Positions 1 through 64,000 of a DNA stretch of 64,000 bases are shown in pieces. The stretch spans positions 3,333,001-3,397,000 of the forward strand of contig CP007053.1 of the NCBI GenBank assembly GCA_000242935.3, read 5' to 3'. Position numbers and translations under genes: made by a program. Positions within the stretch are counted from its first letter, which is position 1. Every line of letters starts with the position of its first letter. Source of the DNA: Opitutaceae bacterium TAV5 (GTDB lineage Bacteria > Verrucomicrobiota > Verrucomicrobiia > Opitutales > Opitutaceae). The notes below the pieces were generated by a model. The model saw nothing but the letters and a program-made list of their open reading frames with translations. It was not told the DNA's origin and did no database searches.

Positions 1-1363
1 TCAGCATGTCACGTCCCAGGGCCAGGGCATCGGCCAGGCGCTCCGCGGAGAGCTGGCATTGCAGTTGGACGTCCTCCAGCATCCACGGGTCGGGCTGGAG
101 GTTGTCTGTATTCATGAATACAGAACGCCGGCTGGATTCCCAACTGGGCGTGTGGGCCTGCTGGCCGCGGATGAAGGCAGCCTTCATGTTGTGATCGACC
201 CGGCACAGGCCGATCTTGCGGATATACCACGAGGTGTGCCACGGGAAGAGCTCCATGGCCTCGCTCGCGATTCGCCAGAATTCGAGCATGGAGCCGGCCG
301 CGTCTTCCCAGGGCTCGGCCAGCTTTTCGAGCAGTTGCCGGTCGTCCAGATGCGAGTGGGTGAGGAAGAGGCCGGCCAGTCGCAGGTTCGGATCATCGAT
401 GGTCGGATCGCAGCCGAAATACTCCTTCAGGCCATCGGGAGAAAGGGCGGAGATCGCCCGCAGGGAACGCAGCAGGGCGTGGGGCCAGGTCAGGTGCCGG
501 AACGGTTCCACTTCCTCGGTCGCGCCTCCGAGGAAGTGCTCCACGACCACGGGGATGTTTCGCTCCCGCGCCCGGTGTCGTGCGAGTTTCAGCCAACGAT
601 CGACAGGCAGGGTGGCCATGACTTCCGCGATGTTGGAGTGCAGGGCGAGTCCCGTGCGCTCGGGGTCGAGGAGATCGATGCATTGCAGGGATTGGCCCGC
701 GGAGAGTTCCCAGGGCTCCCACCAGAGCCGGCCCGCAGGCTGCGCGTGCCGCCATGCTTCCGCGAGCTTGTTGACGAAAGGAACGACGCGTTCGTGGAGA
801 GGAATGCCTGCGCAGCGAGGGCACGGGCCAAACTCGTCGCAGAGCCACGCGTCCTGATCGTAGGTGTAGAGGAGGAGATCATCGACGCCCGGGAATTGGC
901 GGGCGAAGAGCTCGATCAACTTCACATAACGCGTCGTCGTCCGCTCGTCGCTGAGGCAGTTGGGGGGCGCATCTCCGTAACGCTGGTGCGCATTGTAAGG
1001 AGCCCCGAAGTGAAAGATCGAGCGCAGGCCGGTGGACTGGCAGATGCGGATGCGGTGCCGGAGAGCCTCGCGGCGGGCCTGGAAGCGCTCCGGCGAGCGG
1101 TCGCTGCGCAGCGGGACGGGCTGGGCGAATCCGGACTCGCGCCCTGCCGGCACCTCCACCACGTCCTCGAGGTTGAGCGGTTCGTCCGCAGGGCGGGCGC
1201 CCCAGGCAATGTTGAGCTGCAGCGTATTGAAGCCGAGGGTCCGGAGTTTCCGGACGTTTTCGTCCGTCCAGGGGACATCCGGGCGGACCGGTGAGCCGAG
1301 AAGGGCGATTTTGTAGCGGCCAATGGAAGCGGCCGAGGCGGTGCTGGTCGGGGAAGGTTTCAT
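1..1363 (-). CDS. Glycosidase-like (TIM-barrel type) hypothetical protein, truncated by window edge
   Basis: An uninterrupted frame runs from an ATG at 1363 leftwards off the window, giving at least 454 residues; the C-terminus lies outside. I cannot assign a family firmly. The start of the protein (LGFNTLQLNIAWG, about residues 43-55) looks like the first strand and loop of a clan GH-A (beta/alpha)8 glycosidase. Further in there are aromatic and acidic stretches (DDLLLYTYDQDAWLCDEFG) followed by a CPRC pair that could bind metal or form a disulfide. There is no signal peptide, so it is probably cytoplasmic. It is divergent from the AraC regulator at 1423 with only 59 bp between them, which suggests shared control in carbohydrate use. 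A long open frame on the opposite strand has no recognisable protein character and is taken as a shadow. Confidence 0.7.
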   Translation of the reverse strand, partial: MKPSPTSTASAASIGRYKIALLGSPVRPDVPWTDENVRKLRTLGFNTLQLNIAWGARPADEPLNLEDVVEVPAGRESGFAQPVPLRSDRSPERFQARREALRHRIRICQSTGLRSIFHFGAPYNAHQRYGDAPPNCLSDERTTTRYVKLIELFARQFPGVDDLLLYTYDQDAWLCDEFGPCPRCAGIPLHERVVPFVNKLAEAWRHAQPAGRLWWEPWELSAGQSLQCIDLLDPERTGLALHSNIAEVMATLPVDRWLKLARHRARERNIPVVVEHFLGGATEEVEPFRHLTWPHALLRSLRAISALSPDGLKEYFGCDPTIDDPNLRLAGLFLTHSHLDDRQLLEKLAEPWEDAAGSMLEFWRIASEAMELFPWHTSWYIRKIGLCRVDHNMKAAFIRGQQAHTPSWESSRRSVFMNTDNLQPDPWMLEDVQLQCQLSAERLADALALGRDML

Positions 1364-1405
1364 GCCTTGACTTTAACGGGAGAGCCGTGGCTCCGTCTTG
1401 AAGGA

Positions 1406-1413
1406 AACCGGTT
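1406..1413. promoter_or_regulatory. AACCGGTT palindrome between divergent genes
   Basis: An 8-bp perfect palindrome of the AACCGGTT type lies in the 59-bp gap between the glycosidase-like gene and the AraC gene. LacI/PurR-type proteins commonly bind sites with a central CG of this kind. Similar palindromes occur at 23125-23134 and 29916-29923. The site is short enough to arise by chance, so this is a weak candidate. Confidence 0.2.
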
Positions 1414-1422
1414 CTCTTTTGA

Positions 1423-2325
1423 ATGAATCTCACATCGCCCCTTTCTCCCCGGAAGACAATTCGCCAGGATAGCGTGCAGTTGAGCCATCGCCGTCCGGTG
1501 CGCATCCATCCGTTTTCGAACCACGGGGACTATCCCCTGCACGACCACGAGTTTTACGAGATTTGCCTGATACTCCGGGGGCACGCCGAGCATCTTTCCG
1601 ACGACGGCGTGTGCCCGTTGCGCCGGGGTTCGGTGGTCATCATGCCGCCGGGGCGGGTGCACGGCCTGCGCAAGCCCGCGGGGCTGAACGGGGTGAACAT
1701 CTATTATCTGGCACCTTGGCTTCTGGGCGACCCGATGCTGCTCCGGCAGCGCCTGCTGGCGTTGCTGTTCCTGGGCAAGACGCTTTTCCCGGCGGGGACG
1801 GTGCGAACGCCGATCCTGTTTGAAGTTTCCTCACCGACGTTGACCCGGCTGGAGCGAATGATGGACGAAATCACGGCGGAGTATGCGCACCCGTTCGCCT
1901 CGTTGTTTTCGATCAGGCTGCTCTTCCTGCGTTTCCTCCACGAGCTGTCCCGGGAATACGAAATCCGGGACGGCGGATCGGGAATCCCTTTCCATGAGGA
2001 GGTGTGGGCGGCGATCCTGCTGATCGAGCAATGCGTGCAGCAGAACCGGAAGTTTTTTGTATCCGATCTGGCGCGACAAATCGGATGCTCCGCCGGACAC
2101 CTGCACCGGCTGTTTTGCGGGGCCACGGGGGCCGGGCCCATGGAATATTTCCAGGCGCGCCGGATGCAGCATGCCGCCCGCCTTGTTCTCGATCCGGAGC
2201 TCAACCTCACCCAGGTGGCGTATCAGGTGGGGTGCGCGGATTCGGCCCATTTCAGTCGCTGTTTTCGCCGGCACATGGGAATGACGCCGCGCGATTACAA
2301 ACGGAATTTCCGGACAGGAGAATGA
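1423..2325 (+). CDS. AraC family transcriptional regulator with N-terminal cupin
   Basis: A 300-residue AraC/XylS-type regulator. The N-terminal half is a cupin-like sensor (HDHEFYEICLILRG at about residues 40-53, then PLRRGSVVIMPPGRVHGL), as in sugar-responsive members. The C-terminal about 100 residues hold the double helix-turn-helix: VSDLARQIGCSAGHLHRLF, then LTQVAYQVGCADSAHFSRCF, ending in the usual GMTPRDYKR. It lies divergent from the glycosidase-like gene and upstream of the heparinase/rhamnosidase pair, so it probably regulates one or both. The ATG at 1423 has no clear Shine-Dalgarno sequence, as is frequent here. Confidence 0.9.
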   Translation: MNLTSPLSPRKTIRQDSVQLSHRRPVRIHPFSNHGDYPLHDHEFYEICLILRGHAEHLSDDGVCPLRRGSVVIMPPGRVHGLRKPAGLNGVNIYYLAPWLLGDPMLLRQRLLALLFLGKTLFPAGTVRTPILFEVSSPTLTRLERMMDEITAEYAHPFASLFSIRLLFLRFLHELSREYEIRDGGSGIPFHEEVWAAILLIEQCVQQNRKFFVSDLARQIGCSAGHLHRLFCGATGAGPMEYFQARRMQHAARLVLDPELNLTQVAYQVGCADSAHFSRCFRRHMGMTPRDYKRNFRTGE

Positions 2326-2498
2326 TCGTGGCGACCGCTTCGTGCCGGGAAGCGGCCTGGCTGCGCCGGCCTGGTTCGGAGAGGGAGGGCGGTTCCGGCA
2401 GGCGATCCACAATCGCATGGTCAGCCTGAAAATACACCCTTTCGACCGATTCCGTCACTGACAGAAGGGCGATATCCGGGTATCCTGGCCATTGCTTC

Positions 2499-4442
2499 AT
2501 GAGTACCGAAACCCTGCCTCTTCTCCCTCCGGTCCGCATCCTCGATCAACTCGGCGAGAGCACCACGCTGCCCGACGAGGTCGCGACGCTCCGCGACCGG
2601 CTCATCACCGCCGCCCGCGAGGACGTTGCCCGTCAGCCGATCATCCGCCGTTCCCGCACGCTCGCCGAACTCCGGGCCGATGCGTCGATCCGGATGAAAT
2701 ACCGCGAGCAACCCTCGCATCTCGCCCACCTCGACGCTGCCGGCTGGGAACGGTTTGCTCTTTCGCTGGGCGATTGCGAGGCCGTCAGGCCGCTGGCCGA
2801 GCGCCGGCTGCCGCGCCTGGCTGCCGCCGTCCGTCTCACGCGCGACCCGGCGCTCGCCGATTACCTCTGTCGCCAGCTTGACGAACTCGCCACCTGGGCT
2901 CCGCTTGTCCGGCCCGGCTGGTCCGGCGCCCCTCATCCGGACGGAGCGTGGCTTGGCACCGGCTGGGCAGTCCGCGCGATCACCGGGAGCCTGGCGTTGC
3001 TTCCTCCGGAATTCGTTCCCGACGGTCTGGCTGACCGTATCGCCGAACGCCTCCGGGCCGAGATTGCCGGCATCCGCAACGACTGGCGGACCCGGCCCAA
3101 CTGGTTCACGCAACAGGAGGCGGTCCACAGCAACCAGTGGGTGTTGCCCAACGAGGCGATCATCCTCGCCAGCCTCCATCTCGGACTCGACCGGCATCTC
3201 GACGACTACGAATTCGGCGTGAAAAATGTGCTCCGTTCCCTGGATGCGCAGGGTCCGTGCGGGGAATTTGTCGAAGGTCTCGAATACGGCTCCATCACTC
3301 TGGCCAGCGCCCTCTCCGCCGCGCGGGCGGCCGCTTTCGTGGCCGGCGACACGCGCCTCCTCGACCATCCCTTTTTCCGTAAATTCTCCGTCTGGTACCT
3401 GCACCACCTCCAGCCCGCCGGGTTCACCATCAACGCGTTCGACGCCCGCGTGGTCCAGATCGACCGCGGGCTCGTCGCCACCCTCGCAGCCACCACCGGT
3501 GATCCCGCCGCCTTCTGGTATCTGCGCACGTTTCCTGCGACGGAGGCGGTGGCGACTGCCCTTGACAATGCCGGCGCTCCGGTCGCGCCATCCAATCCCT
3601 CCGTTATCCTGCCCGAACTTCTCGCCGCCTGCGCCGGCGCGGGCAGGGGGTTGACCGATCCTTCCGCGCCGGTTCTTCCCCTCTACGCCAGCTATCCGGT
3701 GGCCGCCCGGATCAACTGGATCGAAAGCTGGAACACGGCCGGCATCGCCGAAGGTCATTCGGCTGACGTATCCGGGTTCTGGATGCGAGGAGGGCATGCG
3801 AGCGACGCGCACGATCATCAGGATCGCGGTCATGTCAATTTCATCGTCAAGGGGCGACCGGTGCTGATTGAGGCCGGCCTGTTTTCCTACGGTATTCCCG
3901 AACACCCTACGCATTTCAAAAGCGTTGCCGGGCACAACGTGCTGCAGGTGGGCGGCCATGCTCCGGCGGAGCTCACGCCGCAGGTGCTTGCCGGCGGCGC
4001 GGGCCAGATTCTCGACGCCGCGCACCGTTCCGCGCCACTCACGGTCAACCGTCTCGATGCCGCGGGCGGCGACGTGACGATGGATGGCTCGGCCTGCTAC
4101 GCCGGCGTCCGCCGCTGGAGCCGCCGGGTCGTATGGGATGCCGCTGCCGTCACCGTTTGCGACGAGGTGGAACTCCATGCGCCGGACACGCTTCTTTTCC
4201 GCTGGCATCTTGGGGTGCCTCCGGAAACGGCCTGCTCGTTTTTTCCGGGCGAGATTCGCATTGGTGACATCGTGGTCTCCCGGGAAGCGGATGTCCCGTT
4301 GACGGCTTCCATCGAAGCCATGCCGGACAATACGCTGACGCCCGGAACCCTCCATCAGCATGCGACCCTCGTGCTTCGGACCGGGTCGCCTGTCACGCAT
4401 TTGAAACTGACTACACACATCTCCCTTTCCGCCCAACCATGA
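2499..4442 (+). CDS. Heparinase II/III family protein (cytoplasmic-type polysaccharide lyase)
   Basis: A 647-residue protein with the two-part layout of heparinase II/III enzymes: an alpha-helical toroid in the first about 370 residues (NWFTQQEAVHSNQWVLPNE near residue 205) and a beta-sandwich with the conserved HDHQDRGHVNFIV segment near residue 438. These lyases cleave uronic-acid-containing oligosaccharides by beta-elimination using Tyr/His residues. No signal peptide is visible, unlike the heparinase-like proteins later in the window, which suggests it handles imported oligosaccharides. Its stop overlaps the start of the next gene by 4 bp (ATGA), so the two are translationally coupled. 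The exact substrate cannot be read from the sequence. Confidence 0.85.
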   Translation: MSTETLPLLPPVRILDQLGESTTLPDEVATLRDRLITAAREDVARQPIIRRSRTLAELRADASIRMKYREQPSHLAHLDAAGWERFALSLGDCEAVRPLAERRLPRLAAAVRLTRDPALADYLCRQLDELATWAPLVRPGWSGAPHPDGAWLGTGWAVRAITGSLALLPPEFVPDGLADRIAERLRAEIAGIRNDWRTRPNWFTQQEAVHSNQWVLPNEAIILASLHLGLDRHLDDYEFGVKNVLRSLDAQGPCGEFVEGLEYGSITLASALSAARAAAFVAGDTRLLDHPFFRKFSVWYLHHLQPAGFTINAFDARVVQIDRGLVATLAATTGDPAAFWYLRTFPATEAVATALDNAGAPVAPSNPSVILPELLAACAGAGRGLTDPSAPVLPLYASYPVAARINWIESWNTAGIAEGHSADVSGFWMRGGHASDAHDHQDRGHVNFIVKGRPVLIEAGLFSYGIPEHPTHFKSVAGHNVLQVGGHAPAELTPQVLAGGAGQILDAAHRSAPLTVNRLDAAGGDVTMDGSACYAGVRRWSRRVVWDAAAVTVCDEVELHAPDTLLFRWHLGVPPETACSFFPGEIRIGDIVVSREADVPLTASIEAMPDNTLTPGTLHQHATLVLRTGSPVTHLKLTTHISLSAQP

Positions 4443-6199
4443 ACAAACCCGCGACTCCGTCCGGACAATATGTCTCGTCCGCCGCCCTGCCCGAACGGGT
4501 CATGCCCGCCGTTCACCCCTGCCAGCTCTTTCCCGAGGCCCCTGCAAGCGTGTCGAAAGTTACCCCGGGCCTTTGGCTGATCGACTTCGGCCGCGTGGCC
4601 TTTGGCAACCTGGAGCTCGCTCCGCCTGCCGGCATGACGGGCGAAATCGTCGTCCACCTCGGGGAAGCCTTTTCCGGCGGACGCATCGAACGTCATCCGC
4701 CCGGTTCCGTCCGTTACGCGAAGGTCGCCGTTTCGCTTGCCGGCGACGGGAGGCCCGTCGTCGTCGCCCCGCCTCCCGACGAACGCAACACCAACGAAAT
4801 CGCCGTTCTTCTTCCGCCCGAATGGGGCGTTGTGCTGCCCTTTCGCTGGGTCGAGATCGAAGGCTGGCCCGTTGACGCCGCGCCGCCGGTTGTCCGCCGT
4901 CGGGCGGCTTTCGCCAAAACCTGGGACGACCATGCGGCCGCCTTCACCTGCTCCGATCCCCTCCTTGACCGGATATGGGAATTGTGCCGCTACACCATCA
5001 AGGCGACCACCTTTGCCGGCGTGTATGTCGATGGCGACCGCGAACGCCGTCCCTACGAGGCCGACGCCTGGCTCAATCAGCTCAGCCACTACACGTGCGA
5101 CCCCGATTTCAGCATGGCGCGCGACACCTTTCGCTATCTCCTCCGGCGTCCCACCCGCTCCACCGAATGGGGCCTGCACATGGTGTTCATTGCCCACGCC
5201 GACTGGTTGCACACGGGCGACACCAGCCTGGTCGCCGCCCATTACGAGGCGCTTGCAGGTAAACTGCTTCCCGAGCGTGCCCGTCCCGACGGTCTCCTTG
5301 CCGGCACGCCCGAACAGATGAAAAACGACATCGTGGACTGGCCCCCCGGCGAACGCGACAACTACGTGTTCATGCCTGTCAACACGGTGGTCAACGCTTT
5401 CCATTTGCGCGCCCTCGCCCTCATGGCCGTGCTCGCTCGCGCCCTTGGCAGGGCTGCGGATGCCAACGCTTTCGAGGCGCGCGCACGGAGTGCCGGCGCG
5501 GCGTTTCAGCGCGTCCTTTTCGATCCGGCGCGCGGCCTTTACCGCGATGGCGAGGGCACCGGTCATGCCTCGCTGCACGCCAATCTGTTTCCTCTCGCCT
5601 TCGGCCTTGTGCCGGGGGAACACCGCGCGGGTCTTGTGGAGTTTCTCATCCGCAGGGGAATGGCCTGCTCCGTTTACGCCGCGCAATACCTGCTCGAAGC
5701 CCTCTTCGAACACGGCGCCGACGAAGCCGCCCTTGGCCTCATCACCGCCGACGGAGGCCGTAGCTGGAAACATATGGCAGAAAGCGGAGCCACGCTCACG
5801 TGGGAAGCATGGGATCAGCACTACAAGCCCAACCAGGACTGGAACCATGCCTGGGGGGCCGCGCCTGCCAACCTGCTGCCACGTTACGTTGCCGGGGTGC
5901 AGGTGGATGCCCCCGGCTGGAAATGCCTTCGCATCCGTCCCCATCCCGGACCGCTCGCGAGTTGCACGGCCAAGGTGCCGGCTCCGCTTGGTCCGGTCGT
6001 GGTCGACTGGCGCAGGGACGGCGAGGCGTTTACGCTGAATTTTTCCCTTCCGCCCGGTGTCACCGCGCGGCTCGAGCTTCCGGTTGCCGGAGCGGGCGAC
6101 GTCCGGCTCGACGGACAGGCCGTGGATGCCGTTCGTCAAGGGAAGCGACTTGTGCTCTCCGGCAAATGGAACGGATGCCATCGCGTTGTCGTGCAGTGA
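4439..6199 (+). CDS. Alpha-L-rhamnosidase-like glycoside hydrolase (GH78 type)
   Basis: A 586-residue protein related to GH78 alpha-L-rhamnosidases. It has an N-terminal beta-sandwich, an (alpha/alpha)6 barrel and a C-terminal beta domain. Recognisable landmarks are VDGDRERRPYEADAW near residue 196, which corresponds to the catalytic acid region, and AESGATLTWEAWD near residue 448, which corresponds to the second acidic cluster. Then follow DWNHAWGAAP and the usual PGWKCLRIRPHPG turn into the last domain. It is shorter than many GH78 enzymes because it lacks extra N-terminal binding domains. No signal peptide is seen. It overlaps the heparinase-like gene by 4 bp, so the two proteins probably act on one intracellular oligosaccharide, removing rhamnose and unsaturated uronate. 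Confidence 0.85.
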   Translation: MNKPATPSGQYVSSAALPERVMPAVHPCQLFPEAPASVSKVTPGLWLIDFGRVAFGNLELAPPAGMTGEIVVHLGEAFSGGRIERHPPGSVRYAKVAVSLAGDGRPVVVAPPPDERNTNEIAVLLPPEWGVVLPFRWVEIEGWPVDAAPPVVRRRAAFAKTWDDHAAAFTCSDPLLDRIWELCRYTIKATTFAGVYVDGDRERRPYEADAWLNQLSHYTCDPDFSMARDTFRYLLRRPTRSTEWGLHMVFIAHADWLHTGDTSLVAAHYEALAGKLLPERARPDGLLAGTPEQMKNDIVDWPPGERDNYVFMPVNTVVNAFHLRALALMAVLARALGRAADANAFEARARSAGAAFQRVLFDPARGLYRDGEGTGHASLHANLFPLAFGLVPGEHRAGLVEFLIRRGMACSVYAAQYLLEALFEHGADEAALGLITADGGRSWKHMAESGATLTWEAWDQHYKPNQDWNHAWGAAPANLLPRYVAGVQVDAPGWKCLRIRPHPGPLASCTAKVPAPLGPVVVDWRRDGEAFTLNFSLPPGVTARLELPVAGAGDVRLDGQAVDAVRQGKRLVLSGKWNGCHRVVVQ

Positions 6200-6202
6200 G
6201 CC

Positions 6203-6213
6203 GGGGGGGGGGG
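6203..6213. repeat. Homopolymeric G tract (11 G)
   Basis: A run of 11 G lies 4 bp past the stop of the rhamnosidase-like gene, in the 185-bp gap before the convergent beta-helix gene. The rest of the gap shows nothing recognisable. Similar intergenic runs occur at 11797-11809 and 23945-23953. Confidence 0.6.
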
Positions 6214-6384
6214 TAGCCAGTCAATCCGTCGGCCACTTGCGAAAACGGACTCGCGGGATCGTGTGTTGCATGGCGCGCGGGATCTTCCGCGCCGACTGCT
6301 GGAAGCACTCGTCGAACAGTGATGGCGGAGGGGGGGAGCGGGGAAATCAGCCGTCTCGTTGCAGTTGCCTGCGTCGGGAATGCA

Positions 6385-7545
6385 TCACTGCGGGTTGATG
6401 AACAGATCGGGGATGTCGGCGGCGTCGGATTCGACGCATTCGCCGAAAGGCACGGCGCGTCCGGCGCCGGTTGCGGTTTGCCGGAGTTCGCGGAGCGCGA
6501 CATGGCGCAGACGAAGCGTCGGTTGGCCGGGGGCCTGATCGCGGGAAAGGTCGCGGCGGAAATGGTGGAGGCGCACGTTTTCCATCCGGGTTTCGAAGCG
6601 GAGGAGGGCAATGGAATTGTTGGCGGACTTGGCGACCAGCAGGTCCGAAGCGTCGATGTTGCGAAGGAGGCCGACTCCGTCGGGAAAGGGCGGGGCGGTT
6701 TCGTCAAACAGCGGCACACGGCAGCCGCGGGCGGCATCGCAGTTGATGGCGGCAACCTCGCAGGTGCCCCGCACCTTGCGGATGGTGATGTTTTCGACGG
6801 GCGACCAGACGCTGAGCAGGCGCACGAAGCTGTGGCAGCCTTCGGCCTCGATGTCCTCGATGTGGATGTTGCGGATGGGGCCGCAGGTCATGCCGTTGAC
6901 TTCGGTACGGGTGAGGGCGTCGTCGGCGTTGAGGGCGACCATGTCGTCGCCCGTGACGCCGGGGTGGAGTCCCTTGATATCGCGGATCACGCCGTCCTCG
7001 CAGTGGCCGCCGAGGTGAACGCCGTCGTTGTTGGGGCGCACGCGCGTGGAGCTGAAGCGGATGGTTTCGATGTGAAAACCGCGGGCGTGGGTGAGGCGGA
7101 GATGGTAGGCTTCGGCATCGCGCAGGTGGAGGTTGCGCAGGCACAGGCCGGTGACGTTGCGGAAATGGAGCATGGCGCCGGAGAAGCCCGCGTCGAAGAG
7201 ACCGGGCGGGCGCGGATTGCCGGCGTTGTTGCCATCCCAGATGCCGCCTTCGATGGTGATGCCGGCGTCGGCGGTGGCGGCCTCGGGGTTGGCGTTGGTG
7301 AGGAGGTAGTCGTCGGCCGTGCGCGCGGCGCCATCGGCGAGGGAGAGGGTGGCCTGCGGAGCGAGGCTCAGGCGGGTGTGGGCGTGGATGCGGAGGGTGC
7401 CGCCGATCTTGTAGTGGCCGGGGGGAATCCCGATGTGACCGGGGCGGGCATCGAGCGCGCGTTGAATGGCTTCCCGGTCGTCGGCGAGGCCGTCACCGCG
7501 GGCGCCGTAGTCCGTGATTTTTTTCGAGGGAGTGCTATTCGCCAT
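6385..7545 (-). CDS. Right-handed beta-helix enzyme, polygalacturonase/pectate-lyase superfamily
   Basis: A 386-residue beta-helix protein. The N-terminus KKITDYGARGDGLADDREAI is the standard first turn of the polygalacturonase/pectate-lyase-3 superfamily. Mid-protein it carries RVRPNNDGVHLGG followed by TGDDMVALN, matching the Asn-x-Asp and Asp-Asp active-site pairs of GH28 enzymes. I do not see the GHG and RIK motifs of true polygalacturonases, so the substrate may differ. No signal peptide is obvious. It converges on the rhamnosidase-like gene and starts 58 bp past the rpoN stop on the same strand. With its neighbours it fits pectin or rhamnogalacturonan use, which is an inference. Confidence 0.8.
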   Translation of the reverse strand: MANSTPSKKITDYGARGDGLADDREAIQRALDARPGHIGIPPGHYKIGGTLRIHAHTRLSLAPQATLSLADGAARTADDYLLTNANPEAATADAGITIEGGIWDGNNAGNPRPPGLFDAGFSGAMLHFRNVTGLCLRNLHLRDAEAYHLRLTHARGFHIETIRFSSTRVRPNNDGVHLGGHCEDGVIRDIKGLHPGVTGDDMVALNADDALTRTEVNGMTCGPIRNIHIEDIEAEGCHSFVRLLSVWSPVENITIRKVRGTCEVAAINCDAARGCRVPLFDETAPPFPDGVGLLRNIDASDLLVAKSANNSIALLRFETRMENVRLHHFRRDLSRDQAPGQPTLRLRHVALRELRQTATGAGRAVPFGECVESDAADIPDLFINPQ

Positions 7546-7603
7546 ACGCAGGACGGGTGCCAGCGGTGATGGCCGGAATCAATGCAATTCCCGGGCGCGC
7601 CTC

Positions 7604-9115
7604 CTACACGTATTCCCGGCGGAGGTTGCTGGGGAGGAGGCCGAGCTCCTCGCGGTATTTGGCGACGGTGCGGCGGGCGATGTTGATGCCCTTGCTCTCC
7701 AGCTTCGCCACGATTTCCTGGTCGCTGAGCGGGTGGCTGCGGTCCTCGCCGGCGATGAGGTCGTTGATCATCTCCTTCACGCTGGTATTGGAGACGGATT
7801 CGCCTCCGCTGGAGGCGTAGCCGGGCGTGAAAAAGTACTTCATCTCGAAGATGCCGTGCGGCGTCTCGATGAACTTGTTGGCGATGGCCCGGCTGACGGT
7901 CGTCTCGTGCACGCCGACCGCGGAAGCGATCTGTGTCATGGTCAGCGGGCGGAGTTTGGAAACGCCTTCCTCGAAAAACTCGTGCTGCACTTTCAGGATC
8001 TCGCGCGTGATGCGTTCGATGGTCTGCTGGCGCTGCTCGATGGAGTTGATGAGGAACTTGCCGGAGCGGATACGCTCGCGAAGGTAATCGCGTTCCTGCT
8101 TGTTGAGCGTGCCTTTGGCGATGAGGTCGCGGTAGGTGCCGGAAATGCGCAGGCGGGGGATGTAGTCGCTGTTGAGGATGATTTTCCATTCGTCGCCGTC
8201 TTTCTCGACGGTGACGTCGGGCGTGACGACGCGATTGGTGTCTTCGGCGAAACGGCGGCCGGGGGCGGGATCGAGTGCGCCGATCTCGCCGATGGCTTCC
8301 TGGACGTCGTCGGTGTGGGTGCCGGTCTTGCGCGCGATCTCGGGGATGCGGCGGCGGGTGAGGAGATCCAGGTGGTCGCGCACGATGCGGGCGGCGAGGC
8401 TGTCACCGCGGCCCTTGGCCTGGAGCTGGAGGAGGAGACATTCGCCGAGGTCGGCGGCGCCGATGCCGGCGGGTTCGAACGTCTTCAGGAGGCGGGCGGC
8501 TTCCTGGACGGCGTCGAGCGGGAGGCCGGCCTGCAGGGCGACTTCGGAGGCCGTCTGGGTCGAGAAACCGCGTTCGTCGAGGCCGCCGATGAGGTGTTCG
8601 AGCGCGGCACGGATGTCCGGCTCGTGGTCGGAGAGCTCGGCCTGGCGCATGAGGTGCTCCTGGAGCGAGGTCTCGCTGACCAGGGAATCGAAAAAGTGCT
8701 GGCGGCGCTCGGCGTCTTCGGACGTGTAGGGCTGGTTGCCGCCGGCCTGGGACATGTAGTCGCGCCAGTCCTCGCCGAGTTTGCCGAGAACTTCGAACTC
8801 CTTGCTGAAATCGAGCGAGTCGGTGTCGCCGGCGGCTTCATTGCCGGCGTCGTTGCGATCGGAGTCGTCGGAGCCGGAGGCGTCGTTGTCGGATTCGTTG
8901 CTGGCGGAGAGCTTGTCGCGCTCCTGGTCGAGGCTGACGCTGTCGCCGGAGAGCTCCTCGAGGGTGGGATTGGCTTCGAGTTCTTCCTGGATGACGGAGC
9001 GGAGGTCGAGGGCGGCGACCTGGAGGATCTTGAGAGACTGACGCAGTTGCGGGGCGAGGACGAGGGACTGCGTCTGTTTTTGTCTGAGTTCGTGGCTGAA
9101 GGAAGGTCCGCTCAT
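7604..9115 (-). CDS. rpoN: RNA polymerase sigma-54 factor
   Basis: A 503-residue sigma-54. Region I is the glutamine-rich N-terminus ([19 protein letters not shown]) that contacts activators. Region II is the acidic Ser/Asp-rich stretch at about residues 60-100. The C-terminus carries the core-binding and DNA-binding domains and the RpoN box [13 protein letters not shown], which reads the -24 promoter element. Length and order are normal. It directs core polymerase to -24/-12 promoters and needs AAA+ activators; none is encoded in this window. It lies 68 bp downstream of a Ser/Thr kinase gene on the same strand, so the two may be co-transcribed. Confidence 0.97.
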
Positions 9116-9183
9116 TGCGTGCGCTCTGTAAGGTACTGGTCGTGTGGTCGTGGAAGGGCCGGGACGCGGGGGCGCGACGCGTC

Positions 9184-10113
9184 TCAGCCCATGAGTTCGC
9201 GGAGGTAGGCTCCGAGTTTTTCGTTGGTCGGCCCGTAGCCGTCGCTGTAGAGATAGAGTTCGAGGTCGTTGAGGACCTGGTTGGCGGTCTGGTAGCGTTT
9301 TTCCCGGTCGCGGGTGAGGAGATGCGCGATGATGGCCTCGAGCCGGTCGTCGATGCCTTCGCGCAGGGTGCCGAAAGCGGGGATGGGCAGTTCGAGGATG
9401 TTGCGGCGCGACTCGAGCCGGTCGGCGGAGCGGAAGATGTTTTTCCCGAGGAGGAGCTCGGTGAGCACGATGCCGAGGCCGAAAAGATCGGCGCGGGCGT
9501 CGGTGACGGCGTAGCTGGCCTGCTCGGGCGAGAGGTACTCGTCCTTGCCGGCGATGACCTGACCTTCCTCGTTGTACATGAGGTCGAGGGCCTTCGCGAT
9601 GCCGAAGTCGGTGAGCTTCACGTCGCCTTCGTGGGCAATCATGATGTTCTTGGGGCCGATGTCGCGGTGGACGATGTCGAGGAGGCGTCCGTCGGGGTCG
9701 CGCTTGGTGTGGGCGTAGGCGAGGCCGCGGGCGACACGCGAGATGATGAAGACGGCGAGATCGACGGGAATCTCGCGGTTGAGGGCGCGGTGGCGTTCGA
9801 GAAACTGCTCCAGGTTTACCCCGTTCACGAACTCCATCACCATGAAATATTGTCCTCCGATCTGGCCGAGATGGTAGGTCTGGACGATGTTGGTGTGGAT
9901 CAGGTCGGCGACGAGCTGCGCCTCGCCGATGAAGTTTTTCTGGAATTCGGGGACGGTGGAATACTCTTCACGGATCAGTTTGATCGCAACGATCTTGCGA
10001 AAGTTTCCGGCGCCCCGCTGAACGGCCTTGTAAACGAGCCCCATGCCGCCTTCCGCGATCTTCTGGGTCATCTCGTAATGCAGCTCATTAAAGATATGTT
10101 TGATGGAGGGCAC
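9184..10113 (-). CDS. Hanks-type serine/threonine protein kinase
   Basis: A eukaryotic-like kinase of about 309 residues from a GTG at 10113. A TTG at 10170 is an alternative; neither has a clear ribosome site. Visible motifs: the glycine loop [12 protein letters not shown], the catalytic lysine in VAIKLI, the helix C glutamate in FIGEAQLV, the catalytic loop [10 protein letters not shown], the DFG motif (LTDFGIAKA) and a SPEQ version of the APE motif. All key catalytic residues are present, so it should be active. There is no transmembrane segment or PASTA/sensor domain after the kinase, so it is a soluble stand-alone kinase. It is divergent from clpX and upstream of rpoN. Confidence 0.92.
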
Positions 10114-10308
10114 AGGGCAGGAGCAAATGCCCGGGCGCAATTCTGGCAAGCGGGATTCGGTGTTTGGCAAGGATTGTGCTTCATCGCGGCGATCCGCTGC
10201 CGGGGGAGGAAGGCGGGAGAAAAAAATGAATGGCGGGAAGGCGCGCTTTGCTCCGGATCATCGCATCCCGCCTCGACACGCGGGGCGTCCTGGCAATATT
10301 TCCCGGCT

Positions 10309-11757
<1,449 letters not shown>

Positions 11758-11773
11758 CGGCGCAAGGCGTGCG

Positions 11774-11809
11774 CCCGGCCCCGGGGTCGGGGGGCCGGGG
11801 GGGGGGGGG
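11774..11809 (+). terminator. GC-rich hairpin followed by a 13-G run after clpX
   Basis: Starting 17 bp past the clpX stop, CCCGGCCCC (11774-11782) pairs with GGGGCCGGG (11791-11799) around an 8-base loop and runs into 13 consecutive G (11797-11809). It could act as a strong hairpin, but there is no T-run, so it is not a classical intrinsic terminator. Confidence 0.35.
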
Positions 11810-11913
11810 AGGATTTTGCCGGACGCTTTTTCTGCCGCGTGTCCCTGCCGATTCCGTTGCAAAACTGCCCTGAAAAATCGTGCGCAAAGGCGTATGATTT
11901 TCTCAAACCCAAG

Positions 11914-12180
11914 GCAGGCAAGCCAACTGCGAATGGACGCGAATGGACGCGAATAGAGCGGTTCAAATAAAGCTGTAGCCGTTTTTAACCACGGATTTCA
12001 CTGATTATCACGGATACAAACCATGCCTTGCCGCTTCCTTCTTATCCGTGTGCATCCGTGATATCCGTGGTTCTGTTTTCAGAATCCTGTACGGCTGCAA
12101 TTTTTTAAAAAATGCTCTAAAACCGGATGGAGCCGCAACCTCTGTCTTCATTCGCGTTCATTCGCGGTTGGTTTGCCTGC
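11914..12180. repeat. Nested palindromic intergenic repeat (267 bp)
   Basis: The 489-bp gap between clpX and the methyltransferase is mostly one large nested palindrome. The outer arms 11914-11944 and 12150-12180 are inverted copies with 28 of 31 bases matching; they contain tandem GAATGGACGC units on the left. The inner arms 11988-12017 and about 12043-12072 are inverted, imperfect copies beginning AACCACGGAT. Between them a shorter pair containing GCTGTAGCCGT is also partly matched. The transcript would fold into one long cruciform or hairpin. No gene is visible within it. It looks like a non-autonomous palindromic element. The rest of the gap (11810-11913 and 12181-12246) shows nothing recognisable. 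Confidence 0.75.
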
Positions 12181-12246
12181 TCCGGTTTTTGACGCAACCG
12201 GCCTGCGCCCTTCGTATGAACATCCGGAAACTTTGAGTCGCCGGTA

Positions 12247-13053
12247 TTATCCGTGCTTGCGGGCCACGAGGCTGAGGCGGGGCCACCACCAGGTGATCTT
12301 GCCGTTTTCCTCCGCGAGCCGGAGCGCGGTGCGGACGGATTCGGGGACGGTGCGGACGGCTTCGAGCACCCGCGCCCGGTTTTCCGGCGAAGTGGCGGCG
12401 GTTTCGAAATACCAGTCGAGATCGGGCTGTTTGAACGGAAACAGCTCCGAGCGGAGAATCGTCAGGACGCCGGTGGCGCGGACGAGGTCTTCCCAGGCGG
12501 CGCGGGAGAGGAAACGGCCGTGGCTCGGGTCGCGCCATTTTTCCACGCGGTGCAGCCACGCTTCGGTTTCGGGCGAGTGATCGGGCACGCTGCCGTCGAT
12601 GAGCAGGAAGAGGCCGCCGGGCCGCAGCACGCGGGCGGCCTCGCGCACGAAGCCGGCGGGGTCGCTGAAGTGGTGCGGTGCGATGCGCGACGAGACGAGG
12701 TCGAAGCTCGCATCGGCAAACGGCAGCGCTTCGGCGGGAAAGAGGCGGGTCGCGAGAGTGAAACCGGCGTCGGCCGCGAGCCGGCGGGCATTTTCGAGCA
12801 TGCGCGGCGCGATGTCGCCGGCCGTGACGTGGTAGCCGAGCCGGGCGAGGTGCAGGGCGGTGTGGCCGCCGCCGGTGGCGATGTCGAGGGCGGCGCCGTG
12901 GCCGGCGGCGGGGGAGGGAAGGTCGATGCCCTCGAGCGCGGCGGTGATGTCGGCGGTGTCGGCGAGGATGTGGGTTTTGCCGTAACGGTCGCTCTGGCGA
13001 TCGAATTGTGCGGCAGCGGCGGCCTGGGCGGCGTCGAGTGCGTCGGATTTCAT
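12247..13053 (-). CDS. Class I SAM-dependent methyltransferase (Methyltransf_11 / UbiE-like)
   Basis: A 268-residue Rossmann-fold methyltransferase. Motif I is ALDIATGGGHTALHLA (about residues 55-70), which binds S-adenosylmethionine. Motif II is VTAGDIAPRMLENAR with the acidic residue for the ribose. Motif III-like FDLVSSRIAPHHF and LRPGGLFLLID follow. The fold and length fit small-molecule methyltransferases of the UbiE/Methyltransf_11 group, but the substrate cannot be assigned. It is a single gene with lpxB downstream on the same strand after 150 bp. An ATG at 13053 gives the natural start; no strong ribosome site is seen. Confidence 0.85.
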   Translation of the reverse strand: MKSDALDAAQAAAAAQFDRQSDRYGKTHILADTADITAALEGIDLPSPAAGHGAALDIATGGGHTALHLARLGYHVTAGDIAPRMLENARRLAADAGFTLATRLFPAEALPFADASFDLVSSRIAPHHFSDPAGFVREAARVLRPGGLFLLIDGSVPDHSPETEAWLHRVEKWRDPSHGRFLSRAAWEDLVRATGVLTILRSELFPFKQPDLDWYFETAATSPENRARVLEAVRTVPESVRTALRLAEENGKITWWWPRLSLVARKHG

Positions 13054-13203
13054 GATGGTGCGCGGGATGTCGTCGGCGACGATCTTACGCCTGCCGGGCT
13101 GATAACGGAAATACTTGTTGGGTTTCCGGTGATGCCCGGGAGGAATGATGCCGGCATCCGCGGCGCGGTTCGCGGGCGCGGGTTATCCGGCCTCGCGGCC
13201 TCT

Positions 13204-14409
13204 TCACAGATGCCGGAGCACCCAGTCCGTGGCGGTGCCGGCGGCGGGCTGGCGGAGGAGGGCGCGGAGGCGTGCGGCCTGCTCGCGGGTGCGGGCGAGG
13301 CGGGCGGGGCGTTTCTCCGGGTCGAGACAATCGTGCAACTCGCCGGCGAGCGCTTCGGGCGTGGCGGCGTTTTGCAGGTACTCGGGGTACATCGGTTCGC
13401 GCAGCAGGAGGTTGGAAATGCCGAGGTACGGGATTTTCACGAGTATCCGGCCGAGCAGGTAGGTGAGCGGATTGGCCCGGTAGGCGATGGCGCCGGGGAT
13501 CTCCGCCAGCGCCACGTGCAGCGACATCGTGCCGCTGCTCATGAGCACGGCGGAGGCCGGGCCGGGTTCGTCGTGATCGCCGGTTTTCTGAAAATGCAGC
13601 CAGCGCGGCGGCGTGGGCGGTAATGTATTTTCAATGACGCGCAGGATGGTGTCGCTCGGGTAGAGGACGAGCGCGTCGCGCGCGTTGAAGGCATCGTCGC
13701 GGGGATGGTTGGCGTCGTGCGTGGCGTGGCCGGCGACGAGCAGCGGAAAAATGCGGGCGACGGCCTGCTTGCGGCTGCCGGGCAGGAGCAGGACGGGGCC
13801 GTCGGGGTCGTAGCGGACGGGCGGGCGGTAGTCGGGCGCGAGGAAGGGGTGGCCGACAAATTCGACGGGCAGGGGCGTGTCCTTGTAGCACTCGACCTCG
13901 AAGGGGAAAATGACGGCGAGCGCGTCGAGGTGTTCGGCCATCCTGAAGCGGCGCTTCGCTTTCCAGGCCCAGATTTGCGGGGAGATGTAGTAGAGGAGGC
14001 GGATGTCGCCGCCGCCCTTGACGGAGAGCCCGCGTTCGTGGAGCGCGGCGGCGAGGCGGAGGTTGAGGCCGGGATAATCGACAAAGAGGACGGCGCGCGG
14101 CCGGTAGACGGTGATCCAGCGGAGGATCTCGTTGAAGAGGGTTTTGAAGAAAGAGTAGTTTTTCAGCACCTCGACGAGGCCGACGACGGAGGTGGCCGTC
14201 ATGTCGTGCAGGAGCTGCGCGCCGGCGGCGGCGATGGCAGGGCCGCCGAGCGCGGAGACGGCGAGATCGGGCTGGCGCTGGCGAAGGTCGGCCACGATGC
14301 GCGCGGCGTGTTCGTCACCCGAATGCTCGCCGGCGACGATGAGCAGATCGACGCGGCCGCCGGCGGGCGGCGAAAGACGAAAAGGAAGCTGGAGGCGCTG
14401 GTCGGACAT
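13204..14409 (-). CDS. lpxB: Lipid-A-disaccharide synthase
   Basis: A 401-residue LpxB, the GT19 enzyme that joins UDP-2,3-diacylglucosamine and lipid X to form the tetraacyl disaccharide of lipid A at the inner membrane. Landmarks: LLIVAGEHSGDEHAA at the N-terminus, MTATSVVGLVEVLKNY, PRAVLFVDYPGLNLRLA, LLYYISPQIWAWK, LLPGSRKQAV and the late MSSGTMSLHVAL, all characteristic. I start at the ATG at 14409 (MSDQRLQLPF); the frame continues upstream, but there it runs through a repeat. A GnnA-like oxidoreductase lies upstream on the same strand, a pairing known from lipid A operons. Confidence 0.95.
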   Translation of the reverse strand: MSDQRLQLPFRLSPPAGGRVDLLIVAGEHSGDEHAARIVADLRQRQPDLAVSALGGPAIAAAGAQLLHDMTATSVVGLVEVLKNYSFFKTLFNEILRWITVYRPRAVLFVDYPGLNLRLAAALHERGLSVKGGGDIRLLYYISPQIWAWKAKRRFRMAEHLDALAVIFPFEVECYKDTPLPVEFVGHPFLAPDYRPPVRYDPDGPVLLLPGSRKQAVARIFPLLVAGHATHDANHPRDDAFNARDALVLYPSDTILRVIENTLPPTPPRWLHFQKTGDHDEPGPASAVLMSSGTMSLHVALAEIPGAIAYRANPLTYLLGRILVKIPYLGISNLLLREPMYPEYLQNAATPEALAGELHDCLDPEKRPARLARTREQAARLRALLRQPAAGTATDWVLRHL

Positions 14410-14473
14410 GTTTTCCGGAGAAGAGTTAACCACTGATCCACACGAATGAACACTAATGAAAGGCAGATGAGGA

Positions 14474-14569
14474 ACCGCTAAAGAACGCTGAAATCCGCTA
14501 AAGCCAATCACGGGCAGAGGTTGCCCGTACCCGGTTCGATTTTAGCGTTCTTCAGCGTTCTTTAGCGGT
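14474..14569. repeat. Palindromic intergenic repeat between lpxB and the Gfo/Idh gene
   Basis: The arms 14474-14502 and 14541-14569 are inverted copies, rich in CGCTAAAGAACGCT units, with only a few mismatches in 29 bases. Inside them ACGGGCA (14510-14516) pairs perfectly with TGCCCGT (14522-14528), giving a nested hairpin. To its right (14428-14458) lies an unpaired stretch CCACACGAATGAACACTAAT that resembles half of another repeat. The element separates lpxB from the upstream gene. Confidence 0.7.
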
Positions 14570-14583
14570 CAAACCGGTCCGGT

Positions 14584-15600
14584 TTATTTCGTGTTGGCGC
14601 GGATCTGGTCGCTGATGGCGATGGCGATTTCGAGGGCGGTCTTGCCGAGGCCGCCGCCGACCTTGGGCTGGCGGGCGGCGCGGACGGTTTCCACAAAATC
14701 GGCGAGTTCGAGCGCGAGCGGCTCGCCTTTTTCGATAGGGATGTCCTTGACCGGGATTTTCGAGAGATCGCCGGCCTGCACGAGGCCCATCTTCAGCTTG
14801 ATGCCGTAGCCGAGCATGTCGCTTTTTTTGACGAGGTGCCCCTTCTGGTTCATGAAATCGAGCGAGAGGTAGGCGTCTTCCTGGAAGACGCGGATCTCGC
14901 GGACTTTTTTCGTGCTGATGCGGCTGGTGCTGAGGTTGGCGACGCAGCCGTTTTCGAAAACAATGCGGGCATTGGCGATGTCCTCGGTCTTCGAGAGGAT
15001 GTTGACGCCGACGCTCTCGATGCGGGCGACGGGGGATTTGACGAGGGCGAGCACGATGCCGATGTCGTGGATCATCAGGTCGAGCGTGACGCCGACCTCG
15101 GTGCCGCGCGGGGTGAAGGGCGCGAGGCGCTCGGCGGTGATGTAGCGCGGGTCCCGGATGTGTTTTTCGAGAAAACTCATCACGGGGTTGAAGTGTTCGA
15201 TGTGGCCGACCTGCACGACGACGCCGGCGGCGCGGGCGGCGGAGAGCACTTTTTCGGCTTCGGGAAGCGTGGCGGTGATGGGTTTCTCGATGAGGAGGTG
15301 GCAGCCTTTGGCGAGGAGGGGCAGGGCGACTTCGGCGTGTTTGTCGGTGGGCACGACGACGGAGACGGCGTCGCAGGCGTCGCCGAGTTCGTCGAGCGTG
15401 GCGAAGCGGTGACACTGGTGACGTTCGCAGATCTCCTTCGCGCGGGCGTCGTTGGCCTCGAAGATGCCGGCGAATTCGATGTCGGGCATGGCGGCGTAGA
15501 TGCGCGCGTGGTGCTGGCCGAGCGACCCGGTGCCGACGACACCGCAGCGGATTTTGTTCTGTTTCGAGGAGGAGCGGGAGGATCGGGTGAAAAAACTCAC
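14584..15600 (-). CDS. Gfo/Idh/MocA family oxidoreductase, GnnA-like
   Basis: A 338-residue NAD-dependent dehydrogenase. The Rossmann start is RCGVVGTGSLGQHHARIY, followed by the family signature LLIEKPITATLPEA with the conserved EKP lysine at the active site, and VGHIEHFNPV and LMIHDIGI, which supply the catalytic histidine/aspartate region. Homologues beside lpxB are typically GnnA-type UDP-GlcNAc 3-oxidases, which prepare UDP-GlcNAc3N so that lipid A carries amide-linked acyl chains. That role is inferred from family and neighbour; a GnnB aminotransferase is not in the window. The ATG at 15600 follows a gap holding a perfect inverted repeat. Confidence 0.8.
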   Translation of the reverse strand: MSFFTRSSRSSSKQNKIRCGVVGTGSLGQHHARIYAAMPDIEFAGIFEANDARAKEICERHQCHRFATLDELGDACDAVSVVVPTDKHAEVALPLLAKGCHLLIEKPITATLPEAEKVLSAARAAGVVVQVGHIEHFNPVMSFLEKHIRDPRYITAERLAPFTPRGTEVGVTLDLMIHDIGIVLALVKSPVARIESVGVNILSKTEDIANARIVFENGCVANLSTSRISTKKVREIRVFQEDAYLSLDFMNQKGHLVKKSDMLGYGIKLKMGLVQAGDLSKIPVKDIPIEKGEPLALELADFVETVRAARQPKVGGGLGKTALEIAIAISDQIRANTK

Positions 15601-15707
15601 GGAAGGATGCGGGATGGATGGATGCGAAACGGGAAAGGCGCCACGTTACAGGTCCGGCGGGGCTCCGCGATGCAGAAAAAAGCGGCAGAGACGGGGGGGA
15701 GGGGGGG

Positions 15708-15827
15708 AGTTTGAATTTTGAAGTTTGAAATTGGAAGCCGGTCTCCGGCATCGCGGGTCATCCCCGCTCTGGCGAGCACCGTCCGCTTGTCGACCCGCTT
15801 CCAATTTCAAACTTCAAAATTCAAACT
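15708..15827. repeat. Intergenic repeat with perfect 31-bp inverted arms
   Basis: The arms 15708-15738 and 15797-15827 are exact inverted copies over 31 bases, made of AGTTTGAA/TTTGAAAT-like units. The 58-bp centre contains a smaller GCGGG/CCCGC hairpin. G-rich runs (15694-15707) flank the left arm and a C-rich run flanks the right arm. It fills most of the 246-bp gap between the GnnA-like gene and the MscS gene. No coding potential is seen. Confidence 0.85.
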
Positions 15828-15846
15828 TCACCCTCCCCGGCCTCCA

Positions 15847-17202
15847 TTACTTGGCGTCGCTGCGTCCGGCCGCCCATTGTTTGGCGAGCGGGCCGTCGAA
15901 TTGCAGGGTCTGCGTGGGGTAGGCGAAGGAGAGGCCGCGGGCAGCGACGGCGCGCATGATGGCCAGGTTGATGCGCTGGCGCAGGACCATGAACCGGTTG
16001 AAGTCGGGGCTCCGCGTCGTGTAGCCGACCGCGATGTCGAGCGACGAGGCGCTGAGGTCGCGGAACCACGCCTGCTGGCCGCCGGGCAGGACCTCCTCCT
16101 TCTCGGCCTCGAGGATTGCGGCGATATCCCGCACGATGGCCTCGATCTGTTCGGGCGTGGTGTCGTAGGTGAGGCTGACGACCATGTCGACGCGGCGCTG
16201 GATAAACCGCGACTGGTTGACGATGGTTTCGGCGGCCACGGTCTTGTTGGGAATGATGGCGAGCGACCTGTCGGGGAGCCGGAGCCGGGTGGAGCGCAGG
16301 CCGATGTCTTCCACCACACCGCTGTTGTTACCGATCTTGATGGCTTCGCCGATCTTGAAGGGCTGGTCGATGGCGACGACCACCGATCCGAAAAGGTTGG
16401 CGATGGTGTCCTGGGCGGCGAGGGCGAAGGCGAGACCGCCGATACCGAGGCCGGCGAGGAAGGCGCTGACGTTGGCACCGAGGTTTTGCGCGATCATGAG
16501 CACGGCGAGGATCACGAAGGCGGCGATGAGCGTCTTCTTGATCCACGGCATGAAGGCGGCGACGCCGGCCTGGCGCCGGAGAGCGATTTCATGGAGATGG
16601 TCGAGAACCGTGCCGAGGGCGCGGATCAGCAGCCAGAAGAAGCAGAGGGAGAAGGCGATGGTGGCGGCGTAGGCCTTGATGAGGGCGGTCGAGGCGGGGA
16701 GCTTCAGGACGTTGACGGCGATAAAAAATCCGGCGAGCAGAACGAAAGCGCCGACGGGCTGTTCGACGGCGGCGGCAAGTTTGTCGTCCAGCGTGCTGCG
16801 CGTGCGTGCGGCGAGCCGGTGAAAGAGCGCAAAGAGCCAGTAGGCGACGAGCCGCTTCAGCAGGTAGAACACCACGAGAACCGAACCCGCGATGATGTAG
16901 CGTGTGGTGGTGTTGCCGGAGGTCTTGACGTCGAGCGCCTCCAGCAGGGAGTTGGTGGCATCCGTGACGAAACCGGGTGTCTCGACCTTGGCCTCGCCGC
17001 TGGCTACGGCGGCGGCTGCCGCGGTGGTGTTGGGGTCGGGCGAAGATACGGCGGCGGACGGGGTGGAAGAGGAGGCGCTTTCGGACGCGGGCGGCGCGGG
17101 CTCGTTCCGGGCGGGCAGGGCCGGAGCGACGAGCAGCGGGACCAGCAGAAAGGCAAACCGGGCGAGGAAGCGTGGCAGGGTGGCGAAGGACGGCAAGTGC
17201 AT
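15847..17202 (-). CDS. Mechanosensitive ion channel, MscS family
   Basis: A 451-residue membrane protein starting at the ATG at 17202 (MHLPSFATLPRFL); an in-frame start at 17307 is possible but adds a basic, unlikely N-terminus. A signal-like segment (FAFLLVPLLVAPALPA) is followed by an Ala/Ser/Pro-rich periplasmic stretch and about five transmembrane helices. The pore-lining helix is ANVSAFLAGLGIGGLAFALAA, followed by the MscS beta-domain signature NLFGSVVVAIDQPFKIGE. It should gate under membrane tension to release solutes at osmotic downshock. It is larger than E. coli MscS (286 residues), like many extended family members. No operon partner is apparent. Confidence 0.9.
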   Translation of the reverse strand: MHLPSFATLPRFLARFAFLLVPLLVAPALPARNEPAPPASESASSSTPSAAVSSPDPNTTAAAAAVASGEAKVETPGFVTDATNSLLEALDVKTSGNTTTRYIIAGSVLVVFYLLKRLVAYWLFALFHRLAARTRSTLDDKLAAAVEQPVGAFVLLAGFFIAVNVLKLPASTALIKAYAATIAFSLCFFWLLIRALGTVLDHLHEIALRRQAGVAAFMPWIKKTLIAAFVILAVLMIAQNLGANVSAFLAGLGIGGLAFALAAQDTIANLFGSVVVAIDQPFKIGEAIKIGNNSGVVEDIGLRSTRLRLPDRSLAIIPNKTVAAETIVNQSRFIQRRVDMVVSLTYDTTPEQIEAIVRDIAAILEAEKEEVLPGGQQAWFRDLSASSLDIAVGYTTRSPDFNRFMVLRQRINLAIMRAVAARGLSFAYPTQTLQFDGPLAKQWAAGRSDAK

Positions 17203-17454
17203 GACGGTGATGTAGCGAAACGGACGGAGTGCGGAAAGTGCGAGACGGTACTTTCGTTTGCGGTATGCGCGCGAGAGCCGGGAGTCAAACCGGAGCAGGA
17301 ATATCACGGTTCACGCAGGTGCGATGCAACGTGATGTCAGCCCGGGCGCAAAACATGACGATGCGGTGCGTCAGGTCGCCGGGGAGGGCGTCGAAGAGCC
17401 GCCTTCCACACTCACGGACCGGGAAGCCCGTGCCCCTTTTTGCGTTCCGGCCGC

Positions 17455-17949
17455 TCAACTCAGGATCAGCATCAGCGAGTTTTTTTCGATCTGCTGGTCC
17501 TTGGCCACGCGCACGCTGCTCACCGTGCCGGCGCGCGGGGCCATGAATTCGTTGTGCATCTTCATCGACTCGAGCACGACGAGCGTCTGCCCCTTTTCCA
17601 CCGTCTGGCCCTCCTTGACGAGGACGTCCACGATCACGCCCGGCATCGGCGCGCGCAGGGACACTTCGCCCGTTTGCGAACCGGCCGGGCCGCGCAGGCC
17701 CGCGAGGCGGTGGGTGCGCTCGTCCACGATGCGCACGTCGTGGGTTTCCCCGCGCACCTGCACGCGGTAACAGTCCTCCATCGGCTGGAGGCGCAGGGCG
17801 TAGGAACGGCCGTTGACCAGCAGGCTGAAAAGCGTGCCGTCGAGCGAGGTTTGCAGGTCGGCGGTCACAGGCTCGCCATCGACCAGCAGCCTGTCGCCGT
17901 CGATCTTGATGTTGAGGGTCTGGTCTCCGACGGTGGCGATGTATTTCAT
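17455..17949 (-). CDS. Biotin carboxyl carrier protein of an acyl-CoA carboxylase
   Basis: A 164-residue biotin carrier. The C-terminal about 75 residues form the biotinyl domain with the modified lysine in VLESMKMHNEFMAP. The preceding LRAPMPGVIVDVLVKEGQTV is the usual hinge. The N-terminal half resembles the linker domain seen in propionyl-CoA/pyruvate carboxylase-type carriers. It is the last gene of a three-gene operon (carboxyltransferase, biotin carboxylase, carrier), 67 bp after the carboxylase stop, and should shuttle carboxybiotin between the two enzymes. Confidence 0.93.
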   Translation of the reverse strand: MKYIATVGDQTLNIKIDGDRLLVDGEPVTADLQTSLDGTLFSLLVNGRSYALRLQPMEDCYRVQVRGETHDVRIVDERTHRLAGLRGPAGSQTGEVSLRAPMPGVIVDVLVKEGQTVEKGQTLVVLESMKMHNEFMAPRAGTVSSVRVAKDQQIEKNSLMLILS

Positions 17950-18016
17950 GGGGAGCGGGATTTCGGGATCCGGGTGATATGGGTGGTGAAGGGCGACGGC
18001 AGCGGGAAGGGGAGGA

Positions 18017-19528
<1,512 letters not shown>

Positions 19529-19536
19529 GGCGGGTT

Positions 19537-19542
19537 CCTCCT

Positions 19543-19543
<1 letters not shown>
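19537..19543 (-). promoter_or_regulatory. Strong Shine-Dalgarno that fixes the GTG start of the biotin carboxylase
   Basis: AAGGAGG on the minus strand lies 8 bases before the GTG at 19528, and its first base is the last base of the TGA stop of the upstream carboxyltransferase gene. This arrangement supports the GTG start and translational coupling. Confidence 0.8.
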
Positions 19544-21078
<1,535 letters not shown>

Positions 21079-21370
21079 GATCAGGGAGAGGAGGACGGGT
21101 TTGCCCGAGAGGGCGGGGGTTGGAGGGCGAGGGTGGGCCTGACGGGGAAACTGGCCGGGTGGGGCCCGGTGTCAATTTGCCGCCTTCATGTAATAGAATT
21201 CCTAATGGAATGGATTCGGCGGACTGAAATCCGGTACGTGCCCCGGTCATGTCCGGCGTGCCGCGCTCCGCCGGGTTTCACGAAAATTCCTGCGCCAGCC
21301 GCCGCCGTCGCGCCGGGCAGGCGAGACGGGAGTTTGGCCCGGGCGATCCACGGATTCGCCGGACGGGCGG
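21079..21370. other. 292-bp intergenic region upstream of the carboxylase operon
   Basis: This gap must hold the promoter of the carboxylase operon (leftward). It contains an AT-richer patch at about 21188-21215 with a central GAATTC in an otherwise GC-rich sequence, and a GGCCGGGTGGGGCCCGG hairpin just downstream of it. I see no clear -35/-10 or -24/-12 pair and no gene. Confidence 0.3.
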
Positions 21371-23026
21371 CTATCCGGATGTCCGGGAACGATTCTGTTG
21401 CGGGTGCGCCAGCCCCCAGGCGACGCCGGTGAGGTGGCTGTTGATGCGGCGGAAGCCGTTCACGTAATCGAGGAAGTACGTGTTTGTCGCGACGCCGGCA
21501 TCGCTGCCGGCGCCCGCGGGCGCACCGGTCGAGGGCAAGGATTGCAGGCGTTCGTAGCAGGCTTGCTGGAGTTGGCGGCAGTGTTCGTTAAACGTGTGTT
21601 TGCCGGCGATGAAGGCATCGGCGAGTTCGTCGCCATCGAGCGAGAACAGGCTGACCGCGCCGTCGAAGCGTTGCAGGAGTTTGCCGTACACGTTTTCCAG
21701 GTCGCGCCATTCGTCGGCGGAGAGCCGGGCGGCTTCGAGGCGCTGCTTGATGACGAGATCGCAGAGGTGTTTGTCGAGCAGGTCGCCGACGGCCTCCATC
21801 TCCACGGCGAAGTTCATCAGGGCCACCTGCCAGCGGGTGTCGCGCGGGCTTTTCTCGCCGCCGATGTGGCTGAGGTAGTCGATGAGCTCGCGATTGTACC
21901 AGTCGACCTTGTCGTCCTCCTTCTGTATCCGTTTTGCCAGTTCAACGTCGCCGTTGCGGCAGGCCTGCCAGAAGCCGGTGAGCTGGGCGCGGACGCGGTC
22001 GGCCATGCGGAGCGTTTCGCGGGTGGCGCGGGCGAGCGCGACGGAAGGAGTGTCGAGCGCCTTGGGATCGAGATGGCTGGCTTCGCCGCCACCGGTGAGG
22101 GTGGCATCGGGCGCAGGCACGATGAGCGCGGCCAGGCGCATGACGGGCGTGAGGAACGGGAGCGCGAGCAGGCCGACCGCCACATTGAAGAGCGTGTGAT
22201 ACATGACGATCCGGTGCGTCAGGTCACCGGGGAGGGCGTCGAAGAGCCGGGTCGCCACGGAGGGCGCCAGCAGCAGGGGAAGGGCGAGGGCGAGTTTGGC
22301 GAGGAGGTTGCCCACGCCGAGCCGGCGCGCATCGGTCGTACCCCAGCCGACGACGAGCGAACTGACGCCGACGCCGACATTGGTGCCGAGCACCCAGGGC
22401 ACGAGTTCGGGAGCACCGAGCAGGCCGGAGGCGCACAGGCCGAGACCGAGGCCGACCGTGGCGGTGGAGCTTTGCAGGATGACGGCGAGCGCGGCCGTGC
22501 CGCCGAAGATCATCCAGGTGTGGCCGTGCAACAGGGCGAAGGCCTCGCGGGCATCCTGCGATTTCGCGATCGTTTCGGCGCCGTCGCCGATCATGGCGAT
22601 GGCGAGAAAAATGAAGCCGAGCGCGAGCAGGCACTGGCCGGCGCCGCGCAGGGCCTCGCGGCGGGTATACGCGAAGGCGGCCATGCCGAGGGCGATGAGC
22701 AGGCCGGCGTAGTCCTGGATGCGGACAGCCATGAACTGCACGAGCACGGTCATGCCGACATTGGCGCCGAGGAGCATGGCGAGCACGCCGCCGGGGCGAA
22801 GGCGCCCGTCGCCGAGCAGTTGCACGGCCATGATCGAGATACTGGTGGAGGAGGGGGAAACGACACCCGCCGCCGCGCCGGCGGTGAACGCTTTCCACGG
22901 GCGCGCGGTCAGGCCGGAGAGCCAGCCCACGAGGTGCCCGCCGAAGAGCCGGTCGAGACCTTTCCGGAGAAACCGGATGCCGAAGAGGATGAGGCCGATG
23001 CCGCCGAGGATCGCGATGGTGCTCAA
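21371..23026 (-). CDS. Na/Pi cotransporter family protein with C-terminal PhoU-like domain
   Basis: A 551-residue NptA/YjbB-type transporter. The first about 300 residues hold two inverted repeats of Na/Pi cotransporter helices with the family's QSSTAT-type signatures (GVVSPSSTSISIMAV and AVILQSSTATVGLGLG). After residue about 330 a soluble helical PhoU-like domain follows (ATRETLRMADRVRAQL, DDKVDWYNRELIDYLSHI). It probably moves phosphate with sodium across the inner membrane, with the PhoU-like part sensing or gating. The apparent start is a TTG at 23026 preceded by GGGGAGG; it overlaps the stop of a possible 22-codon leader (TTGA). The gene is single. Confidence 0.88.
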   Translation of the reverse strand: MSTIAILGGIGLILFGIRFLRKGLDRLFGGHLVGWLSGLTARPWKAFTAGAAAGVVSPSSTSISIMAVQLLGDGRLRPGGVLAMLLGANVGMTVLVQFMAVRIQDYAGLLIALGMAAFAYTRREALRGAGQCLLALGFIFLAIAMIGDGAETIAKSQDAREAFALLHGHTWMIFGGTAALAVILQSSTATVGLGLGLCASGLLGAPELVPWVLGTNVGVGVSSLVVGWGTTDARRLGVGNLLAKLALALPLLLAPSVATRLFDALPGDLTHRIVMYHTLFNVAVGLLALPFLTPVMRLAALIVPAPDATLTGGGEASHLDPKALDTPSVALARATRETLRMADRVRAQLTGFWQACRNGDVELAKRIQKEDDKVDWYNRELIDYLSHIGGEKSPRDTRWQVALMNFAVEMEAVGDLLDKHLCDLVIKQRLEAARLSADEWRDLENVYGKLLQRFDGAVSLFSLDGDELADAFIAGKHTFNEHCRQLQQACYERLQSLPSTGAPAGAGSDAGVATNTYFLDYVNGFRRINSHLTGVAWGLAHPQQNRSRTSG

Positions 23027-23091
23027 TTCGCGAGCGCCTCCCCGGGTGTGCGGTTGCGGTTAAAGTGGGCGGGCTGGACGGTGGCGGACAT
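23023..23091 (-). CDS. Possible 22-residue leader peptide overlapping the Na/Pi transporter start
   Basis: A short frame from an ATG at 23091 ends in a TGA that overlaps the TTG start of the transporter (TTGA), with the transporter's GGGGAGG inside its last codons. The peptide would begin MSATVQPAHFN and end EALAN. Overlap of this kind fits translational coupling. No family is recognised and the ATG itself has no strong ribosome site, so it may be chance. Confidence 0.25.
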   Translation of the reverse strand: MSATVQPAHFNRNRTPGEALAN

Positions 23092-23210
23092 GGCTGGTTG
23101 TTAAAAAACGGAGGCAATCCCATAGAACCGGTTCACTCCGCGTGTCAGCATGGAAATGCACGGAAGGACAAATCCGGGAGCGGCTCGCTTATGCGCTGGT
23201 GGCCCATGCC

Positions 23211-23906
23211 TCATGACTGGCTGACCAGTGCCGCGGCAGCGCCAAATCGGGTGAGGTGGTCTTTGCGGTTGACGTAAAGGGCGCTCCAGGGAGCTGCTGC
23301 GGGGCCGGTGCGCCGGAGGTGTGTGGCGCCGCAGTTTACGTGGCCGATGTCTGCCGTGTATTCGGGAACGAGAGACGTCAGGAGAGCACTGAGGGATGCA
23401 CCATGTCCAATGAAGGCAACGCGGGCGGGTGTAGTCGGTGATGCGACGAGTTCATTCCAGAGCGCGGTGACACGGGTGCGCACGCTGTCGGGGGGTTCAG
23501 GATACGCGGGGAACGCGGCGCGGTCACCCAGCGCCGGGTTGAGAGCCACACGGGGGCCGAAGCGGGCACGATAATCCGCGATATCCAGCCCGCGAAAACC
23601 GGAGAAGACGGGGTCGGCGAGGATTTCGCAGAATCGCCGGTCAACGTGGACCGGGATGGCGGTTGCGGGCGCTGCGCCGGTCGTTTCCGAGACATAGGGC
23701 CAAGCCGTTTGCACAGCGCGAAGAAAAGGACTGACGACAATGGCTTCGGGCATGAACTCCGAGAGGACGGTGACGAGTTCGCGGGCCTGTCGTTCGCCGA
23801 GAGGCGTGAGCGGGGGATTGGCGCGGTCGCGGATTTCGCGGAGGCCGTCGACAGGCGCGGTATTGTAGGCTTCGCCGTGGCGAACGAGCAGGAGGTCGGT
23901 AAGCAT
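23211..23906 (-). CDS. Histidine phosphatase family protein (phosphoglycerate mutase-like)
   Basis: A 231-residue member of the histidine phosphatase superfamily. The phosphorylated histidine sits in LLLVRHGEAYNT at the N-terminus, the second arginine region is VVSPFLRAVQTA, and the second catalytic histidine is in VAFIGHGASLSAL near residue 170. The family includes cofactor-dependent phosphoglycerate mutases and many broad phosphatases; the features here favour a phosphatase and no substrate can be named. It is followed after 304 bp on the left by the transporter and lies 60 bp downstream of the phosphoesterase-fusion gene on the same strand. Confidence 0.88.
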   Translation of the reverse strand: MLTDLLLVRHGEAYNTAPVDGLREIRDRANPPLTPLGERQARELVTVLSEFMPEAIVVSPFLRAVQTAWPYVSETTGAAPATAIPVHVDRRFCEILADPVFSGFRGLDIADYRARFGPRVALNPALGDRAAFPAYPEPPDSVRTRVTALWNELVASPTTPARVAFIGHGASLSALLTSLVPEYTADIGHVNCGATHLRRTGPAAAPWSALYVNRKDHLTRFGAAAALVSQS

Positions 23907-23944
23907 TTGGCAGTGAGCAGTGACCGGTGAGGTGGGAACAGGGA

Positions 23945-23953
23945 GGGGGGGGG
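23945..23953. repeat. Homopolymeric G tract (9 G)
   Basis: Nine G in a row in the 60-bp gap between the phosphoesterase-fusion gene and the histidine phosphatase gene, both leftward. It lies upstream of the phosphatase start, where length change could alter expression. Confidence 0.5.
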
Positions 23954-23966
23954 ATTGGTGAGATGG

Positions 23967-25625
23967 TCAGACGGACACGGGGTCGCGGTTCGGGTTCATG
24001 GTTCGCCATCCGGTGTTCATCGACGCGGCGAGGGCGACGCGGGTTTTGCGTTGCGCGATCATGTCGGTGAGCAGGCGCCAGCTTTGTGTCGCTTCGGCGG
24101 GGTCGCGGACTTCGACGAAGGCGCGGACAGCCGGGCCGGGCGTTTGGGTGAAGGCGGCAAGCAGGCCTTCGTGGTTGATCAGGGCTTCGTGGATACTGCG
24201 GATGGCGTGATGGTTTTTGAAGCGCTCCGTCGGGTGGGCGTGTACCTGGTGGATGTGTGCGGCCTGCATGCAGGCGCCGCCCGTGTGGAGCCAGTCGGCG
24301 AGGCTGAGTTCGTTGGTCACAGCACCATTGTTGCGGGCGTGGCCGGAATCGAAAATCCAGCCGATGCGGCGGGTGGCGGTTTCGGGACAGCCTTCGGCGC
24401 GGAGAGTGCTGCGAAGATAGTCGATCATGCGCAGGATGTGCTCGGGCCGGCTGGAGAGGCGGTCGGGGCGCCCGCCCTCGAAATGGCGGGCGTCGTTGTG
24501 GTGGTTTTCAATGCTGAGCTGGCGGCCGGGTCCGGCATCGAGGATGGCACGGGCGAGATTTTTGTAGATTTCCTTGATGCGGACAGCTTCGGGGGTTTCC
24601 AGGAAATCGCCCCGTCCTTCATCGGCGTAAACGAGGCGGGCGTCGATGGCGGGGAGATGGATCGTGTAGTCCTGGACGCCGGCGGCGGCGCACCAGGCGA
24701 GGTGAGAGCCGAGCTGGCCGAGCGGATCGGCGTCGGGTTGGGGGGCCGGATCGGGGAGATGATACGAGAGCCAGGTGTCGGGAATTTCGGCGCGCCAGGC
24801 GGCGAGCTTTCCGAGTTCGGCGGACAACGGCAGCGGCGACTGGCGGTGAAAAACGGCCTGCACGGCAGAGATGCGGTGGGCGCGGGCGATGTCCATGAGT
24901 TCGCCGAGGGTGGCATAGGGAGCGATGCCAGGGATGACCTTGCGGAGCCGGGAGCCGGGCGATGGTGTCCAGAGGAGCTCTTCGGGAATGCGCCGGGGGG
25001 TGATGGTGCGGTAGTCGCCGCGGATTTCAACGGTAGTAAATTCGGGGAGGCATTCGATGGTTTTGAGCGGATCGAGCCCGGCGCAGACAACCTGTCGCCA
25101 GCAGCCGGCGGTGTGTTCTTCGTGATGATGGTGATGGCCGGCGAGGATCAGTCCGGCCGGGAGATCTTGCGGGAGAGAAACGAAGGCATCGGCGGCGAGC
25201 GGTTGGTGGCAGGCGACGATCAGGGGACGGGACGTGGTTCTGTTTGCAGCAAGTGCACGGATTGAGGCGAAGAGCCGGTCGGGGTCGTTTCCGTTGACAA
25301 GAAGCAGGTCGGCGTCATCGAGGTTTTGCACGAGGGAATCGCGGACAAAATGGATGCAGCCGGGAGCGTCGCCGGGGAGAGCGAAGGGATGAGGGTCGCG
25401 GTTGCCGGGAACGCTGAAAAACCGGGAGAGCGGGAGGGCGGCGAGAAGTTCCTCGATCCAGCCGCCGGTGCCGGCATTGGCCTGGGTCTGCCAAAGGTCG
25501 CCGCCGAGGATGACGACGTCGGGCGGTTCGTGCGTGAGGGTAGCCAGAACCCAGTCCCGGACGAGGCGGTTGAGGGCGCCGAGTTCGGGTCCGGCGTGGA
25601 GATCGGAGAGGAAGGCGAGTTTCAT
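23967..25625 (-). CDS. Metallophosphoesterase fused to a xylose-isomerase-like TIM barrel
   Basis: A 552-residue two-domain protein. Residues 1-about 240 form a calcineurin-like metallophosphoesterase: SDLHAG (Asp/His), ILGGDLW, a GNRDPH in place of the usual GNHD/E, VACHQPL and the GHHHHH motif. Residues about 270-550 resemble the xylose isomerase-like (AP-endonuclease 2) barrel: AYATLGELMDIARAHR, DYTIHLPAID, LSIENHHND, GWIFDSGHARNN, AAHIHQVHAH, with the Glu, Asp and His residues that bind metal in that fold. No signal peptide. The fusion joins a phosphatase to a putative sugar isomerase/epimerase, suggesting successive steps on a phosphorylated compound. The replaced GNH histidine may change metal binding. 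The substrate is unknown. Confidence 0.8.
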   Translation of the reverse strand: MKLAFLSDLHAGPELGALNRLVRDWVLATLTHEPPDVVILGGDLWQTQANAGTGGWIEELLAALPLSRFFSVPGNRDPHPFALPGDAPGCIHFVRDSLVQNLDDADLLLVNGNDPDRLFASIRALAANRTTSRPLIVACHQPLAADAFVSLPQDLPAGLILAGHHHHHEEHTAGCWRQVVCAGLDPLKTIECLPEFTTVEIRGDYRTITPRRIPEELLWTPSPGSRLRKVIPGIAPYATLGELMDIARAHRISAVQAVFHRQSPLPLSAELGKLAAWRAEIPDTWLSYHLPDPAPQPDADPLGQLGSHLAWCAAAGVQDYTIHLPAIDARLVYADEGRGDFLETPEAVRIKEIYKNLARAILDAGPGRQLSIENHHNDARHFEGGRPDRLSSRPEHILRMIDYLRSTLRAEGCPETATRRIGWIFDSGHARNNGAVTNELSLADWLHTGGACMQAAHIHQVHAHPTERFKNHHAIRSIHEALINHEGLLAAFTQTPGPAVRAFVEVRDPAEATQSWRLLTDMIAQRKTRVALAASMNTGWRTMNPNRDPVSV

Positions 25626-25678
25626 GGAAGAGATTCTGGGAGTCCGTTTCCGGAGAGTAGGCGGTTTGGCATTGCGAA

Positions 25679-28237
25679 TCAGCGGAAGATTCGGTGAGCG
25701 AAACCCATGTGTCTGAAATCCGCCGGTTCAAGGGGACCCCACGCGGCGCCTTCAAAACTGCCTCGGGCATCGGCGGGGCGTTCCTTCCACGGATTGCGGC
25801 CGGTCCAGCGGGTCAGATTGTCGGGGAAGGCGGTTTCGGTGACGATCCAGCAGGTTTCGCCAATCTCCATGTTGCGCACGAGAGGGAAATTGAAGGAGAC
25901 CCATTGACCTCCGCTTTGGGCGGGCAGTTCAACGGTCGCCCTGGCAATGGTCTCGCCGTCGGGCCGGGCTTTGCGGAGAGCGACGGTCACGGAGCGTGAC
26001 TGCGACGCCCGGTTGTTGAGGCGGAGAGCCACGGAAGAAAGGGTGCTGGAGGTGTTGCGGAAAGGCTGCGCCAGATAGCGATTGAGGGGACGATCCTGCT
26101 TGAGTTGGGTGTCCAAGCCGCTTGTGACCGCGTCCATCATGCTTGCGTTCAGGGAGAGGCGGTAGTCAATGCCGTTGTCACGTCCGACTTTCAGGGATAC
26201 GGAAACGGGGGGGCTTTCGGGGGTCATTTCGAATGGCAGGGCAAAGTGATATGTTCCTGCTTTGTGGCCGGCGGGTTTCAGTTCCTGTCCCGAGGCAAAG
26301 GCGGCAAGACGGAGAACGGATGAGTCGTCCTGAAGATTGACGGCGAGGAGGCCCAGTTTCCCATCGGGGGCGCGCTCAATGGAGACGGAGAGGCGGCTGC
26401 CGTCGTCGATGCCGAGCGTCAGGGGAAGCCGGATATCCGAAGCGGGATAAATCCGCGGGCGCAGCACCAGAGTCATCGTGTGTTCGCGTGACTCGATCTC
26501 GCCGGATTCGGGGAATAGTTGTAGCGATATATCAACTACTTCGTTGCCTTTGAGTGTCAGTTCCGTGGAGGAGAGGCGGGCGGAGAGGTGGCTGTCCGGC
26601 TGTGTTTCCACGGCGATGTCGAAGGCGAGTGGTGTGTCGAGAGGGTTGCGAAAGGCGAGGGGAAGGGTGCACAGAGGGTGGCCTTTCCGGACGATGGATT
26701 GAGGGGAGCCGGGTTTGAGAAGGTCGGGGGCGGGCTGGAGGTCGTGAATGTCGCCGTCGATGTAAGCGAAGGTTTTTTCGCTCAGGGGAATCAGGGCCAG
26801 ACCGTTGACGGTGTCGAGGCGGAGCGGGAGGCCGCCGGCGGCTGGCGTGAGGGTGATCTCGCGAGCGCGGGTGCGCAGGGTGAGGAGTTGCGTGGCAGAG
26901 TGCGACCAGGCGGTGGCGAAAATTTTACCGTCGGAATCCTTGATGAGGTGCACGGAGGCGTCATCCGATTCGATGACGGTGCGAATGGGGCTGGCGCCGG
27001 CGAGCCGGTTGGCGGCGATATTCATCGCGGCGAGCATGGGTTTCGGGGTGTAGTCGGTGCGCAGGAGCCCCATGGTCAGGGGAGGCTGGAGGCTGCTGGC
27101 CGTCTTCCAGTCGATGAGATCGAAGTAAAAGAGCGCGCCGGCACGCAAGCGTGCATCGAGGGCAAACCAGGTGACATACATCTGGGCAAGGGCATCGGGG
27201 GTCTTGCTGTGGAACTCGGTTCCGAATACCGGGCCGCCGAAACCGGCGGCATCGAGGTAGCCGAGCACGTCGCGCATGCGTTGTTCGAATTGCCGCGGAG
27301 TGACCGAGTAGGGGTGAAGGTCAAAGGCTCCGGTGTAGTTCAGGGCTCCGGCCTGAATAATGGCTTTTTGCCAGTCGGGGTCCATGCCTGCCGAGCCGCC
27401 GACCATGAGGCGCAGCGGAGAACGTCCGTCCGTAGCGCGGGCGGCGGTGGTCGTGGCCTCGTGCGCGGGGCGCAGGAAGTGTTCGACGTATTTGGTGGCG
27501 GTGATGCCTCCGGGGTAGCGAGAGCCGGCAATGCCAATGGGGTTGGGTTCGTTCCAGACCTGCCACCATACGGGTTTGCCGGCGTAGTCGCGGGTCAGGC
27601 GTGCGAGGAGTGTCTGCCATGCCTCTTTGCGCGGATGCGAGAGGCGTTGGCCTGCAATGGCGGGAGACCAGTCGGTATTGCCCTCAATGGCGAGGACCAG
27701 TTCGAAGCCTGCGTCGAGCTGGGGCTGGAATACGCGGGCAAAGAGAGCGTTGTCCCACTGGCCTTCGGCGGGTTCGAAGCGACGCCAGCGGAAGCGGTCG
27801 CGCAGATACCAGGCGCCGGAGGCATTCGCAGCGGCGAGCAGGCGGGGCAGGTTTTTCCCAAACGATTCTCCTCCGGACATTGTTTCGGCGAGATGGGCGT
27901 CGAGGCCGACAATGCTGCGCAGGTGCTTGCGGGGCAGCACGACCACAAAACTGCCGGCGAGATCGCCAGTCCGGCTTTCATACCATCCGGGGGGCAACGG
28001 AGTGGAGAGAGTGTGTGAGGCCGTGACGGGAAGGGGGGTGGTTTCGGTGATGAGGCGGCCGGTGACGTCGTGAATCTTGACCGAAGTGTGCGGGGGAATG
28101 GCGTCAAACCGGATGGCTTGGCCTGGAGTGAAAAGGGCAAGGCCCTGCTCGCCTCCGTCTATGGAAACCGTGGCGGCGTGGCCGTGTCGGGAAAGGAACA
28201 TCACGAGGATGAGTGCTGTGCAAAGGTAGCGGGTCAT
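25679..28237 (-). CDS. Exported GH39-like glycoside hydrolase
   Basis: An 852-residue exported protein with a signal peptide (LCTALILVMFLSRHGHAA). Residues about 100-430 look like a clan GH-A catalytic domain related to GH39 beta-xylosidases: WWQVWNEPNP near residue 230 supplies the acid/base Glu and VFGTEFHSK near residue 337 the nucleophile Glu. The C-terminal about 400 residues appear to be beta-sandwich domains and are not recognised. It should act outside the cytoplasm on a plant-type polysaccharide. It is the last gene of a leftward cluster with a pseudopilin, CBM9-like and PEP-CTERM gene and starts 41 bp after the pseudopilin stop. Confidence 0.78.
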   Translation of the reverse strand: MTRYLCTALILVMFLSRHGHAATVSIDGGEQGLALFTPGQAIRFDAIPPHTSVKIHDVTGRLITETTPLPVTASHTLSTPLPPGWYESRTGDLAGSFVVVLPRKHLRSIVGLDAHLAETMSGGESFGKNLPRLLAAANASGAWYLRDRFRWRRFEPAEGQWDNALFARVFQPQLDAGFELVLAIEGNTDWSPAIAGQRLSHPRKEAWQTLLARLTRDYAGKPVWWQVWNEPNPIGIAGSRYPGGITATKYVEHFLRPAHEATTTAARATDGRSPLRLMVGGSAGMDPDWQKAIIQAGALNYTGAFDLHPYSVTPRQFEQRMRDVLGYLDAAGFGGPVFGTEFHSKTPDALAQMYVTWFALDARLRAGALFYFDLIDWKTASSLQPPLTMGLLRTDYTPKPMLAAMNIAANRLAGASPIRTVIESDDASVHLIKDSDGKIFATAWSHSATQLLTLRTRAREITLTPAAGGLPLRLDTVNGLALIPLSEKTFAYIDGDIHDLQPAPDLLKPGSPQSIVRKGHPLCTLPLAFRNPLDTPLAFDIAVETQPDSHLSARLSSTELTLKGNEVVDISLQLFPESGEIESREHTMTLVLRPRIYPASDIRLPLTLGIDDGSRLSVSIERAPDGKLGLLAVNLQDDSSVLRLAAFASGQELKPAGHKAGTYHFALPFEMTPESPPVSVSLKVGRDNGIDYRLSLNASMMDAVTSGLDTQLKQDRPLNRYLAQPFRNTSSTLSSVALRLNNRASQSRSVTVALRKARPDGETIARATVELPAQSGGQWVSFNFPLVRNMEIGETCWIVTETAFPDNLTRWTGRNPWKERPADARGSFEGAAWGPLEPADFRHMGFAHRIFR

Positions 28238-28278
28238 TGTGCGGACAGGCAGTGGATGTGTGTGCGGTACGGGGGATG

Positions 28279-28983
28279 CTATTGGACGCGGGCGTAGGTG
28301 GCTTGGAAGTTGTTGAGACCGGTGTATTGGGTGCTGGCAGCGTCCAGCTCTGCGGTTTTTTTGATACGAGCGGCGCGTGCATCGCAGAAGACGACGTTCA
28401 TGCCGCCCTGGTGGTAGTCAAAGAGCTTGGTGGTGGCGACAAGGTTGCCGGTCTGGTAGGTGTTGAGCGGATCGTGCCGTTCGAGGAGCAGGGCGACGCG
28501 GCTTGGAGTGGAGATGTCGCCGAGCAACATGCCGGTGTTGGCGGCGGGACGCCCCGGACCCCAGATGGTTTCGTTCCGGAATTGGTTGTCGTAGTTGACC
28601 AGCACGGCGTTGATGGAGTAGGAGCGGAGTTCGTCGGGATTGCTGGTGGTGCGGACGATGGTGTCGGCTTTGCAGCGGAGAATGGCGTTGTAGGGGGCTG
28701 AATCGATGTTTTGGCCGGTAAAGGTAGCCATCGCGACGGCATCCCAGCGGGGATTGTTGGAATTGGGCAGGCGTCCCTTGTTTCCATCGGTGTAGAGCAG
28801 GATGGACAGGCCAACCTGGCGCATGTTGCTCATACAGGCGGCGGCGTTGGCTGTCTGGCGAACTCGTCCAACGGTGGGAATGAGGATGGCGGCAAGGATG
28901 CCAATGATGGCAATGACGGTGAGAAGCTCCACAAGTGTGAAGGCGGATGCAGGGTGGTTGTGGCGGTGGGGCATAGGGTGCAT
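28279..28983 (-). CDS. Pseudopilin-like protein with prepilin N-terminal methylation site
   Basis: A 234-residue protein. The N-terminal [18 protein letters not shown] is the prepilin peptidase site plus hydrophobic helix of type II/IV pseudopilins. The C-terminal half is a globular domain ending in a variant of the H-X9-DG motif (YHQGGMNVVFCDAR), typical of the expanded pseudopilin-like families of Verrucomicrobiota and Planctomycetota. Such proteins are processed at the inner membrane; their function is unknown and may concern secretion or surface handling of polysaccharide. A candidate LacI operator lies 65 bp upstream (29048-29061). Confidence 0.9.
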   Translation of the reverse strand: MHPMPHRHNHPASAFTLVELLTVIAIIGILAAILIPTVGRVRQTANAAACMSNMRQVGLSILLYTDGNKGRLPNSNNPRWDAVAMATFTGQNIDSAPYNAILRCKADTIVRTTSNPDELRSYSINAVLVNYDNQFRNETIWGPGRPAANTGMLLGDISTPSRVALLLERHDPLNTYQTGNLVATTKLFDYHQGGMNVVFCDARAARIKKTAELDAASTQYTGLNNFQATYARVQ

Positions 28984-29047
28984 GACAGGAGAGGTTTTAT
29001 CCGGAAACAGACTGGTTTCTCATGGAGAGGATGCGATATGGTTTTTA

Positions 29048-29061
29048 TGTAATCCGTTTCA
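29048..29061. promoter_or_regulatory. Candidate LacI-type operator upstream of the pseudopilin gene
   Basis: TGTAATCCGTTTCA has arms TGTAA and TTTCA that fit a TGWAA-NNNN-TTWCA palindrome. The same site occurs at 32631-32644 before the LacI gene, with similarity extending over about 40 bp (both continue into an AATTT..GTT.AATAT stretch). The position upstream of the leftward pseudopilin fits control by that LacI protein. Confidence 0.55.
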
Positions 29062-29094
29062 CGGAATTTACGTTAAATATTTATTTTAAAAATT

Positions 29095-29931
29095 TTATGA
29101 TTCCAGATTGAGCCAGCCGTAGCGATCCGGTCGATGGGGGTGAGGCATGGAAAACTGCGGATCGGACCAGATGGTGAAGCGGGCCGGAGCGGAGGGGGTG
29201 GAGGCGCGATCCCAGCGGGCAAAGTTGGCGCGAAGCCGACCCGGCAAAGGGGGACCGGGATTTTTGTCCAGTAACGTAACAATAGATACAAGGGATCGAA
29301 AGGGGATTGCGATTTCGAGACGATAACCGGGGAGCGGGTGTTTGTCGGAAGCGAGGTCGGAAAACGCGGGCTGACGGGAGGCGACAACGCGGGCGTGAGA
29401 TTCGTAGCGAAGGTTAATCCAGTCGGCGTGGCGATAGTAGTAGTCGGCGAGGGTTCCGATGGCATTGATTTCAAGACACGCGGTATCGGAAAGGCGTTCA
29501 TCAGGTGCGCCGATGAAGATTTCGACACAATCGTCCCGGAAGGTCTGGTCGTCGTGCGCGGTGCGCGTGAAGATTATGTCACGATCTTCACAATCGAAGG
29601 CGATGTAAAGAAACTGTCCATCGTGGAGGAGTGAGACGCGCGTTCGGGAGGCAGAAGGCTGCGTGGGAGCGCTCCAGTAGCCGTGGAGTTCGATGTGGGT
29701 GGCACGGCTCCAGGCGGGATCGGTGCCAAGTCCGTCGAGTATTGGTGATTTGGTGGCGCGGGGCACTGTAATCTCGGGAAGCGGCGCAGCGAATCGTGGG
29801 GAGGCCGGGCCAGCGGAGGCTGGCAGCGCCGCGAGCACGGCGAGGAATATTGGGATGATTCTCCACGGGACGCGAAGGTTGAGGCGGCGGATCATGATCC
29901 TCGGCATAATCCGGGAACCGGTTGCGGGCAT
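29095..29931 (-). CDS. Exported carbohydrate-binding protein, CBM9-like
   Basis: An exported protein of 278 residues from the ATG at 29931; ATGs at 29907 and 29895 are also possible, and the last gives the cleanest signal peptide (VPWRIIPIFLAVLAALPASA). The mature part matches family 9 carbohydrate-binding/DOMON-like modules: PILDGLGTDPAWSRAT, RVSLLHDGQFLYIAFDCED, DDCVEIFIGAPD, and the late GYRLEIAIPFRSL. There is no attached catalytic domain. It likely binds a sugar chain in the periplasm or on the cell surface, helping the neighbouring GH39-like enzyme. It follows the PEP-CTERM gene by 46 bp on the same strand. Confidence 0.8.
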   Translation of the reverse strand: MPATGSRIMPRIMIRRLNLRVPWRIIPIFLAVLAALPASAGPASPRFAAPLPEITVPRATKSPILDGLGTDPAWSRATHIELHGYWSAPTQPSASRTRVSLLHDGQFLYIAFDCEDRDIIFTRTAHDDQTFRDDCVEIFIGAPDERLSDTACLEINAIGTLADYYYRHADWINLRYESHARVVASRQPAFSDLASDKHPLPGYRLEIAIPFRSLVSIVTLLDKNPGPPLPGRLRANFARWDRASTPSAPARFTIWSDPQFSMPHPHRPDRYGWLNLES

Positions 29932-29977
29932 GTGTGCACCCTGTGGATTAACTGGAGGCATCGCGATTTGGATCGCT

Positions 29978-30772
29978 CTACCCTTGGCGCGATTTGCAAA
30001 TCGCAAGTGAGGCGAGCAGACCGAGGGCGCCAAAAAAGAGGGCTGCGGTTCCGGGTTCGGGAATTTGCGTGACGGTGAGGTTATCGAAGCGGAAATTCAT
30101 ACTGGCAGTGCCTGTGCCTCCGGGCGCGTTTCCGAACAGGAGGTAGTCGGCAGTGCCGTTGTTGTAGAGCGAACTGGAAAGGGAGCGGGTGTCGTTGAGC
30201 GTTTCGTTGCCATAGGAAACAAAGGTGATGGCATCTCCCCTGACCTGAATGTTGACGGTAAAAAAGTTATCAGAACCCGTGCCTCCCGATCCCACGGTGA
30301 GAATCGAGGTCGCCACGGTGGTTTCGTTGCTGCCGTCCCACCATGTGATGGTGATTTTGTTGTCACTTCCGCTGCGGCGGAAGAAATAAGCGCCGGTAAG
30401 GCTGGCAAGATCGGTCGCGGCGGTCGCTTCGGTGCGGGGCGCAAGAATAGCGAATGGAGCGAGAGACGCCGTTGACGGGATGCGCAAGTCAACGCTGATG
30501 TCATAGTCACGGATGTCGTCCAAGCTGTAGTTCACGTAGGCGGCCAGGCTTGGGGCACTGGCCTGACTGTAGGCCATGCGTGCGGCGTTGTCGTAATAAA
30601 AAATGTAGGACGAAGTCGCGCTTGACTTCCAACTGTAACCGCCGGTTGAAGTCGTTCCCAGAGCGGCGTTGTTGGTGCCGTCAAACGTGTCGGCGTAGAT
30701 GATCTGGGCGTGGAGGGCGGGAGCGGTGGCGAGCACCGCGGCGAAGGCGAGGGCGATGAATTTCATATACAT
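29978..30772 (-). CDS. PEP-CTERM domain-containing exported protein
   Basis: A 264-residue exported protein. It has a signal peptide (FIALAFAAVLATAPALHA) and a C-terminal sorting tail: IPEPGTAALFFGALG followed by a hydrophobic helix and CKSRQG. Such tails are recognised by exosortase, which anchors or releases the protein at the surface. The central region is a beta-rich jelly-roll-like domain (NNFRFDNLTVTQ-type end) common in verrucomicrobial PEP-CTERM proteins and possibly sugar-binding. No exosortase gene is in the window. It sits between the hypothetical 583-residue exported protein and the CBM9-like gene in one leftward cluster. Confidence 0.9.
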   Translation of the reverse strand: MYMKFIALAFAAVLATAPALHAQIIYADTFDGTNNAALGTTSTGGYSWKSSATSSYIFYYDNAARMAYSQASAPSLAAYVNYSLDDIRDYDISVDLRIPSTASLAPFAILAPRTEATAATDLASLTGAYFFRRSGSDNKITITWWDGSNETTVATSILTVGSGGTGSDNFFTVNIQVRGDAITFVSYGNETLNDTRSLSSSLYNNGTADYLLFGNAPGGTGTASMNFRFDNLTVTQIPEPGTAALFFGALGLLASLAICKSRQG

Positions 30773-30800
30773 GGGGCCAGGATATGGCAGGTTGTGGTTG

Positions 30801-32552
30801 TTATGTTTCGGTTGTTTTTGTGATTGATGGCGGTTGCGAGAAGACAGGCGGCTTCAGATTGTCGGGATGATGGCGTAGTTCCGGAGGGAGTTGGTAAACC
30901 TGACGGCCCTCTTCGAAGAGGGTGGCGGCAGGGAGGCCGCGGTAGCGTGTGAGCCTCGGGTTGATGAAGATAATCCGGCGCGTGGAGTCGTTGACGTAGT
31001 CAATTCTGTAATACGGAGTCCCGTTGGGGTATTCATCCGTTAAGGACGGCGGAAGGGAGCCGTTTTCAGGGGAATCGCCGGCGAGGGAGGCGGGGATGCC
31101 CGAAAATGCCTCGATATCGCCGCCGGGCGAGTAGGCGGCCCATCCGTGAGGGGGTATCCCGATGTCGCCAAAGCGGGGGAGCGTTGCCGGGAGAGGCGGC
31201 GCGCCGGTCCTGCGATTGACGAGGATGACAAGGCCGTTTTGCCAAGTGATTTTTATCCGGTCGCAGAAGCGGGATGGATTGAGCCCGGAGAGCAGGATGG
31301 TTTCGAGAGATTGCCAGCCTTCGGGGGTTTCATAGGTGATTTCGGAGACGGTCTGGAGGAGATAATGGCGCTGGAGGAGGCCGACGGTCATGGCTTCAGT
31401 CAGGGCTTTGTCATGGCATATCCGATTTGGAGCGTAATCGAGATAGGCGCCGTTGCCGTAAGCGAGGGTCATGGCACGGTAATCATCGGACCCGGGGCCC
31501 CAGGGAGCAGCATAGAGGGCGTTGCCACGGGCTTGTTTGTCGGTTTTGGCGTAGGGCGGAGCGAAAAAGTAACGGTAACCGAGGCCCATGCCATACATGA
31601 TGGAGAGGTGGTGGAGGCGGCGGAGCTTGTGTTCGGGCGTGAAATGCCGTCGATAGCCTTCAAAGATGCCGAAGTCGCAGGAATCGACATACTCGCCGAG
31701 GAGAAACTGACTGCTGCCGGTTTCGGAGAGAAGCGGGCCGGGGACATGCTGTTTGATGCGGACGGCCTGCTCGCGGAGGGCGGCGCGGGCTCCGCGGATG
31801 GTGCCGGCAGCAGGATTCCCGGGCGTGTATTCGACGTAGGGCCAACCTTCCCCGCCGGAGGTAAGCTGGTCGGAAAAGGTGCCGGTGGTGCGCAGGATTT
31901 TCTGGATCCAGGTCTCCTGCTGGTCGATGGCGGCCAGCGCATCCTGTGGCTGGACATGCCATTTGGGTTTGCCTTTGGCATTGAGTCCGCGGCGGACGGT
32001 TTGCCGGAGGGGACCGTTTTTATTGACGTAATACTGGTAGTTGGTGCGCAAACCGGCAGGCCCCGTGTAGCGGGTGGGAACATTGTAGCCGATGAGGTCA
32101 GTGGCGACTTCCGGGCGCAGGTGGCCGGGATGGACTCCCCGGTAACGGCCGGTGAGGCTTTCGAGAGTCAGGATGACCCGGGTAGCGTGCGGCTCCGGAC
32201 GGATTTCGGCAGTGAGGGTGAAGGTGTGCGTCGGAGGGCCTGCATCGGCGCGGACTTCGCAGAGGAGGCGGAGGGGATTGCCGGGCGTGGCATCGCCTGT
32301 TCGGAATACGATGGTGACGCGATAATCACCGGGCTTCAGGAATTTGCCTTTGGAGGTGAGCAGGATGGGGCCGAAGTCGTCGAGTGGAGACAAAGACGCT
32401 GACGGTGCGGGGGTTGGGAGGAGGAGTTCAACGAATGCGTGGGGCCAGGCGTCGGGCTGAATGATTACGGGAGAAGCAGGAGACGGCGCACCCGGACCTC
32501 GCGAGGTGAAAAGAGAAAGGAAAAGGGTGATGCAGAGAATGAGGCAACGCAT
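30801..32552 (-). CDS. Exported hypothetical protein, possible glycoside hydrolase
   Basis: A 583-residue protein with a signal peptide (LILCITLFLSLFTSRGPG). I do not recognise the family. After an N-terminal beta-rich region, the middle resembles a TIM-barrel hydrolase lacking obvious signatures: conserved-looking patches are SGGEGWPYVEYTPGNPAAG, LLSETGSSQFLLGEYVDSCD and the late HHLSIMYGMGLGYRYFFAPP. A C-terminal beta domain follows (LVILVNRRTGAPPLPA), as in some large glycosidases of the endo-alpha-N-acetylgalactosaminidase type. It is the first gene of the leftward cluster and is divergent from the LacI gene at 32693, so it is probably under that regulator. Confidence 0.6.
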   Translation of the reverse strand: MRCLILCITLFLSLFTSRGPGAPSPASPVIIQPDAWPHAFVELLLPTPAPSASLSPLDDFGPILLTSKGKFLKPGDYRVTIVFRTGDATPGNPLRLLCEVRADAGPPTHTFTLTAEIRPEPHATRVILTLESLTGRYRGVHPGHLRPEVATDLIGYNVPTRYTGPAGLRTNYQYYVNKNGPLRQTVRRGLNAKGKPKWHVQPQDALAAIDQQETWIQKILRTTGTFSDQLTSGGEGWPYVEYTPGNPAAGTIRGARAALREQAVRIKQHVPGPLLSETGSSQFLLGEYVDSCDFGIFEGYRRHFTPEHKLRRLHHLSIMYGMGLGYRYFFAPPYAKTDKQARGNALYAAPWGPGSDDYRAMTLAYGNGAYLDYAPNRICHDKALTEAMTVGLLQRHYLLQTVSEITYETPEGWQSLETILLSGLNPSRFCDRIKITWQNGLVILVNRRTGAPPLPATLPRFGDIGIPPHGWAAYSPGGDIEAFSGIPASLAGDSPENGSLPPSLTDEYPNGTPYYRIDYVNDSTRRIIFINPRLTRYRGLPAATLFEEGRQVYQLPPELRHHPDNLKPPVFSQPPSITKTTET

Positions 32553-32630
32553 ATGCGGCGACAGAAGGGGAATCGGAGTTAATGGCGGGAGTGGTGCTGA
32601 AAATCGAAGAGTGTGTCGAAGGTGATTTAA

Positions 32631-32644
32631 TGAAATCCGTTACA
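32631..32644. promoter_or_regulatory. Candidate LacI-type operator between divergent genes
   Basis: TGAAATCCGTTACA (arms TGAAA/TTACA, palindromic under TGWAA-NNNN-TTWCA) lies in the 140-bp AT-rich gap between the exported hypothetical gene and the LacI gene, 49 bp before the LacI start. A near copy in the opposite sense is at 29048-29061. Confidence 0.55.
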
Positions 32645-32692
32645 TAAAATTTGTTGAATATATTGAAGTAAAAGACATTAAGATGATTTTAT

Positions 32693-33835
32693 ATGAGTAA
32701 TCGAGTGACGATGAAAGACATCGCGAAACGGGCGGATGTGTCGGTGGTGACGGTATCGCGGGCGTTGAAAAACCATCCGGGGCTTCCGAAGAAAACTTGT
32801 CAGCGTATCCAGAAAATAGCGACGAAGATGGGGTATCGGCCGAATCCGATGTTGTCGGTACTGATGGCCTCGTTGCGACGGTCACGCATGGGCAAGGGAA
32901 AGAGGGCAGGCCGGAGGGACAACCCCGGGGTGGACCGGAACGGGCCGGTGATTGCGTTTCTGTTTTCGAATCCGAACCCGGAGCAGTTCGACGATCCGGG
33001 GATGCCGCTGGGCGCGATGTTCGCCGGGGCGCGGGCGCGCGGGGCGGAGCTGGGTTACAAGGTGGAGCGGTTCCGGCTGGATGAACCAGGCATGAGCGAG
33101 ACGCGGATGCGGCAGTTGCTGCGGGCGCGCAGCATCCCGGGTATCATCATGGCGCCGCTGGTAGATCCGATCCCTGAGGTGGATTTCGACTGGTCGGGAT
33201 TTGCGTGTTCAACCATCGGATACAGCTACACGGCCTCGGTTTTGCACCGGGTGGCCAACGACCAGTTTCTCACGATGCAACTGGCGGTAGAAAAACTGGT
33301 GGCGCGGGGTTACCGGCGGATCGGGCTGGTGATGCACCGGTTGAGCGACGAGCGCACGAATCATCGCTGGTCGGGCGGTTTTTTGTCGCTGCCATTGCTC
33401 CGCGGGAAGGAGGCCGCGCGGCGTGTGCCGGTTTTTTATTGGGAGGGCGAAACACCTGCGGAGGGACCGGCCGGTCTGGGGGACTGGATGAAGCGTCATG
33501 AACCGGATGCGGTGATCACGGTGCATCCGTATGTTCCGGAGTGGATCGAGCAGCGGGGATGGCGGGTGCCGGAGGATGTGGGTCTGGTGGATCTGGATTT
33601 GCAGGGGCGGGGACGGACACAACGCGCGCAGACGGGGCGGGAAGTGAGCGGGGTGAACCGGCGTCACGATTTGCTGGGCGCGATGGCGCTGGATCTGGTG
33701 GCGGAGCAACTGCACCTCAACGAGCAGGGCGTGCCGAACCGCCCGAAAACCGTGATGCTGGGTGGCGACTGGGAGGAAGGGGCGACGTTGCGGGCTTTAT
33801 GGAAAGCTGGTTCAGGTGTGGAGGGATCGGGCTGA
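32693..33835 (+). CDS. LacI family transcriptional regulator
   Basis: A 380-residue LacI/GalR-type repressor. The N-terminal helix-turn-helix reads VTMKDIAKRADVSVVTVSRA with the hinge at about residues 45-60 (MGYRPNPMLSVLM). A periplasmic-binding-like effector domain follows and ends with the NEQGVPNRPKTVMLGG segment shared by the other LacI proteins of this window. That subfamily has no described ligand; an oligosaccharide is likely given the neighbours. It is divergent from a leftward cluster (exported hypothetical, PEP-CTERM, CBM9-like, pseudopilin, GH39-like) and probably controls it and itself through the site at 32631-32644. Confidence 0.92.
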   Translation: MSNRVTMKDIAKRADVSVVTVSRALKNHPGLPKKTCQRIQKIATKMGYRPNPMLSVLMASLRRSRMGKGKRAGRRDNPGVDRNGPVIAFLFSNPNPEQFDDPGMPLGAMFAGARARGAELGYKVERFRLDEPGMSETRMRQLLRARSIPGIIMAPLVDPIPEVDFDWSGFACSTIGYSYTASVLHRVANDQFLTMQLAVEKLVARGYRRIGLVMHRLSDERTNHRWSGGFLSLPLLRGKEAARRVPVFYWEGETPAEGPAGLGDWMKRHEPDAVITVHPYVPEWIEQRGWRVPEDVGLVDLDLQGRGRTQRAQTGREVSGVNRRHDLLGAMALDLVAEQLHLNEQGVPNRPKTVMLGGDWEEGATLRALWKAGSGVEGSG

Positions 33836-33910
33836 TTTGGAGTGACGACTGTCAGCGGTTGGCGCGGCCCATGTTTGTTTTTCTCTCATACCAGGGTCCC
33901 GAATGTTTTT

Positions 33911-33991
33911 GATTTTACACCAAGGCCGCAAAGGACGCGAAGAAGGTAACTGGCAATCCCTTGCGCTCTTTGCGGCCTTTGTGTAAAAATC
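33911..33991. repeat. Palindromic intergenic repeat after the LacI gene
   Basis: The arms 33911-33942 and 33960-33991 are inverted copies (GATTTTACAC...GGCCGCAAAG on the left) with a few mismatches and one single-base offset. Weaker matching continues outward (ATACCA-type segments at about 33890 and 34003). It lies in the 170-bp gap between the LacI gene and the convergent phosphodiesterase gene and could also act as a bidirectional terminator. Confidence 0.7.
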
Positions 33992-34005
33992 TGAAGGCTT
34001 TGGTA

Positions 34006-34971
34006 TCAGGCAGGTTTTGTGTCCCGGAACCAGCCGAGCTCGTCCGTGGTAATACCGATGCAGCCGGCGGCTTGCACGGCACGGACGGTCTCGCGTGCGG
34101 CGGCGGGTTCGCGGGGGCAGCCCCAGGCGCGGACTTCGGGGACGACGCGGAGGGCACGGGCCACGGCATCGGACGTGGCGGCAGAAGCGAGGGGGCAGAT
34201 CTGGAAAAGCCCGAGTTCTCCGGCAACGCTGAGCACGGGTTCGTCGATGGCATGGACGAGCCAGCCGAGGCGGATGCTGGCGGAGGCGGCGCGGGCGCGG
34301 CGGAGTTGTTCGAGTGAGAACGAGGTGAGCACGCTGCGGCCGAGCAGGTTTCGGGCGTCGAGGATCGCGAGGGTTTCGGCGGCGAGGCGTGGATGCGCGC
34401 CCTTGAGCTCGATGTGAAACAAAAAATCGGCGGCGTGGGTGTCGAGGAGTTGCGGGAGCGTGGCGATGCGTTCGCCGGCGAAGGCCGGGGAAAACCAGGA
34501 GCCGAAATCCAGTTCGCAAAGAGGCGTAGTGGCGCGGACATGCTGGTTTGATGGAGCGGCGGCGTCCCCGCCGCCGGACGCACGCCAGCGCGCCCAATCC
34601 TGCGGGGTTGCAGACCTGTCCGCCCGCATTGCGGGCACCCGGCCAAGTCTGGCCTTCCACTGCGCTTCAGGCCGCACCCTCCGGGTGCGCCATCTCCGCG
34701 CTGCCGCGCTTCGTGTCGTCCCGTCCGGCGGCGGGGACGCCGCCGCTCCGTAGGGCGATTCCTCGACACGTCGGTCGCCGAGACGGTAGCGGGCGAGGGT
34801 GTCATCGTGGCAGAGCACGAGGACGTTGTCGGTGGTGAGCTGGACGTCGGTCTCGATCTCGGTGGCTCCGAGTTGTTGCGCGATGCGGAACGAAGCGAGT
34901 GTGTTTTCCGGCGCACGCATTGGCGCGCCGCGGTGGGCGATGAGACGGAAGGGCATGGCCATCCGATTCAC
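34006..34971 (-). CDS. Glycerophosphodiester phosphodiesterase family protein with an in-frame insertion
   Basis: A 321-residue GDPD-family enzyme that hydrolyses glycerophosphodiesters to glycerol-3-phosphate. The catalytic N-terminus is intact: LIAHRGAPMRAPENTLASF, then EIETDVQLTTDNVLVLCHDDTLAR; the later FHIELKG supplies another metal ligand. Between about residues 74 and 140 lies a basic, Pro/Ala/Arg-rich segment foreign to the family. It is encoded by a 197-bp element with perfect 28-bp inverted ends that inserted without creating a stop. Sequence resumes with LCELDFGSWFSPAFAGERI, the normal continuation. Whether the insertion loop is tolerated is unknown. It is a single cytoplasmic gene. 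Confidence 0.85.
   Translation of the reverse strand: MNRMAMPFRLIAHRGAPMRAPENTLASFRIAQQLGATEIETDVQLTTDNVLVLCHDDTLARYRLGDRRVEESPYGAAASPPPDGTTRSAAARRWRTRRVRPEAQWKARLGRVPAMRADRSATPQDWARWRASGGGDAAAPSNQHVRATTPLCELDFGSWFSPAFAGERIATLPQLLDTHAADFLFHIELKGAHPRLAAETLAILDARNLLGRSVLTSFSLEQLRRARAASASIRLGWLVHAIDEPVLSVAGELGLFQICPLASAATSDAVARALRVVPEVRAWGCPREPAAARETVRAVQAAGCIGITTDELGWFRDTKPA
34553..34749. mobile_element. MITE-like palindromic element inserted inside a coding gene
   Basis: The ends 34553-34580 and 34722-34749 are exact 28-bp inverted repeats starting GGAGCGGCGGCGTCCCCGCC. The interior holds several perfect small hairpins (for example GGCCAAGTCTGGCC and GCACCC/GGGTGC). It encodes no protein of its own and interrupts, in frame, the region between two conserved blocks of the phosphodiesterase. 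The design fits a non-autonomous, hairpin-forming mobile element; no target duplication is clear. Confidence 0.75.
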
Positions 34972-35026
34972 GCTTCCAGTTTTTGACCGATCGGGAAAGA
35001 AGAACCGCTGCCGGGTTATCCGGCTG

Positions 35027-35695
35027 TCACTGAACGGCGACGGCCTTCACGTGGGCGTCGAGATAGAGCTGGTTGCGGATATTGCCGTGGACGGGTTTGG
35101 TGACGCCGGAGTCCGCCGGTTTATCACGTTCGATCATGGCCGCGGCCGTGGAAGGGGAGACAAATTCGGTGATGCGCCTGGGGTTGTGAGCGGAGTTTTT
35201 CACGCCAAAGGGTGGCCTGGTCGTGCCATCGTGCAAAAGGTCGGAGGCATCGCTGACCATCGTGTAACATTTGCCCTCCTTGTCGGTGGTGGCCGCGAGC
35301 CATGCCGGACAGGTGAGGACGGGCATGAGGCGTTTTTCCGCCGGGTTTTCCGGGAGCGCCTGGCTGACGTAGGGGGCGATGGCATTGCCGAGCAGGGCGG
35401 TATCGTTGTTGTTGCCGCAAAAGGCGTGCATGCCGACCCATAGCGGACCGGGCAGCCGGTCCTTGTTGTCCCCGGCGTAGGCCATGATCGCCATGCCGAC
35501 TTGCCGGAGATTGGAGGCGCACTGCGCCTTGCGGGCGGTTTCACGAACCTTGCCGACAGTCGGGATGATGATGGCGGCGAGAATGCCGATGATGGCGATG
35601 ACCGTCAGGAGCTCGATCAGGGTGAAAGCGTGCCGGTGCGGCCGATGCCGGCAGCGGGTTTTCAGTCGATGGTAACGGGGCGATGTCGAATGCAT
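35027..35695 (-). CDS. Pseudopilin-like protein with prepilin N-terminal methylation site
   Basis: A 222-residue protein with the prepilin signature [18 protein letters not shown] after a basic leader of about 25 residues. The segment [21 protein letters not shown] follows, and the C-terminus carries an H-X9-D variant of the H-X9-DG motif ([14 protein letters not shown]). It is divergent from the LacI gene at 35756, with only 60 bp and one palindromic site between them, so both are likely controlled together. Confidence 0.9.
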
Positions 35696-35741
35696 GACGG
35701 GTACTGTGCGGAAAACGGACTCGCCCGGAAGCAGGCTTCAT

Positions 35742-35755
35742 CTAACACTGGTTAA
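35742..35755. promoter_or_regulatory. Candidate LacI operator at the start of the LacI gene
   Basis: CTAACACTGGTTAA (arms CTAAC/GTTAA) ends one base before the ATG of the LacI gene and lies 47 bp upstream of the divergent pseudopilin. Its core TAACACTGGTTA is the exact reverse complement of the core at 36937-36948. Confidence 0.65.
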
Positions 35756-36934
35756 ATGGATGCCGCCGATGCGAATATCTCCTTTTCTGACACCGGTTCC
35801 GTCGATGCCACGACACCCGGCACCCGGCGGGTTTCCCTTCGTGACCTGGCGCGGCAGGCCGGCGTATCACACGCCACCGTATCGCTCGCCTTGCGCGATC
35901 ATCCGGCGGTGGCCGCCGCCACGAAGGCGCGTGTCCGTGAACTGGCGGAGCGGCTCGGTTATCAGCCCGATCCGATGTTGCGGGCGCTGGCCGAGTACCG
36001 ACGCGACAAAACCGGTCCCCGCTACCGCGCGACGCTGGCATGGATCAATTTTTTCGCCGGCGAGAAATCCGTGCGCGAGCCTTTCGGTTACCGGGCCGGA
36101 GCCGAGGCGCGCGCCGCGGAGCTCGGTTACAGGCTCGATGTGTTTCCGCCCACGCGATCGCGCGAAAGCCTGAGGCAACTGGCGCGCGTGTTGCAGGCGC
36201 GCAACATCCAGGGCCTGCTTCTCGCGCCGCTGCCCGAACCAGGCGCGGTGGCCTTCGACTTCGCGCCGTTTTCCGCCGTCACCTTCGGTTTCAGCCTCAC
36301 GTCACCCCGGCTCCATATCATTACCAACTACCAGGCGTATTCGAGCATGCTTGCGCTGCGTGAACTGCGCAAACGCGGGTTTCGCCGGATCGGTTTTCTG
36401 ATCTCGCACGATCTCGACGAACGTTCCCGGCGCAGCTTTCTGACCGGTTTTCTGAGCGAGCAGATGACGCTCCCCGAAGCCGAGCGGGTCCCGGCGCAGG
36501 TCCATCCCGCCAAGGCGCTGCGGCGCGAGGATTTTGACGAACTGCGCCCCTGGTTTCGCCGCCACCGGCCCGACGCGCTCATCTCGCATTACGCCGAGCT
36601 GCCCGCGCTCCTTCGCGAGAACGGCGTGCGCGTGCCGGAGGATCTCGCCCTGGTGCGTCTTTCCGTGCGGACCAATCCTGACGAAAGCTACAACCGGTCC
36701 GCCGGAATCAACCAGAACGAATACGAGATTGGTCGTACCGCTGTGGATACGCTGGCCTCGATGCTTTATCACAACGAGCGGGGTGTGCCGGCCGTGCCGC
36801 GCACGATCCTCATCGACGGATTCTGGCAGGATGGAGAGACGATGATCCCGCGTGAGGCAATGCCGGCCCGGTTGCGCCCGGTGCCTGCACGGTTTCCCTC
36901 CGCAACAGGCAAAAGGCCGGTGGGGAACCGATGA
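35756..36934 (+). CDS. LacI family transcriptional regulator
   Basis: A 392-residue LacI-type regulator with an N-terminal extension of about 25 residues before the helix-turn-helix VSLRDLARQAGVSHATVSLA. The hinge LGYQPDPMLRALAEYR and the effector domain ending NERGVPAVPRTILIDGFW match the other LacI proteins here. It has no Shine-Dalgarno because the operator-like palindrome abuts the ATG; translation may be leaderless or the true start may be slightly further in. It is divergent from a pseudopilin and upstream of a PEP-CTERM and a heparinase-like gene, the same order as at 47-52 kb. Confidence 0.92.
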   Translation: MDAADANISFSDTGSVDATTPGTRRVSLRDLARQAGVSHATVSLALRDHPAVAAATKARVRELAERLGYQPDPMLRALAEYRRDKTGPRYRATLAWINFFAGEKSVREPFGYRAGAEARAAELGYRLDVFPPTRSRESLRQLARVLQARNIQGLLLAPLPEPGAVAFDFAPFSAVTFGFSLTSPRLHIITNYQAYSSMLALRELRKRGFRRIGFLISHDLDERSRRSFLTGFLSEQMTLPEAERVPAQVHPAKALRREDFDELRPWFRRHRPDALISHYAELPALLRENGVRVPEDLALVRLSVRTNPDESYNRSAGINQNEYEIGRTAVDTLASMLYHNERGVPAVPRTILIDGFWQDGETMIPREAMPARLRPVPARFPSATGKRPVGNR

Positions 36935-36935
36935 T

Positions 36936-36949
36936 CTAACCAGTGTTAG
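36936..36949. promoter_or_regulatory. Candidate LacI operator upstream of the PEP-CTERM gene
   Basis: CTAACCAGTGTTAG has perfect 5-bp arms (CTAAC/GTTAG) and lies just after the LacI stop and 75 bp before the PEP-CTERM start at 37024. The 12-bp core equals the reverse complement of the site at 35743-35754. Confidence 0.65.
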
Positions 36950-37023
36950 GCCGGAGATGCTTTCCGTCGCCTGCATCCGGGTGGCACGGTGTCGGGGCAA
37001 TCAACAAAAAACCGACCCGCATC

Positions 37024-38520
37024 ATGAAAACAACCCTGCCCGTTACCCGTGGCGTTCCTGTCGCCTGTTTCGCCGTAATCGCAACGCTCGCGCTCGCAGC
37101 CCCGGTGCCGTCCCTTCGCGCCGACACCCAATACTGGAACCGGACCGCCGCCGGCCTCGTCTGGGCCAACGCAAGCAACGCCAACTGGGCGGCTGCCGAG
37201 GACGGCGCAACGTATGCCACCTGGGGAGCCGGCAACGATGCCGTGATTGTCACGCCCTCCGCCGCCATCGCTTTTGGCGGCAGCTATGTGAGCGCCTCCA
37301 GCCTGGTGATCCGTAATGGCGCAACCTTTACGCACACCGGCGCGGGCAGCGGGGGGAATACCGGTCTCCGCATCACCGGTGCGAACGGCGCCAGCGGCGG
37401 CGGTGACTTTTCCCTTTCGGAAAACACGGACAGCGCCGCCTCGCTCCGCGTGTTTCTTGAATCACATGTCGCTGCGTCCACCGGTTATAACGGCACGATC
37501 ACCGTCAACAGTTTCTCCAACACCAGTTCCGGCCTCTACCTCGGAGCGGATTCGAAAGACGCAGCCGCCGGAGCGGCCTTCACCGGCACCGATACCCGCA
37601 CCCGCATTGTCCTCGGTGGAGGCACGCTCTTCCTGAATGGCGGACTCGCCGCCAGCGCCGCCACCATCGGTTCGCTCTCCGGTTCCGGGCGCATCGCTCT
37701 GGCCAATGTTTTCAGCGCCAACAGCGGCGTCCGTACCCTGCGCATCGAGCAGGTCACAGACTCCATCTTTGCCGGTGATATTGGCAGCCGCACGATCAGC
37801 CAGGGCAACAACAGCCTCGCACTCACCAAGGCCGGCGCCGGCAGCCTCACGATCCGCGCCGGCTCCGCCAGCGGTTATGCCGGCACGACGACCGTCGAGC
37901 AAGGCACACTCCATCTCGTCGGTGTCTTCGGCAGCGACAGCGCAGGCGGGCAGAACGTCAACCAGGGGGATTTCGTCGTAAAATCCGGCGCCACGCTCGG
38001 ACTCGACGGCACTTTTAACCTGGGTGGCGCGAAGGCATTGACGATTGAGGATGGCGGCGTATTCGATGCCGGTCGGATAACGCTCGACGGGATCGGCACC
38101 ACGACCAGCAAGGGGCTCGTCTTCGAGGGCAGGGCGACGATCCTTTTCACGCTCGGCTCAGGTGACACCGGCGATCTCGTCACGCTGGTCGACGCCTCGA
38201 TGGTCGGGCAATCGAGCGGCGCGGCCGACAGTATCTTTTTCAACTTTACCAACGCGGGCGACGCACAGGCCGGTGTAAGCTACGACCTGATCCACTTCGG
38301 CGCCGACGCCCGTGCCGGCATTGCGCTCACCGAATACGCGCTCTCGCAGGAGAGCCTTGCCGCGGGCTGGGCCGGCACGTTCGGCTACTCGGCCGACGGC
38401 AAGACGCTGCAATTCACCGTCACCGCCGTGGGATCGACGATCCCCGAGCCAGGCGCGGCGGCGCTGCTTCTCGGCGGCGCGGCGCTCGGCCTGCTTGCCA
38501 TGAGAAACCGGATACGATGA
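37024..38520 (+). CDS. PEP-CTERM protein with autotransporter-type beta-strand repeats
   Basis: A 498-residue exported protein starting at ATG 37024 with a signal peptide (VPVACFAVIATLALAAPVPSLRA). The middle is a beta-helix-like passenger region, Gly/Ser/Thr/Ala-rich, with the autotransporter-associated repeat pattern LTKAGAGSLTIRAGSASGY-GTTTVEQGTLHL near residue 270. The C-terminus is the sorting tail IPEPGAAALLLGG, a hydrophobic helix and MRNRIR. It is probably a surface-anchored or secreted adhesin or polysaccharide-contact protein. It follows the LacI gene and precedes a heparinase-like lyase; a palindromic repeat lies in between. Confidence 0.88.
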   Translation: MKTTLPVTRGVPVACFAVIATLALAAPVPSLRADTQYWNRTAAGLVWANASNANWAAAEDGATYATWGAGNDAVIVTPSAAIAFGGSYVSASSLVIRNGATFTHTGAGSGGNTGLRITGANGASGGGDFSLSENTDSAASLRVFLESHVAASTGYNGTITVNSFSNTSSGLYLGADSKDAAAGAAFTGTDTRTRIVLGGGTLFLNGGLAASAATIGSLSGSGRIALANVFSANSGVRTLRIEQVTDSIFAGDIGSRTISQGNNSLALTKAGAGSLTIRAGSASGYAGTTTVEQGTLHLVGVFGSDSAGGQNVNQGDFVVKSGATLGLDGTFNLGGAKALTIEDGGVFDAGRITLDGIGTTTSKGLVFEGRATILFTLGSGDTGDLVTLVDASMVGQSSGAADSIFFNFTNAGDAQAGVSYDLIHFGADARAGIALTEYALSQESLAAGWAGTFGYSADGKTLQFTVTAVGSTIPEPGAAALLLGGAALGLLAMRNRIR

Positions 38521-38526
38521 TCTTCC

Positions 38527-38697
38527 GGGGAACTCCTGAAAAAACAGATTTTCACCACAGAGGCACACAGACACAAAGTTTCACAGAACAGAAAAAAATA
38601 ACTCGTTTTTAAATTGATAGATACAAAATATAAAAAATCTCCTCTTCCGGTTTTCTCTGTGTCTTTGTGTCTCTGTGGTTAATTTTCAGGAGTCCCC
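38527..38697. repeat. Nested palindromic intergenic repeat (171 bp)
   Basis: The outer arms 38527-38542 and 38683-38697 (GGGGAACTCCTGAAAA and its near inverse) flank inner arms 38554-38578 and 38655-38679 (ACCACAGAG-type, 22 of 25 bases matching). The centre is AT-rich. It fills the 197-bp gap between the PEP-CTERM gene and the heparinase-like gene; no other feature is seen there. It could terminate or attenuate transcription into the lyase gene. Confidence 0.75.
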
Positions 38698-38717
38698 TCC
38701 GCCGGATTTTCATTCGC

Positions 38718-40616
38718 ATGAACCCGTTTCGCCTGGCGTCCCTGTTTTTCGCTCTTCTTGCGGTCTGCGCGGCCGGCGAGTCGCCCGTGCCTGAGCGCCT
38801 GCTTCTCTCCGACGCAGACCTCGCCCGTATCCGCGAGCAGGAAAAGACCGATCCGCTGATGGCTGAGTTGCTTTCGGAAATCCGCGCCGCCGCCCGGGAA
38901 AACCTGACGCTGCCGCCCAACACGTATTGGAAACCGGGTGATCGCGACATGCTCGACCAGGCGCGAGCCGCCGCGAGCCGCATCATCACCAGCGCCTTTG
39001 TGTATCGACTCGACGGTGACAGCCGTCATCGTGACGCTGCGCGGCGCGACCTGCTCAACGTGTGCGGGTTCCCCGACTGGAATCCGCGGCATTTTCTGGA
39101 TGTGACCGAGATGGGTTTTGGCGTGGCGCTGGGTTATTCGTGGCTGCGGGACGATTTGTCCGGGGAAGAGGGCGCCATCATCCGGACTGCGCTCGTCAAA
39201 AACCTCCTGCGCATGGCCCCGGCGGCTTACGATCGGTCGGGGCGAGGCAGACTGAACTGGTCCGCTTTCGGTTCCTCGGCCAAGACGACGAACAACTGGA
39301 ATTTTGTCTGCAATGGCGGTTTTGTCGCGGCGGCGCTGGCTTTGCGCGACGAGGAGCCCGTGCTTGCGGAAACGGTGCTGGCCGGCGCCCGCGAGTCGAT
39401 TCCGGCTGCGATGGCCGGTTATGCGCCGGACGGCGCATGGCCGGAGGGCCCGACTTACTGGAGCTACGGAACGACGTTTCTGGTCAATACGCTTGCGATG
39501 CTGGAGAACACGCCGCAGGGCGACGGAGGATTGTCGCAATACCCCGGCTTCGACCGGACGCTATTTTACGGCCTGCAACTTTTCGGACCGAGCGGCGTGT
39601 CCTTCAATTTTGGTGACGGTGGCCCTGCGCGCGACCATGAGGCGGCGTTGCCGGCGCTCGTCTGGCTCGCCCGGCGCTTCGGAGTGCCGGATGCCTTGCC
39701 GGAAGTGCGGCGCCGGTTGCAGGCAAAATTGCGCGCAGCTCCGTCCGGCTACGCGCGCTCGCTGCCGCCCGGCATCGGCGGACGCGGACTGGTTTTCTGC
39801 GCGATTTTTTTCCCGGAGCAGACGGTGCCTGAGTCCGGCGGTAAAATGGAACCGGCATTATCCGTGCCGCTCGACGCGCATTTCCGGGGCGAGGCCGATT
39901 TTGTGGTGATGCGCAGTCACGCAACCGATCCGGCTGCATTGTGGGTTGCCCTGAAAGGCGGCGCCAACGGCGTGAGTCACGGACACCTCGATCTGGGCTC
40001 TTTTGTGCTCGATGCCGGAAGCGTGCGCTGGGCCGTCGATCTGGGATCGGAAAATTACGGCCTGCCGGGCTATTGGGAAATGGATGAAGGCGGGCGGCGC
40101 TGGAACTATTACCGGCTCAACAATCGCAGCCACAACACGCTGACGCCGGGCGACGCGTTGCAGTCGCCGATGGCGGTGGCGCCGGTCACACAGTTCGAAA
40201 CGTCGCCGGAAGGCGGCGTCGCGGCGGTGGATCTGACGTCTGCGTATCCGGGTTTTTCAGACAGAATGGTGCGTCGGGTTTCGATGCCGGGTCGCAAGGC
40301 GGTCCTGATCGAGGACGAGGTGGAGGGGTTGCGCGCGGGCGAATCGCTCGCGTGGCGGATGCTAACGCCTGCGAGGATTACCATTTCCCCCGACGGCCGG
40401 GTGGCGACGCTCGTCCACTCCGGACGCAAGCTGCGAGTGACGCTGGCGGCTCCGGTTCCGGCCCAGGCGAAGTTTTCAGCGGAACCCGCCCGACCGCCGA
40501 CAAAGGCGGAAAAACAGAATCCGGGTGTGTCGGTGCTCACGGTTGCGTTTGTTCCCGAATCGCCGGACGTGCGGCTGGCGGTGCGGTTTGATCCCGTGCC
40601 GAAATCGGGCGATTGA
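38718..40616 (+). CDS. Exported heparinase II/III-like polysaccharide lyase
   Basis: A 632-residue exported protein from ATG 38718 with a signal peptide (FRLASLFFALLAVCAAG). An alpha-helical toroid domain (NNWNFVCNGGFVAAALAL near residue 195, then APDGAWPEGPTYWSYGTTFL) is followed by a heparinase II/III beta-sandwich (HFRGEADFVVMRSHA, NGVSHGHLDLGSFVLDAG with the conserved histidines). The lyase probably cleaves a uronate-rich polysaccharide in the periplasm. It is a close relative of the 50256-52151 protein. Third gene of the LacI / PEP-CTERM / lyase set; a frame upstream of 38718 exists but would run through the repeat. Confidence 0.88.
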   Translation: MNPFRLASLFFALLAVCAAGESPVPERLLLSDADLARIREQEKTDPLMAELLSEIRAAARENLTLPPNTYWKPGDRDMLDQARAAASRIITSAFVYRLDGDSRHRDAARRDLLNVCGFPDWNPRHFLDVTEMGFGVALGYSWLRDDLSGEEGAIIRTALVKNLLRMAPAAYDRSGRGRLNWSAFGSSAKTTNNWNFVCNGGFVAAALALRDEEPVLAETVLAGARESIPAAMAGYAPDGAWPEGPTYWSYGTTFLVNTLAMLENTPQGDGGLSQYPGFDRTLFYGLQLFGPSGVSFNFGDGGPARDHEAALPALVWLARRFGVPDALPEVRRRLQAKLRAAPSGYARSLPPGIGGRGLVFCAIFFPEQTVPESGGKMEPALSVPLDAHFRGEADFVVMRSHATDPAALWVALKGGANGVSHGHLDLGSFVLDAGSVRWAVDLGSENYGLPGYWEMDEGGRRWNYYRLNNRSHNTLTPGDALQSPMAVAPVTQFETSPEGGVAAVDLTSAYPGFSDRMVRRVSMPGRKAVLIEDEVEGLRAGESLAWRMLTPARITISPDGRVATLVHSGRKLRVTLAAPVPAQAKFSAEPARPPTKAEKQNPGVSVLTVAFVPESPDVRLAVRFDPVPKSGD

Positions 40617-40712
40617 AGAGGGAAGAATCCGGGCCTGTCGAAGCGGGATGAGCTGCCCGGATATATCACACGTGTCCGTAGCTGCGAACGCCTTTTGTCT
40701 GGAAGATGCGGG

Positions 40713-41531
40713 TCAGCCCGCTCTCCGACGACGGAAGGCGAATCCGGCCAGCAGAACCAGCGACCCTGCCAGCAGGGCGACAGCTCCGGGTTCGGGGATG
40801 GGCGCGACCTCGACCTTGAGGTTGTCGAGGCCGAGACCGGCGGCAGTTGCGGGCTGGTCGCTGCCCCAGCGGAGCCAGAGATACCCGCCGGCCTGCCAGT
40901 CGAGGCCGGTGAGCGTGACGCTGACCGTCCGGCGATTGTCGTCGGCATTGCCGTTGAGTCCGCTGGCAGAGCCGGTGACCAGGCTGGTGACGTTTCCTTG
41001 CGGGTTCGTCGTATAGCCGGCGGCCGTGAGCTGGCTGCCGCTCTCCGCGGTTGCCAGATAGCTGAACGCCCATGTCGTGGGGTTTGTATTACGTCGCCAC
41101 TGTTCGACATCGAAAGTGAGCGTCACGGAGTCGATGGTGGCTCCGGACGTGTTTTGAAGCTGGAGGCCGAGCCAGGCGGTGGAGGTAAACCCGTCGGCGC
41201 TGCCGGTGAAAAGTCCGAGCGCCCGGTCGGTGCCATCGGACGGGCCCCAGCTGTAAATCGTGCCGCTGGTGGCTTGGGAGCCGGAACTGGCGCGACCGCT
41301 GTTGCTGCCCCCGACGGTCGAATACCAGCCTGCCAGCGTGCTGTTGTTGGTAAAGGTGAAGGTAGTGGTGCCGCTGCCAGAATGGGTGCGAAGCGTATCG
41401 AAGTCCTGGGTGTAGGCATCCGTCCCGTTGAGAGTCGCCTGTGCATGAAGCGCAGGAGAGGCAAGCGTCAGGAGGACGGCGATTGCGGCTGTTGTCGGGA
41501 TGGGCGGGAGGTGGTGCAGTTTCGTTTTCAT
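40713..41531 (-). CDS. PEP-CTERM domain-containing exported protein
   Basis: A 272-residue protein with a signal peptide (TTAAIAVLLTLASPALHA) and a C-terminal sorting tail (PIPEPGAVALLAGSLVLLAG then RRRRAG). The central domain (YTQDFDTLRTHSGSG near the N-terminus, SVTLTFDVEQWRRNT mid-protein, GLGLDNLKVE at the end) is a beta-sandwich seen in many verrucomicrobial exported proteins. It is convergent with the heparinase-like gene and 73 bp downstream of a pseudopilin gene, forming a leftward set with the beta-helix protein at 42389. The function is unknown; polysaccharide binding is likely. Confidence 0.88.
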   Translation of the reverse strand: MKTKLHHLPPIPTTAAIAVLLTLASPALHAQATLNGTDAYTQDFDTLRTHSGSGTTTFTFTNNSTLAGWYSTVGGSNSGRASSGSQATSGTIYSWGPSDGTDRALGLFTGSADGFTSTAWLGLQLQNTSGATIDSVTLTFDVEQWRRNTNPTTWAFSYLATAESGSQLTAAGYTTNPQGNVTSLVTGSASGLNGNADDNRRTVSVTLTGLDWQAGGYLWLRWGSDQPATAAGLGLDNLKVEVAPIPEPGAVALLAGSLVLLAGFAFRRRRAG

Positions 41532-41604
41532 GGTTCAGGAGAGACGGACAAAGCAGTGGCTTGCCGCCCGGATGGCGGCAGATTTGCGAGAGGGATGGAT
41601 GCGG

Positions 41605-42366
41605 CTATTTGTCGAAGCGCCAGAAGGGCGTCTCGTTGGTGGCGTAGTTGGCCTGCATGTCGGCTTTGCTGATGCGCTGCACGTGGCCGTCGATGAAGAC
41701 GACATTGATGCTGTCGCGGTGGACGTACTGGAGAGGAGGGGAGCCACTATCGGGTACGTGACTGTGGCTGACATTGGATACGTAATTGCCGCCGCCCGCG
41801 GCGACCGCGCCGTCCATGAAGAATGCCATGCGCGAGGGATGCTCGATCATCGAAAGGCGGCTGACATAACCCCATTGCGGGTCGCGGTCCTTGAGTCTGG
41901 AGCCGTCGTCCATCGTGGCAGTGGCATAGGTATTGATACTGTAGGTACGGCCAAAATGGATGGACGCGGAGGGCGGATTTTTGAGGAAGCCGGTATCGCA
42001 CTTCATCGGGGAAGGAGTGTTCTTCCAGTCGAGGTTTTTTTGAGCTTTGAAGTTGAGGTAGGGGCTGAGTTGGCCGGACCAGGCATAGTTGCTGGAGCCT
42101 TCGTTGTAACACCATGCTTTGGCATCGGGCATTTTGTCCCGGTTGTCGCCGATCCAGAGCATGGCAGCAGCCTGAAGCTGGCGAAGGTTACTGATGCATT
42201 GCGCGGCGCGGGCGGTTTCGCGGACGCGTCCCACGGTGGGGATGATGATGCCGGCGAGGATGCCGATAATGGCGATGACGGTGAGGAGCTCGATCAGCGT
42301 GAAGGCGGCGCAGCTCCGCCGCGCAGTCCGGAGTTCAGGGTTTCGGGTTGGGAGTCGGGTATGCAT
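41605..42366 (-). CDS. Pseudopilin-like protein with H-X9-DG motif
   Basis: A 253-residue protein from ATG 42366. The prepilin site [19 protein letters not shown] is followed by VGRVRETARAAQCISNLRQL. The C-terminus has the complete H-X9-DG motif (HRDSINVVFIDGHVQRIS), the hallmark of the prepilin-like processing-associated family. It sits between the beta-helix gene (22 bp upstream) and the PEP-CTERM gene on the same strand, probably one operon. Confidence 0.92.
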   Translation of the reverse strand: MHTRLPTRNPELRTARRSCAAFTLIELLTVIAIIGILAGIIIPTVGRVRETARAAQCISNLRQLQAAAMLWIGDNRDKMPDAKAWCYNEGSSNYAWSGQLSPYLNFKAQKNLDWKNTPSPMKCDTGFLKNPPSASIHFGRTYSINTYATATMDDGSRLKDRDPQWGYVSRLSMIEHPSRMAFFMDGAVAAGGGNYVSNVSHSHVPDSGSPPLQYVHRDSINVVFIDGHVQRISKADMQANYATNETPFWRFDK

Positions 42367-42388
42367 CGGCGTGAGGTGGTTGTGTGGT

Positions 42389-44191
42389 TCAGTTTTTGGG
42401 CCAGGGCCAGTAAAGGTCGACGCCGGGTCCGGCGGGAGAAGGTTCGGAGCCCCAGGGGAGGGCGCCGATATCAGGACGGGCTGCGCTGTCGGCAGGAGGT
42501 GGATACGAATCGGGCCAGCCGGATTCGAGCGGCAGCCGGCTGCCGCTCGCGCGGGCCGGGCTGTCGGCGGCGGCAAGGCGGGCATCGACCGGGCTGGACG
42601 CGGGATCGGTGAGACGCGGGTCGGCCACGATGCCGGCGGTGGCAAAGGCGGGGTCGATTTCCGCGAGGCGGTTGAGGTCGGCATCCCAGGTGAAGAGGTT
42701 GCCTTCCCAGCGGATGTTGTTGGTGGAGGGTCCCATACCTTCGAAACCGACGGGGGCGGAGCGGCGATTGCGCTGGAAGATGTTGTTGGCGAAGGCGAGG
42801 TCGCGCCAGTTCTCGGGACGGTAGCGCGGGGGGCGGGTGGCGACGAAGACGCTGCGTCCGTTGCTGACGAAGGTGTTCTGGTAAATATAGATGCCATGCG
42901 CACCAGGCCCCCAGTCGTTGCCCATTTTGATCGGATACCCATAACGGCGGGTCTCGCCTTCCACGCGGATCGTATCCGTGGTCTGGATGCGGTTGCGATA
43001 GATATGGATGGGGCCGGGGCGGTCGGAGACGATGCTGATGCCGACGAAAAGTTTGAAGCCGACGTTGTCGTGGAAGCGGAGGTTGGCGGTGTTGTTGGAT
43101 TCGAGTTCGATCATGTCGTCGCTGGTATGATGAACGAGGTTGTGGTGGAGAGTGATGTTGCGGCCCTGGACGCTCATGCCGTCCCAGCCGCCGGCGATTT
43201 CACAGTTGGCGATTTCGGAATCGTCGGCGCGGAGGCGGATGCCGTGGCCGCGCATGGGGGCGGTTTCCTCGTCACTGGAGGAGAGAGTATCGCGGTAGCC
43301 CTGACGCCATTCCCAGTCGAAGTTCCAGAAATTCTGGATACGGCAGCGGCGGATGGTGATGCGGCTGGAGCGATTTTTGATTTCCTCGGTGGAGATGCCG
43401 CGGAAGGCGGTGCGGATGGTGAGGTCTTCGAGCGTGATGTCGGTGACGCCGGAGCCGTTGAGATGGACGCCGGCGAAGCCGGCGTGGCGAAGGGTGAGGC
43501 CGCGGATGATCCAGCCGGTGCTGTCGGTGAGCTGGATGATGCCTTCGGCCGTGCCGATGTTGAGGGGCACGGCGTTGGGGTCGCGTCCGTCGGCGAGGCG
43601 GAGGCGCACTTTTCCTCCCGATCCGCCGGTGCGCCAGAGGGCGTCCCCGCGCGGGCCGCGGAGGAAAAAATCCTCATTGTGGTGCGCGGCGATGAGACGG
43701 TCGTCGGCATGCGAGGCCCACGTGAGCAGGGCCCGCGATTCCCGCGCCGTCCAGGTCCAGGGCACGTCGGCTTCCCAGCCCTGGGCGGGATCGGGGAGCG
43801 GATGCCAGCGGTTGAGGGGGGCGGCGGGGGAGGCGCGCTGGAGTTCGGGGTCGGCGCCGTCGATGATGACGGAGGAGGGGGCGTTATTGGCAGGTTCGAG
43901 CGTGATCGGATTGTCGGCGGGGGCGTGTTTGCCGGTGATGCGGATGTTTTCGTGGTAGATGCCGGGGAGGATCCGGAGGTTGTCTCCGGGTCGGGCGGCA
44001 TCGACGGCGGACTGGAGGGTGGGGAAACGGGCCGGTTGTCGCTGCCCGTTGCGCCAGAGCTCGACCTCGGCGTGCAGGAGGGCGGGAAGAACCAGGGCGA
44101 GGAAAACAAAAGCCGCGGCGACAGAGGGCAGGCACACGGGAGAGAGCCGGGCCGGCGATACAGGGCGGTGGTTGCGGGGGATGGATAACAT
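42389..44191 (-). CDS. Exported right-handed beta-helix protein (putative polysaccharide lyase)
   Basis: A 600-residue protein from ATG 44191 with a signal peptide (VAAAFVFLALVLPALLHA). It begins with the usual beta-helix entry FPTLQSAVDAARPGDNLRILPG and IYHENIRITGKHA, then successive parallel beta-helix turns (GWIIRGLTLRHAGFAGVHLN, ITLEDLTIRTAFRGIS, ITLHHNLVHHTSDDMIELE). This layout is found in pectate lyase-like and DUF1565-type exported enzymes acting on uronate polysaccharides. The catalytic residues are not obvious. It is divergent from the double-AraC regulator with two palindromes between them, which suggests control by that protein. Confidence 0.8.
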   Translation of the reverse strand: MLSIPRNHRPVSPARLSPVCLPSVAAAFVFLALVLPALLHAEVELWRNGQRQPARFPTLQSAVDAARPGDNLRILPGIYHENIRITGKHAPADNPITLEPANNAPSSVIIDGADPELQRASPAAPLNRWHPLPDPAQGWEADVPWTWTARESRALLTWASHADDRLIAAHHNEDFFLRGPRGDALWRTGGSGGKVRLRLADGRDPNAVPLNIGTAEGIIQLTDSTGWIIRGLTLRHAGFAGVHLNGSGVTDITLEDLTIRTAFRGISTEEIKNRSSRITIRRCRIQNFWNFDWEWRQGYRDTLSSSDEETAPMRGHGIRLRADDSEIANCEIAGGWDGMSVQGRNITLHHNLVHHTSDDMIELESNNTANLRFHDNVGFKLFVGISIVSDRPGPIHIYRNRIQTTDTIRVEGETRRYGYPIKMGNDWGPGAHGIYIYQNTFVSNGRSVFVATRPPRYRPENWRDLAFANNIFQRNRRSAPVGFEGMGPSTNNIRWEGNLFTWDADLNRLAEIDPAFATAGIVADPRLTDPASSPVDARLAAADSPARASGSRLPLESGWPDSYPPPADSAARPDIGALPWGSEPSPAGPGVDLYWPWPKN

Positions 44192-44241
44192 CGAGGGCAA
44201 CGATAACCCGAATCGGGGCTGCGGACAATTTTCCTTGCCTG

Positions 44242-44295
44242 CAAAAATTCAATTTTTGTCTCATTTCCGGACAGAAAGCCGGACTCCCGGAAAAT
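44242..44295. promoter_or_regulatory. Two palindromes in the beta-helix / double-AraC divergent promoter
   Basis: CAAAAATTCAATTTTTG (44242-44258) is a perfect 17-bp palindrome with a single central base. Further right, ATTTCCGG (44263-44270) and CCGGAAAAT (44287-44295) form an interrupted inverted repeat ending just before the regulator's ATG at 44299. The arrangement suits binding by a regulator with two DNA-binding domains. Confidence 0.5.
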
Positions 44296-44298
44296 TTC

Positions 44299-46092
44299 AT
44301 GACCAGATTTTGCACGACCTGTTGTGACCGTGAGGCGCTGGAAAAGGCGGCCGGACGGGTGCTGTTCGGGTTGGCGGCGTGCAGGCGGATCGGATGGCGA
44401 GGGGCTGTCGTGGTTGCCGGAGAGCAGGAGAGAGGGAAGAGGGGGCGGGTCTCCGGCGATGCGACGGTGCGGCAGGTGGTGTGGTTGCGGGGGCAGGTGA
44501 CGTTCGGCACGATGCGACTGGAGCCGGGATCGGTGTGGAGGCCGGGCGTGACAGATCGTTTCGGGCGGGAGGAGGAAAAGGCGGCGGAGAGGGCAGGGGC
44601 ATCGGGACTGGAGTTCACCTTCGCCGGACCGCTGGCGGCGGATTATGTGAATTTTCTCGAGGAGAATTTCGGGCGGATGGTGCGGTTGCCGCCGGGCTCT
44701 CCTGCTTTGCGGGCGGCGCGGGCGCTGGCGGCGGCCGCGGAGGCGGGGGCGAGGCGCGAGGTGATGTCGAGGCGGGTGTTCGGATGGCTGGCGGCGCTGC
44801 ACGAGACGCTGGAAGAGCGGCAGGTGCACCTGCAGGATTTGCTGAGAGGGCGAATCGATCACCTGTTGCCCGAGGGGGCGGCGCACGGGTATTCGGTGAA
44901 GGCGCTGGCGGCGCATCTGGGTTGCACACCGGGGTGGCTGGCGCGGCGGCTGCAGCAGGCGTGGCGGCGCCCGGCCGGGGAGGTGTTGCATGCGCTGCGG
45001 CTGCAGCACGCGCGGGAGTTGCTGGCCACGACAGGGGCGGGAGCGGGAGAGGTGGCGTGGCGGTGCGGGTTTGCATCGGCGTCGTCGTTTTCCAAGGCGT
45101 TTCGCCGGGCCATGGGCATGACGCCGACGCAGGCGCGTGTCCTCGGGAAAAAGGGGACGGGCGGGAGAGGGACGAAGGCGGGCGGGAATGCGATCATGCG
45201 GGTGATGGAAGAGAGGCGGAGGAGAGGGCCGACAGAGCTGCGGGTGCTGCCGGCAGGGGAGGATGTGATGGCGGCAACGGTATGGGGCGGAGCCTACTTC
45301 CAGTGCGACGGGGGTGAGACGGACAAGGCCTACAACATGCCGTTCGATATTTCGATCAACAAGATCACGCGGGGTATCCACTGGGTGGTGACGCTGGAGG
45401 GGGAGGCGGTGTTCGAGACCGGAGGGTATTCGCTGACGGTGCATCCGGGGATGGTGGTGGTGTATTCCAGCCCGTCGAAGGGGCGCTGGATGACACCGTC
45501 GGGGAGGCCGTGGCGACGGGTGTGGGTGAAGGTGCGTTGCGACTGGGGCAATGAGGCGTTGCTGGCATTGGGCACGGCACACGGTTGGGCGGCGATGGTG
45601 CCGCTGGCGTCGCGTCCGGTGAGGCTGGCGAGGCAGTGCGTGCGCGAATGGAACGAGCACCGGAACAGGCCGTCGGTTGAAATGTCGCGTTCGGGTTACG
45701 AATGGTTGCTGGCGTGGTGGGAACTGCTGCATTCGGGGCGAGTGCGCCCGCTGGTCGATGCGCGCGGGCAGGCGGTGTTGCCGGACATGCGAGAGGTGGC
45801 GTTGCCGTCGTTTTTCCGGCGTATCAAGACGATCACGGGTTACGCGAAACAGATCGGCTATTCGCGTTCGCACACGATGCGGAAACTGAGCGAACAATGG
45901 AAGGGCGGGACGCCGGCGCAGATTATCCGACGGCAGCGGCTGGCCCAGGCGGCGCTGGACCTGCGAAGGACGCGGCTGCCGGTAGTCGAAATCGCACGAC
46001 GCTCGCAGTTCGCTTCGGCAGGGAGTTTTATCCCGGCGTTCAGGCGCGAGTTCGGCATGACGCCGCTGGCGTACCGGCTGGCGCAGATTTGA
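44299..46092 (+). CDS. Tandem double AraC family transcriptional regulator
   Basis: A 597-residue protein that contains two complete AraC-type units in one frame. Unit 1: a sensor region (residues 1-190) and an HTH pair (YSVKALAAHLGCTPGWLARR, VAWRCGFASASSFSKAFRR, GMTPTQARVLG; about 195-280). A Gly/Lys linker (about 281-298) leads to unit 2: a cupin-like sensor (INKITRGIHWVVTLEGEAVF, GGYSLTVHPGMVVVYSSP; about 315-420) and a second HTH pair (about 500-597) ending FRREFGMTPLAYRLAQI. No stop separates them; the M at about residue 299 would have been the old start. It looks like a fusion of two neighbouring regulators and is divergent from the beta-helix gene. A fragment of its 3' end is duplicated at 52213-52278. 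Confidence 0.85.
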   Translation: MTRFCTTCCDREALEKAAGRVLFGLAACRRIGWRGAVVVAGEQERGKRGRVSGDATVRQVVWLRGQVTFGTMRLEPGSVWRPGVTDRFGREEEKAAERAGASGLEFTFAGPLAADYVNFLEENFGRMVRLPPGSPALRAARALAAAAEAGARREVMSRRVFGWLAALHETLEERQVHLQDLLRGRIDHLLPEGAAHGYSVKALAAHLGCTPGWLARRLQQAWRRPAGEVLHALRLQHARELLATTGAGAGEVAWRCGFASASSFSKAFRRAMGMTPTQARVLGKKGTGGRGTKAGGNAIMRVMEERRRRGPTELRVLPAGEDVMAATVWGGAYFQCDGGETDKAYNMPFDISINKITRGIHWVVTLEGEAVFETGGYSLTVHPGMVVVYSSPSKGRWMTPSGRPWRRVWVKVRCDWGNEALLALGTAHGWAAMVPLASRPVRLARQCVREWNEHRNRPSVEMSRSGYEWLLAWWELLHSGRVRPLVDARGQAVLPDMREVALPSFFRRIKTITGYAKQIGYSRSHTMRKLSEQWKGGTPAQIIRRQRLAQAALDLRRTRLPVVEIARRSQFASAGSFIPAFRREFGMTPLAYRLAQI

Positions 46093-46272
46093 ACGGCAAC
46101 GGTGTCGTTACGCCATCGCAGGTGTCGGCGACGTGCTCCGGTTCGATCTGCGATGTATCAAGGATACTGACGATGGGCGCGTGCGCTTTGGTGTAACGAA
46201 CCCGGCCTTACAGGCATCCTGCTTCGAATAAATGTGAAGACGATACCGGGCTCGCCTTTATACAGATTTTCA
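46093..46272. other. Intergenic region between double-AraC and vapC
   Basis: 180 bp between convergent genes. It contains weak inverted segments (ACCCGGCC / ATACCGGGC at about 46200-46250) but no convincing terminator and no gene. Confidence 0.3.
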
Positions 46273-46656
46273 TCAGACAATCCCAGGTTTGTCGTCGAAT
46301 GGGTTGATCAGCTTCAGGCCAGGCACATGCCGGAAGTCGTCCACGTTTCGGGTGACCAGCTCCCAGTCGTATGCGAGCGCTGTCGCGGCGATAATGGCGT
46401 CGGCAAGACCGGTGTTGCGCTGTTGGCGAATGGCAATGGCCCGGGTGACCACTTCGTCATCGAGCGAGAGTTCGGTCGCTTCAGCCAAGAAGAGCTGGAG
46501 ATCGGCCAGTTCTTCGGAGGTGATGCGGTGATAGCCCAGAACCTCGATGCGGGATACGACGGAGATGCCGAAAGGCTCCGTTTCCAGCCAGAGGCGCAGC
46601 CAGTCCTGATCGGGACGGGTGGCATAGATGAGAATGTTGCTGTCGAGCAGCCTCAT
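46273..46656 (-). CDS. PIN domain toxin, VapC type
   Basis: A 127-residue PIN-domain ribonuclease. The acidic active site residues are visible in LLDSNILIYA (Asp5), the GISVVSRIEVLGY glutamate, GLADAIIAATAL (Asp) and ELVTRNVDDF (Asp). Such toxins cut RNA (tRNA or rRNA) and are blocked by a partner antitoxin. Its ATG overlaps the stop of the upstream gene by one base (TAATG), the normal toxin-antitoxin arrangement with the antitoxin first. Confidence 0.9.
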   Translation of the reverse strand: MRLLDSNILIYATRPDQDWLRLWLETEPFGISVVSRIEVLGYHRITSEELADLQLFLAEATELSLDDEVVTRAIAIRQQRNTGLADAIIAATALAYDWELVTRNVDDFRHVPGLKLINPFDDKPGIV

Positions 46657-46931
46657 TATTCGCGTCCGGGCAATTGCCGGTCACGGCGCGTTTCGCGTTG
46701 CCAGGAAACGGGATCCTGGTCGCGGAAGGGCGACAGGCCGCCGCGAGCGGCGATCCGGCGCAGGGCGTCGAAAGCATGTTTCCTGCGGTCAGCCACAGGG
46801 GGCGTTCCGGTGTCGGGTACGGGCGTGAGAATGGCGGTGACCTGTACCTTGCCATGTCGCATCCCGGACGGCACCGGCAAATGCAAGGTGCCGGTTGCAT
46901 CCGGTTCCAGGATGACAGTGATCGTGCTCAT
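46656..46931 (-). CDS. Antitoxin of the VapC-type pair
   Basis: A 91-residue protein from ATG 46931. The N-terminal STITVILEPDATGTLHLP followed by VPSGMRHGKVQVTAIL is a swapped-hairpin-like DNA-binding/antitoxin pattern often found upstream of PIN toxins. The rest (HAFDALRRIAARGG) is helical and likely wraps the toxin. The frame stays open further upstream, but the M at 46931 matches the conserved start of the family. Confidence 0.8.
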   Translation of the reverse strand: MSTITVILEPDATGTLHLPVPSGMRHGKVQVTAILTPVPDTGTPPVADRRKHAFDALRRIAARGGLSPFRDQDPVSWQRETRRDRQLPGRE

Positions 46932-47121
46932 GACGTTGAAGGTTGCGAGAAACCTGTCCGGGTCAAGTTTGCTGCCGGACCCGGCGGGGTGCGGCGCAGT
47001 CGATATCGGGGCTCGCACGACAAAACCGGCTGCCCTCGGGGGAGTGGCTTTCGTACCGGCCCCGGATGAGGGAGGTATGTGGCTGGCAAGCCGAAGCTTT
47101 GGCCAGGCAGCCAGAAGACGG

Positions 47122-47853
47122 TCACGGATTGACCGGGACGGCCGCGACGTGCCAATCGAAAAACAGCGCCATGCGGATGTTGCCGAGAACGGGTTCGGGG
47201 GGGAGTTGCGACCAGCGTGATTGGGACTGGCTCACGTTTTTCTGGTCAACGTCACACATCGCCCAGATGCGGGAGAGGGGATAGTCTGCAAGCTGCGAGA
47301 GGTTTTTGGGTTGGTGGGCCAGGTTGTCAGGATCGTAGCCGCTTTGTTGCCCAAAGATTTTTGTCAGCCTGGGATAATTGGCTTCAACGGGATTGTTCGT
47401 TTCCGGGATCGTATCCCGGAGACCATAAACGGGACTTTCGGGATCCTGGCGATAGCGGGTATTGGCGGGATTGGCCAGGATGGCAGCCTCCTTCACTTTT
47501 GAGGTTGGCTGGGGAATGTTCAGATAGCTCCAGAGACGATAACCCAGCGTGCCGCTGTTGCTGGTGCTGTACCACGAAAAATTGTAGGTCCAGAACGGAC
47601 CGGGGAGACGCCCTCTGGAGTCGTCGGTGTAAAGCTGGATGGCGGTGCCGATCTGGCGGAGGCTGTTGGTGGTGACGGCCCGGTCGGCGGCCCGGCGCGC
47701 GCGCTGAAACACGGGGAAAGCTATCCCGGCCAGAATGCCGATGATCGCTATGACCACGAGCAGTTCGATGAGTGTGAAGCCTCGCCTCCTGGAGAACACC
47801 GGAAGCGGGGACAATTTCCTGGAGACGGATGAGGGAAACGCTGCGGGTTTCAT
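47122..47853 (-). CDS. Pseudopilin-like protein with prepilin N-terminal methylation site
   Basis: A 243-residue protein from ATG 47853 (47913 is an alternative). The prepilin signature [19 protein letters not shown] lies after a basic leader, and [19 protein letters not shown] follows. The C-terminus has a degenerate H-X9-DG region ([16 protein letters not shown]). It is divergent from the LacI gene at 47983, the same pair order as at 35.0-36.9 kb, and probably under its control. Confidence 0.9.
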
Positions 47854-47970
47854 GAAACGTGGTGGTTTGGCAGGAAAGACAGATGTGCGGGGAGCGGGGC
47901 GGATTGCAGGCAACAGGATACGGTGAGGGCCTGGATTGTTTGTATTTGACGATCTGCTTCAACGCCCGGC

Positions 47971-47990
47971 TTACTGACACAGATGAGTAA
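47971..47990. promoter_or_regulatory. Candidate LacI operator overlapping the LacI start codon
   Basis: TTACTGACACAGATGAGTAA has arms TTACT/AGTAA and covers the ATG of the LacI gene at 47983. Its core ACTGACACAGATGAGT matches the core at 49068-49085 in opposite sense (ACTRACACAGATSAGT), so autoregulation is plausible. Confidence 0.6.
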
Positions 47991-49062
47991 TTTGCGCAGG
48001 GCAACCCAGGCGGATGTAGCCGGAGCGGCGCGAGTGGCGCGCTCCACCGTGTCGCTCGCCATGCGCAATCACCCCAGCATCCCTCCCGCCACCAGACAGC
48101 GGATACGCGAGGCGGCTGCCCGCCTGGGATACGCGCCGGACCCTATGTTATCGGCGCTCGCAAATTACCGAACCCGATCCCGTTCGGCAAATTACCAGGG
48201 GGTATTGGCCTGGCTCGTGAACACGCAACTTGTCCCGCCTCACTCGCGCCGGTGGAACGAGGTGATGATGTTCAGGGATTATCATGTGGGCGCGCTCAAA
48301 CGCGCCCTGGAGCACGGCTACAAGGTGGAGGTTTTTGACATCGCCCAGCGGGGCATGACAGCGGACCGGCTGGCCCGGATTTTCATCACGCGCAACATCG
48401 AGGGGATTCTCGTATGTCCGCAGCCCGGCCCCAACATGACGCTGGAGTTTCCATTCGAGCGTTTCGCATCGGTGACTTTCGGGTATTCGCTTGCCAGCCC
48501 GCTTCTGCACACGGTGGCGCCGACGCAATTCCGGGCGGTCAAGGAGATCATGCGCCGGCTGCTGCACGCGGGTTACCGGCGGATCGGGTTCGCGCATTCG
48601 TTCACCACCGACGCCCGCGCGGACCACAACTTCCTGGCCGGGTATCTGGTGGAGCAGCACCTGTGCGGGCGCGGCGACCGCATTCCGCCGCTCGACGAGG
48701 AAGTGCTCACGGCAGAGGCCTTTCGCGAATGGTATGACGAGCACCGCCCGGATGCGGTGATCACGGGCAATCCACGTCTGCTGGGGGTTATCGCCAGGTC
48801 GGGTTGCCGGGTGCCACAGGATCTGGCGGTGGCTTGCGCAAGCGTGCCAAAACCATCGGACGGTGGCCTGGCCGGCATTTACGAGGATTCCTTTCACGTC
48901 GGAGAGGCGGCGGTGGATTTTCTGGTGGCGGCGTTGCATCAGGGGGAGCGCGGGATTCCGGAGCGGCCCAAGTCCATCCTCGTGCCGGGCATATGGGCTC
49001 CGGGGGCAACGTTTCCCGAAAAGAATTCCGGGGCGCCGCAGATGAAGGGCGGCGGGGAGTGA
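47983..49062 (+). CDS. LacI family transcriptional regulator
   Basis: A 359-residue LacI-type regulator. The HTH reads ATQADVAGAARVARSTVSLA, followed by the hinge LGYAPDPMLSALANYR and an effector domain ending QGERGIPERPKSILVPGIW, the same signature as the other three LacI proteins. The start ATG lies within a palindrome. It is divergent from a pseudopilin and followed by a PEP-CTERM gene and a heparinase-like gene on its own strand. Ligand unknown. Confidence 0.92.
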   Translation: MSNLRRATQADVAGAARVARSTVSLAMRNHPSIPPATRQRIREAAARLGYAPDPMLSALANYRTRSRSANYQGVLAWLVNTQLVPPHSRRWNEVMMFRDYHVGALKRALEHGYKVEVFDIAQRGMTADRLARIFITRNIEGILVCPQPGPNMTLEFPFERFASVTFGYSLASPLLHTVAPTQFRAVKEIMRRLLHAGYRRIGFAHSFTTDARADHNFLAGYLVEQHLCGRGDRIPPLDEEVLTAEAFREWYDEHRPDAVITGNPRLLGVIARSGCRVPQDLAVACASVPKPSDGGLAGIYEDSFHVGEAAVDFLVAALHQGERGIPERPKSILVPGIWAPGATFPEKNSGAPQMKGGGE

Positions 49063-49067
49063 GATGC

Positions 49068-49085
49068 CACTGATCTGTGTTAGTG
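49068..49085. promoter_or_regulatory. Candidate LacI operator upstream of the PEP-CTERM gene
   Basis: CACTGATCTGTGTTAGTG lies 5 bp past the LacI stop and about 115 bp before the PEP-CTERM start. It is an interrupted palindrome (CACTGA/TTAGTG) and matches the site at 47971-47990 in reverse. Its inner 14 bases agree at 11 positions with CTAACCAGTGTTAG at 36936. Confidence 0.6.
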
Positions 49086-49200
49086 CGGGGAGGATTGTTC
49101 GCCTTTGATTGTTGGAGGAAAAAGGAACAGCGCCGATCCGCCGCACACCCTGTCCGGCGGCTTCCGCGTTACGACCTGCAACCTCCACCCAATAATCATC

Positions 49201-50205
49201 ATGACAACGTCCACCTACTCCTCGCATTCCGTGATGAAGCATCTGCTTCGCCCCTTCCTTCTGGCAGGCATCGGCCTGCTGCTTTCCTCGGGCACGGTCC
49301 GGGCCGCCCTGATTTTCGAGGCGGGTTTCGATTCCGCCAACATCGTCAACGTCGGCGGCACGGGCGCACTCAACAGCAATACCGCAATCTATCAGAGTTC
49401 GCTCACCACCGCCAATCCCCTCGGCCAAGGGTCTTACCTTCATGTGCTCAAAAACAGTACGATTTCCTCCGGTGGTTATCGTGCCGTCGTTAACTTCACG
49501 CCGACCAGTGCGGCCAATTCCTGGGGAGCGTTGTCCACCAAAGTGGGCGATTATGTCCATCTCAACGGCGGTGCCGATTTGTTCTTCCGGGTCAACAGTC
49601 TCCCCTTGTTCTATGCCAATTGGTTTCGTCCCATCGACTTGACGTTGGGCGCTCCCTCCAGTGGCAGTGGCGTGCTCCGCATCGCCCTGTTTTCCGAATC
49701 CGCCGCCAACAGCTTCAAACTCTACATCCAGGGGGAAAGCGGTGCCATCACCAATTCCGGCGGAAGCACCGTCAGCTCCATTACCCTGACCGGCACGCTT
49801 CCCATAACCACCGGAGTGAATGCCTCGATCAACCACATCGGTTTCACCTTCAGCACGGATGCCGAGGGATGGATCACGGCCAGTCTTTTCGGGAACACTG
49901 ACGGCAGCGCCATCGACACGAGCGGGACGGCCCTGGCCACGGCCACATTCAAGATCAACTCCAGCGTGGTGACCACCGGATTGACGGACGGCAACTTCTC
50001 CCTGATCGGAGGTACCAACAGCGGCACCGAGAACAGCAGCGACATCGACTACGACCTGTTCCGCCTCTACGACGCGGCTCCCGCCTCGTTCTCCGCCATT
50101 TCCTCCATCCCCGAGCCGGCGTCGCTCGCAATGTTGTCCGGCCTCGTGGCCTTGCTGGCGTGCGGGGTGACGCGGAGCATGCGCCGGCGTCAGGGGCGTC
50201 TTTGA
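49201..50205 (+). CDS. PEP-CTERM domain-containing exported protein
   Basis: A 334-residue exported protein from ATG 49201 (ATG 49234, MKHLLRPFLLAGIGLLLSS, is also a reasonable start). A signal peptide is followed by a beta-rich domain (LIFEAGFDSANIVNVGG, SSDIDYDLFRLYDAAP near the end), as in verrucomicrobial extracellular proteins. The C-terminus is the sorting tail SIPEPASLAMLSGLVALLAC with a basic end. It lies between the LacI gene and the heparinase-like lyase gene. Confidence 0.88.
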   Translation: MTTSTYSSHSVMKHLLRPFLLAGIGLLLSSGTVRAALIFEAGFDSANIVNVGGTGALNSNTAIYQSSLTTANPLGQGSYLHVLKNSTISSGGYRAVVNFTPTSAANSWGALSTKVGDYVHLNGGADLFFRVNSLPLFYANWFRPIDLTLGAPSSGSGVLRIALFSESAANSFKLYIQGESGAITNSGGSTVSSITLTGTLPITTGVNASINHIGFTFSTDAEGWITASLFGNTDGSAIDTSGTALATATFKINSSVVTTGLTDGNFSLIGGTNSGTENSSDIDYDLFRLYDAAPASFSAISSIPEPASLAMLSGLVALLACGVTRSMRRRQGRL

Positions 50206-50255
50206 TATCTGCCGTTGGCCTCCCGCTTTCAGGTTAACTCCGTATTGGATACATC

Positions 50256-52151
50256 ATGACATTTCTTCGCGTTTTCCTTATGAGCATCCTCCTGTCGATC
50301 TCTCCGCTGGTCGGCGGCGCTCCGGCTGCCGACACCGGCAGGCTCGCTGCGCCGCCGGCGGGCCAGCTTCTGTTGTCCGATGCGAAGCTCGCGGAGATTC
50401 ACCGGCTGGAGCGCGAGGACCCGCTCATGCGCGGGTTGCTGGACAGGGTGCGCGAAGCGGCGGAGATGAACCTGACCCTGCCGCCCAACACGCACCTGCA
50501 ACCCGGCGACCGCAACATGCTCGGCCAGTCGCGCGCCGCCGCCGGCCGCATCATCGCCAGCGCCTTCGCGTATCGGGTCGATGGCGACAAGCGGCAACTG
50601 GAGGCGGCGAGGCGCGATTTGCTCAATGTCTGCGGCTTCCCCGACTGGAATCCGGTGTCCTTTCTGGACACGGCCGAGATGGGGTTCGGCGTGGCTCTGG
50701 GCTACGCGTGGCTGCGCCCGGAGCTGTCCGCCGAGGATCGTGCGACCATCCGCGCCGCGCTGGTCCGCAATCTCCTCGGCCTGGCCCCCGAGGCGTATCA
50801 GCGCGAGGGGCGCGGCGCATTGCGCTGGCAGGCCTTTGGCTCGCGGGACACCACGCTGAACAACTGGAATTTCGTGTGCAACGCGGGCTTTGTCGCCGCG
50901 GCCCTCGCCCTGCGCGACGAGGAGCCGGAGCTGGCCGCTCAGGTGCTCGCGGGCGCGCGCGCCTCGCTCCCGCTCGCGATGGGCGGCTTTGCGCCCGACG
51001 GCGCCTGGCCGGAGGGGCCGACCTACTGGAGCTACGGCACCACCTATCTGGTCAACGCGCTGGCCATGCTGGAGGAAACGCCGGAGGGAGATGCCGGGGT
51101 GGCCGACCGGCCCGGTTTTGACCGGACCTTGTTTTACGCGTTGCAGGTTTTCGGGCCGACTGGCCTGTCGTTCAATTTTGCCGACAGCAATCCGGCGCAT
51201 GACTACTCGATGCCGCTTTCGACTTACGTGTGGCTGGCGCGGCGCTTCGGGCACCCGGAGGTGTTGCCCGAGGTGAGGCGGCTGCTGCAGGCGAAGGTGC
51301 GCGAGTCGTCGCTCGACAAGCGGGGCATGAGCGGGCGGGGGCTGGTCTTTTGCGCGCTTTTTTATCCTGAGAAGCAGGCGTCCGCGCCGGCGGCCGCGAC
51401 AACGCTGCCGCTCGACGCGCATTTCCGGGGCGAGGCCGATTTCGTGGTGATGCGCAGCCGGGCGGCGGACCCGGATGCGTTGTGGGTCGGGCTGAAAGGG
51501 GGCCATAACAACGTGCCGCACAGCCACCTGGATCTCGGCTCGTTCGTGCTCGATGCCGGCGGCGTGCGCTGGGCGGTCGATCTCGGGCAGGATAACTACG
51601 GCCTCCCGCGTTATTTCGACCGCCGCGAGGGCGGCCAGCGCTGGAAATACTATCGGATGAACAACCGCAGTCACAACACGGTGATGCCGGGCGACCGGTT
51701 GCAATCGGCGACGGCCACGGCGCCGATCGTACGTTTCGAGAGTGCGCCGGAGGAGGCGTCCGCCACGGTGGACCTGACGGCGGCGTATCCGGGAGCGGCG
51801 AAAAAAATGCTGAGGCAGGTTTCCCTGCCCGGGCGCGCGGCCGTAGTGATCGAGGACAAGATCGAGGGTTTGCGCGCCGGTGAATCGCTGACGTGGCGGA
51901 TGCTGACGCCGGCCAGGATCACGCTTTCGGAGGACGGGCGCACGGCGACGCTGACGCAGGAGGGAAAAACTCTCCGGGCCGTGGTATCCGCACCGGAGGG
52001 CGCGAGATTTTCGGCCAGCCCGGCCCGCCCGCCGACACGGGAGGAGAAACAGAACGACGGTATCTCGGTGCTGGCGGTGACGCTTGTTCCCGATGCTCCG
52101 GACCTGCGGCTCATTGTGCGATTCGAACCGGAGCCGGCGGCACGGGAGTGA
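50256..52151 (+). CDS. Exported heparinase II/III-like polysaccharide lyase
   Basis: A 631-residue exported protein with signal peptide FLRVFLMSILLSISPLVGG. The toroid domain (NNWNFVCNAGFVAAALALR, APDGAWPEGPTYWSYGTTYL) is followed by the beta-sandwich (HFRGEADFVVMRSRA, NVPHSHLDLGSFVLDAG, and NRSHNTVMPGDRLQSA). Many segments are near-identical to the 38718-40616 protein (ACGFPDWNP-like blocks), so the two are paralogues from module duplication. Likely cleaves an anionic or uronate polysaccharide in the periplasm. It starts 50 bp after the PEP-CTERM gene. Confidence 0.88.
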   Translation: MTFLRVFLMSILLSISPLVGGAPAADTGRLAAPPAGQLLLSDAKLAEIHRLEREDPLMRGLLDRVREAAEMNLTLPPNTHLQPGDRNMLGQSRAAAGRIIASAFAYRVDGDKRQLEAARRDLLNVCGFPDWNPVSFLDTAEMGFGVALGYAWLRPELSAEDRATIRAALVRNLLGLAPEAYQREGRGALRWQAFGSRDTTLNNWNFVCNAGFVAAALALRDEEPELAAQVLAGARASLPLAMGGFAPDGAWPEGPTYWSYGTTYLVNALAMLEETPEGDAGVADRPGFDRTLFYALQVFGPTGLSFNFADSNPAHDYSMPLSTYVWLARRFGHPEVLPEVRRLLQAKVRESSLDKRGMSGRGLVFCALFYPEKQASAPAAATTLPLDAHFRGEADFVVMRSRAADPDALWVGLKGGHNNVPHSHLDLGSFVLDAGGVRWAVDLGQDNYGLPRYFDRREGGQRWKYYRMNNRSHNTVMPGDRLQSATATAPIVRFESAPEEASATVDLTAAYPGAAKKMLRQVSLPGRAAVVIEDKIEGLRAGESLTWRMLTPARITLSEDGRTATLTQEGKTLRAVVSAPEGARFSASPARPPTREEKQNDGISVLAVTLVPDAPDLRLIVRFEPEPAARE

Positions 52152-52212
52152 CCATGGCGGGATGAGGACCGGGTCTGTGGACGATCCGGGTTTCTGTAGT
52201 TAAAGTACAGTG

Positions 52213-52278
52213 ACTATCCCGACGTTCAGACGTGAGTTCGGCGTGACCCCGTTGGCGTACCGGCTGACGCAGATTTGA
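52213..52278 (+). pseudogene. Fragment of an AraC-type regulator 3' end
   Basis: A 66-bp stretch encodes IPTFRREFGVTPLAYRLTQI followed by a stop; the double-AraC protein at 44299-46092 ends IPAFRREFGMTPLAYRLAQI. The nucleotide match begins abruptly at ATCCCG, and weak similarity runs on past the stop. It has no start or upstream body and is a duplicated remnant. It is antisense to the last codons of the M14 carboxypeptidase-like gene. Confidence 0.7.
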
Positions 52279-53089
52279 GCGGGGGAGACGCTGTCATGCC
52301 GTCAACGGCAGCTGGCTGCTCGTCTTTCCCGAGCAGGGCATCGAGACCGGCACGGACGGCGGCAACCATGGTCTCGATCCGCAGATCGAGGGCGAGGGCG
52401 GAGGGCGTTTCGAGGGTATAGCTGAGGGTGGTGTGGTGTCGGCACAGATACACCGCCTCGGCGCCGGTGGTGTGTGTCGCCGGATCGAAGTCCGGGCGGA
52501 TCAGGCCGGGGGCGGCGGTGGGGCGTCCGTCGATCATGGGCGACGCCTCGACCGGAATATGCCGGGCCGCGGCGGCGATCATGGCGTCGGCCAGCGAAGG
52601 ACGTTGCGCGGGGTTGAGTTCGTAAAGGTAAAAACCGAGGGATTCCCAGTCTTCGTGCAGACAGAAAACCGTATGGAAGGACGGCCGGTTCTTCAGCCAG
52701 CGCAGGTGGCTGGTGACTTCGGTGGTGCGCAGTTCGAAGTAGTCGCGGTTCAGGTCCACGCCGTCGGCATTCTCGCGGGTACGGAGCCGGAAGCCGGCCG
52801 GGTTGAGCATGGGGACGAGCGTCCAGCCGGCGCGGTTGTCGAAGACGCCGAGTTCGAGCAGCCGCAACAGCGCCCGGGGCGGGGCTGGTTCGTCGCCGTG
52901 GATGCCAGCGGAGAGGTAGATGTGCGGCCGATCCGGCGGCGCGGGCCGGATGAGCGCGACGAGCGGGACGCCGGTCACTTCGGCAAAGGTTTCCACGGAG
53001 AAACCGCGGGAGGCCCCCAGGGCAACGGCTTCCGCCACCAGAGCGGCCGGATCGAGCGAGCCAACAGACGCAGATGCAGGCACAGACAT
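52226..53089 (-). CDS. M14 family zinc carboxypeptidase-like protein
   Basis: A 287-residue protein from ATG 53089 (the frame also allows a TTG at 53161). Zinc ligands His and Glu lie in LSAGIHGDEPAP, a later His in FCLHEDWESLG, and the catalytic Glu is likely in LETPSAL; the substrate-arginine region is LNRDYFELR. It belongs to the M14/succinylglutamate desuccinylase clan, with no signal peptide, so it may trim peptides or amidated sugars in the cytoplasm. Its last about 17 residues are encoded by the antisense of the AraC fragment, so the natural C-terminus has been replaced. Confidence 0.8.
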   Translation of the reverse strand: MSVPASASVGSLDPAALVAEAVALGASRGFSVETFAEVTGVPLVALIRPAPPDRPHIYLSAGIHGDEPAPPRALLRLLELGVFDNRAGWTLVPMLNPAGFRLRTRENADGVDLNRDYFELRTTEVTSHLRWLKNRPSFHTVFCLHEDWESLGFYLYELNPAQRPSLADAMIAAAARHIPVEASPMIDGRPTAAPGLIRPDFDPATHTTGAEAVYLCRHHTTLSYTLETPSALALDLRIETMVAAVRAGLDALLGKDEQPAAVDGMTASPPLKSASAGTPTGSRRTHV

Positions 53090-53271
53090 GGGAAAAGTTT
53101 CCTGCTCGTTTCGCGGGCTCGTCACAAGCCCGGATCTGCTTGCATCCGGGCGTCGCGCCAACGGCTTTTCAGGCCGGACACGCTATGGCTTCGGATCGCC
53201 GCCGATGACGCGGGGAGTGGAAGCGGACGGATCGGTGGGGGGAGGCGCTGCACGGGATCCCCGTTATGCGG

Positions 53272-54138
53272 CTACGCCAGCGGTTTGTCGGTGGCTGCCT
53301 CGGTGACGGTGTCGTGGTGGCGGAGGACGAGGTCGATCTCCGGCGGAAGGGTGCGGGGAGGGGAACCGACGGTTTCGAGGTAACGGCAGGTGGCGAAACG
53401 CGCCGGATCGGTGACCGGGCTCGGCGCGGAGGCGGCGTGGAGGAGCTGGGCGAAGAAGCCGCGCGGGCGGGATTCGGGCGGCGGGGCGGGAGGTGTCCAC
53501 AGGCAACGCCAGTATTTGGGGGTGAGGCGGGCGCGGTAACATTTCTGCACGCGGCAGAGCGTGGCGTAGCGTTTGTCGGCGCGCAGGCCGGCGAGGATGC
53601 CGCGGCTGTCGTCGGACACCGGATCGAACAGGCGGCTGATGCAGAGATAGCGCAGGCCGGCCCGCGTGGCGTACACACGGAAGGCGAGATCGGGCTGGCG
53701 CCCGGTGAGGCCGACGAGGGCGTCGAGCGCCTCGTCTTGCGGCACGGTTTCCTCGTCGCCGGCGTTGCTGGAATCGGGCGCGGTATCCACATCGACGAAC
53801 ATCACCCGGTAGGCATTGAGGACGGAGGCCTGGTAGCTGTTGCGCGTGATGCGGGCCAGCTCGACGGCCGCGGAGCCGGACGCGGGCAAGGTGAGACGCT
53901 GGAGGACGGGCTCGACGAGGACGCGCTCGGGGTAGGGATAAGTCCCGCCGTCGAGCGCGGGCGGAGTGACGCCGTCGGCGGCGGCGCGGGCGCGGGTTTC
54001 GGCGAGCGCGCGGGCGAGGCGGCGGGCATCGTCCTGGCTGACGGCGGAGCTGGCGGAAGCCGTGCGGAAAATCCGTTCGCCGCGACGTTCGGCGCAGGCC
54101 GTGGCCCAGGCGGTGTGGAGTGGCGGGGATGAGGACAT
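53272..54138 (-). CDS. Hypothetical protein of unknown family
   Basis: A 288-residue protein from ATG 54138. No family is recognised. Noticeable blocks are SQDDARRLARALAETRARA, the acidic RVMFVDVDTAPDSSNAGD with an hhhDhD-like pattern, FRVYATRAGLRYLCISRLFD, and YATLCRVQKCYRARLTPKYW with two cysteines. The hhhDhD pattern occurs in archaeo-eukaryotic primase-type and some other nucleotidyl enzymes, but the other motifs expected are not clear. No signal peptide. It is preceded by a 128-bp gap and followed by the M14 gene after 182 bp on the same strand. Confidence 0.6.
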   Translation of the reverse strand: MSSSPPLHTAWATACAERRGERIFRTASASSAVSQDDARRLARALAETRARAAADGVTPPALDGGTYPYPERVLVEPVLQRLTLPASGSAAVELARITRNSYQASVLNAYRVMFVDVDTAPDSSNAGDEETVPQDEALDALVGLTGRQPDLAFRVYATRAGLRYLCISRLFDPVSDDSRGILAGLRADKRYATLCRVQKCYRARLTPKYWRCLWTPPAPPPESRPRGFFAQLLHAASAPSPVTDPARFATCRYLETVGSPPRTLPPEIDLVLRHHDTVTEAATDKPLA

Positions 54139-54266
54139 GGGAGAAAGGTGGCGTGCGAACGGGAAAAGGTAAAGCTCTGCCGGAACGGCAGGCGGCAGGC
54201 GGCCGTTGACCAGGTGAACCGGGGAAAGCAGCGTGGCGGGAACCTCTTCCTGGAGGTGCGGGATTA

Positions 54267-54704
54267 TCATCCGGTGGCGGAGTGACGCTCGAGGTCCGGA
54301 ATCGCCTCTGTATCTGTTTTTCGATGACTGAAACGGTTGCGAAATTCCCGGGGAGAGAGTCCATAATGTTTCCTGAACCATGCGGAAAAATCCGAGGCAT
54401 GTCCGAAGCCGAGGACGCAGGCGATCTGTTTTAGCGGGAGCGAGCTTTTGACCAGCATTCGCTTGCATGCTTCACGACGACGCAGATCGAGATATTTTTT
54501 GGGAGTGAGGAGCATGTCCGCCTGAAACAGGCGCGTGAATTGACTGAGCCCAAGGCCGGCAATTTGTGCCAGATGCCGTTCCCGGAGTTTCGAGGTGAAG
54601 GGCTGGTTTTCGAGATAGGAGACCACCTGACAAATCCGTTTGTCTCTTGTTCCGGAGGAGGTTGGTCGCAGGCCATGTCGTGGCAGTACTTTGTCGGGGG
54701 ACAT
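54267..54704 (-). CDS. Short AraC-type protein lacking a sensor domain
   Basis: A 145-residue protein that consists almost only of the AraC HTH pair: LAQIAGLGLSQFTRLFQADM and LPLKQIACVLGFGHASDFSA, then HYGLSPREFRNRF. AraC proteins normally carry an N-terminal effector domain of about 150 residues, which is missing here. It starts at an ATG at 54704. It lies 95 bp after the stop of a heparinase-like gene on the same strand. Either it is a stand-alone DNA-binding protein (like SoxS/MarA) or a decayed regulator. Confidence 0.8.
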   Translation of the reverse strand: MSPDKVLPRHGLRPTSSGTRDKRICQVVSYLENQPFTSKLRERHLAQIAGLGLSQFTRLFQADMLLTPKKYLDLRRREACKRMLVKSSLPLKQIACVLGFGHASDFSAWFRKHYGLSPREFRNRFSHRKTDTEAIPDLERHSATG

Positions 54705-54799
54705 AGTGGTTTCGCCGATCCGGAGCAGGTCGGTTCCGGGCGCATTCCGGGGGGACTGGCGAGCCGTGCTGCCGGTGCGGTCTGCGTCGCTCGCATGGT

Positions 54800-56902
54800 T
54801 TATGAATCGGGCCGGACGGGCGTGAAGGTGGTCGTGAAGGTGGCTGCCGTTTCGCGGCCGGTTTTCTCGATGTAGAAACCGGCACGCCGGTGCGGGGGAC
54901 GGTCGGGCGAGGAGCCCTGGTAGAGCGTGAATTCACCGGGCGTCGCCAACTCCACGCGGAGCACGCGGCCGCCTTCGAACTCGACGGTAAATGCCGCGCG
55001 GTCGCGGAAGGCGGCGGCGCGGATGTCACGCCAGCAGGTGAAGGGTTCGGGGCGGTCGCGGCGAAAGTCGTCGTCGGTGACGGGAGTGAAGCCGGGCGGC
55101 AGGCGCGGCGTGCCATCCAGGTGCAGCGAAAGGCCGAGCCGCGGCGAAGCGGTGACCGCGCTGGAGGAAACGTCGGCCGGACCGGTGAGCGTGATGGTGG
55201 TCTCGTCGATGAGGGAATCGGTGGCGGCATCGATGCGCAGGGTGCGGCGGGCGGAGGCGTCGTCGCGATAGTGCGGCTGCTCTGCGGAGACAACGTTGGC
55301 GGAGGCGTCGAAGCGGAGGAGCGTTCCGGGATGCCAGGGCTGCTGGCCTTCGCCGTTGACGAGAGGCACGTTGTGGTTGAGGCCGCGTTTGAAGTAGCCG
55401 GCGCTCAGCGGCGAACCATACCCGACGGTGCCGGGATCGCGGTTGATGACAAAACCGTCGAACGACGCCGTCCAGTTGAGCGCCTCGGCCTGGGTATGGG
55501 AGCGTTCGAGCTGGCCGTAGTGGAAAAACAACTGCCACCGCCCCTGCCTGAGAACGGCGAAGCGGGAGGATTCGAAACTGCGCGAGACGACGTCGGGCAC
55601 GACCGGCGGGCGCGGCGGGGGAGGCGGCGGATCGACGAGGGTGTCCCAAGTGCGTTCGCGGGAAGCCATTTCGAGACCGAGGGTGGTGGGCAGGACGCGA
55701 TAGTAGTGACCCATGCGGCCGGCGGGGGCGCGATAGGTGTGGGTGCTGTCGGAGGGGTTGGGAACGGTGCCGTCGGGGAAGCGGAGGAAGAGGGTGGTGA
55801 GCATCATGTTTTGCACGATGGCGGCTTCGGTGAGGAGACGGTGGCGGTTGCCGGTGAGACCGGCGAGGGTCAGCAACGGGCGCATGGCCATGAGCACGTA
55901 GTCGTTGTAGGCGACGGATTGCTCATACCAGAAGTAGTCGGAGGTGACGCCCCGGAGGAGCTGGTCGCGGAGACCCCAGGGGAGGTCGGCGGCGCGGGTC
56001 CACATGGCGTCGTCGTTGTAGAGGAGAGCGACCATGCACTGGGCGGCGCGCAGCCAGACGCCGTGGTTGTGGATGTTCTGGCCGGACTGTTCGAGCATCC
56101 GGACTTCGGGGACGAAGAGGCGGTCGAGCCATGCCTGCCGCCGGGCGGGGGCGGCGTACGGGAAAACGAGGCGAGCGGCCTCGACGAAACGGGTGAGCGT
56201 GGTGGCGTCCTCAAAGGCGTCCACACCGAGGCGGGCGGGCGATCCGCGCGCGAGGGTGAGGGGCCAGCGGAGGAGATTGTCGGCGTAAAAATCGAGCTGG
56301 CCGGCGACCCATCCGGCATAACGTGTGTCACCGGTAAACTGATACAGGTTGGCGGCTTCGACCATCATCTGCGTGTGGCGGTTGCGGAAACGGGTGACCC
56401 AGGCGGCAAGGATTTCGGGCGTTGGTTCGACATCGTGGCCGGTGCTGCTGTGCAGTTTTGCGACCGAGGCCCCGGGGGAATCGGAGACGGGCTCGCCGGG
56501 GACGTCTTCGGTCCAGATGAGGAAGGAGCCGTCGGCGGGACTGACGAAATCGTGGCTGCCGCCGGGAATCCACTCCGGGCGGTCGCGATGGCGAGCCATC
56601 CAGGCGTCAACCGCGACGCGTTTTTCGTCGATCCATTGCTGCCATTCGGGATCGGCGGCGACACGCTGGCGGGCGCCTTGCCAGTCCTCGACGGGAACGC
56701 GGAAGGGCGTGCCTTCGGGCTGGAACAGTTTGATGCCGGATCCGGCGTTGGTTTCGAGCGGGGTCGCTTTGGGGAAGGGCGGCAGGTTGGTGGGCCGGGC
56801 ATAGGCGGCGAGGCGGGCGGGAGCCAGTGCGGCGAAGGCGGCGAGGCCGACTGCGAGACCGCGGGCGAGCAGCAGGGAGGGGATGGAAAAAAAGGGGCGC
56901 AT
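54800..56902 (-). CDS. Exported heparinase/alginate-lyase-like protein
   Basis: A 700-residue exported protein with signal peptide (LLLARGLAVGLAAFAALAPARLAA). The helical domain (NIHNHGVWLRAAQCMVALL near residue 275, YFWYEQSVAYNDYVLMAMR) is followed by a beta-sandwich with HYGQLERSHTQAEALNWTA and GYFKRGLNHNVPLVNGEGQ, both characteristic of heparinase II/III and alginate lyase (PL15/PL17-like) enzymes. It likely degrades an acidic polysaccharide in the periplasm. It is followed by the short AraC gene and preceded by another exported protein (57042) on the same strand. Confidence 0.85.
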   Translation of the reverse strand: MRPFFSIPSLLLARGLAVGLAAFAALAPARLAAYARPTNLPPFPKATPLETNAGSGIKLFQPEGTPFRVPVEDWQGARQRVAADPEWQQWIDEKRVAVDAWMARHRDRPEWIPGGSHDFVSPADGSFLIWTEDVPGEPVSDSPGASVAKLHSSTGHDVEPTPEILAAWVTRFRNRHTQMMVEAANLYQFTGDTRYAGWVAGQLDFYADNLLRWPLTLARGSPARLGVDAFEDATTLTRFVEAARLVFPYAAPARRQAWLDRLFVPEVRMLEQSGQNIHNHGVWLRAAQCMVALLYNDDAMWTRAADLPWGLRDQLLRGVTSDYFWYEQSVAYNDYVLMAMRPLLTLAGLTGNRHRLLTEAAIVQNMMLTTLFLRFPDGTVPNPSDSTHTYRAPAGRMGHYYRVLPTTLGLEMASRERTWDTLVDPPPPPPRPPVVPDVVSRSFESSRFAVLRQGRWQLFFHYGQLERSHTQAEALNWTASFDGFVINRDPGTVGYGSPLSAGYFKRGLNHNVPLVNGEGQQPWHPGTLLRFDASANVVSAEQPHYRDDASARRTLRIDAATDSLIDETTITLTGPADVSSSAVTASPRLGLSLHLDGTPRLPPGFTPVTDDDFRRDRPEPFTCWRDIRAAAFRDRAAFTVEFEGGRVLRVELATPGEFTLYQGSSPDRPPHRRAGFYIEKTGRETAATFTTTFTPVRPDS

Positions 56903-57041
56903 GATTCAAAAGGGCGGCACAAGCGTCTCGCCCGCCTGTCGTCCGGCGAAGGCGGCGGGGAGCCCGGACGGGAAAACGAAAAGCGGAAGCGGGCGTGGCA
57001 TCCGGAGAGGCAGGAACCGCAGGCATTTCATGGGCGGGCGT

Positions 57042-58937
57042 TCAGAAACGCAGGCTGTAGTCGAGCTTGTCGGCGGCGGCGAGCTGTACGCAGACGATAC
57101 GACGCCCGGGCAGCGAGCAGGGCGCTTCGGTGAGCGAGGGCGCCTGCGTGGCGCCCTGGAAGGAGAGCGTGATCCGGGGGCCGGACGGGCCGCGTACGGT
57201 GACGGTGTGATCCTCGACAGAAACGGTTTCGTCCTTTGCGACGACGAAGGGAAATTTTTCGGAGAACGGACCGGCAAAGCGGACGGCGACCGTGATGGCA
57301 TCGTCGGCGAATTTGACGGTTTTGTCACCGGTGGGTCTGGCGTTGCGGGGAAACGCGAGCTTGTAGCGGAGAACAAGGTCGCCATCGGGCAGGTCGGCGG
57401 CGGCGGGAAGCGGGGACGGTATCCTGTTTTTGGAGATGGTGACGACGGGGCGGAAGGTGCGCGAGTCGATGGCGATGGGGGCTCCGGGACCGTAGGTGCC
57501 CCAGACGAGCCCGTCGACGCGACTCTGGCCGGCGAGGATAACGCCGGTGTCGGGCCGCCAGAGAAGGGTGAGGCCGTAGCGTTGCTGTTTCGTCGTGGCC
57601 TGGCCGCTGGCGAAGGCGGCGTAGTAGGCGGGACGGCGAAGGTAGAGAAAATCGGCGCCGCCGTTGCCGGGCCGGTCGTCGTGGCGGGCGTGGTTGAAAC
57701 GATCACGCGCGAGCCAGGGGAGCGTCGCGAGAGCGGCGTCGCGTTCGGCATCGGTCGGGTAATACGCCGGAGAGCGGCGATCCTGAAACAGATAGGGGAT
57801 AAAGGCGGTGCGGTTGCCGACCTTGAGCGGGGCGACACCGGGCCAGTCTTTGGCGAGGCGGGTGCGTTCGGCGGCGATAGTGGCGGCGCGGGTTTCGCGG
57901 GTGAGGGAGAGGGCACGGGCGACGGGGACGTGTTCGGCCATCGGCGTTTCGAGATGGCGGACAAGCGGGTGCTGCTGGCGCGTTTCGATGGCGTGGTTGA
58001 CGGCAAACCAGTCGGCGCCGGGTTGAAGGACGATGTTCCACGAGAGCCAGTCGAACCACTTTTTTTCCGTGGCAATGAAGGTGGCGGCGCGTGGAGTGTC
58101 GCGGACGTAGGGCCAGACGCCGCGGATGTTGGTTTCATGCGTGCCGAGGGTGTAGCCGAAGTCGGGACCCTGGCGTTCGTAAAAAAAACCGGCGGGGCTC
58201 TGGAAATCGGGGATGCTCTGCGCGAGGCGTTTTTCCCAGAGTGCGCGGATTTCGGTATCGTCGGGATGAAGGTGGAGCCACGCGAGGCCACCGGGCCAGA
58301 GGTTGCCGTACTGGTTGGTGCAGGTGGCGCCGAATTCGTAGAGTTCGTCGATGGTGAGGGCGGCGACGAGGGCCTTGCGCCAGGTGGCGTGGGCGCGGGC
58401 GAGAACGCCGGGGTCGATGGTGACGGGAGAGGCGGTTTTGGCGGCGGCGTCGAGGAGTTCGAGTGTTTCGCCCAGAAATTTGGTCATGAAGGCGGTGGCG
58501 GCGAGATTCCACTTTTGGGGCGCGAATTCGGAAAAACGTCCGTCGTCGTTCTGGATACGGGCGATGTAATCAAGTGCGGCCTCGAGGCGGACACAAACGG
58601 CAGGGTGGCCGCGGTAGGGATTCCAGGCGCGGTCGGCGGTGTAAAACCAGGCGAGTGCGATAATGTTTTCCTGGATACGGGCGTTGTACGGCCGATTGTC
58701 GCCGGAACTGCGCCAGACGGCGATCTTGATGAAGCCGCGATCGGGACCGTCCTCGACGACGGCATTGGCCACCTGCGTGAAATGCGCAAGCGGAGTGACG
58801 AGCTCGAGATCATCGGCGCTGAAATCGGAAGGGGCAATTTTTGTGAAATCGACTGGCGGGACGACAGGCCAGGTGGCCGCGACAAGAGCGGCAGAGGCGG
58901 CACAAAAAAGCAGGACAATGCGAAGAAGCCTGGGCAT
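57042..58937 (-). CDS. Exported hypothetical protein, possible polysaccharide lyase
   Basis: A 631-residue exported protein (signal peptide LLRIVLLFCAASAALVAATW). I do not recognise the family. The first about 400 residues look mostly helical (VRLEAALDYIARIQNDDGRF, TIDELYEFGATCTNQYGN, GTHETNIRGVWPYVRDT), resembling an (alpha/alpha)6 toroid, and the rest is beta-rich (GLTLLWRPDTGVILAGQSR, VSVEDHTVTVRGPSGPRI). This arrangement matches polysaccharide lyases, but no catalytic signature is clear. It lies 139 bp upstream of the heparinase-like gene on the same strand, with a pseudopilin on the other side, in an exported-protein cluster. Confidence 0.65.
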   Translation of the reverse strand: MPRLLRIVLLFCAASAALVAATWPVVPPVDFTKIAPSDFSADDLELVTPLAHFTQVANAVVEDGPDRGFIKIAVWRSSGDNRPYNARIQENIIALAWFYTADRAWNPYRGHPAVCVRLEAALDYIARIQNDDGRFSEFAPQKWNLAATAFMTKFLGETLELLDAAAKTASPVTIDPGVLARAHATWRKALVAALTIDELYEFGATCTNQYGNLWPGGLAWLHLHPDDTEIRALWEKRLAQSIPDFQSPAGFFYERQGPDFGYTLGTHETNIRGVWPYVRDTPRAATFIATEKKWFDWLSWNIVLQPGADWFAVNHAIETRQQHPLVRHLETPMAEHVPVARALSLTRETRAATIAAERTRLAKDWPGVAPLKVGNRTAFIPYLFQDRRSPAYYPTDAERDAALATLPWLARDRFNHARHDDRPGNGGADFLYLRRPAYYAAFASGQATTKQQRYGLTLLWRPDTGVILAGQSRVDGLVWGTYGPGAPIAIDSRTFRPVVTISKNRIPSPLPAAADLPDGDLVLRYKLAFPRNARPTGDKTVKFADDAITVAVRFAGPFSEKFPFVVAKDETVSVEDHTVTVRGPSGPRITLSFQGATQAPSLTEAPCSLPGRRIVCVQLAAADKLDYSLRF

Positions 58938-58987
58938 GGAAACAAATGAAGTAAGGTGAATAAAAGAGCGTGTACACTGCTGGAAAC

Positions 58988-59695
58988 TTATTGGCCTTTT
59001 GGGATGGGCCAGCGGTAGTTACCACCAGTCGTGAATCCCTGTGTCTTGTCGTAGAGGACCCATTTGACGGAGCCGTCTGCGTAGCCTGCGTTCATACCGG
59101 TGGGGCGAACGCCTTTCTTCCGATCAACGTCATGCCCAAGATTCCCGGCAGATATCATGTAGGTAAGACAACCCCACATCGCGTATTCCAAGGGAGGATT
59201 ATTGAGATTCTCGAAGCGCATGGCTTTTGCTTTTGGAGGCAAGCTCCCTGAGCCTTCCTTTCGGTTGAAATACTGGTAACTCATATATTGCGAGGTGGAG
59301 TTGCTTGCCCGCAGCTTTTCGGGGTTGTAAGAGTCATCCCTGGCGATGGCTCCAGGACAGTAAAGCGCATGAAAACGATCACCAAGATAGGGCCGCAAAC
59401 AACGATCGTAGGCATTGGGATCCATCTGGTTTGGAACACCATCAAAGTTTGGCGCAGCGTCGGTGCCATAAGGGTAAGGTGGCCTGCCGCGATTTTCGTT
59501 ACCGTAGGTGATGCTCGCAATGACGAGCTGGCGAACCTTGACAGTGCATTGAGCTCGACGCGCGCTTTCGCGGACTTTGCTGACTGTCGGGATGATAATC
59601 GCCGCTAAAATGCCAATGATGGCGATAACGGTGAGCAACTCGATCAGCGTGAAGCCGTGTGCGTTGCGAGGGGCGGGGTGTGTTTGCGGGTGCAT
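58988..59695 (-). CDS. Pseudopilin-like protein, copy 1 of a tandem pair
   Basis: A 235-residue protein from ATG 59695. The prepilin signature [20 protein letters not shown] and VSKVRESARRAQCTVKVRQL are typical. The C-terminal end lacks the His of H-X9-DG (GMNAGYADGSVKWVLYD). The first about 95 bp of the gene plus leader are 92% identical over 132 bp to the start of the next gene (60361-60492), so the two arose by tandem duplication with diverged bodies. Confidence 0.9.
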   Translation of the reverse strand: MHPQTHPAPRNAHGFTLIELLTVIAIIGILAAIIIPTVSKVRESARRAQCTVKVRQLVIASITYGNENRGRPPYPYGTDAAPNFDGVPNQMDPNAYDRCLRPYLGDRFHALYCPGAIARDDSYNPEKLRASNSTSQYMSYQYFNRKEGSGSLPPKAKAMRFENLNNPPLEYAMWGCLTYMISAGNLGHDVDRKKGVRPTGMNAGYADGSVKWVLYDKTQGFTTGGNYRWPIPKGQ

Positions 59696-59732
59696 TGGTA
59701 TTTTGGGTGGATTGATCGAAAACGCGGGGACC
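59601..59732. repeat. Direct repeat of a pseudopilin gene start, copy 1
   Basis: This 132-bp segment (N-terminal coding part plus upstream leader) matches 60361-60492 without gaps, with 11 differences. The offset is exactly 760 bp, one gene length plus spacer. It marks a tandem gene duplication or a gene-conversion tract. Confidence 0.8.
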
Positions 59733-59750
59733 GAAGAGGGGCGGGGGGAG

Positions 59751-60455
59751 TCAGAGAAGATCCCAGAGGTCGTTGTTGGTGGTAAAAGGTGTGTCGGGTT
59801 TTTCCGAAGTGACGTGGCCGTCGAGCCAGAGAACGTTGCAGGTTTGGCCTGGGTGACGGAAGTCCATGATGCCAGTTTCTCCGGGAAGCGTGGTCTTCCA
59901 TTTCCCATAAGAAGGCTGGCGGACAAACACACGCCATTTGTCGGCGGGAGCCCGGTAGTTATCGGTCATACGCACGGTTCTGGAGGGAGTGGCAACGGCG
60001 TTCATTTTGAGCAAGGGGCGCGCGATGGAACTGCCGTTGGTGGGAGAAATGAGCACGTTGATGCCGTAACCGAAGGCTTCCGGCCCGGCGCCGAGTCCAG
60101 GACAGAGGAACACGGGTACGTCGGTGTAGTTTGCCAGCGGTTCAGTGCCGGTGCGTCCGATATAGGGAGCGAGCAGGGAGGGCCAGTGTTGTGCATTGAA
60201 AGGATTGGGCCTGTCTTCCTTGCTGTTGTGGATGGGGAGAATGTCGCCTTTGCGGTCTTCGCTCCACATCGCGGCGGCGACACCGATCTGGCGAAGGTTG
60301 GATTTGCATTGCGCGGAGCGCGCCGTCGCGCGGACACGACCAACGGTCGGAATAATGATCGCCGCCAGGATGCCGATGATGGCGATAACGGTGAGCAACT
60401 CGATCAGCGTGAAGCCGTGTGCCTTGCGAGGGGCGAGGTGTGTTTGCGGGTGCAC
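59751..60455 (-). CDS. Pseudopilin-like protein, copy 2 of a tandem pair
   Basis: A 234-residue protein from a GTG at 60455, at the position that aligns with the ATG of copy 1. The prepilin signature [20 protein letters not shown] is followed by [20 protein letters not shown]. The C-terminal end has an H-X10-DG version ([18 protein letters not shown]) of the usual motif. Apart from the start region the protein differs strongly from copy 1. Confidence 0.88.
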
Positions 60456-60492
60456 TGGTGTTTTGGACGGGTTGATCGAAAACGCGGGGACC
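60361..60492. repeat. Direct repeat of a pseudopilin gene start, copy 2
   Basis: Second copy of the 132-bp segment at 59601-59732 (92% identical, no gaps). Confidence 0.8.
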
Positions 60493-60528
60493 GGGGGGGA
60501 TATCGGGGGCAATGTAGTTGCGCAATCA

Positions 60529-61332
60529 TTACCGGCGCCGGAGGCAGGCGACGGCAAGTCCGGCGATACCTGCAAGGATCACCCATGTGGCAGGTTCGGG
60601 GACTGCAGTAACGGTGCCGGTGAGTTCCGTGCCTTTGCCGACGAAATAGGCCATCTGGCTGGAATGCCGCTCTGTTGTTTCGATAAACGCATAGATCCGG
60701 AAGGCGACAGAGGTGTCGATGTTCTGGAAATCAGCGAGCGAGGCGAAATCGATCGTCACCGTGCTGAGGGAGACACTGGTACCGCTGCCACTGGCCCCGG
60801 CTGCTTTGGCTGACCGTGAGGAGGTCGTATCGGCGATGAGTTCCTGATAACTCTGGAAGTCATCAAAGCTGGCGCGCACAAAGAAATGAACCGTGAAGGC
60901 AGCGACAGCGGTCTCGGTGGAGACGGAACCGCGTTGATTGCCGAGCTTCAGGGTCAGTTTGTCGAGGGAGAGCACATCGCTGTTTGTCGGGGTGAGGGAG
61001 AATTCGACGTAATCCCCCAGCGTAAGGGCGTCGTCTTTGGACGTGGCTAAGAATCCCACACCGGTAGAATTGGCCGCACGGCTGAAATAACCATTGGTGT
61101 TGGAGCCATATCGCCCGTCATCCGCACCGGTGAAATCCCCGGGCGCCAGGGAAGAAACGTCAAGATTGTCAACCGGTGTGGCGGACGACGAGGTGGAGGA
61201 ACCCGCAAAGTCGAACAACGCCAGCGTTTGCGATTGCGCATGGGCGATTGTGAGCGGGGCGAGGCTGGCGGTGGCGATCAGCAATGAAGCGACTGTGCGC
61301 CGAAGCAGTGAGGTGCGGAGGTATGATTTCAT
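60529..61332 (-). CDS. PEP-CTERM domain-containing exported protein
   Basis: A 267-residue protein with a signal peptide ([19 protein letters not shown]), a beta-rich central region (TLTLKLGN-like strands, [20 protein letters not shown]) and the sorting tail [20 protein letters not shown] with LRRR. It is the first gene of a leftward cluster (two pseudopilins, an exported hypothetical protein, a heparinase-like lyase) and is divergent from the LacI gene at 61487. A small palindrome CATAATGTTATG (61330-61341) overlaps its start codon and may be an operator. Confidence 0.88.
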
Positions 61333-61341
61333 AATGTTATG
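61330..61341. promoter_or_regulatory. Palindrome overlapping the PEP-CTERM start codon
   Basis: CATAATGTTATG has perfect 5-bp arms (CATAA/TTATG) and includes the start codon of the leftward PEP-CTERM gene. It is followed by GGGTGTTAC/GGGTGAC-like direct repeats (61342-61362). The placement resembles the other LacI sites, but no second copy was found near 62.6 kb. Confidence 0.3.
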
Positions 61342-61486
61342 CGGGTGTTACGGGTGACGGGTCAGGGAAAACGGGTTTTTGCCGGGTTGGCAGGTGATGA
61401 TTGGCAAGGGCGGCTGGGCGGCTGCGCCCCGACGGAATGGAGCTTGCGGGATGGGTTTCAGCATACAAGAACCGGAGCCCGCACAC

Positions 61487-62584
61487 ATGTGCGATGCATC
61501 GATATTCTCCTTCTCCGCCATGCACATTCCCGCTCTGGACAAACGTGTGACGATTCCCCAAATGGCCCGGCAACTGGGACTTCATCACGCCACGGTGTCG
61601 CGGGCATTGCGCAATCACCCAGAGATTGCCGGGGAAACCAAAAGGAGAGTCCGTGAACTGGCCGCGCAGCTCGGTTACCGGCCCGACCCCTACCTGACCG
61701 GGCTGGCGGCTTACCGGCAGGCGGGACGGGAGGCGGGATTTGCGGGCACGCTGGCCTGGATCACCAACTGGCCGACGCGCGGCGGATGGCGCGAGAATCC
61801 GGTTTTCCCGCAGCACTTCAGGGGCGCCGGGGTCCGGGCGCAGGAGCAGGGCTACCGGCTGGAAGAATTCTGGCTGCGCGAACCGGGGATGGATGCACGA
61901 CGGGTGCTGCGTATCGCGGAGGCTCGCGGCATCCAGGGGTTGCTGTTTGCCGCACAGTCCCGGCCGCATGTGCGGCTCGACATGGACCTGTCGCGGTTTT
62001 CCGCCGTCACGTTTGGTCACACCCTGGAATCTCCGGTTCTGCACGGCGTAACGAATCACCATTACCAGACGATGATCGCGTTGCTGAAACGGCTCCATTC
62101 GCTGGGCTACCGGAGACCGGGCATTTTCCGTCTTCAGCCTCTGGAAGACCGCGTCAACCGCGTATGGACGGCGGCGTTCTGGGCCTACGCGTCCGATTAC
62201 GGACGACGCGGAGATACGATCCCTCCGCTCGTGGTGCCGCGGCTTCGGCGGAATCTCTTTCTCGAGTGGGAGGCGCGCTATCGCCCGGATGTCATCATCG
62301 CCTCCAATGTCGAAACGGTGCGCCGGTGGCTGGAGGCGGCGGGTCGGAAAATCCCGGAGGACATCGGCCTGGTGCCGCCCATCATGTCGGACAACGGCGG
62401 CGGCTTTTTTTCCGGTATGGATGAAAACGGAGCGGTGATCGGAGCCGCCGCCGTGGATCTGCTCGTGAGCATGATCCATCGCAACGAGCGCGGCGTCCCC
62501 GTGCATCCCCAGCGCCTCCTGATCGAGGGCTCCTGCGCCTGGGTGGAGGGACGCAGCGTGAGGAAACTGCAGGCTCATGGATGA
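61487..62584 (+). CDS. LacI family transcriptional regulator
   Basis: A 365-residue LacI-type regulator from ATG 61487 (a GGAG lies 10 bases upstream; ATG 61520 is an alternative). The HTH reads TIPQMARQLGLHHATVSRA, followed by the hinge LGYRPDPYLTGLAAYR and the effector domain ending NERGVPVHPQRLLIEGSC, as in the other LacI proteins of the window. It is divergent from the PEP-CTERM / pseudopilin / lyase cluster and followed by an AraC gene. Confidence 0.9.
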   Translation: MCDASIFSFSAMHIPALDKRVTIPQMARQLGLHHATVSRALRNHPEIAGETKRRVRELAAQLGYRPDPYLTGLAAYRQAGREAGFAGTLAWITNWPTRGGWRENPVFPQHFRGAGVRAQEQGYRLEEFWLREPGMDARRVLRIAEARGIQGLLFAAQSRPHVRLDMDLSRFSAVTFGHTLESPVLHGVTNHHYQTMIALLKRLHSLGYRRPGIFRLQPLEDRVNRVWTAAFWAYASDYGRRGDTIPPLVVPRLRRNLFLEWEARYRPDVIIASNVETVRRWLEAAGRKIPEDIGLVPPIMSDNGGGFFSGMDENGAVIGAAAVDLLVSMIHRNERGVPVHPQRLLIEGSCAWVEGRSVRKLQAHG

Positions 62585-62778
62585 CATGGGGAAATGGATA
62601 CGGATACAGGAAAGTGCCTGTCGGTTTCCCAGCATGCCGCAGGCCGGTTTCCGTTGAAGACGTCATGTGACACATTGCTAGCACAAACGTAACCTCCGCT
62701 GCATTCCCGCCTCGCCACCGGAACGAGGCCGTGGCAGGTTTCCCGATCGACGTTCCTGATGCCCGTTCCCGACGCAAA

Positions 62779-63657
62779 ATGAAATACCCCGAGACCACGG
62801 CCAGCCCCGATATTTTCAGGCAGCAGATCGAACCGTTCTTCGCGGGTCAGGCGACCGGCATCCGGGGCGCGCATCTGGCGGGCGAACCGGGACATCTTCC
62901 GGGAGAGGGGCGGATGACCGTGCTCGATGTGCCCAGGCTGAGCCTGTGTATCCGCGGTACGGGGCGCTACCGGGTGCGGCGCGGCAACCGTTTCGTGGAG
63001 GTGCGGGTCCGCGCGGGCGAAGTGATTTTCGTCGCGCCGGGATGCGGCATGGAGCCCGTCGATGGGGCGGACTACCTTTCACTCGGTATCGTGTTTCATC
63101 CGCAATTCACATTGTTTGCGATCGCGGAAAGGCTGCCCGGCTCGAACAGCGCACCGTGGCAACGTTTCATGAGCACGCATCATTGTCCTCATGTTCCGGA
63201 TACGGACGGCGCGGCATTTTGCGAGGCGGCCGGCCGGGCGCGTGATCCACGCGTGTTGCGGCGGCTGGCGGAGATCATCCTGCTGGAGGCGGTCGGCTTG
63301 CTGGACCGGCCGGAGCAGCAGGTGGCGAGCGCGGGCAAGGGGCGCTTCACCTGGAGGGCGGCGTGCCAGTTTGTGCAGGAACACCTCCAGCATCCGATCA
63401 CGAGGCAGGACGTGGCGGACTACCTGCACGTTCACCCGAACCACATTTCACGACTTTTTTCCAGATATGGCGACGGGATCAGTTTTAACGATTACGTACT
63501 GGAGCAGCGCCTGAGGCGGGCGCGGGTGATCCTGGCCATGCCGGGCATGAACATCTCGGACATCGCCCACGCATGCGGATTTGGCAGTGGCAATTATTTC
63601 GCACGGTGCTTTCGCAAAAAATTTGGCCATGCGCCGGGCACCGATCACAGGCGGTGA
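62779..63657 (+). CDS. AraC family transcriptional regulator with cupin domain
   Basis: A 292-residue regulator from ATG 62779 (a GTG at 62731 is an alternative). The N-terminal half is a cupin-like sensor (RGTGRYRVRRGNRFVEVRVR, AGEVIFVAPGCGMEPV). The C-terminal HTH pair is QDVADYLHVHPNHISRLFSR and NISDIAHACGFGSGNYFARC, followed by FGHAPGTDHRR. Divergence from its LacI neighbour is absent (same strand, 194-bp gap), and it faces the FAD-dependent oxidoreductase gene at the window end. Confidence 0.88.
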   Translation: MKYPETTASPDIFRQQIEPFFAGQATGIRGAHLAGEPGHLPGEGRMTVLDVPRLSLCIRGTGRYRVRRGNRFVEVRVRAGEVIFVAPGCGMEPVDGADYLSLGIVFHPQFTLFAIAERLPGSNSAPWQRFMSTHHCPHVPDTDGAAFCEAAGRARDPRVLRRLAEIILLEAVGLLDRPEQQVASAGKGRFTWRAACQFVQEHLQHPITRQDVADYLHVHPNHISRLFSRYGDGISFNDYVLEQRLRRARVILAMPGMNISDIAHACGFGSGNYFARCFRKKFGHAPGTDHRR

Positions 63658-63684
63658 GCGGAAATACGGGTCACGCGGTCCCTG

Positions 63685-64000
63685 TCAGGCCGGGGCTCCG
63701 CTTTCTGCAGGAAGACCAAGGCGGGTGCGGAGTTCGCAGATAGCGATGTCTGCCGGATCGATGCCTTGTTCCACGGCCAGCGTGGCGCCGAGGCCGGCGG
63801 CTTCGCCCATGGCCACGGCGTTGCCGGTGACACGATAGCTGGAATGGGCGATGTGATCGCCGGAAATACAGCGGCCGGCCACTATGAGGTTGTCATGATC
63901 GCGGGCGAGCAGGCAGCGCCAGGGAATATCGTAGGGGCGCATGGGAAGGTGGAACAGGCCGCGTCCTTCGGAGGGGTCGGGGTGATGGATGTCCACGTTG
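63685..64000 (-). CDS. FAD-dependent oxidoreductase, C-terminal part (5' end beyond the window)
   Basis: The last about 105 residues of a leftward gene whose start lies beyond the window. The sequence has the C-terminal FAD-binding signature LPMRPYDIPWRCLLARDHDN then LIVAGRCISGDHIAHSSYR and VTGNAVAMGEAAGLGATLA, as in FAD-dependent dehydrogenases (PF12831-type) common near sugar catabolic clusters in Verrucomicrobiota. Function not known in detail. It is convergent with the AraC gene. Confidence 0.8.
   Translation of the reverse strand, partial: NVDIHHPDPSEGRGLFHLPMRPYDIPWRCLLARDHDNLIVAGRCISGDHIAHSSYRVTGNAVAMGEAAGLGATLAVEQGIDPADIAICELRTRLGLPAESGAPA

Follow-up and report, generated by a model that had tools for sequence, protein, structure and literature searches.

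AraC-type regulators usually consist of one unit and many of them dimerise, the dimers being made of two identical chains that often sit on asymmetric DNA. The locus studied here raises the question of what a regulator does when two such units are written into one polypeptide. Below we report the analysis of 64,000 nucleotides, called the window, which correspond to positions 3333001-3397000 of a 7,317,842-bp contig in a genome of two contigs and 7,417,673 bases. The genome is that of Opitutaceae bacterium strain TAV5, a strain from termite hindgut with a chromosome of 7,317,842 bp and a plasmid of 99,831 bp (PMC4358385).

Two AraC units in one reading frame

The frame at 44299..46092 on the plus strand encodes 597 aa without internal stop, and the initial annotation, made from the sequence alone, had read it as two complete AraC regulators in one polypeptide. 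Our analysis bears out this reading. Two stretches of the protein match PF12833 (HTH_18; 1.7e-36, 124.8 bits against a cut-off of 33.6) and two match PF00165 (HTH_AraC; 62.6 bits against a cut-off of 26.6), so that with its HTH domains above the curated cut-off the protein belongs to the AraC/XylS DNA-binding family. Both HTH_18 places are located in the same frame, at chromosome 3377905-3378138 and 3378841-3379077, and the full-length model gives the order sensor, HTH, a low-confidence stretch (residues 286-332), sensor and HTH. In the N half, models and a weak fold match point with low confidence to a sensor region of cupin-like strands and helices (residues 56-182, 44464..44844), followed by a DNA-binding domain (residues 185-285, 44851..45153). 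The C half comprises a cupin sensor, AraC/BgaR-like by model and fold match (residues 330-490, 45286..45768), and a second DNA-binding domain (residues 500-597, 45796..46089). Between the two units there is a linker (residues 286-329, 45154..45285) with Gly at 8 of its 44 residues, in agreement with the Gly-rich joint first noticed; the homolog comparison, the model and the substitution rates all show it as variable.

The HTH_18 scan of the own genome gives 106 matches, and by eye only two frames have two separate domains, namely the window gene and a 627-aa frame at 241752-242951, while in one more frame the two matches overlap (also by eye). The same scan gives 25 matches in one other species (G103) and 45 in another (G068), with one two-domain frame in each, which is the tandem gene. 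With so few two-domain frames, the architecture is therefore rare in the three scanned genomes. HTH_18 is above the cut-off in both halves of all four tandem genes checked in these genomes.

Relatives of the tandem protein

The 627-aa frame is a full-length paralog, 60% identical over residues 7-596. A search with the single protein against 57 relatives (E<=1e-30) finds matches in the own genome and in G001, which represents a second species of this genus, and in none of the 35 other family genomes. Four matches belong to this second species. L009 is 80% identical and truncated where its contig ends, L010 and L012 are pieces, also at contig ends, of what appears to be the paralog's ortholog, and L011 is a diverged copy, 37% identical over residues 95-594, in a frame of 642 aa. 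Directly downstream of this diverged copy another AraC protein, which looks XylR-like, is present (L037 4895-6058).

With a profile of three full-length proteins, 9 of 273 genomes of the order match at E<=1e-22. Among them, the own genome and six others (G057, G068, G074, G103, G105 and G168) have full-length homologs in a single frame, and G127 and G160 have half-length homologs. In the phylum, 7 of 387 genomes match at E<=1e-28, and all five with full-length matches belong to the same order; G440 has a single gene like the C half, and the match in G515 is cut by a contig end. The fusion reported initially in one gene is thus found in the own-genome paralog and in six further genomes of the 273, besides the diverged copy in the second species. 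Overall, we count ten reading frames with a pair of HTH domains, including one that is truncated where its contig ends. The carriers include Cerasicoccus arenae (G103), Coraliomargarita sp. SDUM461004 (G068) and two MAGs (G074 and G057), and the join is common to the termite-gut TAV5 and marine relatives. This patchy spread could be due to loss or to transfer. In one carrier locus the tandem gene is followed directly by an ORF of 153 aa (L031 7466-7927), whose HTH match marks yet another AraC DNA-binding domain.

Evolution and selection of the two halves

The tree has 53 rows, consisting of the 18 halves of nine tandem proteins and 35 single-unit AraC rows from the fetched loci; 44 of 55 HTH-matching frames are used, and the 11 dropped are partial or short frames, three from the window, L006 and L008. 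The nine N halves group together (93/92) and so do the nine C halves (100/100), and when they are counted only against each other, every bootstrap tree has a branch that splits one set from the other. Seven single AraC rows (L003 of TAV5, G440, G515, two of G127 and two of G160) join the C halves with a support of 100/98, and the branching point of the N halves is weakly supported (40/68). The separate grouping of the halves therefore fits one old fusion as the origin of the tandem protein. A recent internal duplication is unsupported, since the N and C halves group apart, and the halves may or may not be ancient duplicates, the fork above both having a support of 40/68. The single regulator L003 lies in TAV5 chromosome 2236000-2248000 (L095), beside a protein that by eye looks like a LamG/PEP-CTERM protein, with pseudopilin-like and secreted proteins nearby.

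The two halves are conserved to different degrees. With the close paralog set aside, the identity to the window protein is 38-47% in the C half and 24-28% in the N half. For the sensors, the seven homologs beyond the close paralog have 34-48% in the C half and 24-30% in the N half, the N sensor being the least conserved folded part. The dN/dS values, estimated by the Nei-Gojobori method, are 0.14, 0.12 and 0.23 for the N-half HTH and 0.12, 0.07 and 0.30 for the C-half HTH, and reach 0.74 and 0.77 in the linker, which is nearly free. In the C sensor they are 0.19, 0.29 (a value that takes in some of the linker) and 0.43, and in the N sensor 0.34 between orthologs and 0.46. By these substitution rates, purifying selection acts on the DNA-binding domains of both halves; the two domains are thus maintained, and the joint is a loose tether.

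Predicted structure of the sensors

The full-length model has a mean pLDDT of 64.6 and a pTM of 0.54. In the C half, the sensor fold matches the lactose sensor BgaR with Z 14.6 (152 residues, 3.1 A) and AraC with Z 12.7 and 12.3, so the modelled C-half sensor resembles sugar-sensing AraC cupins. The N half modelled alone has a pLDDT of 67.6, with residues 1-54 and 84-99 below 50, and its best match is to AraC-family DNA-binding domains (Z 11.9). Its sensor fold matches ExsA (Z 8.1), BgaR (7.7) and AraC (7.5) weakly, in a range flagged for merely common arrangements. The Pfam family AraC_binding is found in two homologs and is absent from the window protein.

Genes beside the tandem regulator

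Three genes on the minus strand are divergent from the tandem regulator. The nearest (42389..44191) encodes a secreted right-handed beta-helix protein, for which the ATG at 44191 is proposed as start, the frame being open also from a TTG at 44200. The others, recognised by domain matches and tblastn, encode a pseudopilin-like protein (41605..42366) with N_methyl, and DUF1559 just under the cut-off, and a secreted PEP-CTERM-like protein of the 'TQDFDTL...GWYST' type (40713..41531). In the models of the PEP-CTERM sorting signal the latter scores above one cut-off, with 17.6 bits for TIGR02595 (cut-off 16), and below the other, with 17.9 bits for PF07589 (cut-off 20.7), and its Cerasicoccus homolog is under the cut-off for both. 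By sequence no solved relative that would suggest an enzyme class for the beta-helix protein is found (best E 0.02).

The tblastn results show that all four proteins occur together in the window and in five genomes (L028, L029, L030, L031 and L032), with identities of 49-51% for the beta-helix protein, 41-46% for the pseudopilin, 41-49% for the PEP-CTERM-like protein and 36-37% for the regulator. In four of the five, no gene lies between the regulator and the divergent beta-helix gene; in Coraliomargarita (L029) the PEP-CTERM-like gene does. Searching the 273 genomes with the beta-helix protein gives eight genomes at E<=1e-20, of which seven reach E<=1e-80 and coincide with the seven carriers of the tandem AraC, the eighth being G005 with 6.5e-22. 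The homologs of 49-53% identity adjoin the tandem gene in five other genomes, four directly and Coraliomargarita one gene away, and more distant matches are found three times in the own genome (37-39%) and once in Coraliomargarita (38%). A second and more distant pair of beta-helix and PEP-CTERM-like genes is located beside the Coraliomargarita cassette (L029 10-1695).

The remaining loci vary. The paralog locus (L036) and its ortholog in the second species (L039) have the pseudopilin (70-71%) and the PEP-CTERM-like protein (49-52%), with no beta-helix match in the fetched stretch, which is 13.9 kb at the own-genome paralog. In G168 (L033) the regulator, a PEP-CTERM-like protein (52%) and a weak pseudopilin match (25%) share one region of a rearranged cassette, and the beta-helix homolog (37%) is on another contig. 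The diverged copy L011 faces an autotransporter-like protein; its stretch (L037) includes a pseudopilin-like match of 82 aa and encodes a beta-helix protein to which that of the window has no match at E<=1e-6. At the locus of the 80% homolog (L038) the upstream side is off the contig.

Other genes of the window are also worth recording. Downstream of the tandem gene on the minus strand, a PIN-domain protein (46273-46656) and a small upstream ORF without Pfam family match (46656-47018) look like a VapBC-type toxin-antitoxin pair. N_methyl pseudopilin-like genes are divergent from a LacI-type regulator twice (35030-35695/35759-36931 and 47122-47913/47983-49062), so the pairing of pseudopilin and regulator recurs in the window. 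Further pseudopilin-like matches are among 28282-28983, 59477-59692, 60159-60452 and 60532-61332, the last position holding a PEP-CTERM protein.

The conserved upstream element

For eight loci, with the ortholog L012 and G168 left out, the 110 nt that precede the regulator were searched for an ungapped 16-mer. One element is recovered in all eight, a candidate operator at 44242..44258 of the window, where it forms the perfect dyad CAAAAATT-C-AATTTTTG. Its information is 14.4 bits against 9.9 (sd 0.47, maximum 10.8) in 40 dinucleotide shuffles, although the loci are related and the statistics overstate their independence. Widths of 12 and 20 also beat the shuffles, misplacing one and two loci respectively. 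We also considered whether the element recurs as a direct repeat of constant period and dropped the idea, as the spacing differs by eye between the aligned rows, and the upstream region of the G168 homolog has no element clear to the eye.

The initial annotation had described two different palindromes in this promoter and matched them with the two DNA-binding units. Both are indeed present in the window, the second (TTTCCGG...CCGGAAA) at 44264-44293, but only the first element is conserved. The second occurs in one of ten upstream regions, that of the window, and in none of the nine homologous ones. Pairing in the first is complete in the window (8 of 8 pairs), against 2-5 of 8 in the remaining eight rows, so even the perfect palindrome is confined to the window. 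Since the second palindrome is private to the window, the pairing of two palindromes with two HTH units is not supported. The length of the strongly conserved DNA corresponds to what we take to be one AraC footprint (16-22 bp) and not two.

The position of the element is informative. On the side of the divergent gene, the conservation in eight rows is 0.649 against 0.304 (sd 0.042), above all 1000 rolled controls. An AT-rich hexamer (44227..44232, minus strand), a candidate -10 box of the divergent operon, is located 11 nt beyond the element on this side, in register by eye in nine aligned loci. In eight of nine loci the distance from the element to the divergent in-frame ATG is 52 (window), 50, 50, 51, 74 (G074), 57, 50 and 50 nt, with the start codons chosen after the element was known; Coraliomargarita, with 169 nt, is a misfit. 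The distance to the AraC start is 30-65, and the divergent gene is, depending on the locus, of the beta-helix, pseudopilin or autotransporter-like type. With the divergent distance nearly fixed in most loci over three kinds of gene and the regulator distance variable, we therefore read the element as an activator site of the divergent promoter, whose -35 position it would overlap.

Elsewhere in the own genome, the element pattern with at most two mismatches has 11 sites, against 3 for the reversed control. Three of the 11 belong to the two tandem loci, and four of the other eight were inspected. The sole site with one mismatch (L091 position 3017, TAV5 chromosome 4731516) lies on the 3' side of the gene for a distantly related PEP-CTERM-like paralog (30% identity), and a pilin-like match is found close by. 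Two sites with two mismatches immediately precede genes that show no obvious connection with the cassette, one of them ftsZ-like by eye, and the fourth gives nothing clear. These four of the eight extra sites show no regulon beyond the cassette.

A possible built-in dimer and its alternatives

Taken together, we consider it probable, though by no means assured, that the covalently joined pair of non-identical AraC units is a built-in (pseudo-)dimer dedicated to the cassette of secreted and surface proteins. We favour this because two DNA-binding domains are maintained, the halves form separate groups, the four-gene neighbourhood recurs and the upstream element is conserved. The C-half cupin would bind a sugar-like ligand, the modelled fold making the C unit the likely sugar-responsive sensor. 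The liganded chain would then bind the element overlapping the presumed -35 box, and, acting as class II AraC activators do, may switch on the genes for the beta-helix protein, the pseudopilin and the PEP-CTERM-like protein. The N unit would mainly supply the second DNA-binding domain and make a second subunit unnecessary. We count against the pseudo-dimer the conservation of one footprint, the distances of 169 nt in Coraliomargarita and 74 nt in G074, G168 without a clear element, the paralog without a beta-helix gene, L011 facing another gene, the element matches upstream of unrelated genes and the low pLDDT of the full-length model. A stronger form, which we put forward tentatively and hold to be rather doubtful, is that these proteins are a class of obligate covalent AraC heterodimers, in which C senses, N is a permanent DNA-binding partner and recognition of an asymmetric operator is hard-wired, kept since a single order-level fusion as the cognate switch of the cassette.

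Among the alternatives, the most probable is the one raised in the initial annotation, a two-signal integrator in which each half has its own ligand and its own site. In its favour, each half retains an HTH and a region large enough for a sensor, and the N sensor is under some purifying selection between orthologs and aligns weakly to AraC-type cupins; however, the single conserved element, the confinement of the second palindrome to the window and the lower identity of the N sensor across the seven homologs make this unlikely. Still less probable is that regulation is by the C unit alone, the N unit being an inert or autoinhibitory appendage. The faster evolution of the N half and the weaker match of its sensor would suit such a role, but the dN/dS of 0.12-0.23 in its HTH and the HTH_18 scores of both halves in the four tandem genes would not. 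We give little chance to a second product, the C half translated also from an internal start at Met 300 or 303: ATG codons are present in the linkers of the window gene and several homologs, but, counting Met codons only, the L028 and L029 linkers have none, and by eye the window sequence has no strong ribosome site. Finally, that a lost stop codon or a sequencing or assembly error fused two genes is next to impossible and is rejected, since single-frame homologs in the own genome (60% identity) and in other assemblies (32-37%), full-length in 7 other genomes, exclude chance and error and contradict a stop between the units.

Comparison with known systems

In passages of a survey of the partner domains of transcription-factor families, AraC-AraC fusions are unmentioned (PMC5882156). 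Our keyword searches of the open-access literature give, among the matches listed, no paper that deals with fused AraC pairs or with this cassette. A naturally occurring pair in one chain, its halves diverged, would allow experiments on how sensing and binding are divided between the halves and on how symmetry is lost, and the conserved element with the recurrent cassette is a handle on little-studied secreted and surface proteins of these bacteria.

Two known systems resemble the locus in part. Verru_Chthon comprises verrucomicrobial cassettes with pilin-like proteins, and its models match the pseudopilins weakly, with scores far under the cut-off (TIGR02596, 24.6 against 70 in the window; TIGR02599, 18.2 against 256.5 in Cerasicoccus), which places them outside it. 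The YSIRK-adjacent AraC regulator (TIGR04094) is likewise AraC-type and named for surface-protein genes, and matches one HTH weakly, but with 30.7 bits against a cut-off of 200 membership is ruled out. The single AraC proteins of TAV5 (L003), G440, G515, G127 and G160 are, of the proteins found in this analysis, closest in sequence to the C half, and the loci of L003 and G440 have pseudopilin-like genes nearby as in the cassette; they differ in having other partner genes and, G515 with its cut frame aside, one unit per frame. With the AraC/XylS family, including AraC, BgaR, RhaR and ToxT, the tandem protein shares HTH_18, the divergent gene, by its modelled fold the C-half cupin and, probably, a class II-like placement of the element, while unlike them it has two whole sensor-HTH units in one chain.
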